NCBI RefSeq assembly: GCF_040796495.1
Contig: NZ_JBFNQN010000012.1
Location: forward strand, 1 to 64,000
Source of the DNA: Kineococcus endophyticus
GTDB taxonomy: Bacteria > Actinomycetota > Actinomycetes > Actinomycetales > Kineococcaceae
Direction of reading: 5' to 3'
DNA length: 64,000 nt
In this document: in pieces, positions 1-64,000 of the stretch
How positions within the stretch are numbered: position 1 is the first letter of the stretch
Layout of the letters: each line of letters starts with the position of its first letter
The notes under the pieces: generated by a model
Databases searched by the model: none
What the model was told of the DNA's origin: nothing
Seen by the model: the letters and a program-made list of their open reading frames with translations, nothing else
Program-made: the position numbers and the translations under genes

Positions 1-1
1 C

Positions 2-76
2 GTGCTGGTCGCGGTGGTGTCGACCCGCGACCAGCACGGCCCCGTGCCCTCGGCCGTCGTCGCCGACTGCCGGTGA
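2..76 (+). CDS. C-terminal end of a gene cut by the window start
   Basis: An open frame enters from the left edge and ends in TGA after 24 codons. The visible tail has an even amino-acid mix (VLVAVVSTRDQHGPV near the start) and codons with G or C in the third position, as in real genes here. It is too short to assign a family. The next plausible start is about 150 bp downstream, so this is probably the end of a separate transcription unit. Confidence 0.4.
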   Translation: MLVAVVSTRDQHGPVPSAVVADCR

Positions 77-178
77 CCTGGCGGCGGGCCGGGGGTGTGC
101 AGGAACGCTGCACCCATCCCGTCCACACTCGCTCGCAACCGGCGTGTCGCGCCCGGACGGCGCGATGGCTGCAGCGTT

Positions 179-199
179 CCCGCACAACGCTGTTGCGGG
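179..199. promoter_or_regulatory. Imperfect inverted repeat upstream of the APH gene
   Basis: The arms CCCGCA and TGCGGG flank a 9-nt centre in the short gap before the kinase gene. It could be an operator or a hairpin. No regulator is linked to it, so the call is tentative. Confidence 0.22.
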
Positions 200-228
200 T
201 GACCGACGTCGCGCGGCAGCCTGGGCGG

Positions 229-1128
229 GTGGACGTCGCCCACGCACGCCGCCTCGTACCCGCCGGGTTGCGGGAGAGCCCGGCCCTCACGGGGCCGGAC
301 GCGCAGCGCTGGCTCGACGGGCTCCCCGACCTCGTCGCCGCCTCGTGCGCACGGTGGTCGCTGGAACCCGACGACGGAGTTCCCGCGCACGGCGCCCACG
401 CCCTCGTCCTGCCCGTGCGCCGGGACGGCGAGGCCTGCGTGCTGAAGCTCTCCCACCGGGACGACGACGTCCGCGGTGAGGCGACCGCACTGCGGACCTG
501 GGCCGGCCGCGGGGCGGTCCGGCTCCTGGACTACGACGTGGAGGGTGACGTCCTGCTCCTCGAGCGGCTGGACGCCTCCCGCAGCCTGGTCGACTGCCCG
601 CCCGAGGAGGTGAGCCGCGCGGTGGGCCGGTTGCTGCGCGAACTCGCGGTGCCCGCACCCGACGGGACGCCGACCACGGCGGCGGAGGCCGAGCAGATCG
701 CCCGCACGGTCGGGGACCGGCAACGACGGCTGAGGAACCCCCTCCCGGAGCGGTGGGTGGAGGCGTCCCGGCGGGCGGCGGAACGCCTCAGCGGGCGCGC
801 CGGGGCGCAGACCCTCGTGCACGCGGACCTCACCCCGGACAACGTCCTGCGGCGCCCGGGCGCGGGTCGGGTCGTCGTGGACCCGAAACCCCTGGCCGGT
901 CCGCCGGAACGCTCGATGCCCGAACTCCTCTGGAGGCTCGTCGACCACCCCGCGGGGCGCGACCTGCCGGCCCTGCTGCGGTCGATCTGCGCGGCGGGCG
1001 GCCTGGACGAGGGGCTCGCGCGGGAGTGGGTCGTGGCGCGCACCGTCGACTACTGGTCGTGGGCCGTCGACGTCGGGCTGACGACCGACCCGGTGCGGTG
1101 CCGCACCGTCGTGGCCGCGCTGGTCTGA
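229..1128 (+). CDS. APH(6)/hydroxyurea-kinase-family aminoglycoside phosphotransferase-like protein
   Basis: A 299-aa kinase-fold protein. The phosphotransferase active site is visible as HADLTPDN (H198, D200, N205), followed by a DPKPLAG metal-binding segment with D218. A lysine in VLKLSHRD (K73) fits the nucleotide-binding lysine. DPKPL after the catalytic loop is typical of the APH(6)/StrB and hydroxyurea-kinase branch (PF04655), which phosphorylates streptomycin-like aminoglycosides or small hydroxylated molecules. Many chromosomal members have no proven resistance role. The frame stays open upstream to 73, but those residues are Arg-rich and unlike the family. GTG 229, preceded by a GGGCGG-like site, gives the normal length. 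It stands alone and converges on a lipoprotein gene. Confidence 0.75.
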   Translation: MDVAHARRLVPAGLRESPALTGPDAQRWLDGLPDLVAASCARWSLEPDDGVPAHGAHALVLPVRRDGEACVLKLSHRDDDVRGEATALRTWAGRGAVRLLDYDVEGDVLLLERLDASRSLVDCPPEEVSRAVGRLLRELAVPAPDGTPTTAAEAEQIARTVGDRQRRLRNPLPERWVEASRRAAERLSGRAGAQTLVHADLTPDNVLRRPGAGRVVVDPKPLAGPPERSMPELLWRLVDHPAGRDLPALLRSICAAGGLDEGLAREWVVARTVDYWSWAVDVGLTTDPVRCRTVVAALV

Positions 1129-1139
1129 CGCCGACCGGG

Positions 1140-2276
1140 TCAGGCCATCTCGAAGGACCACCCGGTGCGGTGCATCGCGTCGTCCCAGACGACGAGGCGC
1201 TCCCCCGCCCACGCGGCGGTGGGGATCGTCGTCGCCTCGACGTCCGGTAGTTCCGGCAGCGCCGTCCAGGTCTCGCCGTCCAGGACCGCGAACCGGCCGC
1301 CCAGACCGACGGCGACGCGGCCGGGGCCGACCACCACCTGCGGCGTCCAGCCGCCGGTCGTCAGGGCGGTCGGCACCTCGACCGCCGACGACGAGCCGTC
1401 CTGCGGATCGACGAGGTCCAGCTGCCGGACGTCGTCCGGGAACCCGTCCTGCGAGGACCCCCTGAGCCGGACGAGTCGGCTGCCGTCCCAGCTCCCGAGG
1501 GGAGTGGAGCCGGGTGCCGACGCCGCCAGTGCCGTCGGCCGCCACCGGTCCGCCTGCGGGTCGTACGCGTGGACGGGGGTGACGTCGCCGCCGGCGGGCA
1601 CCAGGGTCGACTCGACGAGCAGCTCGCCACCGGCCCACGCCAGGTGGCAGGTCTCCCCCGAGTCGGGGCCGGGAACACGGCTGGTCCTGGTCGCTCCCGT
1701 CGACGGGTCCCACGCCCAGAGGGTGTGCGGGACGGGCTGTCCGCTGCCGTCCGTCCCGACGCAGAGGACTTCCGTGCCGGACCAGGACGCGGGCGCGTAG
1801 ACGAGGAGGCCGTTCTCAGGGGCCCGACCTGTCTGGTCCGTGGCGGGGTCGAACCAGGTCCCCCCGTCCGTCAGGAGCCGACCGGTCCAGGCGGGCCCGT
1901 GGTGGAACACGTTGCCCCCGGTGAGCCTGCGCCACGTCCTCGACACCGGGTCGAACGCACCGCTGCCGTCGAGCGGTTCCGTCTCGGGCGGGACGCACAA
2001 GGCCCCCGGCGGACAGCTGACCGGTGGCCCGACCTCGCGGCCGACGCCGCCGGTCACGAGGAGCTCGGTGCCCGTCCAGGTGAGCGTCGGCGCGCGGCGC
2101 GGGCTCACCGGTGTCGCAGGCAGCTCCCGCCACCCACCCGTGAGGACCGTCAGCTCACCGGGCCACGCCGGGCTCTCACCCGGCGATCCACCGGCCGAAC
2201 GACCGCACGCCGTGAGCGCGCCGACGGCGGACAGGGCCAGGAGCTCGCGACGGCGCAGCACGCCGCTGGGACGCAC
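1140..2276 (-). CDS. Secreted lipoprotein, Kelch/beta-propeller-like
   Basis: A 378-aa exported protein. The N-terminus (LRRRELLALSAVGALTAC) combines a twin-arginine-like patch with a lipobox ending at C24, so it is probably a Tat or Sec lipoprotein anchored outside the membrane. The mature part has repeating W/G-rich units such as LTWTGTELLVTGG, PAWTGRLLTDGG, LAWAGGELLVES and AAWAGERLVVWD, as in Kelch-like beta-propellers. No catalytic motif is evident. It starts at GTG three bases after the aldo/keto reductase stop, so the two are probably co-transcribed. A sensor, scaffold or binding role is possible. Confidence 0.7.
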   Translation of the reverse strand: MRPSGVLRRRELLALSAVGALTACGRSAGGSPGESPAWPGELTVLTGGWRELPATPVSPRRAPTLTWTGTELLVTGGVGREVGPPVSCPPGALCVPPETEPLDGSGAFDPVSRTWRRLTGGNVFHHGPAWTGRLLTDGGTWFDPATDQTGRAPENGLLVYAPASWSGTEVLCVGTDGSGQPVPHTLWAWDPSTGATRTSRVPGPDSGETCHLAWAGGELLVESTLVPAGGDVTPVHAYDPQADRWRPTALAASAPGSTPLGSWDGSRLVRLRGSSQDGFPDDVRQLDLVDPQDGSSSAVEVPTALTTGGWTPQVVVGPGRVAVGLGGRFAVLDGETWTALPELPDVEATTIPTAAWAGERLVVWDDAMHRTGWSFEMA

Positions 2277-2279
2277 CGC

Positions 2280-3176
2280 CTACGGGCGCGGTTCCGGCGC
2301 CGTCGTGCCGAGCGCGTCGAGCGCCGCCACCGCGTCGGACGGCAACGGCTCGGCCGCGCCGGCGACGTTCTCGCGCAGGTGCGCGACCGAGGACGTCCCG
2401 GGGATGAGCAGGACGTTGGGCGATCGCTGCAGCAGCCAGGCGAGGGCGACGGACAGACGGGACCGGCCCAGCCCGGCGGCGACGTCGTCGAGCGTCCGGG
2501 ACTGCAGCGGGGAGAACCCGCCGAGCGGGAAGTAGGGGACGTAGGCGATGCCGCGCTCGCGCGTCGCGCGGAGGAGTTCCTCGTCCTCGCGGTGCGCGAC
2601 GTTGTACAGGTTCTGGACGCAGACGACGGGGGCGATGGCCTGCGCCTCGTCGAGCTGGGCGAGGTCGACGGTGCTGAGGCCGAGGTGGCGGACGAGTCCC
2701 TGCGCGCGGAGCTCGGCGAGGGCTCCGAACCGCTCGGCGATCGAGCCCGGCACCGCGGAGTGGCCGTCGGCGCCGCCGCCGACGCGCAGGTTGACGACCT
2801 CGAGCGCGTCGACGCCCAGGGTGCGCAGGTTCTGGTGCACCTGGGCGACGAGCTGGTCGGGGTCGGTGGCCGGGATCCAGGCCCCGCTCCCGTCGCGGAC
2901 GGCGCCGACCTTCGTCACGACGTGCACCGAGTCGGCGGGGGTGAACGCCTCGCGGACCAGCTCGTTGACGACGTGGGGGCCGTAGAAGTCGGCGGTGTCG
3001 ACGTGGTTCACGCCGAGCTCCGGCAGGGCTCGGAGCACGGCGAGGGCTTCGTCGCGGTCCCGCGGCGGGCCGAAGACGCCCGGGCCGGCGAGCTGCATGG
3101 CGCCGAACCCCGTGCGGGCGAGGTCGAGGTCGCCGACGGGGAAGGTTCTGCGTGCGGTGTCGTGGGTGGTGGTCAT
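2280..3176 (-). CDS. Aldo/keto reductase
   Basis: A 298-aa NADPH-dependent oxidoreductase of the AKR (beta/alpha)8 family, expected to reduce aldehydes or ketones in the cytosol. D60, Y65 (VDTADFYGPH) and K89 (VVTKVG) match three members of the AKR catalytic tetrad. The usual histidine position reads VVNLR, with N129 instead of His, so catalysis may differ from canonical members. The C-terminal cofactor loop (LLIPGTSSVAHLREN) is present. ATG 3176 gives normal family length; the frame continues upstream over the divergent regulator but is not coding there. It faces an MmyB-type regulator across 102 bp, an arrangement common for regulators and the redox enzymes they control. Confidence 0.88.
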   Translation of the reverse strand: MTTTHDTARRTFPVGDLDLARTGFGAMQLAGPGVFGPPRDRDEALAVLRALPELGVNHVDTADFYGPHVVNELVREAFTPADSVHVVTKVGAVRDGSGAWIPATDPDQLVAQVHQNLRTLGVDALEVVNLRVGGGADGHSAVPGSIAERFGALAELRAQGLVRHLGLSTVDLAQLDEAQAIAPVVCVQNLYNVAHREDEELLRATRERGIAYVPYFPLGGFSPLQSRTLDDVAAGLGRSRLSVALAWLLQRSPNVLLIPGTSSVAHLRENVAGAAEPLPSDAVAALDALGTTAPEPRP

Positions 3177-3190
3177 GCCGACAGGCTGCG

Positions 3191-3256
3191 CCTGGACCAG
3201 GGCCGTCAGGCAGCACCGGCCCGTTCCTGGGACTGCGGGGACCAGGCTGCTCCTGG
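3191..3256. promoter_or_regulatory. Cluster of CCTGG/CCAGG half-sites between divergent genes
   Basis: The intergenic strip holds five half-sites. One perfect palindrome CCTGGACCAGG lies at 3191-3201. CCTGG at 3226-3230 pairs with CCAGG at 3242-3246, and a further CCTGG lies at 3252-3256. The position between a regulator and its likely target makes this the obvious operator candidate for the MmyB-type regulator. Confidence 0.45.
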
Positions 3257-3266
3257 GATCCGCGCC

Positions 3267-3272
3267 TACGCT
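3267..3272 (+). promoter_or_regulatory. Predicted -10 box of a leaderless promoter (XRE regulator)
   Basis: TACGCT lies six bases before the GTG start, so transcription would begin at or next to the start codon. There is no Shine-Dalgarno sequence, which fits a leaderless mRNA. Confidence 0.45.
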
Positions 3273-3278
3273 GGTCCG

Positions 3279-4121
3279 GTGCCGCAGAACCCCCTGGGTG
3301 AGTTCCTCCGCGCCCGGCGCGAACTCCTCGACCCCACCGACGTCGGGGTCCGGGTGACCGGTGTGCGCCGAACCCCCGGGCTGCGGCGCGAGGAGGTGGC
3401 CACGCTCGCGGGCATCAGCGCCGACTACTACCTGCGGCTCGAGCAGGGGCGGGACCGGAACCCGTCGCGACAGGTCCTGCAGGCCGTCGCGCGGGTGCTG
3501 CAGCTCGACGCCGCAGGGACCGACCACCTCCTGAGCCTGGCGACGCCGGGAGGACCCGGCCCGCGGCGGCGGCCACGGGACGTCGTCCCGGTGGGCACGC
3601 GGCAGCTGCTCGACGCGCTCGACCTGCCCGCGTTCGTCGAGGACCGCACGTTCGAGGTGCTGGCGGCGAACCCACTGGCGTCGGCGCTGTGGCCCTCGTT
3701 GCGCGTCGGGCAGAACCGGTTGCGCGCGGTGTTCCTCGACGAGGCGGAGCGCGCGGTCGTGCTCGACCCCGAGCAGGCGCGTGCGGGGATGGTCGCCGCG
3801 TTCCGTGCGTCCGTCGGTGCCGGGACGGACGACCCGCGGGTGGCCCGGCTCGTCGGGGAACTCTCCCTGGCCAGCCCGGAGTTCGCCCGGCTCTGGGCGC
3901 GGCACGACGTGCGCGACCTGGCCGGTGGGACGGCCCGGTTGCAGCACCCGGAGGTGGGTCTGCTGGAACTGCGCCGCGAGAAGCTGGCCGTCGGCGGGAC
4001 GGACGGGCAACTGCTCGTCGTCTACCACGCCGAGCGGGGTTCGACGTCGGCGCAGGCCCTGGCCCTGCTCGGGTCCCTGGCGCTCAGCCGGACGTCGGAC
4101 GGGACGGCACCGCGTACTTGA
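3279..4121 (+). CDS. XRE-family regulator with MmyB-like ligand-binding domain
   Basis: A 280-aa transcription factor. Residues 1-75 form a Cro/CI helix-turn-helix (GLRREEVATLAGISADYYLR, then EQGRDRNPS). The remainder is the MmyB-like PAS-related domain, recognisable by PAFVEDRTFEVLAANPLASAL and LARLWARHDV-type motifs. The family is common in Actinobacteria and often sits divergent from a reductase gene, as here, presumably controlling it in response to a small hydrophobic ligand. GTG 3279 is chosen because homologues begin a few residues before the LGEFLRARR segment and because a -10 box sits immediately upstream. Its last 38 bp overlap the 3' end of the convergent acetyltransferase gene. 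Confidence 0.87.
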   Translation: MPQNPLGEFLRARRELLDPTDVGVRVTGVRRTPGLRREEVATLAGISADYYLRLEQGRDRNPSRQVLQAVARVLQLDAAGTDHLLSLATPGGPGPRRRPRDVVPVGTRQLLDALDLPAFVEDRTFEVLAANPLASALWPSLRVGQNRLRAVFLDEAERAVVLDPEQARAGMVAAFRASVGAGTDDPRVARLVGELSLASPEFARLWARHDVRDLAGGTARLQHPEVGLLELRREKLAVGGTDGQLLVVYHAERGSTSAQALALLGSLALSRTSDGTAPRT

Positions 4122-4611
4122 AGCCCCGGTGGGACCCGGCGAAACCCAGCCGTTCGTAGAACCGGTGGGCGTCGGTGCGGGCGTTGTCGGACGTCAGCTG
4201 GACGAGCGAGGAACCCGTCGCGGGGGCGGCGACGTCGGTGACCCAGCGCATGAGCGCCGTGCCGATCCCACCCGACCGCAGGGTGCTGCGCACCCGCACC
4301 GCCTCGACGAGCAGCCGCGCCGAACCACGCCGCGCCATGCCGGGGATCCGGGTGAGCTGCAGGGTTCCGACCACGTCCTCCCCCACGACGGCCACGAGGA
4401 GGTCGTTGGAGGGGTCGGCGAGGATCTCCAGCAGCGCCGCGCGGTAGAGGGGTTCGTCCGCCTCGGACGCTCGGTCACCGCGGGCGGCGCTCACGGGATC
4501 GTCGGCGAGCAACCCCACCACCGCGTGCAGGTCGTTCTCGTCGGCGTGGCGCAGCGAGACCTCCCCGCCCCGGACCGGCAGGACGACCGGCAGCGTGAGC
4601 ACGGCGATCAC
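4084..4611 (-). CDS. GNAT-family N-acetyltransferase
   Basis: A 175-aa cytosolic acyl-CoA-dependent acetyltransferase of unknown substrate. The acetyl-CoA pyrophosphate loop appears as VRVRSTLRSGGIGTALMRW, followed by AHRFYERLGF, the typical GNAT motif B. GTG 4611 overlaps the stop of the upstream acetyltransferase gene (GTGA), so the two are translationally coupled. At its 3' end it overlaps the convergent regulator gene tail-to-tail by 38 bp, which is unusual in this window. Confidence 0.85.
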   Translation of the reverse strand: MIAVLTLPVVLPVRGGEVSLRHADENDLHAVVGLLADDPVSAARGDRASEADEPLYRAALLEILADPSNDLLVAVVGEDVVGTLQLTRIPGMARRGSARLLVEAVRVRSTLRSGGIGTALMRWVTDVAAPATGSSLVQLTSDNARTDAHRFYERLGFAGSHRGFKYAVPSRPTSG

Positions 4612-5126
4612 CGGACCACCTCCGGTGCCTCGCGGTCGAGCCGGTACGTCACCTGGTGCAGGCCCTGGCCGTCGACGTGGGTTCCCGTGCGGTGCGCACC
4701 GAGCCGCTCCACGGCCCGCTGGGACCGCACGTTGTCGGCGTGCACGGTGAACACCACGCTCGGCAGAAGGGCGAACGCGTGGTCCAGCATGAGCCGCTTC
4801 ACCTCTCCGTTCCACCGCCCGCCCCAGCGGGAGCGGGCCAGGAACGTCCAGCCGATCTCCACTGCGTCCAGCCCGCGCAGCACGTACCGCGACGTCCCGA
4901 ACACCTTCCCGTCCGCCCGGTCCTCCGCGACCAGCGCACCGCCGGAGGCGAGCGCCTCCTCGAACCAGGCGCGGAACCCAGGTTCCTCGGTGCGGTCCTT
5001 CGCCGGGTGCTGCTCCCACAGCAACGGGTCGGCGGCGATGCGGCGCAACGGCTCCGCGTCGTCCGCACGCAGCGGCCGCAGCAGGACGAGGTCGCTCGCG
5101 AGCACCGGTTGCCGGTCGAAGGCCAT
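4608..5126 (-). CDS. RimJ/RimL-type GNAT acetyltransferase
   Basis: A 172-aa acetyltransferase. The start (DLVLLRPLRADDAEPLRRIA), EIGWTFLARSRWGGRWNGEVK and VHADNVRSQRAVERLGAHR are hallmarks of the RimJ/RimL subgroup, which acetylates protein N-termini or small amines. It is the first gene of a two-gene unit with a second, different GNAT. A TAGCGT box six bases before ATG and the lack of a Shine-Dalgarno sequence suggest a leaderless transcript. The substrate cannot be inferred. Confidence 0.85.
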   Translation of the reverse strand: MAFDRQPVLASDLVLLRPLRADDAEPLRRIAADPLLWEQHPAKDRTEEPGFRAWFEEALASGGALVAEDRADGKVFGTSRYVLRGLDAVEIGWTFLARSRWGGRWNGEVKRLMLDHAFALLPSVVFTVHADNVRSQRAVERLGAHRTGTHVDGQGLHQVTYRLDREAPEVVR

Positions 5127-5132
5127 GCCCGG

Positions 5133-5138
5133 ACGCTA
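5133..5138 (-). promoter_or_regulatory. Predicted -10 box of a leaderless promoter (RimJ-type GNAT)
   Basis: TAGCGT on the minus strand is separated from ATG 5126 by six bases, placing the transcription start at the start codon. Confidence 0.45.
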
Positions 5139-5167
5139 CCGCGCGCGTCCCCGACCGGCGGTGGACG

Positions 5168-6130
5168 TCAGGCCGGCGACCCGCGCCGCGACGCCACGAA
5201 CCGGGCGAGCTCGTCGAGGTTCGCCACCTCGCAGGTCCGCCGGCCCTCCTCGATGTCGTGGACCATCTCCACGATCCGGTCGAAGACCGGACCCTGGATG
5301 TCCTTGTGCACCTCGTCGACCTCCGTCTTGCGCTTGCGCACCACGAGGTCGCGGTAGATGCCGGAGTGGGTCTTGGCGCTGCGGCGGTTGAACGCGGCCA
5401 ACCGGTCGAAGGACCCGGGCAGGTCGTCCGGCTCGAACCCGTCGAAACCTTCGACCCGGACGGGCGCCTGCGCCAGCACCTCTTCCGACAGCACCGTCAT
5501 GAGTTCGCGGTACTCGGGCCGTTCCAGCGTCTCGGCGATGGGCAGGTCGGACACGGCGCCGGCCCACATCATGGCGCCGTAGACCTCCTTGCCCCACAGG
5601 AACCCGAGGACGTTGTCGGTGGGCTCGGCGTACGGCAGGACCTCGGCCAGTTCCCGCACGCGGGGGGTGATCGCCCCGCCGTCGAGCTCACCGATGCGGA
5701 ACGTCGCCACGTTCCCCTGCAGGACCACCCCGGGGCCCATGAGGTCCGCCCCGACGTTGATGAAGCTGGACAGGACCCGCTCGCGGCCGACGGCCTCGAC
5801 GAGGACGTCGGCGGTGAGGCCGTTCTGCACCGTGAGGACGAACCCGTCGGGGGCGAGCCGGTCGCGCAGCAGCTCCGCGGCCGAGGCGGTGTGCAGGCTC
5901 TTCACCGCGACGACGGCGCGCTCGACGGTGTCCGGCAGGTCCCCGGGCAGGATCGCGGGGATCCGGACGGTGAACTGCGCGACCGGTCCCTCGATCCGCA
6001 GCCCGTCTCGCTGGACGGCCGCGACGTGGTCGGCGTCGGCGTCGACGAGGACGACGTCGTGGCCGGCCCGGAACGCGTGGGCGCCAAGGGTCCCACCGAT
6101 GGCGCCGGCGCCGATGACGAAGAGCGTCAC
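5168..6130 (-). CDS. 2-dehydropantoate 2-reductase-like oxidoreductase (ApbA/PanE family)
   Basis: A 320-aa NADP-dependent reductase. The N-terminal Rossmann motif is FVIGAGAIGGTLGAH, VAVKSLHT and VLTVQNGLTADV match the ApbA core, and the C-terminal domain carries the family's helical half (GKEVYGAMMWAGAVSD, where PanE has a Lys-containing motif). True PanE makes pantoate for coenzyme A, but many paralogues act on other 2-keto acids. As last gene of the peptide-use operon, a role in reducing a 2-keto acid from amino-acid breakdown is more likely than vitamin synthesis. GTG 6130 overlaps the hydrolase stop codon. Confidence 0.8.
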   Translation of the reverse strand: MTLFVIGAGAIGGTLGAHAFRAGHDVVLVDADADHVAAVQRDGLRIEGPVAQFTVRIPAILPGDLPDTVERAVVAVKSLHTASAAELLRDRLAPDGFVLTVQNGLTADVLVEAVGRERVLSSFINVGADLMGPGVVLQGNVATFRIGELDGGAITPRVRELAEVLPYAEPTDNVLGFLWGKEVYGAMMWAGAVSDLPIAETLERPEYRELMTVLSEEVLAQAPVRVEGFDGFEPDDLPGSFDRLAAFNRRSAKTHSGIYRDLVVRKRKTEVDEVHKDIQGPVFDRIVEMVHDIEEGRRTCEVANLDELARFVASRRGSPA

Positions 6131-6978
6131 GCCGGCACCCCCGCCGGCACGGCGCGGTCGACGAACGCGCGCAGCACGCGCTGGAACTCCTCGCGCTCCT
6201 CGTTCTGCGGGGAGTGCCCCGAGTTCTCGAACACCACCAGTTCGGCGTCCGGGACGAGGCGCGCGATCGTCTCGGACGCGCTGACGGGGGTCACCCAGTC
6301 GTGGCGGCCCACCGTCACCAGGACGGGGACGGTGAGGTTCGGCAGGTCGGGTTTGAGGTCGTAGGTGGGGAAGTTCTCCTGGAAGCACGCGTTGTGCGCC
6401 TCGTGCCGGTAGATCCCGGCCTCCACGGCGGCGGTCGACCGGGCCTCGTCGTAGTCGGCGTCGTAGAGGGGGATGAGCTCGCGCCACAGCTCCTTGAGCT
6501 CTTCGTCGCTGCGGACCGTCCCGCCCCAGTAGCGGTTGAAGTGGTCCCAGTCGATCGCCACCCTCGTCTGCCGGCGGGCGTTCTCGAAGGCGAGCTCGAG
6601 GTTCGAGCCGTCCGCGGACGTGTCGCGCAGGACCACGGCGTCCACGTGGTCGGGGTAGCGGACGGCGTACTCCAGCGCGATGAACCCGCCGTAGGAACCC
6701 CCGGCCACCGTGACGCGCTCGGCGCCGGCCCACTGCCGCAGCCCGTCGACGTCCGCGGCCCACTGCTCGTGCGAGAACGGTCCGACCCCCTCGCTGAGCC
6801 CGCAGCCGCGGGCGTCGAACACGATGACCCGGAACCGGTCGGCGAGCGGACCGAAGGTGGACCGGGGTTCGGCGAGCGAGCCGATGCCCCCGCCGCCGTG
6901 GTGGGCGATGAGGACGGGGCCGTCCTCCGGGCCCAGCACCTCGACGTTCAGGCGCGCTCCGTTGATGGTGACGTCCAC
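6127..6978 (-). CDS. Alpha/beta hydrolase, proline-iminopeptidase-like
   Basis: A 283-aa serine hydrolase. The nucleophile elbow GGSYGG places the serine at S95. D227 (GRHDWVTP) and H255 (NSGHSPQNE) complete the triad, and HHGGGG near residue 27 forms the oxyanion segment. The GGSYGG elbow and HGGGG segment are those of prolyl/tricorn-associated aminopeptidases of peptidase family S33. In a peptide-import operon this suggests removal of N-terminal residues from imported peptides, although epoxide or ester hydrolysis cannot be excluded. GTG 6978 follows a strong GAGGAGGA site that lies inside the end of the DUF885 gene. Confidence 0.83.
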   Translation of the reverse strand: MDVTINGARLNVEVLGPEDGPVLIAHHGGGGIGSLAEPRSTFGPLADRFRVIVFDARGCGLSEGVGPFSHEQWAADVDGLRQWAGAERVTVAGGSYGGFIALEYAVRYPDHVDAVVLRDTSADGSNLELAFENARRQTRVAIDWDHFNRYWGGTVRSDEELKELWRELIPLYDADYDEARSTAAVEAGIYRHEAHNACFQENFPTYDLKPDLPNLTVPVLVTVGRHDWVTPVSASETIARLVPDAELVVFENSGHSPQNEEREEFQRVLRAFVDRAVPAGVPA

Positions 6979-6988
6979 GGGGTCCTCC

Positions 6989-8710
6989 TCAGTCCTCAGG
7001 GGTGTGCGACGCGAGGGTCGCGGTGACGTGGCGCTCGACGACGTCGCCGAGCACGGTGAGCGGGACGGGCCCGACGGAGAGGACGGTCCGGTGGAACGCG
7101 ACGACGGAGAACCGGTCCCCCAGGGCCGCCTCCGCGTGGGCGCGCAGCCGGGCGATCTCGCGGCAGCCCACCATGTAGGCGAGGGCCTGGCCGGGCCAGG
7201 CCGTGTAGCGGTCGACCTCGCTCTCCACGTGCCCGCGGCTCGTGGCGGTGTTCTCGTACATGAACTCCACGGCCTGTTCCCGCGTCCAGCCGAAGTGGTG
7301 GATGCCGGTGTCGACGACGAGGCGGCAGGCCCGCAGCGCGCGGAACGACAGCATGCCCAGGCGGGCGAGGTCGTCGCTGTAGAGGCCCATCTCGTCGGCC
7401 AGCTGCTCGGAGTACAGGCCCCAGCCCTCGTTGAAGCTGCACGCCTCGACGTCCAGGTGCCGGCGGTAGCGGGGGATGTCGAGCAGTTGCGCGGAGGCGA
7501 GTTGCAGGTGGTGACCCGGGACGGCCTCGTGGAAGGACAGCGCCTCGTACTCGTAGCGGAAGTGGCTGGGGGCGTCGGCGGCCAGGACGCAGTAGGCGCC
7601 GGGCCGGCTGCCGTCGACGGCTGGGGGGCGGTAGTAGCCGAGCGCGCTGCCCGCCCCGTCGACGGGGTTGATCTCCTCGATGACGCAGTCCGGGATGCCG
7701 AGGTCCGGGAACCAGCGGGCGCGGACGGACTCGGCCCGCGCGAGGGCGGCGTGCGCGACGGCGAGGATCTCCGCGCTCGTCTGGAACCGCAGGGCGGGGT
7801 CCTCCCGCAGCCGCCGCGTGATGCGCGAGAACTCCCCCTCCCCCAGCGCGCGGGTGCCGATCTCACTCCACTGCGCCCGCATCTCCGCCAGCACGTCCAG
7901 GCCGAGCTGGTGGATCTCCTCGGGAGTGAGGTCGGTCGTCGTGTGCCGCCGGACGGCGGCCGCGTACCCCTCCCGGCCGCCGGGCACGGCGCGGATGCCG
8001 ATGTCGGCCCCGTCGCGGGCCACGGGAAGCAGGTCCTCCCGCAGCCGGGCCGCCAGGGTCCGCAGGGCGGGGCGCACCTCGTCGAGGACGAGGCGGGTGG
8101 CCTCCTCCTGCGTGGCGGTGTCACCGGACGCGCGGGCCGGGGCGAGGAGGGCGTCCTCCTCCACGGCCGCGCCGAGGTGGCCCTCGAGCTGTTCCACCGC
8201 GTGCTCGACCCCGAGGCGCGTCGGGACGCGTCCGGCGGTGGCCTCCTGCGCGTAGCGGTCGGCCAGGGCGCCGAAGAACCCGGGCAGGCCCGCGAGCCGG
8301 TGTAGGTAGCGCTCGCGTCCGGCGGCGTCCGCGGTCGTCATGGCGGGCACCGCCTGGAAGACCAGGCCCTGCCGGCTGACGTAGCCCTTGGCCGAGGCGT
8401 TCGCGGCCCACAGGGAGTGCGCCGCGTCCTGCGCCGCGCCGCGGGCGAGCGCGACGAGGACGCCGCGGTCCACGATTCCGGCCTCGCTCAAGGACTCCGG
8501 GTCCAGGGCCTCCGCGGCGTCGGCCACCGCCCCGAGCTCTGCGGCGGCCCGCGCGCTCGCCTCCCGCGAGGGGTCTCCGGGCAGGTGGTCGAACTCCGTC
8601 AGGCCGAGCAGGGTCGCGTTGTACGGGTCGTAGGTGTGCTGGGCGTGGAAGTAGCGCTCGCCGAGCGCCGCCAGCTGGTCGGCGGCCGTCCCGGGGGTGG
8701 TGGTGGTCAC
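6989..8710 (-). CDS. DUF885-family metallopeptidase-like protein
   Basis: A 573-aa cytosolic protein. HEAVPGHH at 394-401 and EGWGLYSEQ at 428-436 are the signature of the DUF885 family. These resemble zinc carboxypeptidase motifs (HExxxxH plus a downstream Glu), so a dipeptidase or carboxypeptidase activity is inferred; the family is largely uncharacterised. No signal peptide is present. It sits between an SDR and an alpha/beta hydrolase in the peptide operon, which supports a peptidase role. It starts at GTG with a short gap after the SDR gene. Confidence 0.82.
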   Translation of the reverse strand: MTTTTPGTAADQLAALGERYFHAQHTYDPYNATLLGLTEFDHLPGDPSREASARAAAELGAVADAAEALDPESLSEAGIVDRGVLVALARGAAQDAAHSLWAANASAKGYVSRQGLVFQAVPAMTTADAAGRERYLHRLAGLPGFFGALADRYAQEATAGRVPTRLGVEHAVEQLEGHLGAAVEEDALLAPARASGDTATQEEATRLVLDEVRPALRTLAARLREDLLPVARDGADIGIRAVPGGREGYAAAVRRHTTTDLTPEEIHQLGLDVLAEMRAQWSEIGTRALGEGEFSRITRRLREDPALRFQTSAEILAVAHAALARAESVRARWFPDLGIPDCVIEEINPVDGAGSALGYYRPPAVDGSRPGAYCVLAADAPSHFRYEYEALSFHEAVPGHHLQLASAQLLDIPRYRRHLDVEACSFNEGWGLYSEQLADEMGLYSDDLARLGMLSFRALRACRLVVDTGIHHFGWTREQAVEFMYENTATSRGHVESEVDRYTAWPGQALAYMVGCREIARLRAHAEAALGDRFSVVAFHRTVLSVGPVPLTVLGDVVERHVTATLASHTPED

Positions 8711-8735
8711 AGGGTTTCCGTCCTCGCGGGGCCCC

Positions 8736-9434
8736 TCAGAAGAGGGAGTGCCCGCCGTCGATGGAGAGGGTCTGGCCGCTGACCCAGGACGCGTCCGGGT
8801 CGGCGAAGAACAGGACGCCGCGGGCGATGTCGTCCGGCGTCCCCGTGCGGCGCACCGCGATGCGCTCCAGGAGGGCCTGCTGGCCCGCGGTCCCGTAGGA
8901 GTCCCACTGCGCCTGCGTGGTGGGGTTGGAGAGGACGAACCCGGGCGCGATGCAGTTCGCCGTGATGCCGAACGGGCCGAGTTCGTGGGCCAGCTGCCGG
9001 GTGAAGCCGATCTGCGCGGCCTTGGCGGTCGTGTAGGCCTGGATGCCGGTGAGGCTGACGCTGCGGCCCGCGCCGGAGGAGATGGTGACGATGCGCCCGA
9101 AACCCCGGCGCTTCATGGAGCGGGCCGCGGCCCTCGTGCAGTTCCGCATGGTCACGACGTTGGCCGCGACGACGGCGTCCCAGGCGTCGTCCGCGAGCTC
9201 GTCGATGGGGGTGTGGGTCTGGCCGACGACGCCACCGGCGCAGTTGACGAGGACGTCGACGTCCCCGACCTGCGCGAAGAACTCCTCGACCGCGCGGGTG
9301 TCCGCGAGGTCGACCTCGTCGCGGTCGACGCCGCGCACCGCGGCGCCGGCGTCCTGCAGCCGGTCGGCGATGGCCCGGCCGATGCCCTGGGCGGTGCCGG
9401 TGACGACCGCGGTCCGGCCCGTCAGTCCACTCAC
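8736..9434 (-). CDS. Short-chain dehydrogenase/reductase (SDR)
   Basis: A 232-aa classical SDR. The cofactor motif TGTAQGIG starts at residue 12, NCAGG is at 64-68, and the catalytic Ser (near 120), Y134 and K138 (YTTAK) are in place. The C-terminal segment ANCIAPGFVLSNPT and the WVSGQTLSIDGG end are typical. The acidic residue after the second strand (GVDRDEVD) favours NAD(H). It probably oxidises or reduces a hydroxy or keto acid product of the pathway. GTG 9434 overlaps the stop of the RpiR regulator. Confidence 0.87.
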   Translation of the reverse strand: MSGLTGRTAVVTGTAQGIGRAIADRLQDAGAAVRGVDRDEVDLADTRAVEEFFAQVGDVDVLVNCAGGVVGQTHTPIDELADDAWDAVVAANVVTMRNCTRAAARSMKRRGFGRIVTISSGAGRSVSLTGIQAYTTAKAAQIGFTRQLAHELGPFGITANCIAPGFVLSNPTTQAQWDSYGTAGQQALLERIAVRRTGTPDDIARGVLFFADPDASWVSGQTLSIDGGHSLF

Positions 9435-10294
9435 GTGCTCTCCTCGGTGCTCCGGTGGGCACGGGCGATCTGCACCGTGTCCTCCCACTGCTTCATGCGG
9501 TCGATGCCCCGGTCCCCGGTGGCGAGCAGGACGGCCTCGACGAGGGCCTCGACGAGGGCGATCGTGCCCACGACGGAGTCGAAGGGCAGGCCGTCCACCG
9601 GCACCGGGAGCACGACGTCCGCGCTCTCCGTCGCCGGCGACAGGCCCGGGTCGGTGATGACGACGACCTTCGCGCCGCGGCCCTTGGCGATCGCCGCGGC
9701 CTGCTTCGCGGTCAGCTCGTAGCGGCGGAAGTCGAAGACGACCGCCACCGATCCCGGGCACAACCGCAGGAGCTTGCCGATGTCGTGCCCGACCGGCTGC
9801 GCCACGAAGTCGACGGCGGGGACGACCTGGTCCAGCTGCGTCGCCAGCAGCTCGGCCGAGAACCGGCTGAAGTAGCCGCCCATCACCACGACCTGCTTGG
9901 CCTTCCCCGCCAGGGCCTCGACGGCCCGGTCGAACTCGCTGGGCGGGACGGAGGCCGCGAGCTGCTCCACGAGCCCGAGGCGTTCGGTGATCGCCGCTTG
10001 GAACACCGGGCGCTCGGCGTGCTCGCGGGCACCCTCCACCGTCCGGTTCACCGGACTGCTCATGCGGTGGGTGACCTCCTCGCGCAGCCGCCGCTGGAAG
10101 TCCGGGTACCCGCCGATGCCGAGCCTCGTCACGAGGCGCAGCACGGTGGGCGTGCTCGTGCCGGCGGCCTTGGCGACGGCCGCAGCGCTCTCCAGCCCGG
10201 CGCTGGGCCAGGAGGCCAGGAGGACGCGCGCCACCTTCTTCTCGGCGGGGCTCAGCTCGCCCATGCGGGCGAAGATCTCCTCGTCGATGGTCAT
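9431..10294 (-). CDS. MurR/RpiR-family transcriptional regulator
   Basis: A 287-aa regulator with an N-terminal HTH_6 domain (KKVARVLLASWP, then AGTSTPTVLRLVTRLG) and a C-terminal SIS domain from about residue 110 to 270 (VVVMGGYFSRFSAELLA, VVVITDPGLSPA) that binds a phosphosugar or similar ligand. Relatives control amino-sugar and cell-wall-peptide use. Encoded inside the operon, it is the natural candidate for its control. ATG 10294 has a GAGGAG site 6 bp upstream; an earlier in-frame start has none. Its stop overlaps the SDR start. Confidence 0.87.
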   Translation of the reverse strand: MTIDEEIFARMGELSPAEKKVARVLLASWPSAGLESAAAVAKAAGTSTPTVLRLVTRLGIGGYPDFQRRLREEVTHRMSSPVNRTVEGAREHAERPVFQAAITERLGLVEQLAASVPPSEFDRAVEALAGKAKQVVVMGGYFSRFSAELLATQLDQVVPAVDFVAQPVGHDIGKLLRLCPGSVAVVFDFRRYELTAKQAAAIAKGRGAKVVVITDPGLSPATESADVVLPVPVDGLPFDSVVGTIALVEALVEAVLLATGDRGIDRMKQWEDTVQIARAHRSTEEST

Positions 10295-10330
10295 GGTGCT
10301 CTCCTCGAGGACGTGCACGACGGCGCCCGC

Positions 10331-11278
10331 TCAGGTCAGCAGGACGAGTCCGTCCTGCCCCTCGAAGGCGGCGAACATGGTGGGCGAGTTGTGGGCGGCC
10401 ACGACGCTACCGTCGGGCGCGACCGCGACGAGGCCGCCGCTGGCACCCTTGGTCGTCAGCTCCGCCAGCACCGTGTCCCGCACCGCGTCCGGCAGCGTGG
10501 CGCCGAGGTAGCGCATCCGGGCGGCGATGTCGTACGACACGACGCCGCGGATGAAGGCCTCGCCCTCGCCCGTGCAGGACACGGCGAGGGAGTCGCCGCG
10601 GGCGTAGGTCCCGGCGCCGATGACGGGGCTGTCGCCGACCCGGCCCGCGCTCTGCGCGGCCATGCCGCCCGTCGAGGTCGCCGCGGCGACCCGTCCGTGC
10701 CGGTCGCGCGCGACGGCGCCGACCGTGCCGTGGCGGGGGGCGGCCAGGCGCAGGGCGTGGATGCGGTCGAGCTGCTCCCGCCGGGCCTGGGTGACGAAGT
10801 ACTCCTGCTCGCGGACCTCGAGGTCCCAGCCGGTCGCCAGGTCGCGGGAGGGGTCGACGAGCAGCAGGTGCGTGCTGTTCTCCAGCACCGCGCGGGCGAG
10901 CCGCACGGGGTTCTTGGCGTGCCGGGACACCGCGACGGCACCGGCCCGGCCCTCGTCGTCCATGACGGCCGCGTCGTGCTCGACGGTGCCGTCCGCAGCC
11001 AGGGCCGCACCGCGGCCGGCGTTGAACAGGGGGTCGTCCTCCAACTGCTCGACCGCCGCGCAGACGGCGTCGAGCGCCGTCCCGCCGTCGGCCAGCACGG
11101 CGCGACCGGCCCCGTGGGCGCGGCGCAACCCGGACTCGAACGACTCGCGCCGCTCGGCGGACAGTTCCTCGATGCGTCCCCCGGCCCCGCCGTGCAGGGC
11201 CAGGGCGAACGGCCCGGCCGCGGGCACGTGCCACAGCCTCGTCTCGACCGGGCGCGCCACCATCTCCTCGTCGCGCAT
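10331..11278 (-). CDS. Isoaspartyl peptidase / type 2 asparaginase (Ntn hydrolase)
   Basis: A 315-aa precursor of the plant-type asparaginase family. ALHGGAGG near residue 28, PLFNAGRGA and HGTVGAVARD are signatures; T185 is the expected autocleavage site and N-terminal nucleophile of the beta chain. TSTGGMAAQSAGRVGDSP and CTGEGEAFIR complete the substrate pocket. The enzyme splits beta-aspartyl (isoaspartyl) dipeptides and sometimes asparagine. Placement behind a D-aminopeptidase and a peptide importer points to salvage of damaged or wall-derived peptides. ATG overlaps the preceding stop by ATGA. Confidence 0.88.
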   Translation of the reverse strand: MRDEEMVARPVETRLWHVPAAGPFALALHGGAGGRIEELSAERRESFESGLRRAHGAGRAVLADGGTALDAVCAAVEQLEDDPLFNAGRGAALAADGTVEHDAAVMDDEGRAGAVAVSRHAKNPVRLARAVLENSTHLLLVDPSRDLATGWDLEVREQEYFVTQARREQLDRIHALRLAAPRHGTVGAVARDRHGRVAAATSTGGMAAQSAGRVGDSPVIGAGTYARGDSLAVSCTGEGEAFIRGVVSYDIAARMRYLGATLPDAVRDTVLAELTTKGASGGLVAVAPDGSVVAAHNSPTMFAAFEGQDGLVLLT

Positions 11279-12111
11279 CAGCGGCCACCTGCCTGACGGG
11301 TGATGTAGTTGACGGCCACGAACGACCGGAAGACGGACAGCAGGTCCTCCCCCTGGATCCGCACCTCGCGCGTCCCGGTGCGTTCCGCCCCGCGCGCCCA
11401 GGTGGCGACGTCGGCCATGTCGGCGGTCTGGACGTCCAGGTCGAGGACGGCGGGGCGTTCGACCCGCGGCAGCGAGACCTCGCCCGCCGCGACCCGGCGC
11501 ACGGCCTCCTCGGCGCCGGCCCGGATGAGGCGGCACGACTCGCTCGGGTGCAGGTTCAGGGCGCTGGCCCGGGTGATCGACTGCTTCGTCACGACGTTCA
11601 CCGCGCCCTGCGCGAAGGGGGCGGTCTCCTCCCACGTCACCTCGTCGCCCGAGACGAACGCGATGGGGACGCCGTAGTGGTCGGCGACGAGGGCGTTGAT
11701 GCCGCTCTCGCCCACCGCGCGGCCGTTGAGGCGCGCGCCGGAGAAGACCTCGGGGTTGTAGGTGTGCGACATCGCCGAGGCCTCCCCGGAGATCGACCCG
11801 TGGTACCCGACGAAGAACGCGGCGTCCACGGTCTCGTCGAGCCCCTGCATCATGTACATCGGCTTGTGCCGACCGGACAGGTACTTCGCCTCTCCGGCGA
11901 TCCTGCGCGGGTCGAGGTTCGCCATGCGGCTGTGGGAGTCGTTGAGGACGACCTCGGTCGCCCCGCCGGCGACCGCGCCCTCGATCGCGGCGTTCACCTC
12001 GTCCTGCAGCAGCGCGCAGCCCAGCGCGTACCCGGGACTGCCGGGACGGCACTGGTCCCAGTCGACGATCCCGGCGACGCCCTCCATGTCCAGCGACATC
12101 CAGACCTTCAC
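11278..12111 (-). CDS. M55-family D-aminopeptidase (DppA-like)
   Basis: A 277-aa metallopeptidase that removes D-amino acids from peptide N-termini. The family motif SLDMEG (D8, E10) plus H60, H104 and E135 match the zinc ligands known for Bacillus subtilis DppA; H116 in MSHTYNP lies near the expected catalytic histidine. In B. subtilis, dppA heads the dipeptide transport operon. Here it follows the two transporter ATPases instead. GTG 12111 overlaps the stop of the upstream ATPase gene. It is probably a cytosolic multimer. Confidence 0.9.
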   Translation of the reverse strand: MKVWMSLDMEGVAGIVDWDQCRPGSPGYALGCALLQDEVNAAIEGAVAGGATEVVLNDSHSRMANLDPRRIAGEAKYLSGRHKPMYMMQGLDETVDAAFFVGYHGSISGEASAMSHTYNPEVFSGARLNGRAVGESGINALVADHYGVPIAFVSGDEVTWEETAPFAQGAVNVVTKQSITRASALNLHPSESCRLIRAGAEEAVRRVAAGEVSLPRVERPAVLDLDVQTADMADVATWARGAERTGTREVRIQGEDLLSVFRSFVAVNYITRQAGGR

Positions 12112-13229
12112 GGTGCGGTGCTCCTCGCGTGCGGTGTTCTCGGTTCTTCGGGGTGGTCCTGCGGGACGTCATCGGGGAAGTCCTCGCGGACGTCGACGAG
12201 GGCCGTGCTCGCCGCCGGGTCGGGCGGGGCCTGGAACGCGGGCAGTTCCTCCGCGAGCAGGCACGCGCTGACGTGCCCGGGGACGACCGTCTCCAACGCC
12301 GGGTCGACCGTCCGGCAGGCGTCGACGGCGTACGGGCAGCGCGGGTTGAACCGGCACCCGGACGGGACGTCGTAGGGGCTCGGCGGTTCGCCCTCCAAGA
12401 CGAAGTCCTCGTTGACGCTGCCGGCCCGCATCCGCGGGATCGAGTCGATGAGGGCCCGGGTGTACGGGTGCCGCGGGTTCGCGAACAGCTCAGCCGTGTC
12501 GGCGACCTCGACGATGCGCCCCAGGTACATGACCGCGACCCGCTGGCTGAGGTGCTGGACGACGGCCAGGTTGTGGGCGACGAACAGGATGCTCAGGCCC
12601 AGGTCGCGCTGCAGCCTCGCGAACAGGTCGAGGATCGTGGCCTGCACCGACACGTCGAGCGCGGAGACGGGTTCGTCGGCGATGAGGACGTCGGGGCGCA
12701 CGGCCAGGGCCCGGGCGATGGCCAGGCGCTGACGCTGCCCGCCGGAGAACTGGCTCGGGTAGGCGTCGAGGGCGTCCTCCTCCAGCCCGACGAGGTTCAG
12801 CAGCCGGACGCTCTCCTGGCGCACCTGCGCGCGCGGGACCACGTCGTGCAGCAGCAGCAGTTCGCGCAGCATCGACGCCACGGAGATGCGAGGGTTCAGG
12901 GAGGAGTACGGGTCCTGGAACACCATCTGGATCCGGCGGCTCGCGTCCTTGCCGCGGCGCGCGGGCACCGGTTCCCCGTCGTGCTCGAGGGAACCCCCGC
13001 TCGGCGTCGTGCTGCCGACGAGGACCTTGGCCAGCGTGGACTTGCCGGACCCGGACTCCCCGACGAGGGCGAGGACCTCCCCGCGGCGCAGCTCGAGGTC
13101 GACCCCGTCGAGGGCGCGCAGGTCCGTGCGGTGCTCGGTCCGCGTCAACCGCGCCGCCAGCGACGGGCGCAGCTGGTAGGTCTTGGTGACGCCCGCGGCC
13201 CGCAGCACCGGGGTGGTCGTCCCGTTCAC
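12108..13229 (-). CDS. Oligopeptide/dipeptide ABC transporter ATPase, OppF/DppF type
   Basis: A 373-aa ATP-binding subunit. Walker A is GESGSGKST, the ABC signature is FSGGQRQRLA, Walker B is VLIADEPVSAL and the switch histidine lies in VAHNL. The C-terminal oligo_HPY region has the cysteines of the Fe-S-like site (CRFNPRCPYAVDAC). With the OppD-type partner it drives import of peptides bound by the extracellular lipoprotein. GTG 13229 overlaps the OppD stop. The Pro/Glu-rich tail after about residue 335 is longer than usual and probably unstructured. Confidence 0.92.
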   Translation of the reverse strand: MNGTTTPVLRAAGVTKTYQLRPSLAARLTRTEHRTDLRALDGVDLELRRGEVLALVGESGSGKSTLAKVLVGSTTPSGGSLEHDGEPVPARRGKDASRRIQMVFQDPYSSLNPRISVASMLRELLLLHDVVPRAQVRQESVRLLNLVGLEEDALDAYPSQFSGGQRQRLAIARALAVRPDVLIADEPVSALDVSVQATILDLFARLQRDLGLSILFVAHNLAVVQHLSQRVAVMYLGRIVEVADTAELFANPRHPYTRALIDSIPRMRAGSVNEDFVLEGEPPSPYDVPSGCRFNPRCPYAVDACRTVDPALETVVPGHVSACLLAEELPAFQAPPDPAASTALVDVREDFPDDVPQDHPEEPRTPHARSTAP

Positions 13230-14224
13230 GCGGGTGCTCCTTCGAAGATGCGGTGGGTCTCGATGCACGCGGCGTCGTGTCCGGGGGCGACGAGTTCACG
13301 CGGCGGGACGGCCGCGGTGCAGGCGTCCACGGCGAACGCGCACCGGGGGGCGAACGGGCACCCCGCCGGGCGGGCGCTGAGGTTCGGGGGGAACCCGGGG
13401 ATGGGGACGAGCCGTCGGTCGGGCTGGTCGAAGTCGGGGGCGGAGTCGAGCAGCCCCTTCGTGTACGGGTGCCGCGGGTCGCCGAGGACGTCGCGGACGG
13501 ACCCGGACTCCACGACGTGGCCGGAGTACATGACCGCTACGTCCGAGCAGGTCTGGTTCACGACGGCGAGGTCGTGGGTGACGAACACCAGCGCGGTACC
13601 GGTGTCGTCGCACAACCCCTCCAGGACCTTGAGCACCTGGTGCTGGACGGTGACGTCGAGCGCGGTCGTGGGTTCGTCGCACAGCAGCAGCCGCGGTCCG
13701 CACGCGACGGCCATCGCGATCATGATGCGCTGGCGCAGCCCGCCGGACAGTTCGTGCGGGTAGGCGCGTGCCCGCCGGACGGGGTCCGGGATCCCGGTGC
13801 GGGCCATCGTCTCCACCGCCAGCTGGGCGGCGTCGGCCTTCGACAGCCCGAGGTGGCGCCGAGGGCCCTCCGCGACCTGGTCCCCGACGCGGACGACGGG
13901 GTTGAGCGCGGTCATCGGCTCCTGGAAGACCATCGCGATCTCCGGGCCCATGAGGCGGCGGCGCTGCGCCGCCGGCATCCCGACGAGTTCGCGGCCGTCG
14001 TAGCGGATGCTGCCGGAGAGCACCTCGACGCCCCGCGGGAGCAGCCCGGCGACGGCACGCAGCGTGAGCGACTTGCCGGACCCGGACTCCCCGACGATCC
14101 CGAACCGTTCCCCGGCGGCGACCTCGAGCGAGAGGTCCTCCACGATGCGGGTGTCGGGGCGGTTGCGCCGGCGGACGCCGAGGGTGAGGTCGGAGACGCT
14201 GAGCAGGGAAGCGGCCACGGTCAC
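13226..14224 (-). CDS. Oligopeptide/dipeptide ABC transporter ATPase, OppD/DppD type
   Basis: A 332-aa ATPase paired with the OppF-type subunit. Walker A GESGSGKSL, signature LSGGLRQRI, Walker B LLLCDEPTTALD and switch FVTHDL are all visible. The C-terminal CPFAPRCAFAVDAC motif matches the oligo_HPY domain. GTG 14224 overlaps the permease stop; the open frame upstream of it is antisense to the permease and not coding. It acts at the inner face of the membrane with the two permeases. Confidence 0.92.
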   Translation of the reverse strand: MTVAASLLSVSDLTLGVRRRNRPDTRIVEDLSLEVAAGERFGIVGESGSGKSLTLRAVAGLLPRGVEVLSGSIRYDGRELVGMPAAQRRRLMGPEIAMVFQEPMTALNPVVRVGDQVAEGPRRHLGLSKADAAQLAVETMARTGIPDPVRRARAYPHELSGGLRQRIMIAMAVACGPRLLLCDEPTTALDVTVQHQVLKVLEGLCDDTGTALVFVTHDLAVVNQTCSDVAVMYSGHVVESGSVRDVLGDPRHPYTKGLLDSAPDFDQPDRRLVPIPGFPPNLSARPAGCPFAPRCAFAVDACTAAVPPRELVAPGHDAACIETHRIFEGAPA

Positions 14225-15111
14225 TTCCTCCTCTCCGGGTTCAGGAGGTCGGAGATCCCGTCGCCGAGCCAGGACAGACCGAGACTCGTGACGACGACGA
14301 CGAGACCGGGGATGGTCGCCTGCTGCCACTGGGTGGTGATGAACTCCTGGCCGTCGTTGATCATCGAACCCCACTCCGCCGTCGGCGGGGCGATGCCGAG
14401 GCCGAGGTACCCCAGGGTGACGATCGCCATGATGTCCATGACGATGTCGCTCATCCCGTAGATGACGGCCTGGGACAGGACGTTCGGGCCGATGTGCCGG
14501 ACGAGGATGCGCGCGTGCGACATGCCGCCGAGGCGGGCCGCGACCACGTAGTCCTGCTCCTTGGCGACGAGGACCTCGCCGCGGACGATCTTGGCGTAGG
14601 AGACCCAGGAGACGGCGGCGATGGCGATGTAGATGCTGAACTCGCCGGACCCGAAGACGAAGACCAGGACGATGACCATGACGTAGAACGGGAAGGCGAA
14701 GAACACGTCGACGACGCGCATGAGCACGGTGTCGAGCCAGCCCCCGGCGTAGCCGGCGATCCCGCCGACGACGGTGCCGACGACGAACGGGATGAGGACC
14801 GCGAGGAACCCGACCCGCAGGTCGACCCGGGCGCCCCAGATGAGCCGGGACAGCACGTCGCGGCCGTACTTGTCGGTGCCGAGCAGGTGCTCGCCCGACG
14901 GGGACTGCAACGCGTTCGCCAGGTCCTGCTCCACCGGGTCGTAGGGGGCGAGCACCGGGGCGAGGACCGCGACGAGGACGAGCAGCCCGACGATGACACC
15001 CCCGGCGACGAGGGAACCGTTGCGGTACCAGGGCTGCAGCGAGCGCGACCGGGATCGGGTGGCCCGGCGCCGGGCGCTGCGCTCGACGAGGAGCGCGGTG
15101 GGGGTGCTCAT
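14221..15111 (-). CDS. Peptide ABC transporter permease, OppC/DppC type
   Basis: A 296-aa membrane protein with about six transmembrane helices: one after the short Arg-rich N-terminus (VAGGVIVGLLVLVAVLAPVL), four in the permease core and one near the C-terminus. HLLGTDKYGRDVLSRLIWGAR is the OppC signature, and the cytoplasmic EAA loop is AARLGGMSHARILVRHIGPN. ATG 15111 overlaps the partner permease stop by ATGA. Confidence 0.92.
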   Translation of the reverse strand: MSTPTALLVERSARRRATRSRSRSLQPWYRNGSLVAGGVIVGLLVLVAVLAPVLAPYDPVEQDLANALQSPSGEHLLGTDKYGRDVLSRLIWGARVDLRVGFLAVLIPFVVGTVVGGIAGYAGGWLDTVLMRVVDVFFAFPFYVMVIVLVFVFGSGEFSIYIAIAAVSWVSYAKIVRGEVLVAKEQDYVVAARLGGMSHARILVRHIGPNVLSQAVIYGMSDIVMDIMAIVTLGYLGLGIAPPTAEWGSMINDGQEFITTQWQQATIPGLVVVVTSLGLSWLGDGISDLLNPERRK

Positions 15112-16067
15112 GCGCGGGCCGTCCGGCTGAGGTCGACCCGGGGGTCGAGGAGCGTGTAGACGACGTCGGTGAGGATGCCGACGACGACCACGAACAACGC
15201 GACGAACAGGGTGACGCCCTGGATCGTCGGGAAGTCGCGGGTGAAGATCGAGTTGATCATCAGAGACCCCAGACCGGGCAGCGCGAACACGCGCTCGATG
15301 ACGAGGGAACCGCCGACGAGGTACCCGAGGTTGACGCCGATGATCGAGACGGTGGGGATGGCGGCGTTGCGCAGGACGTGGCCGCGGAACAGCTGCACCC
15401 CCGAGGCCCCCTTCATCTTCGCGGTCCCGACGTACTCCGAACCCAGCACGGAGATCATCGACGAGCGCAGGCTGCGGATGATGGTCGGCGACATGGCGAT
15501 CGCGAGCGTCACCGCCGGCAGGAACAGGTGGTACAGGTGCTCCAGCGCCGTGTCGCCGTACCCGCCGACGGGGAAGGCCCGCAGGCTGACGCCCAGCAGC
15601 AGGATGAGCATGATGCCCACCCAGAACTGCGGCATGCCCTGACCGACGAGGGTGAAACCCCGCACACCCAGGTCGCGGGCGCCGCCGGGGCGGAACGCGG
15701 CGAGGGCGGCGAGCGGCACGCTGATGAGCAGGGCCAGCACGAGCGCGTACAGCAGCAGGGTCAGCGTCACCGGGATCGCCTCGAGGACGAGCTGGGTGAC
15801 CGGGAGCTGGTAGGTCAAGCTGGTGCCGAGGTCGCCGTGGGCGAGCTGGCCGAGGAAGAGCAGGTACTGCCGCCACAGCGGTTCGTCGAGGCCGAGCCTC
15901 GCCGTGAGCGCGGCGACGCTCTGCTCGGTCGCGCGTTCCCCCAGCAGGGCCAGGGCCGCGTTGCCGGGGAGGAGGTGGGCCAGGAGGAAGACGATGAGCG
16001 TGACGCCGAAGGCGACGGGGATGGACTGCACGAGACGGCCGGGGATGAACCGCAGACGGTGGCTCAC
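15108..16067 (-). CDS. Peptide ABC transporter permease, OppB/DppB type
   Basis: A 319-aa inner-membrane permease with six predicted helices. LIVFLLAHLLPGNAA and GQGMPQFWVGIMLIL are typical of OppB, and the EAA loop reads TAKMKGASGVQLFRGHVLRN. GTG 16067 has a good AGGAGGT site. It is separated from the binding-protein gene by a 106-bp spacer holding a strong stem-loop, which suggests that the binding protein is made in excess over the membrane subunits. Confidence 0.92.
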   Translation of the reverse strand: MSHRLRFIPGRLVQSIPVAFGVTLIVFLLAHLLPGNAALALLGERATEQSVAALTARLGLDEPLWRQYLLFLGQLAHGDLGTSLTYQLPVTQLVLEAIPVTLTLLLYALVLALLISVPLAALAAFRPGGARDLGVRGFTLVGQGMPQFWVGIMLILLLGVSLRAFPVGGYGDTALEHLYHLFLPAVTLAIAMSPTIIRSLRSSMISVLGSEYVGTAKMKGASGVQLFRGHVLRNAAIPTVSIIGVNLGYLVGGSLVIERVFALPGLGSLMINSIFTRDFPTIQGVTLFVALFVVVVGILTDVVYTLLDPRVDLSRTARA

Positions 16068-16092
16068 CGTCCCACCTCCTTGTTCACGTCGG

Positions 16093-16129
16093 GGGGGTTC
16101 ACGAGGGGGTTCGCGAAGGGGTTTCGCAG
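16093..16129. repeat. Three imperfect 12-13-bp G-rich tandem repeats
   Basis: Units resembling GGGGGTTCRCGA follow each other three times in the spacer between the binding-protein and permease genes. They lie just past the stem-loop in the direction of transcription. Function unknown; they may be part of an mRNA-processing or attenuation element. Confidence 0.4.
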
Positions 16130-16137
16130 CGTGGCGG

Positions 16138-16167
16138 GACGGGGGCGGGGTGTTCCCCGCCCCCGTC
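16138..16167 (-). terminator. Perfect 13-bp stem-loop between binding-protein and permease genes
   Basis: Arms GACGGGGGCGGGG and CCCCGCCCCCGTC flank a TGTT loop just after the binding-protein stop. No T-run follows, so it is more likely a 3'-end stabiliser or partial terminator than a full stop. Similar hairpins after binding-protein genes are known to raise their expression over downstream transporter genes. Confidence 0.6.
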
Positions 16168-16173
16168 CGGCGG

Positions 16174-17736
16174 TCACTGCTTCTTGGAGACGTCCTGGAG
16201 CAGGTACCCGCCCAGCGGCGTCACGTGGAACCCCTGGACCTTGCTCGTCGAGGCGTAGACGTACGGCGAGTAGTAGAGGTAGGCCAGGAACGCGTCCTCG
16301 CTCGTCTTCTGCTGGAGCTGGGTGTAGAGCTCCTGCCGCTTGGCGCTGTCGGTCTCCTTCTGCGCCTGCGCGTTGATGGCGACGACCTCGGGGTTGTCGT
16401 AGGAGGTGAACGCCGACTTCGAACCGCCCTGCGGGTCGACCGCGAAGGACGTCCACTGGTCGGGGTCGGGGATGTCCATCGTCCAGGCGGAGATGGTCAT
16501 GTCGAAGTCCGACGCCAGCCGGGCCTGCTTGTTCGCCGTCGGGTCGAGCTGCTTGATCTCCATCGTGATGCCGATGTCCTTCAGCTCCGACTGCATGATC
16601 TGCGCGACCGAGGCCTGGTTCGGGTTCCCCGAGGCGATGAGCAGCGTCGTGGTGAAACCGTCCGGCTTCGAGGACTGCGCGAGCTCGGCCTTGGCCTTGG
16701 CGACGTCGAAGGTGGCACCGCCGGCGTTCTTGTCGTAGTACGGCGTGCCGGGGGAGAGCAGGGAGTTCGCGGCCTCGCCGTTGCCGAACAGGACGGCCTT
16801 CACGAGGGACTCGCGGTCGATGGCGTAGGAGATCGCGCGGCGGACGTGGACGTCGTCGAACGGGGCGCGGGCCTGGTTGAAGGCGACGTAGTCGATCTGG
16901 GTGGACGGGAACGTCTCGGCCTTGACGTCGCCCGACGCCTTCAAGGACGACAGGCTCGACCAGTCCGGCGTGTCGTCGATGTCGATCTGGCCGCCCTGGA
17001 CCTGCAGCTTGCGGGTGTTCGCGTCGGGGACGACGTTCCACTGCACGCTGGACAGGTACGGCTTGCCCTTCTGCCAGTACTTCTCGTTCGCCGTGAGCTT
17101 GAGGGACTGCCCCTTCTTCCAGCCGTCCCAGACGAAGGGACCGGTACCGACGGGGGCGGTGTAGAACTCCTCGGCCGTCTTGCCGCCGTAACCCTCCGGC
17201 ACGACGCCGTTGGAGAAGATCGAGAGGTCGGCGATGAGGGGCGCCCACGGGTACTTGAGCTTCACGGTGACGGTGTGGTCGTCGGTGGCCGTGACGGTGT
17301 CGATCGCCGCGTTGACGAAACCCCAGCCCTCGGCGCCGGTCTTGGTGTTCTCATCGATCGAGAACTTCACGTCCTTCGCCGTCATCGGCGTGCCGTTGGA
17401 GAACGTGACGTCGGTGCGCAGCGGGATGGTGTAGGTGAGCTGGTCGTCGGAGATGGTGTAGCCGGTGGCCAGCCAGGGTTCGAGCTTCGTGCCGTCCGCG
17501 CTGGCGTGGAACAGGGGCTCCATGATCTGTTCCATCACGCGGATGGAGTTGTTGTCGAACGTCGTCGTCTTGTCCATCGCGATGATGTCCGCCGAGCGCG
17601 CCATCGTCAGGTCGCCACCCTTGGCGGGTGCACCTCCCGCGTCGGCGCCGTCGTCGCTGCCGGCCGCGCCGCACCCACCGAGGGCGAGCGCCATCGTCAG
17701 GGCCAGGGCTCCGACCACTCCGAACCGTGTTCTCAT
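16174..17736 (-). CDS. Peptide-binding lipoprotein of the ABC importer (SBP_bac_5)
   Basis: A 520-aa extracellular solute-binding protein and first gene of the leftward operon. The signal peptide ends in a lipobox (LALGGC) after about 24 residues, followed by a Gly/Asp/Ala linker. KGGDLTMARSADI, the YTIPLRTDVTFSNGTPMTAKDV segment and AFNQARAPFDDVHVRRAISYAIDRE are classic family-5 features for peptide- and nickel-binding proteins. ATG 17736 has a GAGG site six bases upstream; a GTG four codons earlier lacks one. Its neighbours indicate peptides as the ligand. Confidence 0.92.
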   Translation of the reverse strand: MRTRFGVVGALALTMALALGGCGAAGSDDGADAGGAPAKGGDLTMARSADIIAMDKTTTFDNNSIRVMEQIMEPLFHASADGTKLEPWLATGYTISDDQLTYTIPLRTDVTFSNGTPMTAKDVKFSIDENTKTGAEGWGFVNAAIDTVTATDDHTVTVKLKYPWAPLIADLSIFSNGVVPEGYGGKTAEEFYTAPVGTGPFVWDGWKKGQSLKLTANEKYWQKGKPYLSSVQWNVVPDANTRKLQVQGGQIDIDDTPDWSSLSSLKASGDVKAETFPSTQIDYVAFNQARAPFDDVHVRRAISYAIDRESLVKAVLFGNGEAANSLLSPGTPYYDKNAGGATFDVAKAKAELAQSSKPDGFTTTLLIASGNPNQASVAQIMQSELKDIGITMEIKQLDPTANKQARLASDFDMTISAWTMDIPDPDQWTSFAVDPQGGSKSAFTSYDNPEVVAINAQAQKETDSAKRQELYTQLQQKTSEDAFLAYLYYSPYVYASTSKVQGFHVTPLGGYLLQDVSKKQ

Positions 17737-17816
17737 CGGGGGCCTCACTCGTCTCTGCGCCGTGGAGGGCGCCGGGGGTTTGGGTGGGACGGGGTTCGTG
17801 CACGACCCCTGCGTCG

Positions 17817-17853
17817 CTGTAGCGATGGTTACAGTAGCCCCGCATTTTGTCCA
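17817..17853 (-). promoter_or_regulatory. Candidate promoter and operator of the peptide-use operon
   Basis: On the minus strand TGGACA (17848-17853) and TAACCA (17826-17831) are 16 bp apart and could be -35 and -10 boxes. An imperfect 18-bp palindrome with CTGTA and TACAG ends (17817-17834) covers the -10 box, so a bound repressor would block transcription. The RpiR regulator encoded in the operon is the likely ligand-responsive factor. Confidence 0.4.
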
Positions 17854-17914
17854 GCTTGTTACGTTCGGGATACGTCGAGGTCACACTCCGCCCCTTCGGC
17901 GGGTGCGAGGGTCG

Positions 17915-19432
17915 TCAGGCGCGCAGGTCGTGGGCGCGGAACGCGGCGCGCAGGGTCTCGTCGTCGAGAACTCCCCCGACCGTGGGAACGGCCGCGGCGA
18001 CGAAGCCGTCGGGCCGGACGAGGTACGTGCGGTCGGTCCGCCACCGGCCCGTGTCGGTGGGGAACGCGTGCGGTCCCTCGATCCAGTCCGGCAGGTCCGC
18101 GGGGCGTGCGGGGGCCGCGCCGTAGGAGTGCAACTGCCACGCGAGGGAGCGCAGGGCCGGGCGGTTCCCCTGCGTCGGGAACGCGCGTCGTCCGACGGCG
18201 CGGTCGTCCGCCCAGGCGGGCAAGGGCCTCGTGGCGACGTGGTGGTGGATCCGGTACTGGCCGACGTACCCGGCGACACGACGACCGACGGACGTTCGCA
18301 CGCCCCGCGCGGCGAACGGCGCGGCCACGGTGGCGAACCCCCGTCGCACCAGGGCGGTCACGGGGTTCCTCCGGGCCATGAGGCCGAACGCCCGGTCGGT
18401 GACGCGGACCAGGCGCAGGGCGACGGGCCGCCGTTCCCGTTCGTACCGGTCGAGGGCGTCCGGGCCGGCGTGGCCGAGGACGACGTCGGCGAGGAGGTGC
18501 GCGAGGTCCTGAGCGTCCTGCAGACCGGTGTTCATCCCCTGACCGCCGACCGGGGAGTGGACGTGGGCCGCGTCACCGGCGAGGAACACCGCGCCCCGAC
18601 GGAACCGCTCGGCGACGCGGTGGTGGACGCGGTACGTGGAGAACCAGTCGACGGACGCGTGGCCGACGCCGAGGTCCCTGCGCGCCGTGGCGAGAGCCTC
18701 CTCCTGTCCGACGTCCGGACTGGCGGCGATGGAGATGGCCCGGACGTGCCCGCCCGCACCGAGCGGGTAGAACACGCCGAAACCCCGGCGTCCCGCCCGC
18801 ATCGTGAGGCAGTCCTCCGGCAGGCCGGTCGCGCCGCGCACGTCGGCGACCCAGAACACGGCGTCGTCGGTGACGCCCTCGAAGGCCAGGCCCAGCGAGC
18901 GGCGGACGACGGACCCGGCGCCGTCCGCACCGATGCACCAGCGGGCGCGGAGGCGGGTCATCCCGTCCGGACCGTCGAGGAGCGCGCAGACGCGGCCGTC
19001 GGGCTCGGCCGTCCGGTCGTCGAGGTCGATGAGGGCGTGGTTCCAGCGGACGTCGCGGCCGGTCGCGCCGAGGGCGCCGACGAGGAGGTCCTCCGTGCGG
19101 CTCTGCTCCAGGACGTGCAGCCCGGGGAACGGGGTCTGACCCTCCTGGGCGGCGGCGAGGTCGACCACCGCGGGGCGTCCGGGTGGGCCGATCTGCACCC
19201 GGGCGGCACGGTGCGCGCGGGCGAGGAAGTCGTCGGCGAGGCCGAGCTGGTCGTAGACCTCCACCGTCCGCGCCTGGACCGCGAGGGCACGTGACTCCGT
19301 CGTCGGGCCGGACTTCCCGTCGACGACGACGGCGCGGACACCGCGGCGGGCCAGGACGAGGGCGGCCAGGAGGCCCGTCGGGCCGGCGCCGACGACGAGG
19401 ACGTCGGTGTCCTCCGCGGGCAGGTCGTCCAC
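17915..19432 (-). CDS. FAD-dependent aromatic-hydroxylase-like monooxygenase
   Basis: A 505-aa flavoprotein of the phenol hydroxylase/rifampicin-monooxygenase (FAD_binding_3) family. The FAD motif VGAGPTGLLAALVLARRG is at the N-terminus and the second FAD motif GDAAHVHSPVGGQGMNTGL is central. The C-terminal thioredoxin-like part is short. It probably hydroxylates an aromatic compound using NAD(P)H; some relatives inactivate antibiotics. GTG 19432 is preferred over GTG 19441 because AGGTGA lies five bases upstream. It stands apart from the peptide operon, with a small CCGCC/GGCGG hairpin after its stop. Confidence 0.85.
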   Translation of the reverse strand: MDDLPAEDTDVLVVGAGPTGLLAALVLARRGVRAVVVDGKSGPTTESRALAVQARTVEVYDQLGLADDFLARAHRAARVQIGPPGRPAVVDLAAAQEGQTPFPGLHVLEQSRTEDLLVGALGATGRDVRWNHALIDLDDRTAEPDGRVCALLDGPDGMTRLRARWCIGADGAGSVVRRSLGLAFEGVTDDAVFWVADVRGATGLPEDCLTMRAGRRGFGVFYPLGAGGHVRAISIAASPDVGQEEALATARRDLGVGHASVDWFSTYRVHHRVAERFRRGAVFLAGDAAHVHSPVGGQGMNTGLQDAQDLAHLLADVVLGHAGPDALDRYERERRPVALRLVRVTDRAFGLMARRNPVTALVRRGFATVAAPFAARGVRTSVGRRVAGYVGQYRIHHHVATRPLPAWADDRAVGRRAFPTQGNRPALRSLAWQLHSYGAAPARPADLPDWIEGPHAFPTDTGRWRTDRTYLVRPDGFVAAAVPTVGGVLDDETLRAAFRAHDLRA

Positions 19433-19545
19433 TCCGGTCACCTGGTCAGGATGCGCGCCCGGCGTGGCTCGTGCCAGGTCCGCCCCGCTCCCGCGCCGGC
19501 CGGATCGGTGGGAGAGTGAGGGTCCACCGTCACCAGGAGGACGCC

Positions 19546-19728
19546 ATGACCTTCGCCATCGGTGTCGCCGTCGTCGTGCTGCTCGTCGCGCTGGTGGTGG
19601 TCCTCGCGGTCCGCGACCGCGGCCGTGACCGGTCCTCCCGCGAGGTCCCGCACCGCGACGACTGGGACGTCGCGGGCCGGGGCGGGGCAACGTTCCACGC
19701 CCACAACATGCCGGGCCCCGGCGCCTGA
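19546..19728 (+). CDS. Small single-span membrane protein
   Basis: A 60-aa protein. Residues 2-21 form one hydrophobic helix (MTFAIGVAVVVLLVALVVVL), followed by a charged cytoplasmic tail rich in Arg and Asp. A perfect CAGGAGG site five bases upstream of ATG makes translation very likely. No family recognised. It lies between two leftward genes, as its own unit. Confidence 0.7.
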   Translation: MTFAIGVAVVVLLVALVVVLAVRDRGRDRSSREVPHRDDWDVAGRGGATFHAHNMPGPGA

Positions 19729-19738
19729 CGCCTCGGGA

Positions 19739-20998
19739 TCAGACCTCTCGCGTCGCGCGGGCGATGCGGGAGCGCACGTGCACGAGCGGCGTCGTGGCGG
19801 CCTCGTCGCGCGGTAGCGCCTGGACGGAGAACTCCGCCAGGGCACCGGGGCGGAACACGAGGCAGAACGTCGACCCCCCGAACTGGAACCGGCCCACCTC
19901 GTCCCCCTTCGCCAGGTGGGCTCCGGGGACGACGCCGTCGTCGAGGACGCACGAGGAGACGTCCGCCATGCCGACGGGGACGAAGGCCACCAGTCCCAGG
20001 GCGGGGTCGTCGGCGCGCAGGAGGACGACGGCGCGCGCCGCGACGTGGGCCATGTAGCCCTGCGACTGCTGCGGTTCCCTCGCCTCGGGACCCTCGCTGT
20101 CGGCCTCGGAGAAGTACGTCCCGCCGACGACGAACGCGCGCTCGACGGTGCCGGCGACGGGGGCGTGCCAGCGGTGGTAGTCGGTGGCGCTGAGGTAGGC
20201 CTGGTAGACGGTGCCGCCGACGAACTCCTCGACGGAGGGGTCACCGGCGAGCATGTCCTGCAACGAGTACGGCTGGCTCTTCAGCCAGAACTCGTCGGTG
20301 TGCTGGACGTCCCGGGCCAGCGCGTAGGGCGTCGATTCGCACGGGCTGACGACGACCCCGTCGTCGTCCGGGTCCTCCACGGGTCGTTCGCCGTCGCGGA
20401 ACCGCCGGGTGAAGAAGTCGTTCCAGGACGAGAAGCCCCAGTGCTCGTCGTCGGGGTCGTGCTCGTACTGCTCGATGCCGACGGCCTCGGCTGCCGCCTG
20501 CGACATCCAGCCCGCAGCGGAGTCGTCGATGACGGAGAGGGACGCCGGGCTGTCGAGGTGCTCGCACCAGGCGTCGAGGTACTTCTCCAGGACCGCGTTG
20601 ACGGCCGGGTTCCGGTAGGCGGCGAAACCCGACGGCGTCGCCGTCGTCTGGTCCAGGACGGCCTGCACGGGGGTCATGACCATCGAATCGCGGCTGAACT
20701 CGGGCGCCGTCGTCAGGACGGCGTTGAGCAGCCGCAGCAGGTCCGGCAGGTCCCGCACGTGCCGGGGCGGCCGACCCGGTCCCTCGGGGACCTCGGCGAC
20801 CATCCGCTCGAGCTGCATCCGGGCCACCGCGTCCCGGGCGAGCAGCTCGTCGAACTCCGCCATGACCGGGTGCCGCTCCGGGTCGCCGTCCTCGTCGAGC
20901 CGACGGCGCAGGTTGGCGACCCAGGCCGCGACGCTCTCGGGGTCGGGCAGCCAGCCACCGTGTCGCGGAGCGTCGGACCGGGAGAGCTGGTGCGTCAT
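19739..20998 (-). CDS. Phosphatidylserine-decarboxylase-like protein with N-terminal extension
   Basis: A 419-aa protein. Residues from about 190 onward follow the PS decarboxylase fold: SWNDFFTRRFRDGERP, VVSPCESTPYA, YHRWHAPVAGTVER and the C-terminal FGGSTFCLVF. GGST corresponds to the family's LGST self-cleavage site that generates the pyruvoyl cofactor. The N-terminal third looks like the PSDC extension (PF12588) of fungal and bacterial homologues that act on small substrates or have unknown roles. No PssA lies nearby, so a function other than phosphatidylethanolamine synthesis is plausible. ATG 20998 is chosen because a TAGCGT box sits seven bases upstream. Confidence 0.78.
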   Translation of the reverse strand: MTHQLSRSDAPRHGGWLPDPESVAAWVANLRRRLDEDGDPERHPVMAEFDELLARDAVARMQLERMVAEVPEGPGRPPRHVRDLPDLLRLLNAVLTTAPEFSRDSMVMTPVQAVLDQTTATPSGFAAYRNPAVNAVLEKYLDAWCEHLDSPASLSVIDDSAAGWMSQAAAEAVGIEQYEHDPDDEHWGFSSWNDFFTRRFRDGERPVEDPDDDGVVVSPCESTPYALARDVQHTDEFWLKSQPYSLQDMLAGDPSVEEFVGGTVYQAYLSATDYHRWHAPVAGTVERAFVVGGTYFSEADSEGPEAREPQQSQGYMAHVAARAVVLLRADDPALGLVAFVPVGMADVSSCVLDDGVVPGAHLAKGDEVGRFQFGGSTFCLVFRPGALAEFSVQALPRDEAATTPLVHVRSRIARATREV

Positions 20999-21005
20999 GA
21001 GCGTC

Positions 21006-21011
21006 ACGCTA
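21006..21011 (-). promoter_or_regulatory. Predicted -10 box of a leaderless promoter (PSD-like gene)
   Basis: TAGCGT on the minus strand lies seven bases before ATG 20998. No Shine-Dalgarno sequence is present, consistent with a leaderless mRNA. Confidence 0.45.
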
Positions 21012-21068
21012 GGCAGGCTCGAGGAGGCGCGCTCGTTGCGGCGGGACCGTGCCCCGCATGCCGCGCTG

Positions 21069-21410
21069 TCAGGCGAAGAGGTCCAGACCGCCGTCGGCGG
21101 TGCTCACCAGGGACGCGGGTCCCGGTTGACGAGCGGACCGGGCGTCGTCGCGCGCCCGCTGGGCGTCCGCCCTCTCCTGCGCCAGCGCGGCCATGGCCTG
21201 CGCCATCGCCTGCGCCGCCGCCTCGAGCTGGGCGCGGTCGATTTTCAGGGTGTCCTCGTCGGCGTGGTTCGTGACGTCGCTGACGAGCGTGTCCTGGGCC
21301 TCCTTGTAGTCCCGCGTCGCCTCGCGCAACGCCTTCTCGGCGGGGGAACCGCCGCCCGAGCCCGGGCGGGCGATCGACGCCAGGTTGGTCCCGCTGACGG
21401 AGATGCTCAC
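21069..21410 (-). CDS. Small helical protein of unknown function
   Basis: A 113-aa protein. After a polar start (SISVSGTNLASIA) residues 25-90 are strongly helical with heptad-like Ala/Gln spacing (EAAAQAMAQAMAALAQERAD), suggesting a coiled coil. The C-terminus ends in DGGLDLFA. GTG 21410 is preceded by GGAGGAC, a good ribosome site. No family recognised. It stands alone between the PSD-like gene and the GntR regulator. Confidence 0.65.
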   Translation of the reverse strand: MSISVSGTNLASIARPGSGGGSPAEKALREATRDYKEAQDTLVSDVTNHADEDTLKIDRAQLEAAAQAMAQAMAALAQERADAQRARDDARSARQPGPASLVSTADGGLDLFA

Positions 21411-21553
21411 GTGGTCCTCCAGACCGGTCGGGGCGCGCACGGCGCGGACACGCCGCGTCGTCGCTCCCACCCGTCCATCGGCAGCCTCCGTGCCCGTCGA
21501 CAGTGGTCGCGATCATGTGGGACCCGGTCCCCACCGGACGGCCGAACGCTGCC

Positions 21554-22258
21554 TCAGGGCCGGTCGGTGAGCGTCCGCAGCGCCGATCCGACGGCCTCCA
21601 GGTGCGCGCTCATCGCGTCGCGGGCGGCCGCGTCGTCGCGGGTGGCGATGGCCTCGACGATGCGGGCGTGCTCGTCGTCGGAGTGCTCGCGGCGGTCGGG
21701 GAGGAGGTTGAGAGCCTGGGACTGGGCGGTGGAGGCCTCGCGGACGGCGGCGAGCACGGACACGATGACCCGGTTCCGCGACGCCTGGGCGATGAGACCG
21801 TGCAGCCGGCCGTCGAGGACGGCCCACTCCTGAGGGTCCGGTTCGCCGCGCATCGCCTCGACGAGCTCGCGCAGCTCGGTGAGCTCGGACTCGCTGTGCC
21901 GCAACGCCGCCCACCCCGCCGCGGGCACCTCGACGAGGGGCCGGGCCTCGAGCAGCTCGGAGGCGGCGAAGGAGCCGAAGACGGGGTCGGCTTCGACCGA
22001 GTCGTGCACGACGAAGGACCCCAGGCCGGTGCGCGGCTCGGTGAGGCCCAGTGCGTGGCAGGACCGCAGCGCTTCCCGCACGACGGACCGTGACACCCCG
22101 TGCCGTTCGGCGAGAGCGGCCTCGGACGGCAGGCGGGTGCCGACGGGCAGCTCGCCGCCGAGGATCGCGTCGCGCAGGTCGGCGAAGACGGCCTCGGCGG
22201 CGCCGACCCGGGTCACGGCGGGCGCGCGGTCGGCCCAGGAAGTCATGGGGCCCATCAT
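21554..22258 (-). CDS. GntR-family regulator, FadR/FCD subgroup
   Basis: A 234-aa repressor-type regulator. The N-terminal winged helix reads LRDAILGGELPVGTRLPSEA, then HGVSRSVVREALRS; the C-terminal FCD domain (VLDGRLHGLIAQASRNRVI, later HARIVEAIATRDDAAARDAM) supplies the Asp/His residues that bind metal and a small carboxylate. It is divergent from aspA-permease-asparaginase and almost certainly controls them, probably sensing an aspartate- or fumarate-like acid. ATG 22258 follows AAGGG; ATG 22246 is an alternative. Confidence 0.87.
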   Translation of the reverse strand: MMGPMTSWADRAPAVTRVGAAEAVFADLRDAILGGELPVGTRLPSEAALAERHGVSRSVVREALRSCHALGLTEPRTGLGSFVVHDSVEADPVFGSFAASELLEARPLVEVPAAGWAALRHSESELTELRELVEAMRGEPDPQEWAVLDGRLHGLIAQASRNRVIVSVLAAVREASTAQSQALNLLPDRREHSDDEHARIVEAIATRDDAAARDAMSAHLEAVGSALRTLTDRP

Positions 22259-22266
22259 GCGTGCCC

Positions 22267-22296
22267 TTGACGGGACGGCGATGCCTCCCCCATTCT
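22267..22296 (+). promoter_or_regulatory. Candidate promoter of the aspA operon
   Basis: TTGACG at 22267-22272 and CATTCT at 22291-22296 are 18 bp apart. The -35 is close to consensus and the -10 is weaker. Transcription would start about 40 bp before the GTG and run through the palindromic operator. Confidence 0.4.
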
Positions 22297-22302
22297 CGAG
22301 CC

Positions 22303-22325
22303 ACCTGTCAGACAGCCGGACAGGT
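22303..22325. promoter_or_regulatory. Operator for the GntR/FCD regulator
   Basis: CTGTCAGACAG (22305-22315) is a perfect 5-1-5 palindrome with the GT-N-AGAC core typical of FadR-type GntR sites. A second, wider pair, ACCTGTC and GACAGGT, brackets 22303-22325. It lies between the candidate promoter and aspA, where a bound repressor would block transcription. Confidence 0.6.
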
Positions 22326-22346
22326 CCAGCGAAGGGACCCGATGTC

Positions 22347-23804
22347 GTGACCCGCCCCGCCCCCGACGAGCCCCACACCCCCACCCGCACCGAGCACGAC
22401 CTGCTCGGCGAGCGGGAGGTGCCCACCGACGCGTACTGGGGCATCCACACCCTGCGCGCCGTGGAGAACTTCCCCATCACCGGTCGCGTCATCGGCCAGG
22501 ACCCGCACCTCGTGCGGGCCCTCGTCGACGTCAAGCAGGCCGCCACCCTGGCCAACCTCGAGCTCGGCGTCCTCGACGCCGAGCGGGCCGACGCGATCGT
22601 CGCGGCCTGCCGGGAGATCGCCGACGGGGCGCTGCACGAGCAGTTCGTCGTCGACGTCGTCCAGGGCGGCGCCGGCACCTCGACGAACATGAACGCCAAC
22701 GAGGTCGTCGCCAACCGCGCGCTGGAACTCCTCGGCCACGCCCGCGGCGACTACGCGCACTGCCACCCGAACACCCACGTCAACGCCTCGCAGTCGACGA
22801 ACGACGTCTACCCGACAGCCGTGAACATCGCCACGCGCCGCTGGATCATGGCGCTGTGCGCCGAACTGGAACGGCTGCGCGACGCGTTCGCCGCGAAGGC
22901 CGCCGAGTTCCGCGACGTCGTCAAGATGGGCCGCACGCAACTGCAGGACGCCGTGCCGATGACGCTGGGCCAGGAGTTCGCCACGTACTCCGTCATGCTC
23001 ACCGAGGACCTCGAACGCCTGCGGGAGTCCGCCGACCTGCTGCTCGAGGTGAACCTCGGCGCGACGGCCGTCGGCACGGGTCTCAACGCCCCCGTCGGGT
23101 ACGCCGACCTCGCCGTCCGGCACCTCGCGCAGATCACGGGGTACGACCTCGTGAGCTCGCCCGACCTCGTCGAGGCCACCCAGGACGTCGGACAGTTCGT
23201 CCACCTCTCGGGCGTCCTCAAGCGCGTCGCGGTCAAGCTGTCGAAGGTCTGCAACGACCTGCGGCTGCTGTCGTCCGGTCCCCGCGCGGGGCTCGGGGAG
23301 ATCAAGCTCCCGCCGGTGCAGGCGGGGTCCTCGATCATGCCGGGCAAGGTGAACCCGGTCATCCCCGAGGTCGTCAACCAGGTGGCGTTCCAGATCGTCG
23401 GCAACGACGTGTCGATCTCCATGGCGGCCGAGGCGGGACAGTTGCAGCTCAACGCCTTCGAACCCGTCATCGCGCAGCGACTGTCCGAGGGCGCACGCAA
23501 CCTCACCCACGCCGTCGCCGTCCTCACCGACCGCTGCGTCACGGGGATCACGACCGACCCCGCACTGCTGCGGGCTCGTGTGGAGAACTCCATCGGGCTC
23601 GCCACCGCCCTCAACCCGCGGATCGGCTACGAGGCCGCCACCCGCATCGCCACCGAGGCCGCGCTGACGGGGGCCTCCGTCGCCGACCTCGTCCTCGCCG
23701 CCGGACTGCTCGGCCGCGAGGAGCTCGAAGAACTGCTCAAGCCGGAGAACCTCACCGCCCAGAAGATCCAGACCTCCCCGACGACCCAGGAGACCTCTCG
23801 ATGA
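22347..23804 (+). CDS. aspA: Aspartate ammonia-lyase (aspartase)
   Basis: A 485-aa cytosolic enzyme converting L-aspartate to fumarate and ammonia. [11 protein letters not shown] (near residue 330) is the fumarase/aspartase signature holding the catalytic serine loop. [19 protein letters not shown] and [19 protein letters not shown] match aspartases closely, including the substrate-binding TSTNMN. It is slightly longer than usual because of about 15 extra N-terminal residues. GTG 22347 follows GAAGGGA. Its stop overlaps the permease ATG. With the permease and asparaginase it forms a pathway from asparagine to fumarate. Confidence 0.93.
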
Positions 23805-25240
23805 CGACCGAGCTCCCCGACCGCACCGCCGCGGTCGCCGCCCCGGAAGCGCTGTACCGCAAGGACCTCAAACCCCGCCAGGTCCAGATGATCGCCATCG
23901 GCGGCGCGATCGGGACCGGGTTGTTCATGGGGGCCGGCGGTCGCCTCGCCGGCGCCGGTCCCGCCCTCGTCGGCGTGTACGCCGTCTGCGGGTTCTTCGG
24001 GTTCCTCATCCTGCGCGCGCTCGGCGAACTCGTCGTCCACCGGCCCACGTCGGGGTCGTTCGTGTCCTACGCCCGGGAGTTCTTCGGCGAACGCACCGCC
24101 TTCGTCGCCGGGTGGCTGTACTGGCTGAACTGGGCCACGACGGCCGTCGTCGACGTCACGGCCGTCGCGCTCTACATGAACTTCTTCGGCCGCTACTGGG
24201 CACCGATCGCGTCGGTGGACCAGTGGGTGTGGGCACTCGCCGCGATCGTCGTCGTGCTGGCGCTCAACCTGCTCTCGGTCAAGGTCTTCGGCGAGCTGGA
24301 GTTCTGGTTCGCACTGCTGAAGGTCGGGACCCTCGCGGTGTTCCTCGTCGTCGGGACGTACTTCGTGGTGTTCGGCGAGCCGATCGACGGCCAGAAGCCC
24401 GGGTTCGGGCTCATCGAGGCCAACGGGGGCTGGCTGCCCAACGGGCTGCTGCCGGCCGTCGTCGTCATCCAGGGGGTCGTCTTCGCGTACGCCTCGATCG
24501 AGCTCGTCGGCACGACCGCGGGTGAGGTCGAGGAACCGCAGAAGGTCATCCCCCGCGCCATCAACACCGTCATCGTCCGCATCGTCGTGTTCTACGTCGG
24601 CTCGGTCCTGCTGCTCGCGCTGCTGCTGCCGTTCGACGTCTACGAGAAGGGCGTCAGCCCGTTCGTCACGTTCTTCTCCCACGTCGGGGTCGAGGGCGTC
24701 GACGCGTTCGTGAACCTCGTCGTGCTGACGGCCGCGCTGTCCTCGCTCAACGCGGGCCTGTACTCCACCGGCCGCATCCTGCACTCCATGGCGCACACGG
24801 GTTCCGCCCCCTCGTTCGCCGGCCGGGTGAACCGCAACGGCGTCCCGTACGGCGGCATCGCCCTGACGGTCGTCGTCGCGCTGCTCGGGGTCGTGCTCAA
24901 CGCCCTCGTGCCCGCCGACGCGTTCGAGATCGTCCTGAACATCGCGGCGATCGGCATCGTCAGCGCCTGGGGCGTCATCGTCCTGTGCCAGCTGCGGCTG
25001 TGGTCGTGGGCGAAGGCCGGACGCATCGCGCGGCCCGCCTTCCGGATGCCGTTCGCGCCGTGGAGCGGGTACGCGACCCTCGTGTTCCTCGTCGCCGTGC
25101 TCGTGCTCATGGCCTTCGACCACCCCGTCGGCACCTGGACGATCGGCTCGCTCGTCGTCATCGTGCCGCTGCTGGCCCTCGGGTGGCGCGCCGCGAAGCC
25201 GCGTGTGGAAGCGTTGGCCGCTCAGCGTCAGCAGGACTGA
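23801..25240 (+). CDS. APC-family amino-acid permease, AnsP/CycA-like
   Basis: A 479-aa transporter with about 12 transmembrane helices. The first helix carries [15 protein letters not shown], the APC substrate-binding loop, followed by [14 protein letters not shown]. The AnsP/CycA/AroP branch is recognised by [22 protein letters not shown]-like features and [15 protein letters not shown]. Genes on either side break down aspartate and asparagine, so proton-coupled uptake of asparagine (or aspartate) is the best assignment; D-serine/alanine/glycine is possible. ATG overlaps the aspA stop. Confidence 0.87.
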
Positions 25241-25248
25241 GGAGGACC

Positions 25249-26172
25249 GTGGCGACCCCGACGACCCCGTTGATCGTGGTGGTGACCACCGGCGGCACCA
25301 TCGCCAGCACCGTGGGCGCCGACGGGGTCAGCAGCCCGACCCTCGCCGGTGGCGCCCTCGTCGGCGCCGCCGCCGCGGAGGCCGGCGTGCGGGTGCGGGT
25401 CGTCGAGGCGCTGCGGGTCGACTCCTCCACGCTCACGCTGGACGACGCGTGGACCGTCGTGACGGCCGTCCACGACGCGCTCGCCGACCCCGACGTCGCC
25501 GGGGTCGTCGTCCTGCACGGGACGGACTCGCTGGAGGAGACCGCCTACCTGCTCGACCTGCACCACGACGACGCCCGCCCGGTGGTGCTGACGGGGTCGC
25601 AGCGGACGGCGGACCACCCGGAGTCGGACGCCCCTGCGAACGTCCACTACGCGCTGTGGGCGGCGGCATCGGTCACGGGCGTCGTCGTCGCCTTCCGAGG
25701 CGGGTTCGTGCACGCCGCCGGAACGGCCAAGCGCCACACCACCGAGCTCGACGCCTTCACCGCGCCCGACGGTCCCCTTCCCCGCGTGCTGCTGCCGCGG
25801 GCTGACGGACCGTGGCCGCGCGTCGACGTCGTCGCCGGGTACCCCGGGATGGACGGGATGCTCCTCGACGCGTGCGTCGCCGCCGGTGCGCGGGGGATCG
25901 TCCTGCAGGGCCTGGGCTCGGGGAACGCGACGCCCGCCGTCGTCGCGGCGGTCGCGCGGGCGCGGGAGGCCGGGGTCGCCGTGGTGCTGACGACGCGGGT
26001 CCCCGCCGGGCCGGTCGCCACCACCTACGGCGACGGGGGCGGCGGCGCGGACCTCGCCGCGGCCGGGGCCGTCCCCGCAGGCCGGTTGAAGGCCGGTCAG
26101 GCGCGCGTGCTGCTGGCTGCGCTGCTGCGGGCGGGGGCGGACGTGGCGGAGGGGTTCGCCGCGCGCGGCTGA
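25249..26172 (+). CDS. L-asparaginase (type I/II family)
   Basis: A 307-aa hydrolase turning asparagine into aspartate and ammonia. The first active-site motif TTGGTIAS lies near residue 12 and the second, VVLHGTDSLEETAYLL, near residue 85; these provide the two catalytic threonines and the Asp of the triad. TGSQRTADHPESDAP is also typical. No signal peptide, so it acts in the cytosol on asparagine delivered by the upstream permease. A GGAGGA site precedes GTG. It ends the operon just before the convergent membrane-protein gene. Confidence 0.9.
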   Translation: MATPTTPLIVVVTTGGTIASTVGADGVSSPTLAGGALVGAAAAEAGVRVRVVEALRVDSSTLTLDDAWTVVTAVHDALADPDVAGVVVLHGTDSLEETAYLLDLHHDDARPVVLTGSQRTADHPESDAPANVHYALWAAASVTGVVVAFRGGFVHAAGTAKRHTTELDAFTAPDGPLPRVLLPRADGPWPRVDVVAGYPGMDGMLLDACVAAGARGIVLQGLGSGNATPAVVAAVARAREAGVAVVLTTRVPAGPVATTYGDGGGGADLAAAGAVPAGRLKAGQARVLLAALLRAGADVAEGFAARG

Positions 26173-26190
26173 CAGCAGCGGCCCCGTCAG

Positions 26191-26625
26191 TCAGCGACCG
26201 CGGTCCGCCTGCTCAGATGCGGTCCTGGAAGGGGCGTTGGCAGCTACCAGCAGGTGAGCCGTCCTGCGCTGTGCCCAGCCCAGCAACCCCGCCGCCACCA
26301 CGACTAGTCCTCCCAGGGTGAAGACCAGTCCACCCCCGACCCGGCCCGGCACCGCCAGCAACCCGCTCAGCAACAGCAGACCCACCACCGCCACCAGCGC
26401 GCCCACCGCCGGCTGCAGCCAGCGCGGTAGCCGGTTCGACACGTTGACGTGCAGCAGGTAGCGCCCGTAGTCGAAGGCCGCAGCTGCGACCGGCGCTTGG
26501 TCGGCGGGCAGGCCCTGACGAGCGCGCTCCACCGCCTGCCGGCGCCCGTCGACGTCCACCTGCGCCCACGCATGCCGGGCCAGGCGCCGCTCGGCGGGGC
26601 TCATCGGGAACAGGGCGTCGCGCAC
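26191..26625 (-). CDS. Two-span membrane protein of unknown function
   Basis: A 144-aa protein. A soluble N-terminal part (MSPAERRLARHAWAQVDVDG) precedes two hydrophobic helices at about residues 70-93 and 100-120, then a basic tail. The frame stays open to ATG 26691, but GTG 26625 is chosen because TACGCT sits seven bases upstream. No family recognised. Confidence 0.6.
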   Translation of the reverse strand: MRDALFPMSPAERRLARHAWAQVDVDGRRQAVERARQGLPADQAPVAAAAFDYGRYLLHVNVSNRLPRWLQPAVGALVAVVGLLLLSGLLAVPGRVGGGLVFTLGGLVVVAAGLLGWAQRRTAHLLVAANAPSRTASEQADRGR

Positions 26626-26632
26626 GACCGTC

Positions 26633-26638
26633 AGCGTA
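26633..26638 (-). promoter_or_regulatory. Predicted -10 box of a leaderless promoter (two-span membrane protein)
   Basis: TACGCT on the minus strand is seven bases before GTG 26625; no ribosome-binding site is visible. Confidence 0.4.
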
Positions 26639-26768
26639 GGCAGCCACCGCACCGACCCGCCCCACCACGACGGGGCGCCACCACCCCACATGACGACGCC
26701 ACCCAGGGCTCAGCGTGGGAAGCAGCCCGCGCGCCGGCTCCACTGCGAGCGGCTGGGACACTGGGTCC

Positions 26769-27464
26769 GTGACCGCTGCGCCGACCGATGCGCGCTCCGC
26801 CGTCGTCCGGCAGGGGTTGTCCGTCGCCGTCGCGACCGGCCTGTACGGGGTGAGCTTCGGCGCCCTCAGCGTCACGAGCGGACTGTCCGTCTGGCAGACG
26901 TGCGTGCTCTCCCTCCTGCTCTTCAGCGGCGGGTCGCAGTTCGCGCTCATCGGCGTGCTCGGCGGGGGCGGGACGGCGGGGGCCGCCGTCGCGGCGTCCT
27001 CCCTGCTCGGCGTGCGGAACGCGCTCTACGGGCTGCAACTCGTCCCGGTCATGCGGCCGCGGGGCTGGCGCCGGGCCGCCGTCGCGCAGTTGACCATCGA
27101 CGAGTCGACGGCCGTCGCCGTCGCCCAGTCCGAACCTCCGCTGCGACGGCTGGGGTTCTGGGTGACCGGCCTCGGCGTGTACGTCGGCTGGAACCTCATG
27201 ACGCTCGTCGGCGCGCTGGCCGGGAACTCCCTCGGCGACCCGAAGCGCTTCGGTCTCGACGCGGCCGCCGCGGCGGCGTTCACCGGGTTGCTGTGGCCGA
27301 GGTTGAAGGGACGGGAACCCGTCGCGATCGCCGTCGTGGGAGCACTCGTGACGACCGTGCTCGTGCCGGTCATCCCGCAGGGGTTGCCCGTCATCGCGGC
27401 GGCCGCGGTGGGGTCGCTCGTGGCGTGGTGCTGGCCGCAGCCCCGGACAGGGGACGAGGCGTGA
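26769..27464 (+). CDS. azlC: AzlC-family branched-chain amino-acid exporter, large subunit
   Basis: A 231-aa membrane protein with about five to six helices. GLYGVSFGALSVTSGLSVWQ, LLLFSGGSQFALIGVLG and LLGVRNALYGLQL are the conserved AzlC segments. With AzlD it exports branched-chain amino acids such as isoleucine or the analogue azaleucine. GTG 26769 gives the normal family length. The stop overlaps the azlD start (GTGA), so the subunits are made together. Confidence 0.88.
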   Translation: MTAAPTDARSAVVRQGLSVAVATGLYGVSFGALSVTSGLSVWQTCVLSLLLFSGGSQFALIGVLGGGGTAGAAVAASSLLGVRNALYGLQLVPVMRPRGWRRAAVAQLTIDESTAVAVAQSEPPLRRLGFWVTGLGVYVGWNLMTLVGALAGNSLGDPKRFGLDAAAAAAFTGLLWPRLKGREPVAIAVVGALVTTVLVPVIPQGLPVIAAAAVGSLVAWCWPQPRTGDEA

Positions 27465-27772
27465 CGTTCTGGTTCGCGGTCCTCGGCGCCTCTGCCGTCG
27501 CCTTCGCGACGAAGTTCGCCGGGTACGTCGTCCCGCCCGCCGCGCTGGAACAGCCGCGCGTGAAGCGGCTGACGGGGATGCTGCCGGTGGCGCTGCTCGC
27601 ATCGCTCGTGGTTCTGCAGACGTTCTCGACCGGCCGCGACCTCGTGCTCGACGCGCGGGCCGCGGGGCTGCTCGTGGCGGTCCTGGCCCTCGTCTGCCGG
27701 GCACCGTTCATCGTCGTCGTCGTGCTGGCGGCGGGGACGGCCGCGGGTCTGCGGGCGTTGGGGTGGGGATGA
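27461..27772 (+). CDS. azlD: AzlD-family branched-chain amino-acid exporter, small subunit
   Basis: A 103-aa protein with about four short helices, normal for AzlD. It begins FWFAVLGASAVAFATKFAGY and includes LPVALLASLVVLQTF, a conserved AzlD motif. Partner of the upstream AzlC. The stop is shared with the start of the methyltransferase gene (ATGA), suggesting a three-gene unit. Confidence 0.87.
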   Translation: MTFWFAVLGASAVAFATKFAGYVVPPAALEQPRVKRLTGMLPVALLASLVVLQTFSTGRDLVLDARAAGLLVAVLALVCRAPFIVVVVLAAGTAAGLRALGWG

Positions 27773-28404
27773 ACGAGGAGATCGCGACCTACTACGACGA
27801 GTTCGCCCCGCACTACGTCCCGGGCTGGCGGTCGGTCCAGTACTACGGACCGCTCGTCGCCGACTTCCTGCTGCGCGCCGTCACGCCGGAGTGCCGGGTG
27901 CTCGACGTCGGCTGCGGGCCGGGGCAGTTGACGAGCCAGCTCGCCGAGGACGTCGAGGTCGTCGGCTGCGACGTCTCTCCGCAGATGCTCGCGGGCGCCC
28001 GCGAGGCCCGACCCGGAGGGCGCTACGAACTCCACGACCTGCACGACCCCGTGCCGGCGGACTGGGGTCGGTTCGACGTCGTCCTGGCCGTGGGCTGCCT
28101 GGAGTTCTGCCGCGACCTCGACGCGACGCTGGGCCACCTCGCGGCGGTGTGCGCACCGGGTGCGCGGGTCCTCGTCGGAGCGGTGGAGGACCGCGCCCTC
28201 GGGCCCGGCGCGTCGACGAGGGAGTTCTCCGCGGAGGGGCTGCCCGGGGTGGCGATGCACGCCTACGACGCGACCGCGCAACTCGCCGCGGTCACCGCGT
28301 CCGGGCTCGCGCCGTACGGGTACCGGTACGTGCCGGCGTGGCGGCACGAGGAGTACGGGTACGTCGTGCACTACGGGTTGTGGGAGCTGCGGCGGGACCG
28401 CTGA
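27769..28404 (+). CDS. Class I SAM-dependent methyltransferase
   Basis: A 211-aa enzyme. The SAM-binding motif I is VLDVGCGPGQLTSQLAE, and VVGCDVSPQMLAGAR follows as motif II. The N-terminal YYDEFAPHYVPGW pattern is seen in small-molecule and ubiquinone-type methyltransferases. Substrate unknown. ATG 27769 overlaps the azlD stop; a GTG two codons earlier is possible. Coupling to AzlCD might be accidental, since no obvious link between branched-chain export and methylation is known. Confidence 0.82.
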   Translation: MNEEIATYYDEFAPHYVPGWRSVQYYGPLVADFLLRAVTPECRVLDVGCGPGQLTSQLAEDVEVVGCDVSPQMLAGAREARPGGRYELHDLHDPVPADWGRFDVVLAVGCLEFCRDLDATLGHLAAVCAPGARVLVGAVEDRALGPGASTREFSAEGLPGVAMHAYDATAQLAAVTASGLAPYGYRYVPAWRHEEYGYVVHYGLWELRRDR

Positions 28405-28410
28405 CGACCG

Positions 28411-28980
28411 TCAGTCCCCGCGCCCGTCGACGGCGGGGAGTTCCTTGCGCAGCACCGTGCTGTCGTAGTTCGTCACCGACCACGTCCACCGGCCCACCAC
28501 CGTGTACCCCCGCCGCCAGTACCAGGCGAGGAGTTCGTCGGCCGCGGACGACGTGTCGATGACGACCGCGTCGCAGCCCCGTTCCGCCAGACGCCGTTCG
28601 GCGTGGACCAGCAGAGCGTGGCCCAGCCCGGTGCCGCGCCACGTGGGGTCCACCGCCAGTTGCGAGAAACGGCCGGCCTGCGGTGCCGCCGGGTACCCGT
28701 CGGGAAAACCTCCGGGCCCGCTGACGGTCACCGTTCCGACGAACTCGCCGTCGACGACCGCGACCCAGCACTCACCGTCCAGCACCCTCCGGCGGGTGTG
28801 CTCCACCGACTGGTACGACCCGAAGAACCGTCGCCCCTGAGCGGCGTGCTCGGCGTAGGCCCGGTGGCAGAGCTCGGTGAGCTGTTCGACGTTGTCGTGC
28901 TCGTCCACGAAGGGTGCGAACCGGGGGCCCTGCTGCTGCGTCGGACGGGTCGGCCCGGGCTCGTCGGAGCTGAGGTGCAT
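28411..28980 (-). CDS. GNAT-family N-acetyltransferase
   Basis: A 189-aa acetyltransferase. The acetyl-CoA loop is LAVDPTWRGTGLGHALLVHA, and LAWYWRRGYTVVGRW forms the C-terminal GNAT strand-helix. Around 30 residues of polar sequence precede the domain. Substrate unknown. TACCGT lies eight bases before ATG and there is no ribosome site, suggesting a leaderless message. Confidence 0.82.
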   Translation of the reverse strand: MHLSSDEPGPTRPTQQQGPRFAPFVDEHDNVEQLTELCHRAYAEHAAQGRRFFGSYQSVEHTRRRVLDGECWVAVVDGEFVGTVTVSGPGGFPDGYPAAPQAGRFSQLAVDPTWRGTGLGHALLVHAERRLAERGCDAVVIDTSSAADELLAWYWRRGYTVVGRWTWSVTNYDSTVLRKELPAVDGRGD

Positions 28981-28988
28981 GCCAGGGG

Positions 28989-28994
28989 ACGGTA
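28989..28994 (-). promoter_or_regulatory. Predicted -10 box of a near-leaderless promoter (GNAT)
   Basis: TACCGT on the minus strand is eight bases before ATG 28980. Confidence 0.35.
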
Positions 28995-29029
28995 GTGCCC
29001 GACGCCGGTGGACCGCCCAGGCCTCGACG

Positions 29030-29173
29030 TCACTCGCCCACCTGCCGCTCCAGGGCCGCAGCGATGCGTTCCTGCGCCTCGGCCGAGCGCGTCAGGGTCG
29101 CGCGCAACCGCGTCAGGTAGACGACGAGGCACACGAACAGGACGAGGTTGACGATGCCGGTGATGTCGGTCAT
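29030..29173 (-). CDS. 47-aa single-span membrane peptide
   Basis: Reading from ATG 29173: MTDITGIVNLVLFVCLVVYL forms one hydrophobic helix, followed by an amphipathic charged tail ending LERQVGE. The layout (short outer start, helix, Arg/Glu-rich helix) is typical of small membrane regulators. No Shine-Dalgarno sequence is seen, but GACGAT six bases upstream fits the leaderless pattern of this genome. No family recognised. Confidence 0.5.
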   Translation of the reverse strand: MTDITGIVNLVLFVCLVVYLTRLRATLTRSAEAQERIAAALERQVGE

Positions 29174-29298
29174 CGCGTGATCGTCGCAGCCCGACCCCTG
29201 CGCCCACCGGGTGCGCGCCGGGGACGGGTGGAGTTCGCTGAGGCGGGAGGTTGCAGCAGCCCACCTCGCACCGTCGTCCCTCCACCCGAGGAGTCCCC

Positions 29299-30033
29299 GT
29301 GCCCGACACCACGATCCCCGGCGCCACCACCGTGTCCACCCTCAAGGCCCACGTGGCCGTCCCCCCGGTCGGGGACGGGCCGTGGCCCGCAGTGGTGGTC
29401 CTGCACGAGGCGTTCGGGCTGACCGACGACACCCGTCAGCAGGCCGACCGCCTCGCCGCCGCCGGCTACCTCGCCGTGGCTCCGGACCTGTTCAGCGCCG
29501 GCGGCGTCCGCTGCCTGCGCGCCACCTTCTCGGCCATGACGGCGGGGCACGGACCCGCCTTCGGCGACATCGACGCCGCCCGACGGTTCGCCGCGGAGCA
29601 CCCCCGGTCCACGGGCGTCGTGGGGGTCCTGGGGTTCTGCATGGGCGGGGGTTTCGCGCTGGTCGCCGCCACCCGCGGGTTCGACGCCGCCGCCCCCAAC
29701 TACGGTCGACTGCCGCCGAACGCCGAGGAGGTCCTGCGCGGGGCCTGCCCCGTCGTGGCCAGCTTCGGTGGTCGCGACCGTTCCCTGCGCGGGGCCGCAC
29801 AGCGTCTGGAGGGCATCCTCACCGACGCCGGCGTCGAGCACGACGTCCACGAGTACCCCGGGGCCGGGCACTCGTTCCTCAACCGGCACAACGCGGGACC
29901 CCTCGCGGCGCTGGAGCGGGTCGCCGGTTTCAGCTACCACCAACCGTCCGCGGAGCACGCGTGGGGACGCATCCTGCGCTTCTTCGAGACGCACCTGCGC
30001 GCCGCGGGGGACAGAACCCCACCGGACGCCTGA
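29299..30033 (+). CDS. Dienelactone hydrolase family protein
   Basis: A 244-aa alpha/beta hydrolase. The cysteine nucleophile sits in GFCMGG (C114), with E37 (LHEAFG), D160 (FGGRD) and H191 (GAGHSF), matching the Cys-Asp-His triad plus conserved Glu of dienelactone hydrolase. That enzyme opens the lactone ring in chlorocatechol breakdown; actinobacterial paralogues act on varied esters. GTG 29299 follows GAGGAG at 29288-29293. No other aromatic-degradation genes adjoin it, so the substrate is open. It converges on the solute-binding lipoprotein gene. Confidence 0.88.
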   Translation: MPDTTIPGATTVSTLKAHVAVPPVGDGPWPAVVVLHEAFGLTDDTRQQADRLAAAGYLAVAPDLFSAGGVRCLRATFSAMTAGHGPAFGDIDAARRFAAEHPRSTGVVGVLGFCMGGGFALVAATRGFDAAAPNYGRLPPNAEEVLRGACPVVASFGGRDRSLRGAAQRLEGILTDAGVEHDVHEYPGAGHSFLNRHNAGPLAALERVAGFSYHQPSAEHAWGRILRFFETHLRAAGDRTPPDA

Positions 30034-30072
30034 CCGCGGAACGCCACGGCTCCGACGGACGGAGTTCCCCCC

Positions 30073-30933
30073 TCACGCCCCGCCGTTGAGCGCCGTCGTC
30101 GTCAACGCGGCGGCCTCCACCCCGTGGGCCTTGAGGACCTCGGCGTAGCGGCCGGAGGCGATCGACTCCTGCAGCGCGCGCTGCACGGCGTCCCGCAGCT
30201 CGGTGCGGTCCTTGGCGACGCCGAAGCCGTAGGGCGAGGGCTGCAGCGGCTTGCCCGCGAGGGCGGTCTTCCCGTTGGAGGCGGCGACCAGGTCGGCGGC
30301 CGAGGGGTAGTCCTCGACGCCGAAGTCGGCGCGGCCGGCTTCGACCTCGGCGGCGCTCTGGCCGTTCGGCACCTCGTCGACCACGATCGCCGCCTTGCCG
30401 GCCGCCGTGCAGAGGGCGGACTGCGCGGCCACGAGGTCGCCGTTCGTCGTGCCGGAGTTCACGGCCGCGCGGTGCCCGCACCAGGTGCCGGGGCCGTCGA
30501 GGCCGAGGGGGTTCCCGCCGGCGGCGATGGCCTGGCTGCCGGCGATGAAGTAGTCGACGAAGTCGACCTTCTCCTGCCGGGCGGCGCGGTCGGTCATGGA
30601 CGAGGCGATGAGGTCGGCGCGGTGGGCCGAGACGGTGTCGATGAGGTCGTCGAACCCGGTCTGCACGAAGACGACCTTCAGGCCCATCCGCTGAGCGAGA
30701 TCGGTGACGAGGTCGATGTCGGCGCCGACGAAGTCCGCCCCCTGCATCGACTCCATCGGCGCGTAGGTCGCGTCGGTCGCGACCGTCAGGGTGCCGGGCA
30801 CCACGAGCGGGAGGGCGGTGGAAGCGGCGGCCGGGGTCGTCGCGGCGCTGTCGCCCGCGCAACCGGCCAGGCCCGCGAGCGCCGTCGCGGCGAGTGCCGC
30901 GGCCAGGGGGGCACGGAAGCGGGTCGTGCGCAC
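30073..30933 (-). CDS. Family-3 solute-binding lipoprotein (polar amino acid type)
   Basis: A 286-aa exported protein. The signal peptide ends in LAGLAGC (lipobox), followed by an Ala/Thr linker. LTVATDATYAPMESMQGADFVGADIDLV and the GFDDLIDTVSAHRADLIASSM region are classic SBP_bac_3 motifs for cystine-, glutamine- or arginine-type ligands. GTG 30933 has GAGGAGGA upstream. No permease or ATPase gene adjoins it, so it either serves a transporter encoded elsewhere or works as a sensor. Confidence 0.87.
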   Translation of the reverse strand: MRTTRFRAPLAAALAATALAGLAGCAGDSAATTPAAASTALPLVVPGTLTVATDATYAPMESMQGADFVGADIDLVTDLAQRMGLKVVFVQTGFDDLIDTVSAHRADLIASSMTDRAARQEKVDFVDYFIAGSQAIAAGGNPLGLDGPGTWCGHRAAVNSGTTNGDLVAAQSALCTAAGKAAIVVDEVPNGQSAAEVEAGRADFGVEDYPSAADLVAASNGKTALAGKPLQPSPYGFGVAKDRTELRDAVQRALQESIASGRYAEVLKAHGVEAAALTTTALNGGA

Positions 30934-31008
30934 GGGGGTCCTCCTCGGACGGCGTCGGGGACCGGGCGGTCCCCCTCCCTCCATCGGCAGCGGTCCCGCT
31001 GGACCGTT

Positions 31009-31506
31009 TCACCCGTCCGGGTGAGCGGGGTCCAGGCGCTTGGCGAGGCAGTGGTGGGCGTAGGGGTCGTCGGTGAAGCGGTCCGTGGGCGTGTATCCGT
31101 GCCGCGCGTAGAGGCGGCGTGCCTCGACGAGGTCGTCGCGGGTCTCCAGCCGGAGCACCTGCAGACCCCGTGCGCGGGCTTCCTCCTCGAGGGCCCTCAG
31201 GAGGCGGGTGCCGACCCCGTGGCCCCGGGCCGCGCTCGTGACGTGCAGGCGCGTGACCTCACCGATGTCCCCCAGCACCCGCAGACCCGCGCAGCCCAGG
31301 ACGTCCTCGCCGCGCCGGGCGAGGAGCAGGAGGCCGTCCGGGGGCGCGAGCCGGTCGTCCCCGGAGCCGGCGACGAGCTCGTCCACCTCGGCCGTCGTGG
31401 CCGCGCGGCCGTACCAGCGCGTGACGATGTCGTCGTAGTAGGCGCGCAGCGCCGCGCGGGCGGGGACCGAGGTCGGGTCCTCGGGAGCGACGACGACCTC
31501 AGGCAC
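31009..31506 (-). CDS. GNAT-family N-acetyltransferase
   Basis: A 165-aa acetyltransferase. VTSAARGHGVGTRLLRALEEEA is the acetyl-CoA-binding motif and EARRLYARHGYTPTDRF the C-terminal GNAT element. Many similar proteins are annotated as putative acetyltransferases for amino acids or antibiotics. The start is uncertain: GTG 31506 gives a complete domain, while ATG 31566 would add 20 residues. It lies 71 bp downstream of the FAD monooxygenase and may be co-transcribed with it. Confidence 0.8.
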   Translation of the reverse strand: MPEVVVAPEDPTSVPARAALRAYYDDIVTRWYGRAATTAEVDELVAGSGDDRLAPPDGLLLLARRGEDVLGCAGLRVLGDIGEVTRLHVTSAARGHGVGTRLLRALEEEARARGLQVLRLETRDDLVEARRLYARHGYTPTDRFTDDPYAHHCLAKRLDPAHPDG

Positions 31507-31577
31507 GGGGGGCGATCCACTCGACAGCCGGCCACACCCGCGGCTCTTCCACCACCCCGCGATCATCGCAGCGCGGC

Positions 31578-32867
31578 TCACCGCCGGCCGGTCACCCGAC
31601 CCCGCACCGCCGTCGACCACGCCAGCACCGGCAGCGACAGGCGGGTCAGCGCGGACCCGGCCGGGGAGGCGCCGGCGAGGATGCGGTCGACGGTCGCCAT
31701 GGACAGGTTCGTCACCGCGGTGCCGCGGTGGCGCATGGCCGTCTCGAAGGTGCTGACGGCGGTGGCCAGGGTCTGCGTCCCGGCCCGCGCGGCCAACAGC
31801 TCGGTGACGAGCCCGTGCGCGTCGACGATCGCCGTCCCCGCTCCCTTGCCCGCCGTCGGCGGGGTGGCGTGGACGGCGTCGCCGAGGGCGGTGAGGCAGC
31901 CGGCGGGCCAGGGCGCCATGTCGCGCACCCGCTGCGGGCCGACGTGGAAGCGGTAGGAAGCCACCGTCGAGGGGTCCGTCCGCCCGAGGACCTGCAGGGG
32001 CGCGTCCCCCCACCCGGCCGCCCGCAGGGTCGCCACGGTCGTGTCGCGCAACGGCCCGCCCCGCTGCTCGCGCAGGGCGGCGGAGGCGGTCGCCTCGGGG
32101 ACCATCGCGCCCCACACGTACGTCGGCCCGGTCGTGACGGCGGCCCGGTCGTGCGCGGCGTCGAGCACGGCGTACCCGTCCGGGTCGAGGAACCCCGTGT
32201 AGAGCGCGGTGCCGCGGGGGCCGACGGTGAGGCTGGACCGGGGACCGAGGCGGGCGCGTTCGGCCGGGTCGAGGTCGGCGGCCCGGGTCCGTCCGGAGAT
32301 CCCGAGGAGCCCCGCGGGCCGGCTGGTCGGGTGCCCGAGGAGGTGGCGCACGACGAGGGAGTGCGGCCCGTCCGCCCCGACGAGCAGGTCGCCCTCGTCG
32401 GTGCTGCCGTCGGCGAAGGTCGCCCGGGCGCGTCCACCCGGGCCCTCGTCACGGCCGACCCCGGTGCACGTGCTGCCCAGGACGAGGCTGTCGCCGGCGG
32501 CGTCGGCCAGCAGCAGGCGCAGGGTGATGCGGTCGACGTCGATGCTGTCGGGGTCCAGGCCCTTCACCGTGATCTCGCCGAGGGGCCGGCCGCGCCAGTC
32601 GAACCAGACGTCCGGCGGCCGGCGCCGCACCGCGGACGCCGAGGCGAGGAGGCGGGCGTAGAGCTCGGGGTCGAGGAGTTCGCGCAGGGCCCGCTGCGCC
32701 GAGGTGTCGAGGGTGAGGTGGTACCCGCCGGTCGCCGCGGGGTCGGTGTCACGGTCGTGGACGGTGACGTCGAACCCGTGGCGGCGCAGGCCGGCGGTCA
32801 GGGCGAGGCCGCCGATCCCGCCCCCCACGACGACGACGCGGAACGGGGCTGTGCTGGTGGGGGTCAT
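31578..32867 (-). CDS. FAD-dependent monooxygenase
   Basis: A 429-aa flavoprotein. The FAD motif VVVVGGGIGGLALTAGLRRHG is at the N-terminus, LLVGADGPHSLVVRHLLG is the DG motif binding FAD and NAD(P)H, and ALGDAVHATPPTAGKGAG contacts the flavin. Relatives hydroxylate aromatic or polyketide substrates, including tetracycline-type compounds. It is divergent from a WYL-domain regulator over a 59-bp gap, implying regulated expression. ATG 32867 gives a start immediately before the Rossmann strand. Confidence 0.85.
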   Translation of the reverse strand: MTPTSTAPFRVVVVGGGIGGLALTAGLRRHGFDVTVHDRDTDPAATGGYHLTLDTSAQRALRELLDPELYARLLASASAVRRRPPDVWFDWRGRPLGEITVKGLDPDSIDVDRITLRLLLADAAGDSLVLGSTCTGVGRDEGPGGRARATFADGSTDEGDLLVGADGPHSLVVRHLLGHPTSRPAGLLGISGRTRAADLDPAERARLGPRSSLTVGPRGTALYTGFLDPDGYAVLDAAHDRAAVTTGPTYVWGAMVPEATASAALREQRGGPLRDTTVATLRAAGWGDAPLQVLGRTDPSTVASYRFHVGPQRVRDMAPWPAGCLTALGDAVHATPPTAGKGAGTAIVDAHGLVTELLAARAGTQTLATAVSTFETAMRHRGTAVTNLSMATVDRILAGASPAGSALTRLSLPVLAWSTAVRGRVTGRR

Positions 32868-32926
32868 GGCGGCACGATGGAACTCCTGGCGGCCACCGGG
32901 TGGCCACCACTCGGGAGGGAGGTCCG

Positions 32927-33880
32927 GTGCCGTCCACGTCGGCCCGCGCGCTGAGCCTGCTCTCGATGCTGACCACCGGGGCGACGCTCGGCGGTGAGGA
33001 GCTGGCCCGGCGCCTGGGGACCTCACGGCGCACGGTGCGGCGCGACGTGGAGACCCTGCGCGAACTGGGCTACGCCGTCGAACCGGTCACGGGCGCGGGT
33101 GGCGGGTACCGGCTCGGTCCGGGCGGGGCGTTGCCACCGCTCGTGCTGGACGAGGAGCAGGTCGTCGCGGTCGTGGTCGCGCTGCAGACCACGTCCTCGG
33201 TGCTGCGCGGGATCGAGGACGCCAACCGCCGGGCGCTGGCGACGGTCCGGCAGGTGATGCCGCGCCGGCTGCGGCGGGACGCGGACGCCTTCACGGTGAC
33301 GGCCGTCCCGAACCAGTGGGAGTTCCCGGCGCCGCCGCCCCCGGCGGACGTCGTGCGCACCGTCGGCGGCGCCGTCCGCCGTCGGGAGCTGCTGCGCGTG
33401 CCCGGGCCGGAGCGGTCGCCGTTGCTGGAACCGCACCACCTGGTCGTCTGGGCCGCGCGCTGGTACCTCCTCGCGTGGGACCGGACCGGGGAGGACTGGG
33501 TCGTCCTCCGCCTCGGCGAGGACACCGCCCTGGAACCGACCGGGGTGCCCTTCCGCGAGCGCCCCCTGCCCGAGGGCGGGCCGGGCGCACTGGTCCAGGG
33601 CACCGCGGACCGCGGGGACCGGCTCGCGCCCTGGCCGTGCACCGGATCCGCGGTCCTCGACCTGCCGGCCGAACTGGTCGCGCGGTTCGCCCCCGGCGGA
33701 GCCGTCGTCCGGCGGGTGGACGGTTGCCGCTGCGAACTGTCCATGGGCGCCTGGTCGTGGATCGGGCTCGCTGGCCTGTTCACGACGTTCGGCAGCCCGA
33801 TGACGCAGGTCCAGCCGGTGCAGCTGCGGGACGCGTGCGCCACGGCCGCGGGGCACCTCAGCGCGGCCGCGCACGACTGA
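32927..33880 (+). CDS. HTH/WYL-domain transcriptional regulator (YafY type)
   Basis: A 317-aa regulator. The N-terminal HTH_11 domain reads GATLGGEELARRLGTSRRTV, then RRDVETLRELGYAVEP; the middle forms a WYL domain (LEPHHLVVWAARWYLLAWDR) that in relatives binds small ligands or nucleic acid. GTG 32927 has a strong GGGAGGGAGG site. It is divergent from the FAD monooxygenase, which it probably controls. The C-terminus converges on the antitoxin-like gene with only six bases between. Confidence 0.88.
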   Translation: MPSTSARALSLLSMLTTGATLGGEELARRLGTSRRTVRRDVETLRELGYAVEPVTGAGGGYRLGPGGALPPLVLDEEQVVAVVVALQTTSSVLRGIEDANRRALATVRQVMPRRLRRDADAFTVTAVPNQWEFPAPPPPADVVRTVGGAVRRRELLRVPGPERSPLLEPHHLVVWAARWYLLAWDRTGEDWVVLRLGEDTALEPTGVPFRERPLPEGGPGALVQGTADRGDRLAPWPCTGSAVLDLPAELVARFAPGGAVVRRVDGCRCELSMGAWSWIGLAGLFTTFGSPMTQVQPVQLRDACATAAGHLSAAAHD

Positions 33881-33886
33881 TCCGGT

Positions 33887-34297
33887 TCAGGCGTGCCGGG
33901 GAACGGGAGCGCGGGGCGTGCGGTGCTGCCCGGCGTACGCGAGCACGTCCTCGAGCAGCACCCGGCGGTGCGTGCCGGGTTTCGTGTACGGCAGGGCGCC
34001 GGACTCCAGGAGCCGGACCATCGTCGGCCGGCTCACCCCGAGCACGTCGGCGGCCTCCTGCGTGGTGAGGAGCGCCTCGTGCGGGGTGAGGGTGACGGCC
34101 TCGCCGTGGGCGAGGGCGGTGACGGTCTCGCGCAGGGCGTGGGCCAGTTCCGGTGGCAGCGCGGCCCCGCGTCGGCCAACCTTCAACGACAGCAGCGCCT
34201 CGGGCTGCGCAGCGAGGAGTTCAGCGAGTTCAGCGAGACCTTCGAGGCCGGGTCGGACGGTGACCTCGGCGCCGTGGCAGGCGACGGACGACGACAC
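33887..34297 (-). CDS. Excisionase/antitoxin-like HTH protein
   Basis: A 136-aa DNA-binding protein. Residues 75-125 form an excisionase-family HTH ([20 protein letters not shown], later [22 protein letters not shown]), preceded by a helical region that starts after VTVRPG. Such proteins often act as antitoxins to a downstream PIN-domain RNase. No PIN gene follows here; the next gene in that direction is the WYL regulator on the other strand. It may be an orphan antitoxin or a stand-alone regulator. GTG 34297 lies six bases after a TACGGT box. Confidence 0.75.
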
Positions 34298-34303
34298 CGT
34301 CCG

Positions 34304-34309
34304 ACCGTA
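34304..34309 (-). promoter_or_regulatory. Predicted -10 box of a leaderless promoter (HTH protein)
   Basis: TACGGT on the minus strand is six bases before GTG 34297; no ribosome-binding site is seen. Confidence 0.45.
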
Positions 34310-34349
34310 GCAGGGTTCCTCCCGAATCGAACAGAACGAAAATCTGGGT

Positions 34350-34355
34350 TACGCT
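34350..34355 (+). promoter_or_regulatory. Weak candidate -10 box of the mrp operon
   Basis: TACGCT with a poor TCGAAC at -35 (34327-34332). It would give a leader of about 30 nt including the GAGG ribosome site before mrpA. Confidence 0.3.
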
Positions 34356-34393
34356 GTGAGAACCGACCTGCCCCCGATTCGTGAGGACCGGCC

Positions 34394-37201
34394 GTGCTGA
34401 CACTGCTGCTCGTCCACGCTGTCGCCGCCGTCCTCGCCGTGCCCCTGGTGAGGTGGCTGGACCGGCGCGCGTTCACGCTGCTCGCCCTCGCTCCCGCGGC
34501 CACGACGGTCTGGGCGGCGTTCCAGGGCCCCGCCGTCCTGCGCGGGCAGACCCCCGAGGTCGTCGTCCCCTGGGTCCCCTCCCTGGGCGCCGAACTCGCG
34601 TTCCGCCTCGACCCGTTGTCGTGGGTCCTCACGCTGCTCGTCGGCGGGGTGGGTGCCCTCGTCCTGTTCTACTGCGGCAGCTACTTCCACGCGAAGGACC
34701 CGGGATCTGCGCGGTTCGCCGCCGTCCTGACCGCGTTCACCGGCGCCATGACCGGACTCGTGCTCGCCGACGACCTCGTCCAGCTGTACGTGTTCTGGGA
34801 ACTCACCACGGTGTTCTCGTACCTGCTCATCGGGTACGACTCGCACAAGCGCTCCGCCCGCCGCGCGGCGACGCAAGCCCTGGTCGTCACGACCTTCGGC
34901 GGCCTGGCGATGCTCGTGGGGCTCATCGTCATCGGGCAGGCAGCCGGGACCTACCGGTTGTCGGCGGTCCTGGAGAACTTCCCCACCGGCCCGTCCGTGA
35001 CGGTCGCGGTCGTCCTGCTGCTCGTCGGCGCGATCTCGAAGTCCGCGCTCGTGCCGTTCCACTTCTGGTTGCCGGCCGCGATGGCCGCACCCACCCCGGT
35101 CAGCGCCTACCTGCACGCGGCCGCCATGGTGAAGGCCGGCATCTACCTCGTCGCGCGGTTCGCCCCGGCGGCCGCCGAGATGCCCGAGTGGCGGACGACC
35201 GTCCTGGTCCTCGGCCTGACGACGATGGTCCTCGGCGGGTACCGCTCGCTGCGCCAGCACGACGTGAAGCTGCTGCTCGCGTTCGGCACGGTCAGCCAGC
35301 TGGGTTTCCTCACCGTCCTCGTCGGGGCGGGGACCGCGGCCGCCACGACGGCCGGCATCGCGCTGCTGATCGCCCACGCGACGTTCAAGGCGTCGCTGTT
35401 CCTCGTCGTCGGCGTCGTCGACCACCAGACCGGGACACGGGACCTGCGCGAACTGTCCGGGCTCGGGCGCCGGATGCCGCTGCTCGCGGTCGTCGGCACC
35501 GTCTCGGCCGCCTCGATGGCCGGGGTTCCCGTGGCCGCGGGTTTCGTCGCCAAGGAGGCCGCGTACGCGGCGTTCCTGCAGGACCCCGTCGTGCTCGGCG
35601 TGCTGGTGCTCGGGTCGGTGATCACGGCCGCGTACTCGGCGCGCTTCGTGTGGGGCACGTTCTGGCGCAAGCCGGGCGTCCCCGACTCCACCGCCCCGCG
35701 GCCGTCGGCCGGGCTCATCGCCTCCCCCCTCGTGCTGGCCGGCGTCACCCTGCTCGCCGGGCCGCTGGCCCCGCTCGTGGACCGGCCCGCGGCGCTCATC
35801 GCCCACGACCTGCCCGGCGAGGCCGAGCACCTCGCGCTGTGGCACGGGTTCTCGCTGCCGCTGCTGCTGACGGTCGTGACGTTCGCGCTGGCCGCCGTCC
35901 TCGTCGTCACCAAGGACCGCGTCGAGGCGCTGCAGGCGCGCGGCCCGGGAGTCCCCGGCGCCGACCGGGGGTACCGCAAGACCGTGCGCGCCGTGGACCG
36001 CATCGCCGTCGAGGTCACCGGTGCCACCCAGCGTGGTTCGCTGCCGATCTACCTCGCCTCGATCCTGGTCGTCGTCGTCCTCGTGCCCGGGGGCGCGCTG
36101 CTGTGGACGCGGCCGTGGCCCAGCGACGTCGTCCTCTACGACAACGTCGGGCAGGTCCTCGTCGGGATCGTCGTCGTGGCGGCCGCCGTCCTCACCGTGC
36201 GGGCCCGCCGGCGCCTGCGGGCCGTGATGCTCGCGGGCGTCACGGGGTACGGCGTGACGTTGCTTTTCGTGCTGCACGCCGGCCCGGACCTCGCGCTCAC
36301 GCAGGCGCTGGCCGAGACCATCACGCTCGTCGTGTTCGTCCTCGCGCTGCGCCGGCTGCCCCCGTTCTTCTCCTCGCGCCCGCTCGTGGGCACGCGCTGG
36401 GTGCGCATCGCGATCGGCGTCGCCGTCGGCACCTGCACGTCCCTGTTCGCGCTCGTCGCGTCCGGCGCCCGCGTCGCCGTCCCCGTCTCGATCGACCTGC
36501 CCGACCTCGCCTACTCCTTCGGCGGCGGGAAGAACGTCGTCAACGTGACGCTCGTCGACGCCCGCGCCTGGGACACCATGGGCGAGATCTCGGTGCTGCT
36601 CGTCGCCGCGACCGGGGTCGCGAGCCTCGTCTTCAACCGGCGGATGGGGTCGATCGACCAGGCGTTCACCGCTCACACGGACCCGCAGGAGGACGCGCCG
36701 CGCAGGTCGCGGCTGCAGAACTGGCTGCCCGCGGGCAGCACCGTCGACCCCGAGCGCCGCTCCGTCGTCTTCGAGGTCGTCACGCGGCTGACGTTCCACG
36801 CCATCCTCGTGCTGTCGGTGTACCTGGTGTTCTCCGGGCACAATCAGCCCGGCGGCGGATTCGCCGGCGGTCTGGTCGCCGGGCTCGCGCTCGTCGTGCG
36901 CTACCTCGCGGGCGGTCGGTACGAGTTCAACACCGCGGTCCCCATCAACGCGGGCTGGCTGCTCGGCAGCGGCCTGTTCCTGTCCGCCGGCACCGGCCTG
37001 GTCGGCATCCTCATCGGCCAGGGCGTGCTGCAGACCGCGATCATCCAGTTCGACGTCGTGCTCCTGGGTCACGTGAAGCTCGTGACCTCCCTGTTCTTCG
37101 ACGTCGGGGTCTACCTGCTCGTCGTCGGCCTCGTGGTCGACGTCATCCGCAGCCTGGGCGCCGAGGTCGACCGCCAGATCGAGGAGGAGGTCTCCCGGTG
37201 A
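34394..37201 (+). CDS. mrpA: Mrp cation/proton antiporter subunit A fused to subunit B
   Basis: A 935-aa membrane protein with some 20 helices, the main proton-handling subunit of the Mrp complex. Residues 100-400 form the proton-antiporter core shared with complex I NuoL, with E136 in VFWELTTVFSYLLIGYD and HAAAMVKAG further on. The C-terminal 150 residues (VTRLTFHAILVLSVYLVFSG, then NQPGGGFAGGLVAG) are the MnhB domain, so B is fused and no separate mrpB follows. The complex exchanges sodium or other cations for protons in pH and salt tolerance. GTG 34394 has GAGG upstream; its stop overlaps mrpC. Confidence 0.93.
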   Translation: MLTLLLVHAVAAVLAVPLVRWLDRRAFTLLALAPAATTVWAAFQGPAVLRGQTPEVVVPWVPSLGAELAFRLDPLSWVLTLLVGGVGALVLFYCGSYFHAKDPGSARFAAVLTAFTGAMTGLVLADDLVQLYVFWELTTVFSYLLIGYDSHKRSARRAATQALVVTTFGGLAMLVGLIVIGQAAGTYRLSAVLENFPTGPSVTVAVVLLLVGAISKSALVPFHFWLPAAMAAPTPVSAYLHAAAMVKAGIYLVARFAPAAAEMPEWRTTVLVLGLTTMVLGGYRSLRQHDVKLLLAFGTVSQLGFLTVLVGAGTAAATTAGIALLIAHATFKASLFLVVGVVDHQTGTRDLRELSGLGRRMPLLAVVGTVSAASMAGVPVAAGFVAKEAAYAAFLQDPVVLGVLVLGSVITAAYSARFVWGTFWRKPGVPDSTAPRPSAGLIASPLVLAGVTLLAGPLAPLVDRPAALIAHDLPGEAEHLALWHGFSLPLLLTVVTFALAAVLVVTKDRVEALQARGPGVPGADRGYRKTVRAVDRIAVEVTGATQRGSLPIYLASILVVVVLVPGGALLWTRPWPSDVVLYDNVGQVLVGIVVVAAAVLTVRARRRLRAVMLAGVTGYGVTLLFVLHAGPDLALTQALAETITLVVFVLALRRLPPFFSSRPLVGTRWVRIAIGVAVGTCTSLFALVASGARVAVPVSIDLPDLAYSFGGGKNVVNVTLVDARAWDTMGEISVLLVAATGVASLVFNRRMGSIDQAFTAHTDPQEDAPRRSRLQNWLPAGSTVDPERRSVVFEVVTRLTFHAILVLSVYLVFSGHNQPGGGFAGGLVAGLALVVRYLAGGRYEFNTAVPINAGWLLGSGLFLSAGTGLVGILIGQGVLQTAIIQFDVVLLGHVKLVTSLFFDVGVYLLVVGLVVDVIRSLGAEVDRQIEEEVSR

Positions 37202-37635
37202 GCCCCAACCTGACGCTCGTGGTGGTCTCCGGGGTGCTCGTCGCCTGCGGGGTCGCCCTGCTGCTCGAACGCACCCTGACGCGCGTGCTCGTCGGCATCG
37301 TGCTGCTCGGCAACGGCATCAACATCCTGTTCCTCGTCGCGAGCGGCCGCCCCGGCCGGGCCCCGATCCTCAGCGGCGGGACGACCGCGGAGACGATGAG
37401 CGACCCGCTCCCCCAGGCCATGGTCCTGACGGCCATCGTCATCACGCTCGGGATGGTCGCGTTCGTCCTCGCCCTGGCGTACCGCAGCTGGCAGCTCGAC
37501 GGCCACGACGAGGTCCAGGACGACGTCGAGGACCGCCGGATCGTGCGGCGGGCCGAACTCGACGAGACGTCCGCCAGCTACGACGACGACACGCACGAGA
37601 CGAGCGACGAAGAGGGCGAGGGGGTGAGCCGGTGA
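37198..37635 (+). CDS. mrpC: Mrp antiporter subunit C
   Basis: A 145-aa protein of the NuoK-like fold with three helices. ERTLTRVLVGIVLLGNGINILFL and DPLPQAMVLTAIVITLGMVAF are characteristic, including the Asn/Gly segment and the conserved DPLPQALVLTAIVI-type motif. After helix three comes an acidic cytoplasmic tail (DDTHETSDEEGEG) longer than in Bacillus. GTG overlaps the mrpA stop and its own stop overlaps mrpD. Confidence 0.92.
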   Translation: MSPNLTLVVVSGVLVACGVALLLERTLTRVLVGIVLLGNGINILFLVASGRPGRAPILSGGTTAETMSDPLPQAMVLTAIVITLGMVAFVLALAYRSWQLDGHDEVQDDVEDRRIVRRAELDETSASYDDDTHETSDEEGEGVSR

Positions 37636-39212
37636 ACGGGATCGACTGGAACGACTGGCCCCGGGTCCTGCTGCCGCTGCCCGTCGTCCTGCCGCTGTTC
37701 GCGGCGGGGCTGACCTTGGCGCTGGCCCGCCGACCGCGCGCGCAGCGCACGATCAGCGTCACCGCGCTGAGCATCGTCGTCGCCGCCACCGTCGCGATGC
37801 TGGTCCTCACCGACCGCGGGAACGGGACGTACTCCATCGCCGTCGGCGGCTGGCCCTCCCGGCTCGGGATCCCGCTGGTGGCGGACCGGCTCTCGACGCT
37901 CATGCTCGTCGTGAGTTCGGTCGTCACCCTCGCCGTCCTGCTCTACTCCCTCGCGCAGGGCGTCGCCGACGGCGAGGAGGGGACGCCGGTCTCGATCTAC
38001 CACCCGACGTACCTCGTGCTGTCGGCCGGCGTCTCGAACGCGTTCCTGTCCGGGGACCTGTTCAACCTCTACGTCGGGTTCGAGATCCTGCTGGCGGCCA
38101 GCTACATCCTGCTGACCCTCGGCGGGACCAAGGCGCGCGTGCGGGCCGGGACGACCTACGTCGTCGTGAGCCTGCTGTCGTCCATGGTGTTCCTCACCGC
38201 GATCGCCCTCGTCTACATGGCGACGGGGACGGTGAACATGGCCGAGCTGTCCGTCCGGCTGCGCGACGTCGACCCCGACGTCCAGCTCGTCCTGCACCTG
38301 CTGCTGCTCGTCGGGTTCGGCATCAAGGCCGCGGTGTTCCCGCTGTCGGCGTGGCTGCCGGACTCCTACCCGACGGCGCCGGCACCCGTCACGGCCGTGT
38401 TCGCCGGGTTGCTGACCAAGGTCGGCGTCTACGCGATCATCCGCACCGAGACGCTGCTGTTCCCCGGCGGCCAGGCCGCCGACCTGCTGCTGTGGGTGGC
38501 GCTGGCGACGATGGTCGTCGGGATCCTCGGCGCCGTGGCCCAGAGCGACGTCAAACGTCTGCTGTCGTTCACGCTCGTCAGCCACATCGGGTACATGGTG
38601 TTCGGGATCGCCCTCGGGACGACGGCCGGGCTGTCCGGCGCGGTGTTCTACGTCGCGCACCACATCACCGTGCAGACGACCCTGTTCCTCGTGACGGGAC
38701 TGGTGGAGCGGTACGCGGGGAGCACCTCCCTGGACGCCCTGGGATCGCTCGCGAAACGCACGCCCGTCCTCGCGGTGCTGTTCTTCGTCCCCGCGATGAA
38801 CCTCGCCGGCATCCCGCCGTTCTCGGGGTTCATCGGCAAGCTCGGCCTGCTGCAGGCCGGCGTCGACGTCGGGACGTGGCCCGCCTACGTCCTCGTGGCC
38901 GGCGGGGTCGTCACGAGCCTCCTGACCCTCTACGCCATCGCCAAGGTGTGGAACCGGGCGTTCTGGCAGGAACCCCAGGAGCACACCGACCGCGACCAGG
39001 TCGCGGGGCTCGCGACCGCGACGCAGGTCGGTGTCCGCACCCCGCTGGGGATGCTCGTCCCGACCGCGGCCCTCGTCGCCGTCGGCGTCGGCATCACGGT
39101 CATCGCCGGCCCGTTGTTCGGCATCAGCGACCGGGCCGCGCAGGACCTGCTGGACCGCGCGCCGTACGTGGACACCGTCCTGCAGGGCGGGGCGTCGGAG
39201 GTGGGGTCGTGA
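37632..39212 (+). CDS. mrpD: Mrp antiporter subunit D
   Basis: A 526-aa membrane protein with about 14 helices, related to NuoM/N. LSGDLFNLYVGFEILLAASY contains the key glutamate. FGIKAAVFPLSAWLPDSYPT holds the lysine of the proton path. VAQSDVKRLLSFTLVSHIGY and GIPPFSGFIGKLGLL are further conserved loops. It works with subunit A as the second antiporter-like module. Both ends overlap neighbouring subunit genes by four bases. Confidence 0.93.
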   Translation: MNGIDWNDWPRVLLPLPVVLPLFAAGLTLALARRPRAQRTISVTALSIVVAATVAMLVLTDRGNGTYSIAVGGWPSRLGIPLVADRLSTLMLVVSSVVTLAVLLYSLAQGVADGEEGTPVSIYHPTYLVLSAGVSNAFLSGDLFNLYVGFEILLAASYILLTLGGTKARVRAGTTYVVVSLLSSMVFLTAIALVYMATGTVNMAELSVRLRDVDPDVQLVLHLLLLVGFGIKAAVFPLSAWLPDSYPTAPAPVTAVFAGLLTKVGVYAIIRTETLLFPGGQAADLLLWVALATMVVGILGAVAQSDVKRLLSFTLVSHIGYMVFGIALGTTAGLSGAVFYVAHHITVQTTLFLVTGLVERYAGSTSLDALGSLAKRTPVLAVLFFVPAMNLAGIPPFSGFIGKLGLLQAGVDVGTWPAYVLVAGGVVTSLLTLYAIAKVWNRAFWQEPQEHTDRDQVAGLATATQVGVRTPLGMLVPTAALVAVGVGITVIAGPLFGISDRAAQDLLDRAPYVDTVLQGGASEVGS

Positions 39213-39811
39213 ACGCCAAGGTGCTCTCGCTGCGCGAACGCGTCAGCGTGCCGATGCTCGTCTGGCTCGTCGTGCTGTGGCTGCTGCTGTGGGGCGACCT
39301 GTCCTGGGCGAACGTCCTGTCCGGAACCCTGCTCGGCCTGCTCGTGACGATCGTCCTGCCGCTGCCGACGGTGAGGTTCGGGCTGCGGATCCGGCCGCTG
39401 CGGATCCTGCTGCTGCTCGGCCGGTTCCTCGTCGACCTGTTCGCCGCGAGCGCCCAGGTCGCCTGGCTCGCGGTCCGGCCGGGGCAGCAGCCGCGCAACT
39501 CCGTCGTGCGGGTCCCCCTGCACAGCGGGTCGGACCTGTTCGTGACGATGACCGCCGAACTCGTCTCGCTCGTCCCGGGTTCGGTCGTCGTGGAGATCGG
39601 GGCCCCGTCCGCGCTCGGCGGCCAGGGGTCGATCTACATCCACGCCCTCGGCGTCGACAGCGCGGAGGGCCGGGAGGAGACCCGGCGCAACGTGCTGCTC
39701 ACCGAGCGCCGGATCATGCGGACGTTCGCGACACCGCAGGCGTACGCCGAGTACCTCGACCGCTGCCGGGCCGACGGCTCGGACGCCCTGTGCGGAGGGA
39801 GCCGCCCGTGA
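39209..39811 (+). CDS. mrpE: Mrp antiporter subunit E
   Basis: A 200-aa MnhE-family protein. Two or three N-terminal helices (LVWLVVLWLLLWGDLSWANV) are followed by a cytoplasmic domain with TMTAELVSLVPGSVVVEI, the family signature. It is needed for assembly or stability of the Mrp complex. Slightly longer than Bacillus MrpE at the C-terminus. GTG start shares bases with the mrpD stop. Confidence 0.9.
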   Translation: MNAKVLSLRERVSVPMLVWLVVLWLLLWGDLSWANVLSGTLLGLLVTIVLPLPTVRFGLRIRPLRILLLLGRFLVDLFAASAQVAWLAVRPGQQPRNSVVRVPLHSGSDLFVTMTAELVSLVPGSVVVEIGAPSALGGQGSIYIHALGVDSAEGREETRRNVLLTERRIMRTFATPQAYAEYLDRCRADGSDALCGGSRP

Positions 39812-40089
39812 ACCCCGTCGTCATCGCCCTGTGCGTGGGGATGCTCACCGTCGCGGCGCTGCTGGCGCTGCTGCGCGTCGCCAAGGGCCCCACGATGCTC
39901 GACCGCGTGATCGCCCTCGACGTCATCGTCGCGATCGTCGTCATCGGGTTGTGCGTCGAGGCCGCGGCGAACCGGCACGCGACCACGCTGCCGGTCATCG
40001 TCGTCCTGGCCCTCGTCGGATTCGTGGGCTCGGTGAGCGTGGCGCGGTACGCGTCCAAGGAGAGCGCCGCGGAGAGGGGACGTCGCTGA
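39808..40089 (+). CDS. mrpF: Mrp antiporter subunit F
   Basis: A 93-aa protein with three helices. RVAKGPTMLDRVIALDVIVA is the diagnostic RxxxGPxxxDRxxAxD motif, with the acidic residue important for activity. GTG overlaps the mrpE stop; the stop TGA shares one base with the mrpG ATG. Confidence 0.92.
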   Translation: MNPVVIALCVGMLTVAALLALLRVAKGPTMLDRVIALDVIVAIVVIGLCVEAAANRHATTLPVIVVLALVGFVGSVSVARYASKESAAERGRR

Positions 40090-40451
40090 TGGACTGGACC
40101 ACGATCGGAACCGTCGTCGGGTCGGCGGCACTGCTGCTCGGCTGCCTGCTGACGCTGGTGGCGGCCATCGGGCTGCTGCGGTTGTCCGACGTCCTCGCCC
40201 GCATGCACACGACGGCCAAGCCGCAGGTGCTGGGCGTCGTGCTGTCCCTCGTGGCGGTGGGCATCGCGCTGCAGCGGACGACGGACATCGCCACCCTCGT
40301 GGCCATCGCCGCGTTCCAGCTGCTCACGGTGCCGGTGGCGGCGCACATGGTGGGCCGGGCGGCCTACCGGACGGGGCAGGTCGACGCGTCCGTCCTCGAC
40401 CACGACGACCTGGCCGAGAAGCTCGCCGAGGAGGAGCGGTCGGCCGGCTGA
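40089..40451 (+). CDS. mrpG: Mrp antiporter subunit G
   Basis: A 120-aa protein with three helices, last gene of the operon. GLLRLSDVLARMHTTAKPQVLG is the MnhG signature. A charged C-terminal tail (DHDDLAEKLAEEER) ends the protein. A TTCCGC/GCGGAA hairpin begins three bases past the stop and may mark the end of the transcript. Confidence 0.92.
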   Translation: MDWTTIGTVVGSAALLLGCLLTLVAAIGLLRLSDVLARMHTTAKPQVLGVVLSLVAVGIALQRTTDIATLVAIAAFQLLTVPVAAHMVGRAAYRTGQVDASVLDHDDLAEKLAEEERSAG

Positions 40452-40454
40452 TGC

Positions 40455-40499
40455 TTCCGCTCGGCGGAACACCCCTGGCGCGGAACGGTGCGGAACCGT
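40455..40499. repeat. Hairpin and three GCGGAAC direct repeats before the LuxR-like gene
   Basis: TTCCGC-TCG-GCGGAA (40455-40469) is a perfect hairpin. Its right arm is the first of three GCGGAAC copies at 40464, 40480 and 40490. ACGGT (40485-40489) and ACCGT (40495-40499) make an overlapping inverted repeat. The cluster could end the mrp transcript and also be the binding site for the next gene's product. Confidence 0.45.
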
Positions 40500-40554
40500 A
40501 ACGTCGGGTGAGTGTCCAACACCGGGCACGGCATCCCGGGCCGAGGAGCGGACC

Positions 40555-40800
40555 GTGACCGACCACGTGGGCAGCACGCCTCCCGTGACCCCCGTCGAGC
40601 GACGTCTCCTGGAGCTGGTGGCCGAGGGCCGCTCCCTCGTCGCAGCGGGCGCCGAACTGGCCCTGGACGTGCGCGGGGTCATCGCGACGGTCTCCGGACT
40701 GCGGGAGCGCTTCGGCGTCCGCAGCACCGCCGCCGCCGTCCGCCGCGCTCGGGCCGTCGGGCTCATCGGCGCCCCGACCGTGCGGGCGCACCTCACCTGA
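40555..40800 (+). CDS. Stand-alone LuxR-like helix-turn-helix protein
   Basis: An 81-aa protein that is little more than a GerE/LuxR DNA-binding domain. TPVERRLLELVAEGRSLVAA starts like the canonical LTxREREVLxLxAxG segment, and VIATVSGLRERFGVRSTAAAVRRARA matches the recognition and dimer helices. No receiver or ligand domain is present. GTG 40555 follows GAGGAG. The repeat cluster upstream may be its own operator, and the adjacent mrp operon a possible target. Confidence 0.75.
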   Translation: MTDHVGSTPPVTPVERRLLELVAEGRSLVAAGAELALDVRGVIATVSGLRERFGVRSTAAAVRRARAVGLIGAPTVRAHLT

Positions 40801-40811
40801 GCCCCCGGGGG

Positions 40812-41021
40812 TCAGTCCCCCTCGTGCGAACGGCGGACCCGCCACGCCGCGAGGAAGTAGACGGCTCCCGCGGTGAAGGCGACCGCCGCCAGCCAGGCGA
40901 GCGGGCTGCCGTCGGTGAGGACCACACCCCACGACAGCGCCGCCACCACGGCGTAGAGCAGCCCGGACCGCTTCGACTGCTCGAGGGTCTTCGTCGCCCG
41001 CCACCACGGTTGTCTCGCCAC
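40812..41021 (-). CDS. Small two-span membrane protein
   Basis: A 69-aa protein. A basic N-terminus (MARQPWWRATKTLEQSKRSG) precedes two helices, LLYAVVAALSWGVVLT and PLAWLAAVAFTAGAVYFLAAW, and a charged tail. It resembles the separate 73-aa small membrane protein near 43.7 kb in layout (helices spaced around a short loop, WQ/WR then basic end), so the two may be distant paralogues. Function unknown. Confidence 0.6.
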   Translation of the reverse strand: MARQPWWRATKTLEQSKRSGLLYAVVAALSWGVVLTDGSPLAWLAAVAFTAGAVYFLAAWRVRRSHEGD

Positions 41022-41043
41022 CGTCCCAGTGTGCCGGAGTCCC

Positions 41044-41757
41044 TCACACCAGAGGTGCCAGCAGGTCCCGCACGGGGCCGACGTAGCGCACCAGACCCAG
41101 CACCGTCAGCGTCGGGAACACGAGGTACTGCAGCAGCGGCTCGGGACCGCGGCCGGCGTCGAACAGGCGCAGCCCGAGCGTCCGGGGTCGCCGCCGGGCC
41201 CACGTCGTGAACGGCACGGGGACACCGTCCGTCGTCAGCGCGTCGCCGGCGATGTGGACCAGGACGCCGCCCGCGACGGCCCAGGGCAACCACGGCAGGT
41301 GGACCCCCTGGTCCGTCAGCCACCACGCGCCCGCACCCGACAGGACGAGGTTGCCGATCGCCGTCTTCTCGGCGTCCCCCGGGACGAGCTGCGCGACGGC
41401 GTGCAGGGCCAGGCCGATGCCCAGGGCGAGGACGGCGAGTGCCGTCCAGTGGTTGCGCGCCGCGAGCGCCGCCAGCCCGCCGAAGACGAGGGGGGCGACG
41501 AGCGCGTCGTGGGTGCCGCCGCGGTGCCGTCGCGCCAGGACGCCGATGAGGCGGGAGAGCCAGCGCGTCGGCGGCCCCCACATCGACCCGGCCGTCGAGC
41601 CCTTCTGGTCCAGGTCGGGCAGGTAGGCGAACCCGCCCCACGCCACGACCCACGCGAGTTGCTCGAGGGGTCGGTCGATGCCGAGGTGCGTGGCGGCGAC
41701 GCCGAGGGTCAGGGCCCCCGCCGCCAGTCCGCTGGCGGCGTGCGCCGGGCCCATCAC
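41044..41757 (-). CDS. YdjM-family membrane-bound metal-dependent hydrolase-like protein
   Basis: A 237-aa integral membrane protein of the LexA-binding inner-membrane hydrolase family (PF04307). It begins GPAHAASGLAAGA, has LPDLDQKGS and RRHRGGTHDALVAPL; the histidines and aspartates at helix ends are the supposed metal ligands. LVHIAGDALTTDGVPVPF is another conserved block. Some relatives are SOS-regulated; nothing here shows that. GTG 41757 is preferred over ATG 41754 since GGGAGG lies ten bases upstream. Leftward transcription would start inside the repeat-rich gap. Confidence 0.82.
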   Translation of the reverse strand: MMGPAHAASGLAAGALTLGVAATHLGIDRPLEQLAWVVAWGGFAYLPDLDQKGSTAGSMWGPPTRWLSRLIGVLARRHRGGTHDALVAPLVFGGLAALAARNHWTALAVLALGIGLALHAVAQLVPGDAEKTAIGNLVLSGAGAWWLTDQGVHLPWLPWAVAGGVLVHIAGDALTTDGVPVPFTTWARRRPRTLGLRLFDAGRGPEPLLQYLVFPTLTVLGLVRYVGPVRDLLAPLV

Positions 41758-41816
41758 GGTGTGTCGTCCTCCCAGGTCAGAGGCCTGGAGGGTAGCGCGC
41801 GGCGCCCGGGGGAGGG

Positions 41817-41978
41817 CTCGTTGCCTCCACGAGGACATTGGGCGCCCTCGTTGCCTCCCCGCGGCCCGTGATCGACCTCGGGGAGGCAACGAGGCGCCTC
41901 CCGGGAGATCAACCGAAGGTGCGCGGTGGCCCAACGCGGCCGGTCATCGTCCTCGGGGAGGCAACGAGGCGTCGCCCG
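41817..41978. repeat. Four copies of an intergenic repeat in two orientations
   Basis: The core CGGGGAGGCAACGAGGCG occurs at 41879-41896 and 41954-41971. Inverted copies of it (CTCGTTGCCTCC) lie at 41817-41828 and 41847-41861. The two forward copies sit in 43-bp units (41861-41903 and 41936-41978) that match at about 38 positions, offset by exactly 75 bp. The inverted copy at 41846-41861 and the forward copy at 41879-41894 can fold into a 16-bp stem. This fills most of a 230-bp gap between two leftward genes. Confidence 0.75.
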
Positions 41979-41987
41979 TGGGGTGGG

Positions 41988-43115
41988 TCAGACGGCGTAG
42001 CGCAGGAGCGCGCCGATGCCGTCGGCCAGCGACACCGGCGGGTCCTCGTCCTCCTCGGGCTGCCGCACCAGCTCGATCTCGGCGTCGGAGGCGGCCAGCG
42101 CCCGGACGAGGGCCGCGTCGGCCCGCACCTGGACGACGTCGCTCACGCCGAGCACGTCGAGGTCCTCGCGGGTGGTGGCGACCTCGAGCGGGCCGGGGCC
42201 CGTCCACAGCTGGTCGGTGGACGTCGGGTCGTCGACGAGGAGCAGCGTCCGCACCTGGCCGGCGCGCAGCGCGGAGACGACGGGGTCCAGGCCCTCGACG
42301 GCGCGGCCCTGCCGACCGCGTTCCTGGGCGAACTCGTCGACGACGGCCTGGCGGCGGCGGGTGCGGACGACGTCGAGAGCGGCGGCGACGTTGGCCTCGA
42401 AGGCCTTCTCGCGGGTGCCGGCGGCGCGGCCACCGCCCTTGACCTCGCACATCACCGACGCGAGCGCGGCCGGTGCCTTGTCCTTCAGCGACGCCATGGC
42501 CTTGGGGTCACCGGTCACCAGGACGACGTCGGGCCGTTCGCGGCGGACGAGGTCGGCGAGGTCGCTGGCGACCGCGGCGGCGTTGTGGTCCCAGGAGTCC
42601 TGGACGGTCCGCTGGTACCGGTGCTCGGCGCGGTTGTCCCCGGACCCCTTGTGCAGCAGGTCGTGTCCACCCTCGACGGTCCTCCGTTCGCGGCCGACGA
42701 CGGCACCCGTGCGCGCCACCGTGACGTCGGCGCCCGCGCGGTCGAGCTCGACGAGCACGTAGCGGACGTCGTCGGCCATGGAGCGCACGAGCGGCATGAG
42801 GTGCGCGACGGGTCCGGTCGTCGCCTCCTCCCGCTGCGGCGGGGAGGCCAGGACGAGGTCGAGCTGCAGCCCCGTCGCCGTGGCGACGAGCGCGCGGCCG
42901 ACGTGACCGCCGACCCCGGTCGGTTCGGCCGCGACGGCGTCGAGGGCGGCGAGCGCCGGTTCCGGGGCGCCCTGACCGGCGAGCGCCGAGCGGGCCTCCT
43001 GCCAGCGCAGGTCGATGTCGTGCGCGCCCGTCGCCCGGTCCCGGGTCGCGTCGACGTAGACGGAGACGGAGGGCCCGGGGTCGGTGGCCACGTCCTTGAG
43101 CCAGGTCAGCTTCAC
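41988..43115 (-). CDS. Vms1/Rv2629-like peptidyl-tRNA hydrolase or release-factor-like protein
   Basis: A 375-aa cytosolic protein of the bacterial-archaeal eRF1-like (baeRF) group, similar in arrangement to Mycobacterium tuberculosis Rv2629 and related to the Vms1/ANKZF1 tRNA hydrolase fold. Recognised from SVSVYVDATRD, the GGHDLLHKGSGDNRAEHRYQ segment and HNAAAVASDLADLVRRERPD followed by VVLVTGDPKA. Relatives are linked to dormancy and rescue of stalled ribosomes, mainly by inference. GTG 43115 is preceded by GGGAG. Transcribed alone, with the repeat cluster after its stop. Confidence 0.8.
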   Translation of the reverse strand: MKLTWLKDVATDPGPSVSVYVDATRDRATGAHDIDLRWQEARSALAGQGAPEPALAALDAVAAEPTGVGGHVGRALVATATGLQLDLVLASPPQREEATTGPVAHLMPLVRSMADDVRYVLVELDRAGADVTVARTGAVVGRERRTVEGGHDLLHKGSGDNRAEHRYQRTVQDSWDHNAAAVASDLADLVRRERPDVVLVTGDPKAMASLKDKAPAALASVMCEVKGGGRAAGTREKAFEANVAAALDVVRTRRRQAVVDEFAQERGRQGRAVEGLDPVVSALRAGQVRTLLLVDDPTSTDQLWTGPGPLEVATTREDLDVLGVSDVVQVRADAALVRALAASDAEIELVRQPEEDEDPPVSLADGIGALLRYAV

Positions 43116-43184
43116 AGGGACTCCCTCGTGACGGTGTTGCTGTCCGCTCTTGCCTGTCACCCACAGTGCAGGACGACCGCCGCA

Positions 43185-43607
43185 TCACGCGACTCGGTTT
43201 CCCACCGGCCCTTCGTACACCCATCGGCCCTCGACGCGGGAGAACCGTGAGTCCTCGTGCTGAACCCCCCGCCGGCCGGCGAGCCGGTAGTGCGCCTCGA
43301 ACTCGACGGTGCCGGTGTCGTCGAAGGGGCTGCCGTGGTCCGTCGCCAGGACGACGAGCCGGCGCCACTGCACGTCCGGGTCGAGGTCGAGCTCGTCGGG
43401 GCGCGTGGCGGGGTGCCAGCTGCGGAGGAGGTGCTCGACGTCGCCGAGGGCGAAGGCCGTGTAGCGCGAGCGCATGAGCGCCTCCGCCGTCGGGGCGTCC
43501 ACGCCGCCGGTGAGGTAGCGGCCGCAGCACCCGGCCAGGGGTTCGCCCCAGCCGCAGGGACACGGGGGGTCGGCAGGCGGCGGAGGCGACCCGGTGGGCT
43601 CGAGCAT
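43185..43607 (-). CDS. YchJ-like SEC-C motif protein (UPF0225)
   Basis: A 140-aa small cytosolic protein. The N-terminal zinc-binding SEC-C-like motif is CPCGWGEPLAGCCGRYL; ALMRSRYTAFALGDVEHLLRSW and EFEAHYRL follow, matching YchJ throughout. The fold is NTF2-like; the role is unknown. ATG 43607 lies six bases after CATGAT, a possible -10 box, suggesting leaderless translation; GTG 43610 is an alternative. Confidence 0.85.
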   Translation of the reverse strand: MLEPTGSPPPPADPPCPCGWGEPLAGCCGRYLTGGVDAPTAEALMRSRYTAFALGDVEHLLRSWHPATRPDELDLDPDVQWRRLVVLATDHGSPFDDTGTVEFEAHYRLAGRRGVQHEDSRFSRVEGRWVYEGPVGNRVA

Positions 43608-43613
43608 CACCGG

Positions 43614-43619
43614 ATCATG
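43614..43619 (-). promoter_or_regulatory. Possible -10 box of a leaderless promoter (YchJ-like gene)
   Basis: CATGAT on the minus strand is six bases before ATG 43607. It matches consensus at four of six positions. Confidence 0.3.
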
Positions 43620-43735
43620 CCCGCAACGGTCCCCCGGCTCACATCGGCTCCGCCCGGGCGGCGTCGGTCGACCGTCCCGCGGGTCTCCGACGATCGGGGG
43701 ACGCCCTCGCAGCGGTCGTCGGCCACGGTGGAGCC

Positions 43736-43957
43736 ATGACGCAGCGACGCAGGACGCAGACCGCCACCTGGGCGCAGACGCCGCTCACCTGGATCGCCCT
43801 GGCCGTGGCGTTCGCGGCGATCTCGGTCTCGAACTGGGTTCAGGCCCTCAGCGGTGCGAAGGACCTCGCCTACCTGCCGGCCGTCGCGTTCGCCCTCGCG
43901 GCGGTGTCGTTCCTGTGGCAGGCGCGCCGGTGCACCCGCGCGCGCTCCGAGGACTGA
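43736..43957 (+). CDS. Small two-span membrane protein
   Basis: A 73-aa protein. After a basic start (MTQRRRTQTATWAQTPLTW) come two helices, IALAVAFAAISVSNWVQAL and LAYLPAVAFALAAVSFLWQA, and a basic tail. GGTGGAG lies just before ATG. No known family; layout similar to the 69-aa protein near 40.9 kb. It converges with the PH-like membrane protein gene. Confidence 0.6.
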   Translation: MTQRRRTQTATWAQTPLTWIALAVAFAAISVSNWVQALSGAKDLAYLPAVAFALAAVSFLWQARRCTRARSED

Positions 43958-43964
43958 GGCACCG

Positions 43965-44675
43965 TCACGAGTGCTCCCCCGGGAGCCGGGCCGGCCGCCG
44001 CCCAGAGCTGACGAGGTTCACCAGGTCGTCGGTGAAGGGGATCCCGTGACGGGCCGCGACCCGTCGGACCTGCCGCCGTCCCCAGAGCCGGTCGTCGTGG
44101 CCGGCCAGCAGGACGGCGGCCAACTGCCCGGGGCTCGTCGGTCCCGGGGTGTCGTACGCGCTCCCGCTGATCCGAGCCACGGGTCCTGACCCGGACATCA
44201 GCCAGTGCGGAGCCGACCACGACAGCTCCAGCACGTCCGCCCACGGGTAGCGCTTCTCGACGCCCGTCCGGGGACGGACCACGAGGGCGTCGTCGGTGAA
44301 GTGCACCTCGTCGCCACCCGTGCGCAGGCGCAGGACGGTGACTGCGGCGAGGACCAGCGCCCACAGGGGCACGAGGCTCCCGGACCAGCGCGGCACGAGG
44401 CCGAGGACCGCGACGACCACGAGGAGCGCCACGGGGACGAGCCACCGCCGCGCGCCGCGCGCCGTGAGGTCCTCGGGAGGCAGGCCGTCCGGTCCCGTGG
44501 AGTCGGCCGGATCGCGGCGGTACCGCAGCCACGTCACGAGGGGCCAGCAGAAGAAGCCGGTGACGATGACGCTGACCACCGCCGTCCTGACATCGCCGGT
44601 CGCGACGGCCTGGACGGTCGGGACCGCGAAGCCGAGGCCCGCGATGGCGGACACGACGAGGAACCAGCGGGGCAC
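43965..44675 (-). CDS. Membrane protein with PH-like domain
   Basis: A 236-aa protein. There are two N-terminal helices (residues 5-50), then a second pair around residues 78-115, followed by a soluble part beginning VHFTDDALVVRPRTGVEKRY, then PWADVLELSWSAPHWLM, which looks like a bacterial PH (bPH2/YcxB-like) domain. Function unknown; such proteins often sense or organise the membrane. Start codon GTG 44675 with no clear ribosome site. Confidence 0.65.
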   Translation of the reverse strand: MPRWFLVVSAIAGLGFAVPTVQAVATGDVRTAVVSVIVTGFFCWPLVTWLRYRRDPADSTGPDGLPPEDLTARGARRWLVPVALLVVVAVLGLVPRWSGSLVPLWALVLAAVTVLRLRTGGDEVHFTDDALVVRPRTGVEKRYPWADVLELSWSAPHWLMSGSGPVARISGSAYDTPGPTSPGQLAAVLLAGHDDRLWGRRQVRRVAARHGIPFTDDLVNLVSSGRRPARLPGEHS

Positions 44676-44736
44676 GTCCGCGAGGGTGCCGGACGCGGCG
44701 CGGTGGCGCGCGGTGTTCTCGCCTCCTCCCAGCGGA

Positions 44737-44760
44737 CGGTCAGGCCGGCGCCGCCGTCGT
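44737..44760. repeat. 24-bp exact repeat of the LacI gene end
   Basis: These 24 bases, CGGTCAGGCCGGCGCCGCCG plus TCGT, recur exactly at 45301-45324, where they cover the end of the LacI-type regulator gene. The first copy lies in the gap between two leftward genes and has no coding role that I can see. It may be a relic of a small duplication. Confidence 0.5.
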
Positions 44761-44775
44761 CGTCGTCGACCCGTC

Positions 44776-45216
44776 TCAGACAGCGCTGGTCATGGTCAGT
44801 GCCCACACGGAGTCGACGTCACTGGGCCGGGTGATCTCGAACACCACCGTGTCGCCGTCCGGGACGAGGCCCTCGACGCGGTGGGCCTGCCCGTCGCAGT
44901 CCACGGTGATGGCCGCCCCGGCCAGCTGCGCGTCCAGGTCCGACCCGCCGGTGCACGCCACCCAGGCAGCCCGGGTGCCGCCGTCAGCGGGGACACCGCC
45001 CAGCCGGACGCTGGTCGTCTGGTGCGCGTCCCCGCCGCTGCCGACGGTCGGGGAGTCGCCCGCGGCGGTCGCGGCGTCGCGGACGAGGTCGGCCACGCGC
45101 TGGACGGCCTCGGGGCTGGGACCCGGCGGTGGGTCCGGCTCGCTGGAGCAGGAGGACAGCACGACGAGGGCCAGCGGCACGAGGAGCCACCACCTCCTCG
45201 GGGCGTTGGTCGACAT
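44776..45216 (-). CDS. Small secreted lipoprotein
   Basis: A 146-aa exported protein. The signal peptide RRWWLLVPLALVVLSSCSS has a lipobox (VLSSC), then a Pro-rich linker (SEPDPPPGPSPE). The mature domain has two cysteines (VACTGG and TVDCDG) that could form a disulfide, and a beta-rich end (DTVVFEITRPSDVDSVWALT). No family recognised. ATG 45216 is six bases after TACGTT, so probably leaderless. Confidence 0.7.
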   Translation of the reverse strand: MSTNAPRRWWLLVPLALVVLSSCSSEPDPPPGPSPEAVQRVADLVRDAATAAGDSPTVGSGGDAHQTTSVRLGGVPADGGTRAAWVACTGGSDLDAQLAGAAITVDCDGQAHRVEGLVPDGDTVVFEITRPSDVDSVWALTMTSAV

Positions 45217-45222
45217 GGACGC

Positions 45223-45228
45223 AACGTA
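45223..45228 (-). promoter_or_regulatory. Predicted -10 box of a leaderless promoter (lipoprotein)
   Basis: TACGTT on the minus strand is six bases before ATG 45216; no ribosome-binding site. Confidence 0.45.
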
Positions 45229-45304
45229 CGGCCGTCGTTCGCGCCGCGAGCCTCACCGAACCATTCGGCACCCGGTCTCGGAGGCGGTCGGTGCGATTCC
45301 GCGG

Positions 45305-46291
45305 TCAGGCCGGCGCCGCCGTCGTGGCCCGCACCACGAGCCGGGGGGCGACGAGCTGCAGGTCGGCGGGGGCGTCGGGGTCCTCGAGCCGGTCCAGCAG
45401 GCGCCGGGCGGCGAGCCGTCCCACCTCGTGGGCGGCGTTGTCGACGCTGGTGAGCGAGACGGCGCGCAGCTTGGCGATCGAGGTGTCGTCGTAGCCGACG
45501 ACCGACAGCGCGCCCGGAACGGCGACGCCGAGGTCCGCCGCGGCCGCGAGCACGCCGACGGCGGCCGCGTCGTTGGCGGCGACGACGGCGGTCGGCGGGT
45601 CCGGCCGGGTCAGCAGGGCGCGGCCGGCGCGGTGGCCGGCGTCCTCCGTCATGGGGCCGGTCTCGACGAGGACGTCGGCTCTCCCCGCACGGGCGGCGGC
45701 CTCGAAGGCGCGTCGGCGCAGGTCGCCGACGGGTCCGGTGCCCGCGACGTGGGCCAGGCGGCGGTGCCCGAGCGCGAGGAGGTGTTCGACGGCGAGGCGG
45801 ACCCCGGTCCCGTCGTCCCCGGCCACGACGTCGACGGCGAACGGGTCGCCGTCGGCCAGGCGGGTGCCCGCCAGGACGGTCGGCACGTCCGCCGCGACCT
45901 CCTCGACGAGGGCCAGGTCGGGCAGGGTGCCGATGACGACGAGGCCGTCGAGGCGCAGGTCGGCGAAGGTGCGGGGGGCGTCGGGCTCACTGCGCGCTTC
46001 GGCCAGCACCGGCCGCAACCCAGCCGCGTGCAGGACGGGACGCAGGCCCTCGAGGACGTCGACGAACCACGGGTTGCGCAGGTCGTCCAGGACGAGGCCG
46101 ATCGCGCGGGTCCGGCCCTGGGCCAGGCTGCGGGCCGTCGGATCGGGTCGGTAGCCGAGCTCGTCCATCGCGGTCAGGACGGCGGCGCGCCGCTCGGGCG
46201 AGACCTTCGGGCTGTCCTGCAGCACGAGCGAGACGAGGGACTTGGAGACGCCGGCGCGGGCGGCGACGCTGCGGATGGTCGGCCGGGTCAC
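45305..46291 (-). CDS. LacI-family transcriptional regulator
   Basis: A 328-aa repressor. The N-terminal LacI HTH reads TIRSVAARAGVSKSLVSLVL, then the hinge RPDPTARSLAQGRTRAIGLV; the rest is a periplasmic-binding-protein-like sugar-sensing domain (VVGYDDTSIAKL). It is divergent from a Gfo/Idh/MocA dehydrogenase and the shared gap contains a perfect LacI-type palindrome, so it is almost certainly that gene's repressor. GTG 46291 follows GGAGGTGA. Confidence 0.9.
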   Translation of the reverse strand: MTRPTIRSVAARAGVSKSLVSLVLQDSPKVSPERRAAVLTAMDELGYRPDPTARSLAQGRTRAIGLVLDDLRNPWFVDVLEGLRPVLHAAGLRPVLAEARSEPDAPRTFADLRLDGLVVIGTLPDLALVEEVAADVPTVLAGTRLADGDPFAVDVVAGDDGTGVRLAVEHLLALGHRRLAHVAGTGPVGDLRRRAFEAAARAGRADVLVETGPMTEDAGHRAGRALLTRPDPPTAVVAANDAAAVGVLAAAADLGVAVPGALSVVGYDDTSIAKLRAVSLTSVDNAAHEVGRLAARRLLDRLEDPDAPADLQLVAPRLVVRATTAAPA

Positions 46292-46339
46292 GCGGTCACC
46301 TCCTTGACACCCTGGGTCCGTCCGACGATCGTAGTCGCC

Positions 46340-46355
46340 GTTGGACCGGTCCAAC
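46340..46355. promoter_or_regulatory. Perfect 16-bp LacI-family operator
   Basis: GTTGGACCGGTCCAAC is a perfect palindrome with the central CG typical of LacI-family sites. It lies 21 bases before the dehydrogenase start and 48 bases before the regulator, well placed to control both. Confidence 0.75.
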
Positions 46356-46376
46356 AGACTCGACGAGGAGGATCCC

Positions 46377-47375
46377 GTGACCGACCTGCACCTCGGCCTG
46401 GCCGGCGTCGGCCGCATCGGCGCTATGCACGCGCGGACGATGGTCGCGACCCCCGGCGTCGGCCGGGTCACCGTCGCCGACGTCGACGCGACCCGCGCCC
46501 AGCAGGTCGGCGCGGAGGTGGGTGCCGCCGCGGCCGCCGACGTGGCCGCGCTCCTGGCGTCGGGCATCGACGGCCTCGTCGTCGCCACCGGCACGGCGCA
46601 GCACCCCGAGCTCATCCGCGCCGGCGTCGAGGCGGGCATCCCCGTGCTCTGCGAGAAGCCGGTCGCCCCGGACGTCGCGCTGTCGCTGCCCGTGCTGGAC
46701 CTCATCGCCCGCCACGACGGCGTCGTCCGCATCGCCCACCAGCGCCGCTACGACCCCGGCTACCGCGAGGCCAAACGCGCCCACGCCGCCGGCGAGCTCG
46801 GCTGGCTGCACGCCGTCCGGGCCGTGACGTGCGACGTCACGCCGCCGCCCGTCGCGTTCCTCGCCACCTCCGGGGGGCTGTTCCGCGACTGCAGCGTCCA
46901 CGACTTCGACGTCATCCGCTGGATCACGGGTCGCGAGGTCGTCGAGGTGTACGCCCGCGGCAGCAACAACGGCGACCCCGCGATCGGCGAGGTCGGGGAC
47001 GTCGACTCGGCGCTCGCGGTCTGCACGCTCGACGACGGGACGCTCGCCGTCGTCAGCGCCTCGCGCTACAACGGCGCCGGGCACGACGTGCGGCTGGAGC
47101 TGCAGGGGTCGAAGGGCACGGTCGTCGTCGGCCTCGACGAGCGCAGCGCGGTGCGCTCGGCCGAACCAGGCGTCGGCTTCCCCGCCGGCGTCGCGCACAC
47201 GACGTTCGCGGAGCGGTTCGCCGAGGCCTACCGGGCCGAGATCGAGGCCTTCGCCGGCCTCGTGCGAGGTGAGCCGGACGAGCTGTGCCGGCCGGAGGAC
47301 GCCGTCGCCGCGTCGAAGGTGGCCGACGCGGCGCAGGAGTCGCTGCTCACCGGAGCGCCGGTCCGCGTCGGCTGA
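46377..47375 (+). CDS. Gfo/Idh/MocA-family dehydrogenase (inositol dehydrogenase-like)
   Basis: A 332-aa NAD(P)-dependent sugar or polyol dehydrogenase. The Rossmann motif is GLAGVGRIGAMHARTM, EKPVAPDV is the family's conserved EKP, and LFRDCSVHDFDVIRWITG includes the catalytic DxxxHD-type motif. Overall resemblance is to myo-/scyllo-inositol dehydrogenases. No other sugar-pathway genes lie beside it. GTG 46377 follows GAGGAGGA. Expression should be controlled by the divergent LacI repressor. Confidence 0.88.
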   Translation: MTDLHLGLAGVGRIGAMHARTMVATPGVGRVTVADVDATRAQQVGAEVGAAAAADVAALLASGIDGLVVATGTAQHPELIRAGVEAGIPVLCEKPVAPDVALSLPVLDLIARHDGVVRIAHQRRYDPGYREAKRAHAAGELGWLHAVRAVTCDVTPPPVAFLATSGGLFRDCSVHDFDVIRWITGREVVEVYARGSNNGDPAIGEVGDVDSALAVCTLDDGTLAVVSASRYNGAGHDVRLELQGSKGTVVVGLDERSAVRSAEPGVGFPAGVAHTTFAERFAEAYRAEIEAFAGLVRGEPDELCRPEDAVAASKVADAAQESLLTGAPVRVG

Positions 47376-47386
47376 CACGCCTCAGC

Positions 47387-47448
47387 GGGTGGGGATCGTC
47401 GTCACGTCGTGCTCGACCTACGAGCCCGACGTGACGACGAGCCCACCC
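47387..47448. terminator. Long nested hairpin between convergent genes
   Basis: The outer arm GGGTGGG (47387-47393) pairs with CCCACCC (47442-47448). Next, CGTCGTCACGTCG (47397-47409) pairs perfectly with CGACGTGACGACG (47427-47439). The apex GCTCG/CGAGC (47411-47425) adds five pairs over an ACCTA loop. The dehydrogenase ends on one side and the LCP gene on the other, so it probably terminates both transcripts. Confidence 0.8.
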
Positions 47449-47461
47449 CCGGAGGGTGCGG

Positions 47462-48988
47462 TCAGGCGCAGATGTCGTCGGTGGCGACGCGGGCCGTGAT
47501 GGTCGGGGTCGGCGTCGCGGCGGCGGGCGTGCCCGTCACGCGCGAGCGGACGTCGCTCACCGTCACCCCCGCGGAGGCGACCTCCACGACGATGTTCTTG
47601 CCCAGGGACGGGTCGAGCTGCGTCTTGGCGCCACCCAGCGCCGCGGCGACGGTGTTCGCCGAGTCCTGCCGGTCGGTGCCGTAGCGGACGAGGACGTCCT
47701 CGCCCGGGTCGGTGGCCTCGCCGTCGCCGGTGCCGCCGGAGACGAACCCGACGCCCGTCAGCGCCTTGGACAGCGTCCCCGCCGCGCCGGCCGTCCCGCC
47801 CACGTTGAGCACCTGGACGGAGATCTTCGACGGCGCCACCAGCAGCTCCGAGCTCGTGCCGGGGTCCGCGGTCGGGGAGGCCGTCGGCGTCGCCGAGGCC
47901 GGGCCCGCGGTGTCGGTGCGGACCTGCTGCCACAGCGCGTCGGCCGCCGACGTCCACTGCACGCGGTTCGGGTTCGCCGGGTACGGCTCGGTCGGGACGG
48001 TCACGAACTGCACGCCGTTGGCCGGCATCTTCTGCAGCGACTGCGCCAGGCCCGCGATCTCGGACAGGTCCGCCAGGCCAGGGTCGGTGGTGACCGACTT
48101 CGTCGCCGCGTCCAGGAACGAGAAGAGCTTGTCCGGGCGCGTGAGGATCGCCGAGCTCGTCACCTTCTGGACCATGGAGCTCATCAGCGCCTGCTGCCGA
48201 CCGATGCGCGAGATGTCCGAACCGTCGCCGATGTGGCGGACGCGGGCGTAGGCCAGGGCGGTCTGACCGTCGACGTCGTCGTGCGTCCCGGCGGTCAGGT
48301 GCAGGTCCGCGTCCTTGTCGTCGATCGCCTCCGGCGTGCAGATCGTCACGCCGCCGAGCGCGTCGATCATCGAGCGGAATCCGCTGAAGTCGACGACGAC
48401 GTAGTGGTCGATCGGGACCTTCGTCAGGTCCTGCACGGTGTTGACGGTGCAGGCCGCGCCACCGATCGAGAACGCGGAGTTGAACATGCCCTTCTGGGCC
48501 TTCGTCATCGTGCCGTCGGGCAGCTTGCACGCCGGGATCTGCACGACCGAGTCACGCGGGATGCTCACCATGGTGGCGCTCTTGCGGTCCGCCGCGAGGT
48601 GCACGAGGAGCGTGGTGTCCGACCGCGCGCCCGGGTCCGCCTTCGCGCCGCCGTACTCGTCACCCGAACCGTCGGACAGGTCCCGGGTGTCGCTGCCCAT
48701 CACGAGGATGTTGACCGCGTCCTGACCCGTGGTCGGGTCGACCTTGGACTCGTCCGAAGGCCGGGTGCCGAGAAGGCTGTTGATGTCCTGGGCGTTGATG
48801 TTGCCCTGGAGCTTGTAGTACGCGTAGACGCCACCGCCGGTCGCCACGACCGCCAGCACGACCGCCGCGACCAACACCCCGCGGAGGACCTTGAAGGCCG
48901 TCCCGTGGGCGTGGTCGGAGTGGCGGCCGCGGGCGCGGCGTCCTGCTCCGGGGACCTCGTGCGGCGCGGGGTCGGTGGAAGTCGGCAC
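47462..48988 (-). CDS. LytR-CpsA-Psr family protein with LytR_C domain
   Basis: A 508-aa membrane-anchored enzyme. One helix (LRGVLVAAVVLAVVATGGGVYAY) follows a 33-residue cytoplasmic start. The extracellular LCP domain shows NILVMGSDTRDL, GARSDTTLLVHL, MVSIPRDSVVQIP and YARVRHIGDGSDISRIGRQQ, with the Arg and Asp residues that bind polyprenyl phosphate. A Thr/Pro linker leads to a C-terminal LytR_C domain (SVQVLNVGGTAGAAGTLSKAL). These proteins attach glycopolymers such as arabinogalactan or teichoic acids to peptidoglycan. GTG lies six bases after TACCGT. Confidence 0.9.
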   Translation of the reverse strand: MPTSTDPAPHEVPGAGRRARGRHSDHAHGTAFKVLRGVLVAAVVLAVVATGGGVYAYYKLQGNINAQDINSLLGTRPSDESKVDPTTGQDAVNILVMGSDTRDLSDGSGDEYGGAKADPGARSDTTLLVHLAADRKSATMVSIPRDSVVQIPACKLPDGTMTKAQKGMFNSAFSIGGAACTVNTVQDLTKVPIDHYVVVDFSGFRSMIDALGGVTICTPEAIDDKDADLHLTAGTHDDVDGQTALAYARVRHIGDGSDISRIGRQQALMSSMVQKVTSSAILTRPDKLFSFLDAATKSVTTDPGLADLSEIAGLAQSLQKMPANGVQFVTVPTEPYPANPNRVQWTSAADALWQQVRTDTAGPASATPTASPTADPGTSSELLVAPSKISVQVLNVGGTAGAAGTLSKALTGVGFVSGGTGDGEATDPGEDVLVRYGTDRQDSANTVAAALGGAKTQLDPSLGKNIVVEVASAGVTVSDVRSRVTGTPAAATPTPTITARVATDDICA

Positions 48989-48994
48989 GCTGTC

Positions 48995-49000
48995 ACGGTA
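48995..49000 (-). promoter_or_regulatory. Predicted -10 box of a leaderless promoter (LCP protein)
   Basis: TACCGT on the minus strand is six bases before GTG 48988. No Shine-Dalgarno sequence is visible. Confidence 0.45.
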
Positions 49001-49070
49001 CGGCCGGGGAGGCCGTGCCCTTGAGTGAACCGTCAACGTTCCGCAGCGTGTGCGCGAGCCCTTCACAGCG

Positions 49071-49508
49071 TCAGCTGTTGTTGAGGACGTCCTGCTGGAA
49101 GTCGCGGGCGCACTGCTCCACGGCCGCCTGGTCGTTGTTGGCCTGGGCGTTGGCCACGCACTGGGCGTAGTCCTGACCGCCGTTGTTGAGGAACCACGAG
49201 CCGGCGACGATCCACACGATCGACAGGGCGATGCTCGCGACCAGCGCGACGACGTTGACGACGATGGCCGCCGTCGCCGTTCCCCGGTTGGTCGCCTGCC
49301 CGCGCCTGACCCGCTTGCGAGCGGAGATGCCCAGGATGAGCCCGACGATCGACAGCACGACGCCGACGAAGATCCAGGACAGCAGCAGCGCGACGATGCC
49401 GAGCACCAGCGCGACGACCGCGAGGCCGTTGCGGGGCTTGCTCTGGCCGTACTGCCCGTACTGGTCCTGCTGGCCGTACCCGCTGGGCGGGGGGTACTCA
49501 CTGGACAT
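49071..49508 (-). CDS. DUF4190-like two-span membrane protein
   Basis: A 145-aa protein. The Tyr/Gln/Gly-rich N-terminus (PPPSGYGQQDQYGQYGQ) is followed by a helical pair with AVVALVLGIVALLLSWIFVG and IVGLILGISARKRV, a DUF4190 pattern, then a third helix and a polar extracellular end containing two Cys (YAQCVAN, EQCARDF). Such proteins are widespread in actinobacterial cell-envelope loci without known role. GGGAGGA lies before ATG. Confidence 0.72.
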   Translation of the reverse strand: MSSEYPPPSGYGQQDQYGQYGQSKPRNGLAVVALVLGIVALLLSWIFVGVVLSIVGLILGISARKRVRRGQATNRGTATAAIVVNVVALVASIALSIVWIVAGSWFLNNGGQDYAQCVANAQANNDQAAVEQCARDFQQDVLNNS

Positions 49509-49559
49509 GCTGGGTGTCCTCCCTGGTCGGTGGACGGAAAGCGTCCCAGCAAACCGCGA

Positions 49560-49721
49560 TCACTGCCCGTCGACGGTCCCGTCGTTGATGGCCAGGTGGT
49601 CCGCGATCGCGGGGAACACGACGGTGAAGCAGAGCAGCACGATCCCGGCCGCCACGAGCAGGCTGATGAGCGCCCGCACCCACCAAGGGCCGGGCAGGAC
49701 CCGCCACCACCACGCGTACAC
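49560..49721 (-). CDS. 53-aa actinobacterial membrane peptide next to sortase
   Basis: A 53-aa protein with one or two helices: YAWWWRVLPGPWWVRALISL, then LVAAGIVLLCFTVVFPAIAD and NDGTV near the end. A short protein of this layout (W-rich start, PGPW, FPWV-like helix end, NDGTV) is a conserved companion of class E sortase genes in Actinobacteria. GTG 49721 has AGGAGA six bases upstream. It directly follows the sortase gene, implying co-expression. Confidence 0.75.
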   Translation of the reverse strand: MYAWWWRVLPGPWWVRALISLLVAAGIVLLCFTVVFPAIADHLAINDGTVDGQ

Positions 49722-49744
49722 CTGTCGTCTCCTGTCTCGGGGTC

Positions 49745-50443
49745 TCAGCCGGCGGGGGCGTCCAGCGACGACGGCGGACCGTCGGCGCGGTTGCGGACGG
49801 ACTCCAGCAGCGCGTGCACGACGTACCGCTGCCGCGCCGAGTGCATCGGGTGGCAGGCGGTCATCGTCAGCCAGGCCTGCGTGGGCGTGGCCCCGGGCTG
49901 GTCGGGCACGGGCGCGATGACGGAGACCTGCTTCGGGCTGACGATCTCGTGGGAGCGCACCCGGTAGGTCAGCCACTGCGTCGCGGTCTCGACGACGACG
50001 GCGTCCCCGTCCTGCAGCTCGGCGATCTGGTTGAACGGCTTCCCGTACGTGACGCGGTGGCCGGCGATCGCGAAGTTGCCGACCTGGCCGGGCATGACGG
50101 CCTGCGTGTAGTGGCCGATGCCGTCCTTGAGCTCCTCGGTGCCGGTGCCCTCGACGACCGGGACGGAGTAGTCGGCGGCGAAGCGCGGGACGTGCAGGAT
50201 CGCGAACGGCTGACCGACGGCCGGGACCGCCACGGGGTCCACGGGCGGGTCGGCGGCGGGCGCCGAGGACGTCGGGGCCGGTGCGGCCCGCTCCCACCGC
50301 TGCTCCAGGGAGCTGACCGTCGCGGCCTGCGCCCGGCCGGAGGTGAGGTCGGTCCAGTAGAGCTGCCACACGACGAAGAGCAGCGTGAGGACGCCGGCGG
50401 TGACGAGCAGCTCACCGAGGACGGAGACGGCCCGGCGGATCAC
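49745..50443 (-). CDS. Class E sortase
   Basis: A 232-aa membrane-anchored transpeptidase. One N-terminal helix (ELLVTAGVLTLLFVVWQLYW), a Pro/Ala linker, then the sortase beta barrel with H129 (IAGHRVTYGKPF), C197 (TMTACHP) and R206 (ARQRYVV) as the catalytic triad. Class E enzymes cleave LAXTG-type signals and attach proteins to the wall in high-GC Gram-positives. No sorting-signal protein is seen in this window. GTG overlaps the DUF881 stop. Confidence 0.9.
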   Translation of the reverse strand: MIRRAVSVLGELLVTAGVLTLLFVVWQLYWTDLTSGRAQAATVSSLEQRWERAAPAPTSSAPAADPPVDPVAVPAVGQPFAILHVPRFAADYSVPVVEGTGTEELKDGIGHYTQAVMPGQVGNFAIAGHRVTYGKPFNQIAELQDGDAVVVETATQWLTYRVRSHEIVSPKQVSVIAPVPDQPGATPTQAWLTMTACHPMHSARQRYVVHALLESVRNRADGPPSSLDAPAG

Positions 50444-51162
50444 GCGGCACCCTCCCGGGCGTACGTCAGGCGCGTCGTGCCGTCGAAGGCGGGCAGCTGC
50501 AGGTCCTGGCCCGCGGAGACCTGGTAGCCGAGGCCGTAGGCGGCGACGTACTCGCGGTAGATCGAGATCTCCGCCGACGCGTCGAGGGCGGCCCGCAGCC
50601 GGGAGACGTCCCCGACGGCCGTGATCCGGTACGGCGGGGAGTAGGTGCGGCCCTGCAGGACGAGGACGTTGCCGACGCAGCGGACGGCGGACGTCGACAC
50701 GATCCGCTGGTCCATGATCATCATGGCCTCGGCGCCCCCGTTCCACAGCGCGTTGACGACGCCCTCGACGTCCTGCTGGTGCACGACGAGGTCGTCCGGC
50801 GAGGCCGAGGCGGGACGCTCGGTGTCCGGGGCGTCGTCGAGGGTGACCGTCAGGCCCGGACCCTGGACGGCGAGCGCCCCCGAGGCCGTACCGAGCGCGG
50901 GATCCTCCAGCGGGTCCTCCCCGGGGGCCGTCGCGGCGTCGCGGCTGAGGGTGTCGACCTCCGAGCGCAGTGTCGCGACCTGGGCGGCGCGCTGGGCGTT
51001 CTCCCGGGAACGCTGGGCGACGACGGACCCGAGGTCGGCCGACTCCGAGCGCAGGTCCGTCCCCCCGGAGGTGAGGGCGCTCGTCGCGAACAGCAGACCT
51101 GCGGCGGCGAGGACGAGCACGACGCCGGCCCGGCGGGTGATGCGTCCAGCGTCCACGCGCAC
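50440..51162 (-). CDS. DUF881 membrane protein
   Basis: A 240-aa protein with one N-terminal helix (AGVVLVLAAAGLLFATSAL), a coiled-coil segment and a C-terminal DUF881 domain (LVVHQQDVEGVVNALWNGGA, then EAMMIMDQRIVSTSAVRCVG). Genes of this family lie next to crgA and sortase genes across Actinobacteria and are thought to be envelope or division related. GTG 51162 is chosen because GGGAGGA lies seven bases upstream. Confidence 0.87.
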   Translation of the reverse strand: MRVDAGRITRRAGVVLVLAAAGLLFATSALTSGGTDLRSESADLGSVVAQRSRENAQRAAQVATLRSEVDTLSRDAATAPGEDPLEDPALGTASGALAVQGPGLTVTLDDAPDTERPASASPDDLVVHQQDVEGVVNALWNGGAEAMMIMDQRIVSTSAVRCVGNVLVLQGRTYSPPYRITAVGDVSRLRAALDASAEISIYREYVAAYGLGYQVSAGQDLQLPAFDGTTRLTYAREGAA

Positions 51163-51230
51163 CCCTCGTCCTCCCCCGGCTCGGGTCCGGCGCACCGTCT
51201 CGGCGCCGACATCGACACCGATCGTCGCAC

Positions 51231-51236
51231 TAGGCT
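51231..51236 (+). promoter_or_regulatory. Candidate -10 box for crgA
   Basis: TAGGCT would start a transcript with a leader of about 45 nt, ending in the TGGAGG site before crgA. The -35 region is poor. Confidence 0.3.
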
Positions 51237-51286
51237 GAGCGGCGGGTGACGGTCCCCGTCCCTGCCCACCCCGACTGGAGGTCGAC

Positions 51287-51592
51287 GTGCCCCGCCGCAA
51301 GAAGTCCGACGAGACGGACGTCACGAGCGACGCGACTGCCACCGCGGACGCCGGCAAGCGCCGTCGCGGAGGGGTGTCCGACGCCGACCGCGAGGTCAAG
51401 CGCAAGAACCAGCTGACCCCGCGCTGGTGGATCTGGACGATGGTCGGCCTCATGGTCCTCGGCCTGGCCTGGATCGTCGTGTTCTACCTGTCCAGCTCGA
51501 TGCTGCCCGTGCCGGGCTGGGACAACTGGAACCTCGTGGCGGGCTTCGCGCTCGTGCTCGTGGGGTTCGCGATGACGACGCGCTGGCGCTGA
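51287..51592 (+). CDS. crgA: Cell division protein CrgA
   Basis: A 101-aa membrane protein. A charged cytoplasmic N-terminus (DADREVKRKNQLTPRWWIWT) is followed by two helices, VGLMVLGLAWIVVFYLSSS and LVAGFALVLVGFAMTT, joined by MLPVPGWDNWN, the usual CrgA loop. In Streptomyces and mycobacteria CrgA is a septum protein contacting FtsZ, FtsI and FtsQ. The position beside DUF881, sortase, rhomboid and cyclophilin genes matches the conserved actinobacterial cluster. GTG 51287 follows GGAGG. Confidence 0.93.
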   Translation: MPRRKKSDETDVTSDATATADAGKRRRGGVSDADREVKRKNQLTPRWWIWTMVGLMVLGLAWIVVFYLSSSMLPVPGWDNWNLVAGFALVLVGFAMTTRWR

Positions 51593-51670
51593 CGCACCAC
51601 CCTCCGTCGGGACTGGTCCTGACGGGTGACGGCGCGGCCCGCGCGGTCAACCCTTCCCTTGCGTGACGGT

Positions 51671-51692
51671 TAGGGTGACCCCGTCGTCCACA
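51671..51692 (+). promoter_or_regulatory. Candidate -10 box with an adjacent DnaA-box-like nonamer
   Basis: TAGGGT (51671-51676) could drive the glycosyltransferase-like gene. TCGTCCACA (51684-51692), eight of nine bases of the actinobacterial DnaA box, lies just downstream, at about the transcription start. Confidence 0.3.
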
Positions 51693-51708
51693 GCCACCAG
51701 GGGGCCGA

Positions 51709-52650
51709 GTGCTGCACGTCGTCTACCGATCCCACGGCGGGGAGAACGCCAAGGGTCGGCCGTCCTGGTACTCGAAGTCGCTGGCGCTGGACTCCTTCCT
51801 GCGCTCGGTGGCGCTGGCGCGTGAGGCCGGCGACGCGATCGACGTGCTCTTCCTCAACGACGGGCCCATCCCGGACGCCCGGCTCGCCCTCATGCGCGCG
51901 CACGGCACCGTGCGCGCCATCACCGGCGGCAGCAACCGGGCGAGCTACCTCGCCGGGCTGAAGCTGGCCGTCCGTTCGGACTGGGCCGCCGACGACGTCG
52001 TCCTGTTCGCCGAGGACGACTACCTGTGGCGCCCGGACGCCCTCCTCTGCCTGGGGCGCGTCGCCGCGCAGGGGCGCGCGGAGTACCTGGCTCCCTACGG
52101 CGTCGGGACGCACGACGACATCGACGGGCGCGTGCCCGTGTGGCGCCGGCCGCGCTCGGGCCGGGGTGAGGAGTCGATCCCGGCCGACGTGGTCCGCTGG
52201 GTGCCGCACCAGAGCACGACGAGCACCTTCGCCGTCCGGCTCGGCGCGCTGCGCCAGGACCACCGCCTGCTGGTGCTGTGCTGCCTGTCCGGCGGCGACT
52301 TCGACCACACGAGCCTGCTCGCGGTGCAGGGCGTCTCCCGCTTCACGCTGCGCGACCTCGTGGCGCACCACCCGGGGTCGTCGTCGAACCCCGCCGTCCG
52401 GCTGGCGCGCGCCGTCTACCTGACGACGTTCCGCAGCGCGGTCGACGTCGCCTCCGTGCGCCGTCCTTCGCGCCGGCGCCGCCTCGCCGCGGCGGACCCG
52501 GCCGTCTGCACGCACATGGAGCAGGGGTGGCTGGCCCCGGCCCCGCACGGGCGCCCGCGGTACTGGGAGGACCTCGCCGCGCAGACCCGCCGCTGGGCGG
52601 ACACGGCGCGCGACCCCGACGGCGACGCGGTCTCCCCAGCCGTCGTCTGA
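51709..52650 (+). CDS. Glycosyltransferase-like (GT-A fold) protein
   Basis: A 313-aa cytosolic protein. The N-terminal MLHVVYRSHGGENAKGRPSW leads into a GT-A-like core: VLFLNDGPIP, then SNRASYLAGLKLAV and VVLFAEDDYLW, where EDD looks like the metal/nucleotide-sugar-binding DxD. The C-terminal third is Arg-rich. No donor or acceptor can be assigned, and the family is unfamiliar to me. GTG 51709 has only a weak ribosome site (GGGGCCGA). It is flanked by crgA and by the DnaA-box cluster. Confidence 0.6.
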   Translation: MLHVVYRSHGGENAKGRPSWYSKSLALDSFLRSVALAREAGDAIDVLFLNDGPIPDARLALMRAHGTVRAITGGSNRASYLAGLKLAVRSDWAADDVVLFAEDDYLWRPDALLCLGRVAAQGRAEYLAPYGVGTHDDIDGRVPVWRRPRSGRGEESIPADVVRWVPHQSTTSTFAVRLGALRQDHRLLVLCCLSGGDFDHTSLLAVQGVSRFTLRDLVAHHPGSSSNPAVRLARAVYLTTFRSAVDVASVRRPSRRRRLAAADPAVCTHMEQGWLAPAPHGRPRYWEDLAAQTRRWADTARDPDGDAVSPAVV

Positions 52651-52711
52651 CGCTCGGTGGGCTACTGATCACGCAGCGTGCAGCCCTGGGAAGGGGTCTC
52701 CGGGGCCCCCG

Positions 52712-52912
52712 TCATCCACCGGTTGGGGATGGCGTGTGGACAAGGCAGGACATCGTCCACAGGGCTTGTCCACCGACTCGTCCACAAGGTGTGGATGAGT
52801 GTGGGTAAGGGGCCGCTCGATCCACAGCGTGCCCCACACCCGGTGGATGACAGCCGTGGCATTCGCACAGGTGTGCGAATCCCTGTGGACAGTCGCTCGA
52901 GCGGGTGGATCG
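52712..52912. other. Cluster of about ten DnaA-box-like nonamers
   Basis: The gap holds one exact TTGTCCACA (minus strand, 52735-52743) and close variants: TCGTCCACA at 52753 and 52778, TTGTCCACC at 52766, minus-strand TCATCCACA at 52790, CGATCCACA at 52818, minus-strand CTGTCCACA at 52884, and TCATCCACC/CGATCCACC types at 52712, 52842 and 52904. Both orientations are mixed. No dnaA or dnaN adjoins and there is no AT-rich stretch, so a DnaA-binding (titration or regulatory) site is more likely than the origin itself. Confidence 0.7.
52861..52880. repeat. 8-bp inverted repeat inside the DnaA-box cluster
   Basis: ATTCGCAC and GTGCGAAT are perfectly complementary around an AGGT centre. It is the only AT-leaning spot in the gap and could be a binding site for a second protein or a small hairpin. 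Confidence 0.5.
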
Positions 52913-52937
52913 CGCTGGGTGACCAGCTGGGCGCGGC

Positions 52938-53792
52938 TCAGTACAGCGCTGCGGCGTAGCCGAGGCCCGCCAGGACGAACAGAGCCACGGCGGCGGTTCC
53001 GGCCCACTGCACGACCGGGTTCCCCTGCCGACCCCGCGCCATCGCGGTGGCCACGAGGGCCCCCGTGACGAGCCCGCCGAGGTGCCCCTGCCACGAGATG
53101 CCGGCGTAGAAGACGCCGATGAGGAAGTTGATGACGATGAGCACGACGATCTGACCGGTCTGGCGACCCAGGTGCCGGTTCACGACGAAGAGCGCGGCGA
53201 AGAGACCGAAGATGGCCCCGGACGCACCGACTGTCACGGTGCCAGCAGGGGCCAGGAGCAGGGCGCCGACGGCCCCGCCGAGCGCGGACACGAGGTAGAG
53301 GGCTGAGAAGCGGACGCGTCCGAGGAGCGGTTCGAGGTACTGCCCGGTGATCCACAGGGCGTACATGTTGAACAGCAGGTGCAGCACACCGCCGTGCATG
53401 AAGGCGGACGTGACGGGCTGCCACCAGGAGCCTTGACCGAAGGACCCCGGGAACGGGCCGTTGACGAGGGCGACCTGGTAGAAGACGTTCGTCGGCATGA
53501 CCTGCTGGCCCAGGTACATCAGCAGGCACGCGCCGATGAGGACCTTGGTGACGAGGGTGTCGCGGTTGCTCAGCACCCCGCCGAACGTCGTGCGCGCCTG
53601 GCGGACGCCCTTGTTGCCCTCCGCGACGCAGTCCACGCACTGCACCCCGACGGCGGCGGGGCGCTGGCACTGCGGGCAGACGGGCCGCCCGCAGCGTTGG
53701 CAGCGGACCCACGACTCGCGGTCGGGGTGGCGGGGACAGACGGGGACGTCGCTCACGTCGGGTTCAACGCGCGGGACGCCCCCGTCGTTCAC
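52938..53792 (-). CDS. Rhomboid family intramembrane serine protease
   Basis: A 284-aa membrane protein. The cytoplasmic N-terminus has a zinc-finger-like set of Cys and His (C19, H22, C31, C34, C39, C42, C52, C55). The rhomboid core follows, with HGGVLHLLFNM near 133-143, the catalytic serine S191 in GASGAIFG and H237 in WQGHLGG. It cleaves membrane proteins within the bilayer; actinobacterial substrates are largely unknown. It lies just upstream, in the sense of transcription, of the DnaA-box cluster and follows the cyclophilin gene. Confidence 0.92.
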   Translation of the reverse strand: MNDGGVPRVEPDVSDVPVCPRHPDRESWVRCQRCGRPVCPQCQRPAAVGVQCVDCVAEGNKGVRQARTTFGGVLSNRDTLVTKVLIGACLLMYLGQQVMPTNVFYQVALVNGPFPGSFGQGSWWQPVTSAFMHGGVLHLLFNMYALWITGQYLEPLLGRVRFSALYLVSALGGAVGALLLAPAGTVTVGASGAIFGLFAALFVVNRHLGRQTGQIVVLIVINFLIGVFYAGISWQGHLGGLVTGALVATAMARGRQGNPVVQWAGTAAVALFVLAGLGYAAALY

Positions 53793-53828
53793 GCTCAGTG
53801 CGTGTCCTGGGTGGACGTGCGGTGCAGG

Positions 53829-54353
53829 TCAGTCGCGCTCGACGTCGACGGACGTGATGACGACGGGCTCGCGGGGAGCGTCACCGGGGCCGACCGGCAC
53901 GGTGGCGATGGCGTCCACGACGGCGCGGCTCTCTTCGTCGGCGACCTCGCCGAAGATCGTGTGCTTGCCGTTGAGGTGCGGCGTCGTCGTCACGGTGACG
54001 AAGAACTGGGACCCGTTGGTGCCGTGACCGGCGATCTTCCCGGCGTTGGCCATGGCCAGCAGGTACTTCTTGTCGAAGCGCAGGTCCGGGTGGATCTCGT
54101 CGTCGAACTGGTACCCGGGGCCGCCGCGGCCGTCACCACGGGGGCAGCCCCCCTGGATCATGAAGCCGTCGATGATGCGGTGGAAGGTGAGCCCGTCGTA
54201 GAACGGCGCGGTCTTCTTCTCGCCGCTGGCCGGGTCCTGCCACTCCTTCGTGCCCTCGGCGAGGCCCACGAAGTTCGCCACCGTCTTGGGGGCGTGGTTC
54301 TCGAACAGTTCCAGGCGGATGTCGCCGTGGTTGGTGTGCAGGGTGGCGTACAT
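53829..54353 (-). CDS. ppiA: Peptidyl-prolyl cis-trans isomerase (cyclophilin)
   Basis: A 174-aa cytosolic cyclophilin. FHRIIDGFMIQGGCP contains the catalytic Arg; GTNGSQFFVTVTTTPHLNGKHT is the rest of the active site. It speeds proline isomerisation in protein folding. ATG 54353 is preferred since GGAAGGA is eight bases upstream. Next to the rhomboid gene as in most Actinobacteria, 36 bp apart, probably co-transcribed. Confidence 0.93.
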   Translation of the reverse strand: MYATLHTNHGDIRLELFENHAPKTVANFVGLAEGTKEWQDPASGEKKTAPFYDGLTFHRIIDGFMIQGGCPRGDGRGGPGYQFDDEIHPDLRFDKKYLLAMANAGKIAGHGTNGSQFFVTVTTTPHLNGKHTIFGEVADEESRAVVDAIATVPVGPGDAPREPVVITSVDVERD

Positions 54354-54545
54354 GCCGCTCATCCTTCCACGGGTCCTGCACGGCACCCGGCGGGGCGTCT
54401 GGTGGCGGGAAGGGCGCGGGTGCGGTCAGATGACGGGTGGTGATCGTCGCCGACCGTTCGGCGTGGGGCACGGACCGCGCACCCCGCACGTTCGCGACAT
54501 CGGATGAACGGGCCAGAGGACGAGCACGAGCACGAGGAGGAACGG

Positions 54546-55439
54546 ATGTCGTTGACCAAGAGCCACACCGAGAAGCTGCAGGCCCAGGGAGCGACGCTGG
54601 CCGGCAAGGTCGCGCCGGCGGTCGGGTCCGCCGTCGACTGGGCCCAGCCGCGCCTGGAGAAGGCCTGGGACACGACGCTCGAAGCGGCTGCGCCGAAGGT
54701 CGAGGCCGCCGCGCACAAGGTGTCCCCCGCCGTGGACAGCGCCCGCGACAAGATCGTCGACGACCTGCTCCCCAAGCTCGTCGAGGCCGTGCAGGAGGCC
54801 GCGAGCAACGCCCGTGATGCCGCCGCCCCGGCCGTCGCGGCCGCCGCCGGCACCGCCACCGCGGCCGCCGCCTCCACGAGCGAGACCGTCCAGAACGCCG
54901 TCAAGGACGTCGTGAAGGACGGCAGGAAGTTCGAGCAGGGCCTGGAGAAGTCGCTGACCAAGAAGGCCCACCAGGCCGAGCGGCGCGCCAAGGTCGCGGG
55001 CAAGGCCGGGAAGGCCGCCGGCAAGGCCGGCACGAAGGCCGCCAAGGCCACCGCGAAGCACACCAAGAAGATCGCCCAGCAGCGCTCGAAGGGTGCCGTC
55101 GCCGTGCTCAAGGGCGAGGCCGTCGCGAAGAAGAAGGGCAGCGCGGGACGCAAGTTCCTCGTCTTCACCCTCATCGCCGCCGGTGGTGCGGCGGTCTACG
55201 CGGCTGTGAAGAACTCCCAGAAGGAGGACCCGTGGGCGGCCCCGGGCGCGGCCTGGACGCCCGCCCCCGCCACCACGACGCCGAGCACGCCGGCCGCCGA
55301 CAAGAGCACCGAGAAGCTCGAGGAGGCCACCGCGCCCTCGACCACCTCGACTCCCGAGGCCTCCGAGGCGCCCACGACGGGCAAGCACGAGTACGCCCCC
55401 GTCGAGGACGGCACGCCCGAGGAGCTCAAGGGCGAGTGA
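54546..55439 (+). CDS. Ala/Lys-rich membrane-anchored helical protein (DUF5324-like)
   Basis: A 297-aa protein. Residues 1-125 are amphipathic helices with AVDWAQPRLEKAWDTTLEAA-type units. Residues 140-180 are strongly basic (KVAGKAGKAAGKAGTKAAKA), reminiscent of histone-H1-like tails. A helix (FLVFTLIAAGGAAVYAAVKN) follows and a Pro/Thr-rich acidic end. This resembles the Streptomyces DUF5324 proteins found next to cyclophilin genes; the function is unknown. Basic repeats ahead of a membrane helix could bind DNA or lipid. GAGGAGGA precedes ATG. Confidence 0.75.
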   Translation: MSLTKSHTEKLQAQGATLAGKVAPAVGSAVDWAQPRLEKAWDTTLEAAAPKVEAAAHKVSPAVDSARDKIVDDLLPKLVEAVQEAASNARDAAAPAVAAAAGTATAAAASTSETVQNAVKDVVKDGRKFEQGLEKSLTKKAHQAERRAKVAGKAGKAAGKAGTKAAKATAKHTKKIAQQRSKGAVAVLKGEAVAKKKGSAGRKFLVFTLIAAGGAAVYAAVKNSQKEDPWAAPGAAWTPAPATTTPSTPAADKSTEKLEEATAPSTTSTPEASEAPTTGKHEYAPVEDGTPEELKGE

Positions 55440-55446
55440 CGCTCTC

Positions 55447-55486
55447 GTGAGGGCCGGCTCCGTCAGGCGACGGGGCCGGCCCTCAC
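55447..55486. terminator. Strong bidirectional terminator hairpin
   Basis: GTGAGGGCCGGC (55447-55458) pairs perfectly with GCCGGCCCTCAC (55475-55486). After a T/G wobble, CCGTC and GACGG add five pairs over an AGGC loop. It lies seven bases past the stop of the Ala/Lys-rich protein gene, with the DUF4091 gene ending on the other side. Confidence 0.8.
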
Positions 55487-55520
55487 GGCGTCCGCCGGAG
55501 CCGCACGGTCGGCTGCGGCC

Positions 55521-55550
55521 GGACGAGGCCCGACGAGGCCCGACGAGGAC
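55521..55550. repeat. Three tandem copies of CGACGAGGCC
   Basis: Three 10-bp units in a row, with one mismatch in the first and one in the last. They lie between the terminator and the end of the DUF4091 gene. Probably slippage with no function. Confidence 0.6.
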
Positions 55551-55555
55551 CCGGC

Positions 55556-57265
55556 TCACGTCAGCCCCGCGAGGACGGCGTCGACGGCCGGCCGCGTCTG
55601 CAACCAGTCGTCGGCGGTGCGCCCCGAGGAGAGGAGCGCGTCCTGGCGGCGGGACGTGCCAGGTGTGGTCCGCGTCAGGTCCTGTCCGGTGAGGTCACGG
55701 ACCAGCTGGAGCGCGGCGTGGTCGGCCATGCCCTGCGCGAAGGCGCGGTGCCGCAACGACTCCACCGGTGTTCCGTCGGGTCCGGGGTAGACGAGGAACG
55801 GGTCACCGGCGGGGAAGGCGTTCCCGGCGCTGGGGTCCTGCCAGGGGTCGACGGCGCCGCGGGACAGCTGGCTGTTCCAGAAGTTGAAGCCCCAGTGCAG
55901 GAACCCCGACGCGCCGGCCCGGAAGAGCTGCTCCCCGATCGCACGGGTCCGCCAGCTCGGCATGGCGATGAACCGGTTGGACACCCCCCGGTCGTGCACG
56001 TTGCAGTGGTAGGCCCAGAACTCGTCGCCGGCGCTGATGAACGGGGCGGCGGCATCCGCGGCCACCACGGGGATGTCGACGGCACCGCTCGTGAGGAACG
56101 ACCGGTCGCTCAGGGCGTCGATGACGGTCTGACCCTTCACCAGGTCTCCGACCACCGCACGGGCGGCCTGGTACCCGGCGAGCTTGTCGTGGCCCGGTTC
56201 GTCACTGACGTGCCAGACGGTCCGCACGGTCGGCCAGCGCAGGGCGAGGTGGGCCTGCAGCCGCGGTAGCAACGCCTCCAGGAAGCCGCGGTAGCGCGGA
56301 TCGGAGGCGCTCACGTGCCAGCCGAAGACCTCCTCCAGCCCAGCCGGGCCGCCGGCCCAGATCGACGGGGTCGCCTCCGCTCCCCACTGCGTGAACAGGT
56401 GCGGCATCTCCAGCACGTCGAAGCCGTGACGGAGGGCCAGCGCCACCCAACGGTCCAGCCGGTCGAACCCGAACTGCCATCCCGTCTCGTCCCGACGCAC
56501 GTCCAGCAACTGCGTCGTGGTGCGCCGGCCGCCGACCTCGGTGTCCAGCGGCGGAGTCCACAGGGGTGTGAGCAGGCAGTTCCCGCCCGCGCGACCCACC
56601 GACGGCAAGTACGACTCGAGCAACTCCCAGTGCCGTGCTCCGAACGGCTCGACGCCGTAGTGGTCGGCCAGGCAGTCGGTGTGCAGCCACTGGGCCACCG
56701 CGATGTCCACCGGCGGCAGGACCTGGCGATGCAGCTGCAGCGCCACCGTGTCGACGTGCAGGAGCTGGCCGTCCTCGGTCCGCACCCGCACGACCACCTC
56801 CCGGTGCCGGTCCCCCTCCGGGTCCTCCACGACGACGTCGACCCACCACGCCGACCAGGCCCCGAGCACCGACGAGCTCAGCTCGCCCTCGCCGAGGGGG
56901 GTGAGCGGGTCGGGGAACAGTCCCGGCGCTCTGCGGAGGAAGACGTCGTCGGAGTCCTCGAAGGCGGGCACCAGCACCGGGACCAGTCCGACCCGGAACA
57001 CGTCCGCCCGAGCGCCCCGTCCCGCCGCCACCTCCAGGCGGAGCCGGGGCAGATCGCTCAGATCGCGGACCGCCGGGGGACGCCACGCCACCTGGAAGGA
57101 CACCGTCTCCCCCGTGAAGGCGCGCAACGGCTCAGCACCAGCGGGTGGGGGCGCCTGGTCGGGGAAGACCTTCTCCAGCGAACTGACCACGGTGAAGGCG
57201 AAGGCTCCCGGCCTGGCGCAATCCTGCACGCCCACGAACGCCGGGAGCGTCGACTCCGCGTGCAA
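55556..57265 (-). CDS. DUF4091 glycoside-hydrolase-like protein
   Basis: A 569-aa protein without an obvious signal peptide. The C-terminal DUF4091 domain is marked by GFLHWGFNFWNSQLS and FLVYPGPDGTPVESLRHRAF; the centre resembles a (beta/alpha)8 glycosidase barrel with acidic residues in TVWHVSDEPGHDKLAGYQ. It probably cleaves a sugar polymer or glycoside; no biochemistry is known to me for close relatives. The start is uncertain: TTG 57265 gives full length, and GTG codons at 57235 and 57229 are alternatives. It is divergent from the ECF sigma gene across 40 bp. Confidence 0.75.
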   Translation of the reverse strand: MHAESTLPAFVGVQDCARPGAFAFTVVSSLEKVFPDQAPPPAGAEPLRAFTGETVSFQVAWRPPAVRDLSDLPRLRLEVAAGRGARADVFRVGLVPVLVPAFEDSDDVFLRRAPGLFPDPLTPLGEGELSSSVLGAWSAWWVDVVVEDPEGDRHREVVVRVRTEDGQLLHVDTVALQLHRQVLPPVDIAVAQWLHTDCLADHYGVEPFGARHWELLESYLPSVGRAGGNCLLTPLWTPPLDTEVGGRRTTTQLLDVRRDETGWQFGFDRLDRWVALALRHGFDVLEMPHLFTQWGAEATPSIWAGGPAGLEEVFGWHVSASDPRYRGFLEALLPRLQAHLALRWPTVRTVWHVSDEPGHDKLAGYQAARAVVGDLVKGQTVIDALSDRSFLTSGAVDIPVVAADAAAPFISAGDEFWAYHCNVHDRGVSNRFIAMPSWRTRAIGEQLFRAGASGFLHWGFNFWNSQLSRGAVDPWQDPSAGNAFPAGDPFLVYPGPDGTPVESLRHRAFAQGMADHAALQLVRDLTGQDLTRTTPGTSRRQDALLSSGRTADDWLQTRPAVDAVLAGLT

Positions 57266-57305
57266 CCGGATCTCGGGTCGTCGGCGTCAGGGCAGTGTGG
57301 ACGAC

Positions 57306-57875
57306 ATGAACCGGGAAGAGCACTTCACCTCCTGGGCACACGAAGCGACCCCGCAGCTGCGGCGCATCGCCCGACTCCTGGCCGGCGACTTCCACATCGG
57401 CGAGGACCTCCTGCAGGACGTCTACGCCAGGATGTACGCCCGCTGGCCCCGCATCCAGGACCCCAGCGCCTACGCCCGCCGCGCCCTCGCCAACGCCGCC
57501 ACCTCACGATGGCGCCACCGGTCCCACCGCCACGAAGCCGTCCGCGACGTCGACGACCACCTCGCCGGCGCCGACCCCTCCCAGCCGCTGGTCGACCTCG
57601 AACAGCGCGCCGACCTCCTCGCGGTCCTGCGCCCGCTGCCACCACGCCAACGTGCGGTGATCGTCCTGCGCTACCTCGACGACCGCAGCGACGACCAGGT
57701 CGCCGATCTGCTCGACATCAGCGTCGGCACCGTCAAGAGCCAAGCCTCCCGGGCCCTGGCCCGGCTGCGCCAGGCCCTGCCCGGCCGTGCTGCCGGGGAA
57801 CCACCCCAGCCGGACCGGCCGAGCCCAGAGGTTCCCTCCTCCGCTGCCTCCCTCGTGGATTGGGCGCGCTCGTGA
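57306..57875 (+). CDS. ECF sigma factor (SigE-like subfamily)
   Basis: A 189-aa RNA-polymerase sigma factor. Region 2 starts FTSWAHEATPQLRRIARLLA and continues GDFHIGEDLLQDVYARMYARW; region 4 is RPLPPRQRAVIVLRYLDDRS, then DDQVADLLDISVGTVKSQAS. This resembles the SigE-type factors found with membrane partners in Actinobacteria. The stop overlaps the start of the next gene, whose product looks like its anti-sigma factor. ATG 57306 fits the family; GTG 57297 is possible. Confidence 0.9.
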   Translation: MNREEHFTSWAHEATPQLRRIARLLAGDFHIGEDLLQDVYARMYARWPRIQDPSAYARRALANAATSRWRHRSHRHEAVRDVDDHLAGADPSQPLVDLEQRADLLAVLRPLPPRQRAVIVLRYLDDRSDDQVADLLDISVGTVKSQASRALARLRQALPGRAAGEPPQPDRPSPEVPSSAASLVDWARS

Positions 57876-58708
57876 ACACCGAGACCCACAACCCCTTCTC
57901 CGACGCCCTGCGCGCTGAGCTGCACGCTGCCGCCGGGCCTGTGCAGAACTCGGCCGCCTTCATCGCCGAGGCCACCGGCCGCGGCCGTACCAGGCTGCGC
58001 CGTCAACGCCGCACCCGCTGGGGCGTCGGCGCCCTGACCGCCGTCCTGCTGACCGGCGGGGCCGTGGGCGGGGCGCACCTGCTGGACCCCACGCCGTTGG
58101 AGCTGTCCGTCGCCGATCCGGCTCCAGGACAGCACGATCCGGTCCCGACACCGCTACAGACCCTCCAAGGCGGTGAGGTGGAGGTCGACCCCGCGGTGAC
58201 CAGCGCTGCCGCGGCCACCTTCGACGAAGTCGTCGAGTCGCACCTACCGGGCTGGTCCGCCGGCCGCAACGCCGAAGGGTGGCGAGCCCGCTCCCAGACG
58301 GTCCTGATGTGGAAGGCGAGCAACACCGCCACCTCACCCGCAGTCACCCTCGGCATCGACATCGACCGATCGGCGCCGCAAGCGCTCAAGGCCACGGGTG
58401 AGGTCTGCACGGGGGAGGTCACCTGCTCGCAGGAGGAGTTGCCCGACGGGAACGTCCTCACGGTGGGCACGCACCGGACCCTGGTGCAGCTCGGGTCGAT
58501 GCCCGAACCTGCGCGGCCGGTGGAGCCGTACGCCTCGCTCCGCCTGCCGGACGGGCGTTCGATCTCCGCCACGGCCTCCATCGCCGCCCCCGACATCCCC
58601 GTCGACAGCGTCTACCCGGCGGATTCCCAGGCGACGACCGATGCCCTCCGGGCGATCGTGACGGACCCGAGGCTGCAGGCCGTGACGATCCCTGCGCCCC
58701 CGCAGTGA
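57872..58708 (+). CDS. Putative anti-sigma factor, single-span membrane protein
   Basis: A 278-aa protein: about 50 cytoplasmic residues (DALRAELHAAAGPV, then AEATGRGRTRLRRQRRTR), one helix (WGVGALTAVLLTGGAVGGAHL) and a 200-residue extracellular domain. Two cysteines in EVCTGEVTCSQEE are likely paired. The sequence matches no anti-sigma domain that I recognise, but overlap with the sigma gene (GTGA) and this topology are the usual pattern for a membrane partner sensing external signals. Confidence 0.65.
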   Translation: MNTETHNPFSDALRAELHAAAGPVQNSAAFIAEATGRGRTRLRRQRRTRWGVGALTAVLLTGGAVGGAHLLDPTPLELSVADPAPGQHDPVPTPLQTLQGGEVEVDPAVTSAAAATFDEVVESHLPGWSAGRNAEGWRARSQTVLMWKASNTATSPAVTLGIDIDRSAPQALKATGEVCTGEVTCSQEELPDGNVLTVGTHRTLVQLGSMPEPARPVEPYASLRLPDGRSISATASIAAPDIPVDSVYPADSQATTDALRAIVTDPRLQAVTIPAPPQ

Positions 58709-58748
58709 CCGCCCTGCGCCACGGGTCGGCTCGTCCGCGCTGTCACCC

Positions 58749-59576
58749 TCACCCCGTCCGGCCCAGGTGCAGCAGGTGCCCGGCCGTCCCGAGCAGGCTC
58801 GGGTCCGTGGCCGTGCGCGCGAGCAGGTCGAGCACGGCCTCGTACCGCGCCGGCTCCTGCGTCCGCAGGGCGTCGACGGCGTCGTGCAGTCCGTTGGCGA
58901 ACCCGTCCGTCGACGCCAGTGCGACCGTCCGCACTCCCGCCTGCGCGAGGTCCTGGTCCAGCCGTGCGGGGTCGGCGCCGTGGGCGTGGGTGAACCGGCC
59001 GCGGTGGGGGTTCTCGTACTCGCCCCGGGCGAGCAGCGCGTCGACGAACGCCGGGTCGGTGAGCCGGTCCCGTTCGTCCGCGATCGCCAGCGTCCGCCGC
59101 AGCAGTGACCACCGCGGCATCCACGCCGTCGCGACGAGCCCACCCGGCGTCGTCACCCGGACCACCTCGGCCAGCGCCCGCTCCCTGTCCTGCGGGTCGG
59201 GCAGGTGGTAGAACGGACCGAGCGCCAGCACGGCGTCGAAAGAGCCTGCAGGCCAACGGCTCATGTCGCGGGCGTCGGCCTGGACGACTTCCCGGACGCT
59301 CACCCCGCGGTCGGCGAGGTGCCGCCGCGCCAGGTCCAACAGGTTCGGTGACAGGTCCGCGAGCGTGACCTCCAGACCTCGCTCGGCCAGCCACGCGCTG
59401 TACCGGCCGGGGCCCCCGCCGAGGTCGAGGACGCGACCGGCGGAGGGCAGGTGCGGGGCGAGCAGTCGCGTCGTGACCGCGAACTCGAGCCGGCCCTCGG
59501 CGGTGACGAGCCGGGCGAGTTCCCGCTCGTGGTAGCTCGCGTAGTAGTCCTGCACGGCGTCCGTCGGTCCGTCCAC
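58749..59576 (-). CDS. Class I SAM-dependent methyltransferase
   Basis: A 275-aa enzyme. Motif I is VLDLGGGPGRYSAWLAERG, then VTLADLSPNLLDLARRHL; the loop around FDAVLALGPFYHLPDPQDRE resembles the motif of small-molecule and tRNA methyltransferases. GTG 59576 is chosen as the first start before AVQDYYASYHERE; no ribosome site is apparent. Substrate unknown. It converges with the putative anti-sigma gene. Confidence 0.82.
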   Translation of the reverse strand: MDGPTDAVQDYYASYHERELARLVTAEGRLEFAVTTRLLAPHLPSAGRVLDLGGGPGRYSAWLAERGLEVTLADLSPNLLDLARRHLADRGVSVREVVQADARDMSRWPAGSFDAVLALGPFYHLPDPQDRERALAEVVRVTTPGGLVATAWMPRWSLLRRTLAIADERDRLTDPAFVDALLARGEYENPHRGRFTHAHGADPARLDQDLAQAGVRTVALASTDGFANGLHDAVDALRTQEPARYEAVLDLLARTATDPSLLGTAGHLLHLGRTG

Positions 59577-59596
59577 GGACGCATCGTGGCAGCCCG

Positions 59597-60160
59597 TCAG
59601 TCCCCGAGGGCGGGGCGGCGGTGGACGCACAGGTCGTGGGGCCGCCCGTCGATCGTCAGGACCCCCGGCACGGTCTGCACCAGCGCGAAGCCGAGCCGGT
59701 CGGCGACGGCGCGGCTGCGGACGTTGCCGGCGGCGATCCGCATCTCGACGGTGCGGATCCCGTGGTCGACGGCGAGGTGCCGTACGAGCGCGCGCACGCT
59801 GCGGCTGACCAGCCCTCGACCCTGGTGGGCGGCGTCCACCCAGAACCCCAGCTCGGCCGTCGTCCCGTCGGCCACGGTCCGTGACCCCAGGGCTCCCACG
59901 ACCCGCCCGTCCAGCCGCAGGACGCACGGCACCCCTCGTCCCTCCACCCACGCCTGGCACGCCCGGACCTGGACGCCGCGGAACTCCTCCAGCGTCAGGT
60001 CGGGCCGCGCCAGCTCGTCCCACGGCTGCAGGTGCTCGAGGTTGGCCAGCAGCAGCGAGTGCAGCGGCGCCGCGAGACGCGGTTCGGCGAGGACGAGGTC
60101 GAGGCCGTCGCCCACCGGCAGGGTGAAGCCGCCGAGGCGGGTCGCCGGAGGGGTCGTCAC
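59597..60160 (-). CDS. RimJ/RimL-type GNAT acetyltransferase
   Basis: A 187-aa acetyltransferase. AELGFWVDAAHQGRGLVSRS, then VEMRIAAGNVRSRAVADRLGF are RimJ/RimL hallmarks. The closest functional analogues acetylate ribosomal-protein N-termini; the true target is unknown. GTG 60160 is six bases after TACGGT, consistent with leaderless expression. It is followed, 20 bp on, by the methyltransferase gene and may be co-transcribed with it. Confidence 0.85.
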   Translation of the reverse strand: MTTPPATRLGGFTLPVGDGLDLVLAEPRLAAPLHSLLLANLEHLQPWDELARPDLTLEEFRGVQVRACQAWVEGRGVPCVLRLDGRVVGALGSRTVADGTTAELGFWVDAAHQGRGLVSRSVRALVRHLAVDHGIRTVEMRIAAGNVRSRAVADRLGFALVQTVPGVLTIDGRPHDLCVHRRPALGD

Positions 60161-60166
60161 GTCCGC

Positions 60167-60172
60167 ACCGTA
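60167..60172 (-). promoter_or_regulatory. Predicted -10 box of a leaderless promoter (RimJ-type GNAT)
   Basis: TACGGT on the minus strand is six bases before GTG 60160. Confidence 0.45.
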
Positions 60173-60221
60173 CGCAGGCCGGTGGTGCGACAGTGGACGT
60201 CGAGCGATCCGAGGAGGGGCC

Positions 60222-60935
60222 GTGCGACGACAGTGGGCCGTGGCGTTGCCGCTGGTGCTCGCCCTCGCGACCGTTCCGGAGGGGAGCGCCGGTCCCGCCC
60301 CGGCCCTGGTGCTCGGCCCGACCGACGAGGCCGCGGTCGCCGCCCTCCGCACGCCGGAGTTCGCGCGGCGCGGTGACCCGCTCGCCTTCGTCGAGTCGGC
60401 CCGCGACCTCGTGGGCACCGTGCTGCCCTGCGACGAGGTGGGACGGCACCTGAGCCTCCGGCTCCCGACGTTCCCCGCTCTGGCGGGAGACGGGTGGACC
60501 CGCGTCTGCGGCGCGGTGGACGGCCGGGCGGTCTTCGACCATCCGGTGCCGTCCGCCGCCGCTCCGTCCCCTCCGAGCGCGGACCCCGACGCCGACCAGC
60601 AGGCCGTGACCCTCGTGTGGCTGCCGCCCGGGACGTCGGCCGACGACGACTTCCAGACGGCGCGCGCCCGTGGCCTGGTGTGGATGACCGTCGAGTACGG
60701 CGGTCGGGCGGCCGAGCCGGTGACCGACGTGGACCGGACTCCGCACGACGACTACACCGTGCTCTCCTGGCCGGACGGTGGCCCGCTCGGAGTGCAGTGG
60801 ATGGACCCCGCCGACACGCGGCTCGCCTGGCCCAGCGAGACCGCCGACCACCGGTTCTGGGTGAGCGTCAACTACCCGGGGTCGCCGGTCGAGGCCGTGG
60901 ACCTGCTGCGCACCGGGGTCGACCTGCCGACGTGA
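60222..60935 (+). CDS. Secreted protein of unknown function
   Basis: A 237-aa protein. The N-terminus RRQWAVALPLVLALATVPEG is a signal peptide cleaved near AGPAPA. The mature part has two cysteines (VLPCDEVG and TRVCGAVD) that may form a disulfide, and a repeated W-rich segment (VWLPPGTSADDDFQTARARG; LGVQWMDPADTRLAWP). No family recognised. A strong GAGGAGGGG precedes GTG. Confidence 0.65.
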   Translation: MRRQWAVALPLVLALATVPEGSAGPAPALVLGPTDEAAVAALRTPEFARRGDPLAFVESARDLVGTVLPCDEVGRHLSLRLPTFPALAGDGWTRVCGAVDGRAVFDHPVPSAAAPSPPSADPDADQQAVTLVWLPPGTSADDDFQTARARGLVWMTVEYGGRAAEPVTDVDRTPHDDYTVLSWPDGGPLGVQWMDPADTRLAWPSETADHRFWVSVNYPGSPVEAVDLLRTGVDLPT

Positions 60936-60942
60936 GGCGTCG

Positions 60943-61656
60943 TCAGAGCGGGCGGACCGCCCACGCGCGCGCCGTGACGAGTGCGACGGCGGCGGCCCCG
61001 AGGACGAGTCCGCACTCGGTCAGCACGACCGGTGGGGACGTGCTGAACCCGCTGACGTGCCCGACCCAGACCGCGACGGGCAACGAGAGCGCCGCCGAGG
61101 CGGGCAGGCCGAGGGCACCCGCGCGCAGCGTCCGGGTCAGGCCGACGGCTGAGCGCAACGCCCACCGGACGCACCCCAGGACAGCGGCCACGAAGCCGAC
61201 GCCGAAGACGACGTAGCTGCCCAGGACGATCGGCAGGTACCAGGACGGGTCCTCGCCGGCCGCCGCCCTGACACCGGCGCGCCCGAGCAGCGCGGCGGCG
61301 GCGACCTCCAGGGACCAGGCGGTGAGCGGGAGGAGCAGGACCAGACCGGCCGCCACGGCCAGACCCGCGCCTGCTCCCGCCGCGGCGAGCAACCGGCCGT
61401 ACATGGGCCAGGCCACGAGCCACCCGTTCTCGCGGGCGACGTCGGCGGCGAACTCCCGCACCGACGTGCCCAGCACCGACTCCGGCGTGCGGCCCTCGCG
61501 GTACGCGTCGTGCAGGTCGGCCGCCACGTCGCGGGCGACGACGTCGCGCAGGGCACGTGGTACGCCGAGGAGCCGCCACTCCCGCTGCACGCGGGCCACG
61601 ACGCGGCGCACGTCCTCCGGGAGGGACCGGTCCTGCGACGGCAGCGGCGAGATCAC
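60943..61656 (-). CDS. HAAS/DUF1700-like membrane protein paired with PadR
   Basis: A 237-aa protein. The N-terminal 60 residues (LRDVVARDVAADLHDAYREG, later SVREFAADVARENGW) resemble the HAAS domain found next to PadR genes. Five or so helices follow from about residue 65. GTG 61656 overlaps the PadR stop. In such pairs the PadR protein controls the membrane protein, whose role is thought to be signalling or stress related but is unproven. Confidence 0.78.
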   Translation of the reverse strand: MISPLPSQDRSLPEDVRRVVARVQREWRLLGVPRALRDVVARDVAADLHDAYREGRTPESVLGTSVREFAADVARENGWLVAWPMYGRLLAAAGAGAGLAVAAGLVLLLPLTAWSLEVAAAALLGRAGVRAAAGEDPSWYLPIVLGSYVVFGVGFVAAVLGCVRWALRSAVGLTRTLRAGALGLPASAALSLPVAVWVGHVSGFSTSPPVVLTECGLVLGAAAVALVTARAWAVRPL

Positions 61657-62015
61657 GCGCCCCTCCCCGCCCAGACCCCGGTGCTGCGCAGGACGGTCTC
61701 GACGTCGAGGGTCGCCCGCTGCCACTGCGCGAGCCAGTCGTCGAGGGCCTCCCGACCCGCGGCGCTGAGCGAGAACACCTTGCGCGCGGGGCCGACGGGA
61801 CTCGCCTCGGTCTGCTCGTGCAGGAGCCCTGACCTGCGCAGACGCGTGATCATCGGGTACACCGTGCCGTAGCTGACGTCCCGCAGACCCGCCTCCGCGA
61901 GGCGGGAGGCCAGTTCGTAGGCGTGGCCCGGCTGCTGGGCCAGGGCCGCCAGGACGCAGAGGTCGAGGGATCCCCGCAGCAGCTGCGCGCGGCGGTCCGG
62001 CGCGTCCGGTGTCAT
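61653..62015 (-). CDS. PadR-family transcriptional regulator
   Basis: A 120-aa winged-helix regulator. LLRGSLDLCVLAALAQQPGHAYE-like start, the YGTVYPMITRLRRSGLLHEQ helix-wing and the C-terminal dimer helix (GREALDDWLAQWQRATLDVE) are typical of the short PadR subgroup. It probably represses its own operon with the HAAS-type membrane protein. ATG 62015 is seven bases after TACCTT, consistent with a leaderless mRNA. Confidence 0.9.
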   Translation of the reverse strand: MTPDAPDRRAQLLRGSLDLCVLAALAQQPGHAYELASRLAEAGLRDVSYGTVYPMITRLRRSGLLHEQTEASPVGPARKVFSLSAAGREALDDWLAQWQRATLDVETVLRSTGVWAGRGA

Positions 62016-62022
62016 GCGTCGC

Positions 62023-62028
62023 AAGGTA
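62023..62028 (-). promoter_or_regulatory. Predicted -10 box of a leaderless promoter (PadR)
   Basis: TACCTT on the minus strand is seven bases before ATG 62015; no ribosome site is present. Confidence 0.45.
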
Positions 62029-62089
62029 GCTCAGTCGAGGCTCCCCGTCGAGGGTCGACGTCCCGCGCCGGGTGCGCCACCCTCGGACG

Positions 62090-62692
62090 GTGACCTCCGT
62101 CCCAGCGCCTGTCGCCTCGGTCCTGCCGCTCGCAGCCGCCGGCCGGCTCCTCGGGGACGTCGACCGGATCGCGGGAGTCCTCCGGTCGTCGGGGTGGACC
62201 CGCGGGACGTCGGGCGGGGTCTGGGAACTGCCCTCGCACCCCCGCTGGTCCGCCGTCACGGGGTGGTCCGGAGAGCACGTGTCGGTCTTCGAGGGCGGCG
62301 ACGTGCAGGACCCGGTCCCCCTGGCCGACCTGCAGGTGGTGGCGGACGAGCTGGCGGCGCTCGCCGACGCCAACCCCGCGTTGCGTCCCGGGGACCCGGA
62401 CACCGACTGGCGTTCCTGGGTCGGGGACGAGGTGCGGGTCGACCTGGGGACGTCGCCGGAGAAGGACCTGGGAAAGGTGGTCGTCCCGGCCGTCCTCCAG
62501 CTGGCCCTGGAGAGCGCCCCGGCCCTGGACGTTCCGCTCGATCCCGACGCCGCCCGGCGGACCGCCGTCGACGGTTCGCCGGACGCCCGGTGGACGCTGG
62601 CGGGCGAGCGCGACCTGCCCGACGACGTCGTGGCGCTGCTCGCCGCGTCGCACGACCCGGCGGTGGTCGCCGCCCTGGGCGCCCGGGCGTGA
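62090..62692 (+). CDS. Conserved-looking cytosolic protein of unknown function
   Basis: A 200-aa acidic protein without membrane segments. DGSPDARWTLAGERDLPDDV and TDWRSWVGDEVRVDLGTSPE look like ordered domain sequence, and codon use is like its neighbours. No family recognised. GTG 62090 has no ribosome site; CACCCT six bases upstream is a weak leaderless -10. A strong terminator follows 82 bp past the stop. Confidence 0.55.
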   Translation: MTSVPAPVASVLPLAAAGRLLGDVDRIAGVLRSSGWTRGTSGGVWELPSHPRWSAVTGWSGEHVSVFEGGDVQDPVPLADLQVVADELAALADANPALRPGDPDTDWRSWVGDEVRVDLGTSPEKDLGKVVVPAVLQLALESAPALDVPLDPDAARRTAVDGSPDARWTLAGERDLPDDVVALLAASHDPAVVAALGARA

Positions 62693-62774
62693 CGGACAGG
62701 CAGGTCGTCCCGGCGTTCTGCCGCTTCGCCCGGCGGGTGCTCGACGCCGTGCTGGGGTGACCCCCGGGGAAACG

Positions 62775-62813
62775 CACGAGGCCGGTCACGTCGTCGACGT
62801 GACCGGCCTCGTG
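62775..62813. terminator. 18-bp perfect terminator hairpin
   Basis: CACGAGGCCGGTCACGTC (62775-62792) pairs perfectly with its partner (62796-62813) around a GTC loop. It separates the rightward gene from the leftward tRNA gene and can stop transcripts from both sides. Confidence 0.85.
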
Positions 62814-62820
62814 GCGCCGG

Positions 62821-62893
62821 TGGAGGCAAGGGGACTCGAACCCCTAACCCCCTGCTTGCAAAGCAGGTGCGCTACCAATTGCGCCATGCCCCC
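62821..62893 (-). tRNA. tRNA-Ala (anticodon UGC)
   Basis: A 73-nt cloverleaf on the minus strand. The acceptor GGGGGCA pairs with TGCCTCC and includes the G3-U70 wobble that marks alanine tRNAs. The anticodon arm CCTGC-TTTGCAA-GCAGG gives UGC. The T arm GGGG-TTCGAGT-CCCC is standard, and the discriminator is A. The CCA end is not encoded (ACC then G). In Actinobacteria tRNA-Ala(UGC) commonly sits near gyrA and this DLW-39/cyclophilin neighbourhood. Confidence 0.95.
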
Positions 62894-62906
62894 GGGTGGT
62901 GCCGAG

Positions 62907-63023
62907 TCAGCGCACCGTGTCGGTGGCCTCGGCCCACAGTTCGCGCTCCGCCTTCTGCGACGCCCGTCGGCGCCACGCGAAGACTCCTCCGGCGAGCAGC
63001 CCCACCAACAGCACCTTCTTCAC
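62907..63023 (-). CDS. DLW-39-type small actinobacterial protein
   Basis: A 38-aa peptide, too short for usual gene finding: KKVLLVGLLAGGVFAWRRRA, then RELWAEATDTVR. The KK start, single helix and final D/ELWxEATD match the DLW-39 family conserved near tRNA-Ala in Actinobacteria. GTG 63023 has a perfect GAGGAGG site. Its function is unknown. Confidence 0.85.
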   Translation of the reverse strand: MKKVLLVGLLAGGVFAWRRRASQKAERELWAEATDTVR

Positions 63024-63137
63024 GCTCGGGCCTCCTCACAGGACGGGTCGCGGCGGACACCCGCCGTGACGCGGAAACGCTAGCACGCTGCGTGATCGCG
63101 CTCAGGTCGACGACGGGGGTGCCGACCGAGGGGTGTC

Positions 63138-64000
63138 ATGACCACGGACCCCGGCCTGCGCATCGCCCTGGTGCACGAGTGGATCGCGGCGCGCGCGGGC
63201 GCCGAGCAGGTCTTCGAGGTGCTCGCCGGCGTGTGGCCCGGCGCGGACCTGCACGCCCTCAGCGCCGCCCCGGGAGTCCGGCTGGACCTCGGCGGCCGCG
63301 CCGTCCGGACCACGGCGCTCGACCGGTTCCGCGACCAACGCGCCCTCGCCCTGCCGCTGATGCCCGTCGCCTGGGCCCGGCACGCGCGCGACGTCCAGGG
63401 CAGCTACGACCTCGTCGTCACCTCCCACCACGCGTTCGCGACGTCGAACCGCCTCGTCGCCCCCCACGGCGTCCACCTCGCCTACGTCCACACCCCCGCC
63501 CGGTACGTCTGGAGCCCCGAGCTCGACGGCCGCGGGACGTCCCCGCTGCTCGCGCCGGCCCGCCGGGCGCTGGCCGCGGCCGACCACCGCGCGGCCCGCA
63601 GGGTCACCGCCTTCGCCGCCAACAGCGCCGAGGTCGCCCGCCGCATCGAGCGGTTCTGGGGCCGCGACGCCGTCGTCGTCCACCCGCCCGTCGACGTCGC
63701 CCGCTTCGCCGCCACCGGTCCGGACACCCTCGACCTGCCCGACGGGTTCCTCCTGGCCCTCGGCCGCTTCGTCCCGTACAAGAACCACCTGCTCGCCGTC
63801 GACGTCGCCGAACGCGCCGGCCGTCCCGTCGTCGTCGCCGGCACCGGGCCGCTGCTGCCCGTGCTGCGCGCACGCGCCGCGACCGCCGCGGTCCCCGTCG
63901 TCGTCCTCGACCGCCCCTCGCACGACACCGTCCGGGAACTGCTGCGGCGCGCCGCCGTCCTCGTCTTCCCCACCGTGGAGGACTTCGGCATCGTCCCCGT
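63138..64000 (+). CDS. GT4-family glycosyltransferase, cut by window end
   Basis: The first 287 codons of a glycosyltransferase. The N-terminal acceptor domain reads RIALVHEWIAARAGAEQVFE, then YDLVVTSHHAFATS and LAYVHTPARYVWSPEL, as in WbaZ/mannosyltransferase-like GT4 enzymes. The GT-B donor domain starts LLALGRFVPYKNHLLAVDVA, and PTVEDFGIVP near the edge is the EX7E-type donor site. It probably builds an extracellular or wall polysaccharide from a nucleotide sugar. ATG follows GAGGGG; the 3' end lies outside the window. Confidence 0.88.
   Translation, partial: MTTDPGLRIALVHEWIAARAGAEQVFEVLAGVWPGADLHALSAAPGVRLDLGGRAVRTTALDRFRDQRALALPLMPVAWARHARDVQGSYDLVVTSHHAFATSNRLVAPHGVHLAYVHTPARYVWSPELDGRGTSPLLAPARRALAAADHRAARRVTAFAANSAEVARRIERFWGRDAVVVHPPVDVARFAATGPDTLDLPDGFLLALGRFVPYKNHLLAVDVAERAGRPVVVAGTGPLLPVLRARAATAAVPVVVLDRPSHDTVRELLRRAAVLVFPTVEDFGIVP

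What the first reader, a model, noticed from the sequence alone, without database searches (positions are those of the whole stretch)
52712..52912. Dense DnaA-box cluster away from dnaA, between a glycosyltransferase-like gene and rhomboid
Seen: about ten nonamers matching TTGTCCACA or TTATCCACA at seven to nine positions within 200 bp, in both orientations, including one exact copy. There is no AT-rich unwinding region and no dnaA or dnaN nearby. Known: E. coli datA and box clusters reported in Streptomyces titrate DnaA or tune initiation. Inference: this may be an origin-proximal DnaA sink, or a DnaA-controlled regulatory region of rhomboid-ppiA or the glycosyltransferase-like gene.
Basis: partly seen in the sequence, partly recalled or inferred. 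Interest (0 to 1): 0.75.

Follow-up and report, generated by a model that had tools for sequence, protein, structure and literature searches.

The report
Actinobacterial DnaA control site beside crgA
A short stretch of DNA near the cell-division gene crgA carries a precisely spaced set of binding sites for DnaA, the protein that starts chromosome copying, and a set of the same kind sits at the same place in most of the related bacteria examined, so it is probably a control site for chromosome copying rather than chance.

Summary
The cluster is real: ten nonamers within 2 mismatches of TTRTCCACA (seven within 1, one exact) at 52712-52892. It lies between convergent gene ends, which disfavours a promoter, about 37 kb from oriC on the same contig. 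In 200 random sequences no 190 bp held more than 2 good boxes. The array keeps a fixed register in 11 of 11 genomes of the genus, one strong hit each. Its four-box core (spacing 12/12/10) also occurs in oriC (8 of 8 checked).

Beyond the genus the place is conserved. In 80 genomes of the class (32 families) boxes pile up at the crgA 3' end (2.44 per genome in 200 bp; at most 0.28 in other bins within 4 kb). The usual core is two tandem boxes and one facing box, often with a 16-bp palindrome abutting the first. Its strict form, found in 6 of 20 genomes searched, was single-copy in each. Published work shows DnaA binding this gap in Mycobacterium, with no obvious correspondence elsewhere. Box topology, not spacing, equals E. 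coli DARS cores.

Best reading: a class-wide DnaA-assembly site that tunes DnaA near the origin; direction (reactivation or titration) is open. New variant of a known kind.

The parts
52712..52720 (+). DnaA-box-like nonamer TCATCCACC (2 mismatches), outermost
52735..52743 (-). DnaA box TTGTCCACA, exact
52753..52761 (+). DnaA box TCGTCCACA (1 mismatch), first of the fixed-register array
52766..52774 (+). DnaA box TTGTCCACC (1 mismatch); box A of the 12/12 triad
52778..52786 (+). DnaA box TCGTCCACA (1 mismatch); box B of the triad
52790..52798 (-). DnaA box TCATCCACA (1 mismatch); box C of the triad, facing box B across 3 bp
52800..52808 (-). DnaA box TTACCCACA (1 mismatch); fourth box of the oriC-like module (+12 +12 -10 -)
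52818..52826 (+). DnaA-box-like nonamer CGATCCACA (2 mismatches); its TCCACA is invariant in 11 of 11 genus members
52842..52850 (-). DnaA-box-like nonamer TCATCCACC (2 mismatches)
52862..52879 (.). palindrome TTCGCACANNTGTGCGAA; exact form in 5 of 11 genus members, one place each, in the array
52884..52892 (-). DnaA box CTGTCCACA (1 mismatch)
52750..52850 (+). core array matched by model R1, one strong hit per genome in 11 of 11 genus members
51287..51592 (+). crgA (PF06781), 1.1 kb before the array; in most class genomes examined the box element lies just past its 3' end
51709..52650 (+). ORF of 313 aa between crgA and the array, no family match; in L015-L018 the crgA 3' end is read directly before the array instead
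52938..53792 (-). rhomboid protease gene (PF01694), convergent on the array

Best explanation
The cluster is a chromosomal DnaA-assembly site rather than an origin or a promoter. Shown here: a fixed-register array of DnaA boxes, one strong copy per genome in the genus, lies between the crgA side and the convergent rhomboid gene, tens of kb from oriC; the place, a three-box core and often an adjoining palindrome recur across the class. Shown by others: DnaA binds the gap beside crgA in Mycobacterium. Inferred: DnaA forms a defined oligomer on the core (two tandem boxes plus one facing box); a partner protein binds the palindrome and times or shapes that oligomer, as IHF and Fis do at E. coli datA and DARS2; the complex changes how much initiation-competent DnaA is available to the nearby oriC. 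I lean slightly towards a DARS-like stimulating role (about 0.35 of the total) over lowering DnaA by titration or inactivation (about 0.3), because mutations in the mycobacterial site mimic dnaA alleles that its authors liken to loss of function.
For: Density far above chance. Register 13, 12, 12, 10, 18, 12, 12 of boxes or box remnants kept in the genus, 46 of 109 alignment columns invariant; one strong model hit per genome, 70-93 bits, next best at most 29.4 (150 candidates scored per genome). Same four-box module in 8 of 8 genus oriC loci checked, 8 of 11 genomes. Class survey: densest window of the fetched stretch at the crgA 3' end in 73 of 80 genomes; at least 2 boxes within 400 bp in 69 of 80 genomes, 26 of 32 families, against 14 of 1917 background windows; triads at fixed spacings in 55 of 80 against 0 of 1917. 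Palindrome score >=11 of 14 in 42 of 80 against 1 of 1933 windows, at -15 to -17 from box A in 50 of the 64 with score >=10; strict form in 6 of 20 chosen genomes, once each, all beside crgA. Rhomboid convergent to crgA in 69 of 69 genomes where recognised. DnaA binds the Rv0010c-Rv0011c gap in vitro and the homologous region of M. smegmatis in vivo (PMC7738170). E. coli DARS-type cores show the same orientation pattern, spacing 14 and 12.
Against: No DnaA binding was measured in this organism. The topology shared with DARS is one of four possible three-box patterns, and the spacing differs (13/10 in most, 12/12 here, 14/12 in E. coli). In this genus the core equals the oriC core, which fits a decoy at least as well. 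The palindrome of this genus differs from the class palindrome and lies on the other side; of 11 members 5 have it exact, 3 imperfect and 3 lack it. Of 80 class genomes 11 lack two good boxes within 400 bp of crgA. In a few genomes (G022, G045, G063, G079) the predicted rhomboid ORF, and in some others the next codirectional ORF, overlaps the element. The reversed triad also scores in some genomes (13/10: 14 of 79, 1 of 1903 background). A similar box pattern occurs upstream of dnaA in other phyla. The mycobacterial dnaA alleles showed no change of initiation rate, so loss of function is uncertain.
Confidence: 0.65

Rival explanations
1. Pure titration: the array is an oriC-core decoy that binds DnaA soon after its own replication and so lowers free DnaA, without changing nucleotide state. 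(This is the lowering branch of the best explanation; its odds overlap with the 0.3 named there.)
For: Ten boxes; same four-box module as oriC in 8 of 8 genus loci checked; origin-proximal, so doubled early in the cycle; two papers cite work that DnaA-box clusters near oriC of S. coelicolor repress untimely initiation (passages of PMC4585315 and PMC5742627).
Against: Strict spacing across the class is more than a sink needs; in most of the class the core spacing (13/10) is not that of oriC; mycobacterial site mutants look like weaker, not stronger, DnaA.
Confidence: 0.3
2. Promoter or regulatory region: DnaA controls transcription of rhomboid-ppiA, crgA or the left-hand ORF.
For: In M. tuberculosis the site lies upstream of Rv0010c (PMC7738170), and in 20 of 80 genomes the next ORF is codirectional with crgA by a crude heuristic.
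Against: Here it lies past both stop codons; rhomboid is convergent in 69 of 69 genomes where recognised; 0 sigma-70-like sites; the published study found neither Rv0010c nor Rv0011c expression altered in dnaA mutants.
Confidence: 0.07
3. An RNA feature: a bidirectional terminator or structured RNA between convergent genes; facing boxes look like DnaA boxes because they are hairpin arms.
For: The predicted RNA fold of the gap is stronger than 200 shuffles, z -3.9.
Against: 0 of 9 pairs of the central hairpin show a change on both sides in 11 sequences, and 500 of 500 shuffles do as well or better; no terminator-like site; no Rfam match at E <= 1; tandem boxes are not explained.
Confidence: 0.04
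4. A second or relocated replication origin.
For: As many boxes as oriC and the same core module; the gap is about as AT-rich at its best 40-mer (45%) as the oriC gap (47.5%).
Against: A box-rich gap sits between dnaA and dnaN in this genome; the class element is only about 50 bp; no separate AT-rich stretch.
Confidence: 0.03
5. A chromosome landmark for a partner protein: the palindrome is the primary site (for segregation or nucleoid organisation near the origin) and DnaA is recruited to it.
For: The strict palindrome was single-copy in the 6 of 20 and 5 of 11 genomes that have it and the class form abuts box A at a nearly fixed distance; in M. tuberculosis recurrent mutations fall in a small palindrome 65 bp before Rv0010c, and in G013, a Mycobacterium-like genome, the palindrome lies 52-68 bp before the next ORF.
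Against: 38 of 80 genomes score below 11 for the palindrome, fewer than have boxes; no dedicated binding protein is known to me, and HigA2 of M. tuberculosis was reported to need 8 uM for its Rv0010c site.
Confidence: 0.12

Closest known systems
DnaA interaction site Rv0010c-Rv0011c of Mycobacterium tuberculosis and its M. smegmatis homologue (PMC7738170)
   Same: Downstream of crgA (that Rv0011c is crgA is recalled), origin-proximal, cluster of DnaA-box-like sequences, contains a palindrome; DnaA binding shown by IDAP-seq, EMSA and ChIP-seq.
   Different: Fewer and weaker boxes in the Mycobacterium-like genomes seen here; the next gene is codirectional there, convergent here. The paper reports no obvious correspondence to DnaA binding in other species.
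DARS1 and DARS2 of Escherichia coli
   Same: Core of three DnaA boxes, one facing two tandem ones, fixed spacing shared by two sites; non-coding; extra protein sites beside the core in DARS2.
   Different: Spacing 14/12 (identified as DARS by the map positions given in PMC5742627) against 12/12 here and 10/13 in most of the class; ADP release not tested here.
datA of Escherichia coli
   Same: Off-origin cluster of DnaA boxes with a partner-protein site that lowers DnaA activity.
   Different: No IHF site was looked for; box layouts were not compared; nucleotide hydrolysis not tested.
DnaA-box clusters H69, H24 and D78 of Streptomyces coelicolor (Smulczyk-Krawczyszyn et al. 2006; not held, cluster names recalled)
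   Same: Actinobacterial DnaA-box clusters near oriC, cited as repressing untimely initiation. From recall, H69 may be this very place.
   Different: Coordinates and layout could not be compared.
oriC of the same genome and genus
   Same: Same four-box module with spacing 12, 12, 10 in 8 of 8 loci checked.
   Different: Not beside dnaA; no separate AT-rich stretch seen, though AT content does not clearly differ.

Membership tests
crgA-proximal DnaA site (Mycobacterium type) | located downstream of crgA, before the next conserved gene | tested here: met
   between crgA and rhomboid; 1.1 kb from crgA in the window because a 313-aa ORF intervenes, directly after crgA in L015-L018
crgA-proximal DnaA site (Mycobacterium type) | cluster of DnaA-box-like sequences | tested here: met
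   class survey
crgA-proximal DnaA site (Mycobacterium type) | small palindrome in the cluster | tested here: inconclusive
   a palindrome is present but of another sequence and on the other side than in most of the class
crgA-proximal DnaA site (Mycobacterium type) | binds DnaA | not testable with these tools
   published for Mycobacterium only
DARS | three-box core, box I opposite to II and III | tested here: met
   boxes C, B, A read on the minus strand; DARS layout
DARS | core spacing as in DARS1 and DARS2 (14 and 12) | tested here: not met
   12 and 12 here, 10 and 13 in most of the class
DARS | releases ADP from DnaA | not testable with these tools
   needs biochemistry
datA | IHF-dependent hydrolysis of DnaA-bound ATP | not testable with these tools
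   needs biochemistry; no IHF site was looked for
oriC | DnaA boxes in origin register | tested here: met
oriC | AT-rich unwinding element | tested here: inconclusive
   best 40-mer 45% AT, inside the boxes, above the window's 99th percentile; own oriC gap 47.5%
oriC | beside dnaA and dnaN | tested here: not met
   dnaA is about 37 kb away with its own box-rich gap
DnaA-regulated promoter | upstream of a gene start | tested here: not met
   past both stop codons; no promoter-like site
Streptomyces H69/H24/D78 clusters | identity of place with the published cluster | not tested
   paper not held

The most novel reading that the evidence does not exclude
Most Actinomycetes carry one dedicated DnaA-control element at the crgA-rhomboid junction: a single-copy palindrome read by an unidentified actinobacterial protein, abutting a three-box DARS-like DnaA core. 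It would be this class's counterpart of the IHF/Fis-gated datA and DARS sites, built with a different partner protein, and would tie DnaA activity to a place beside a division gene. In the genus of the window it was rebuilt as a copy of the oriC core with a new palindrome.
Probability: 0.35. Interest if true: 0.9.

Novelty: new variant of a known kind. Interest (0 to 1): 0.74.

Why it matters
How Actinomycetes adjust DnaA is poorly known compared with E. coli. An element with fixed geometry at a predictable place in most of the class turns that into a directly testable question, gives a wider setting to the published but unexplained DnaA site beside crgA in Mycobacterium, and points to an undiscovered protein that reads the palindrome.

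Tried and rejected
Model R1 from the genus alone did not transfer well to the class: 51 of 296 genomes (the own genome among them) at E <= 0.001, a mixture of weak matches whose identity I did not work through, so I anchored on crgA instead.

Of the 80, 33 held a DnaA C-terminal domain, with the match on its upstream side in 32, many outside Actinobacteria; 11 held CrgA, and in 10 of these the match lay within 1 kb of crgA on its downstream side (for instance Pedococcus bigeumensis, Mycetocola saprophilus, a Jatrophihabitans and two Arthrobacter). It gave names only, no rate.

Exact single-box counts did not help: the 1-mismatch pattern occurs 333 times against 319 for the reversed control, and the list was cut.

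RNA, terminator, promoter and second-origin readings were tested and set aside. The class palindrome scored at most 10 of 14 in 30 dnaA-flanking loci, some cut short.

Triad scores are best-of-many over 36 spacings in one forced orientation and overstate weak cases; the fixed-spacing test with background and reversed orientation is. In the distance list, typed by hand, I dropped 4 of 52 genomes (G035, G036, G054, G087) because I had entered rounded contig lengths. The next-ORF heuristic is crude.

Full report
Observation. The region 52712-52892 holds ten nonamers within 2 mismatches of TTRTCCACA, seven within 1 mismatch, one exact. The next densest 200-bp window in the 64 kb holds 2. Random sequences with the composition of the window or of the gap never exceeded 2 good boxes per 190 bp or per gap (200 and 2000 trials). 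The assembly (5.04 Mb, 46 contigs) has 13 exact TTRTCCACA. The cluster is therefore not chance.

Place. The left ORF (51709-52650, plus) and rhomboid (52938-53792, minus) converge, so the 287-bp gap lies past both stop codons. crgA is at 51287-51592 and a cyclophilin-type isomerase gene lies beyond rhomboid. dnaA is at C12:89986 (C-terminal domain, minus), with a box-rich gap towards dnaN, which I read by eye: the array is about 37 kb from oriC. In the 144 kb of this contig that I scanned the array is the densest place (7 boxes within 1 mismatch, 10 within 2), oriC second (4 and 9), a place at 143.4 kb third (2 and 6).

Genus. Rhomboid was found in 11 of 11 genomes of the genus, and the array stands near it in all 11; in G005 it is about 0.7 kb from rhomboid instead of next to it. 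Aligned, it shows 46 invariant columns of 109 and a constant register of boxes or box remnants, 13, 12, 12, 10, 18, 12, 12 (L015 has one extra base). A sequence-only model finds one strong hit per genome, 70 to 93 bits, in 11 of 11; the next best is 29.4 bits. The strong hits built the model and are expected; their uniqueness is not, but only 150 of 4263-6390 first-look candidates per genome were scored. In L015-L018 the crgA 3' end is read directly before the array. A palindrome TTCGCACANNTGTGCGAA lies 3' of the core: exact in 5 of 11 genomes, at one place each, in the array, imperfect in 3 and missing in 3.

oriC module. The core plus-12-plus-12-minus-10-minus equals a module in the own oriC at C12:89735-89777. 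Of ten secondary model loci away from the array that I held and checked, eight (from eight genomes) contain the DnaA C-terminal domain, and all 8 carry that module (31 to 33 of 36 matches); the 2 without DnaA do not (20 of 36). G002, G006 and G007 were not checked.

Class survey. CrgA (PF06781) was found in 93 of 98 genomes of the class. I fetched about 6 kb on each side, as far as contigs allow, for 80 of the 93. The densest box window of each stretch begins between -150 and +300 of the CrgA match end in 73 of 80, and in 55 of 62 stretches with at least 4 kb on both sides. Boxes within 1 mismatch average 2.44 per genome in the first 200 bp past crgA, 0.28 in the next 200, and at most 0.13 in any other 200-bp bin within 4 kb. 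At least 2 such boxes lie within 400 bp in 69 of 80 genomes, 26 of 32 families, against 14 of 1917 background windows; the 11 without are G011, G012, G013, G023, G034, G037, G057, G092, G097, G101, G105. In G012 a cluster, and in G057 a weaker one, lies 1.6 kb further on, still before rhomboid.

Core and palindrome. Spacing peaks in the survey are plus-plus 13 (42 genomes), plus-minus 10 (53) and plus-minus 23 (59): box A, 13 bp, box B, 10 bp, facing box C. At fixed spacings (six variants, at least 22 of 27 matches) a triad is near crgA in 55 of 80 genomes and in 0 of 1917 background windows; the reversed 13/10 triad reaches 22 in 14 of 79 and 1 of 1903, since facing boxes are nearly symmetric. 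A 16-bp palindrome, ATTACACNNGTGTAAT, scores at least 11 of 14 in 42 of 80 regions and in 1 of 1933 background windows; at 10 or more it is 64 of 80 against 19 of 1933, and in 50 of those 64 it starts 15 to 17 bp before box A. I found it by eye in the same 80 sequences on which it was then scored, which favours the count near crgA somewhat. In 20 chosen genomes the strict form RTYACACNNGTGTRAY occurs in 6, once each, always beside crgA. The oriC side of dnaA in 26 genomes shows other spacing peaks (minus-minus 12 in 24, plus-plus 9 in 12, plus-minus 12 in 11).

Neighbours and distance. A rhomboid gene was recognised in 69 of 80 stretches, always convergent to crgA. In a few genomes (G022, G045, G063, G079) its predicted ORF runs into the element, and in some others the next codirectional ORF does. 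crgA and dnaA share a contig with a usable distance in 48 genomes; in 45 of these they are under 60 kb apart.

What is known. PMC7738170 (abstract, passages, sections 7 and 10 read) maps five DnaA-binding regions in M. tuberculosis, one of them Rv0010c-Rv0011c, with homologues of the same five in M. [quoted passage not shown] That Rv0011c is crgA is recalled. Site mutants made longer cells, like dnaA variants, a phenotype the authors liken to hypomorphs, although the variants' initiation rate did not differ. All but one of the recurrent changes fall in a small palindrome 65 bp before Rv0010c. In G013 the palindrome lies 52-68 bp before the next codirectional ORF of 143 aa; that this is the same palindrome is inferred. 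PMC11205783 (passages) reports that HigA2 binds ATCAC(N)6GTGAT-type sites and the Rv0010c site at 8 uM; the strict palindrome of G013 and G076 contains that motif, but it is not the usual class form.

DARS comparison. A scan of two E. coli K-12 stretches gives box starts plus, minus 14 later, minus 12 later in the bioD-uvrB gap and in the rppH-ygdT gap. I take these for DARS1 and DARS2 from the map positions in PMC5742627 (passages), which also says that the cores share spacing and that box I opposes II and III. Reading the actinobacterial triad on the other strand gives plus, minus, minus with 10 and 13, or 12 and 12 in the window. The topology is the same, the spacing is not.

Other readings. 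No promoter-like or terminator-like site, no Rfam match, no covariation in the central hairpin, although the gap folds more stably as RNA than its shuffles (z -3.9). AT content does not separate the gap (best 40-mer 45% AT) from the own oriC (47.5%).

In print. Ten paper searches in an open-licence library listed no paper whose title or abstract start reports a class-wide DnaA-box element at crgA; most hits were seen as listings only, and subscription papers, the Streptomyces cluster paper among them, were not readable. Novelty therefore rests on a limited library.

Verdict. What appears new is the class-wide, fixed-geometry element at the crgA-rhomboid junction with a palindrome that is single-copy where its strict form occurs. 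Mechanism remains inferred.

Noticed in passing
L007:19480-19540 (G000:C12:143480-143540): A second small cluster of DnaA-box-like sequences on the other side of oriC, just past a DUF4235 gene that follows Phage_holin_3_6 and DUF3618 genes.
   Followed up: partly
L003:7508-7539 (G000:C12:91508-91539): Three boxes at the 5' end of the longest dnaA ORF, so at or just before the true start; a likely autoregulatory site.
   Followed up: no
L006:5017-5062 (G000:C10:16516-16561): Three tandem boxes, two exact, between divergent genes whose products resemble an FHA/FtsK-type ATPase and a CpaF-type ATPase by eye.
   Followed up: no
L005:4893-4978 (G000:C1:372892-372977): Two exact boxes (TTATCCACA, TTGTCCACA) on the same strand, 77 bp apart.
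   Followed up: no
L195, L200, L213, L223, L229, L254 and others: Two tandem boxes plus one facing box also occur upstream of dnaA: 32 of the 80 named loci examined, among them Selenomonas, Aneurinibacillus, Nocardia and Rhodococcus, so the pattern is not unique to crgA.
   Followed up: partly
L010:621-779: In genus member G005 the array stands about 0.7 kb from rhomboid, unlike in the other ten, yet keeps its register.
   Followed up: partly
L094, L102, L103, L108, L116: Five Streptomyces-like genomes have 12/12-type or near triads after crgA; in four of them a palindrome-like GTTGACGCCGRTGTGAC lies elsewhere than directly before box A.
   Followed up: partly
window:51709-52650: A 313-aa ORF seen next to the array in only part of the genus, with no match in Pfam or NCBIfam.
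   Followed up: no
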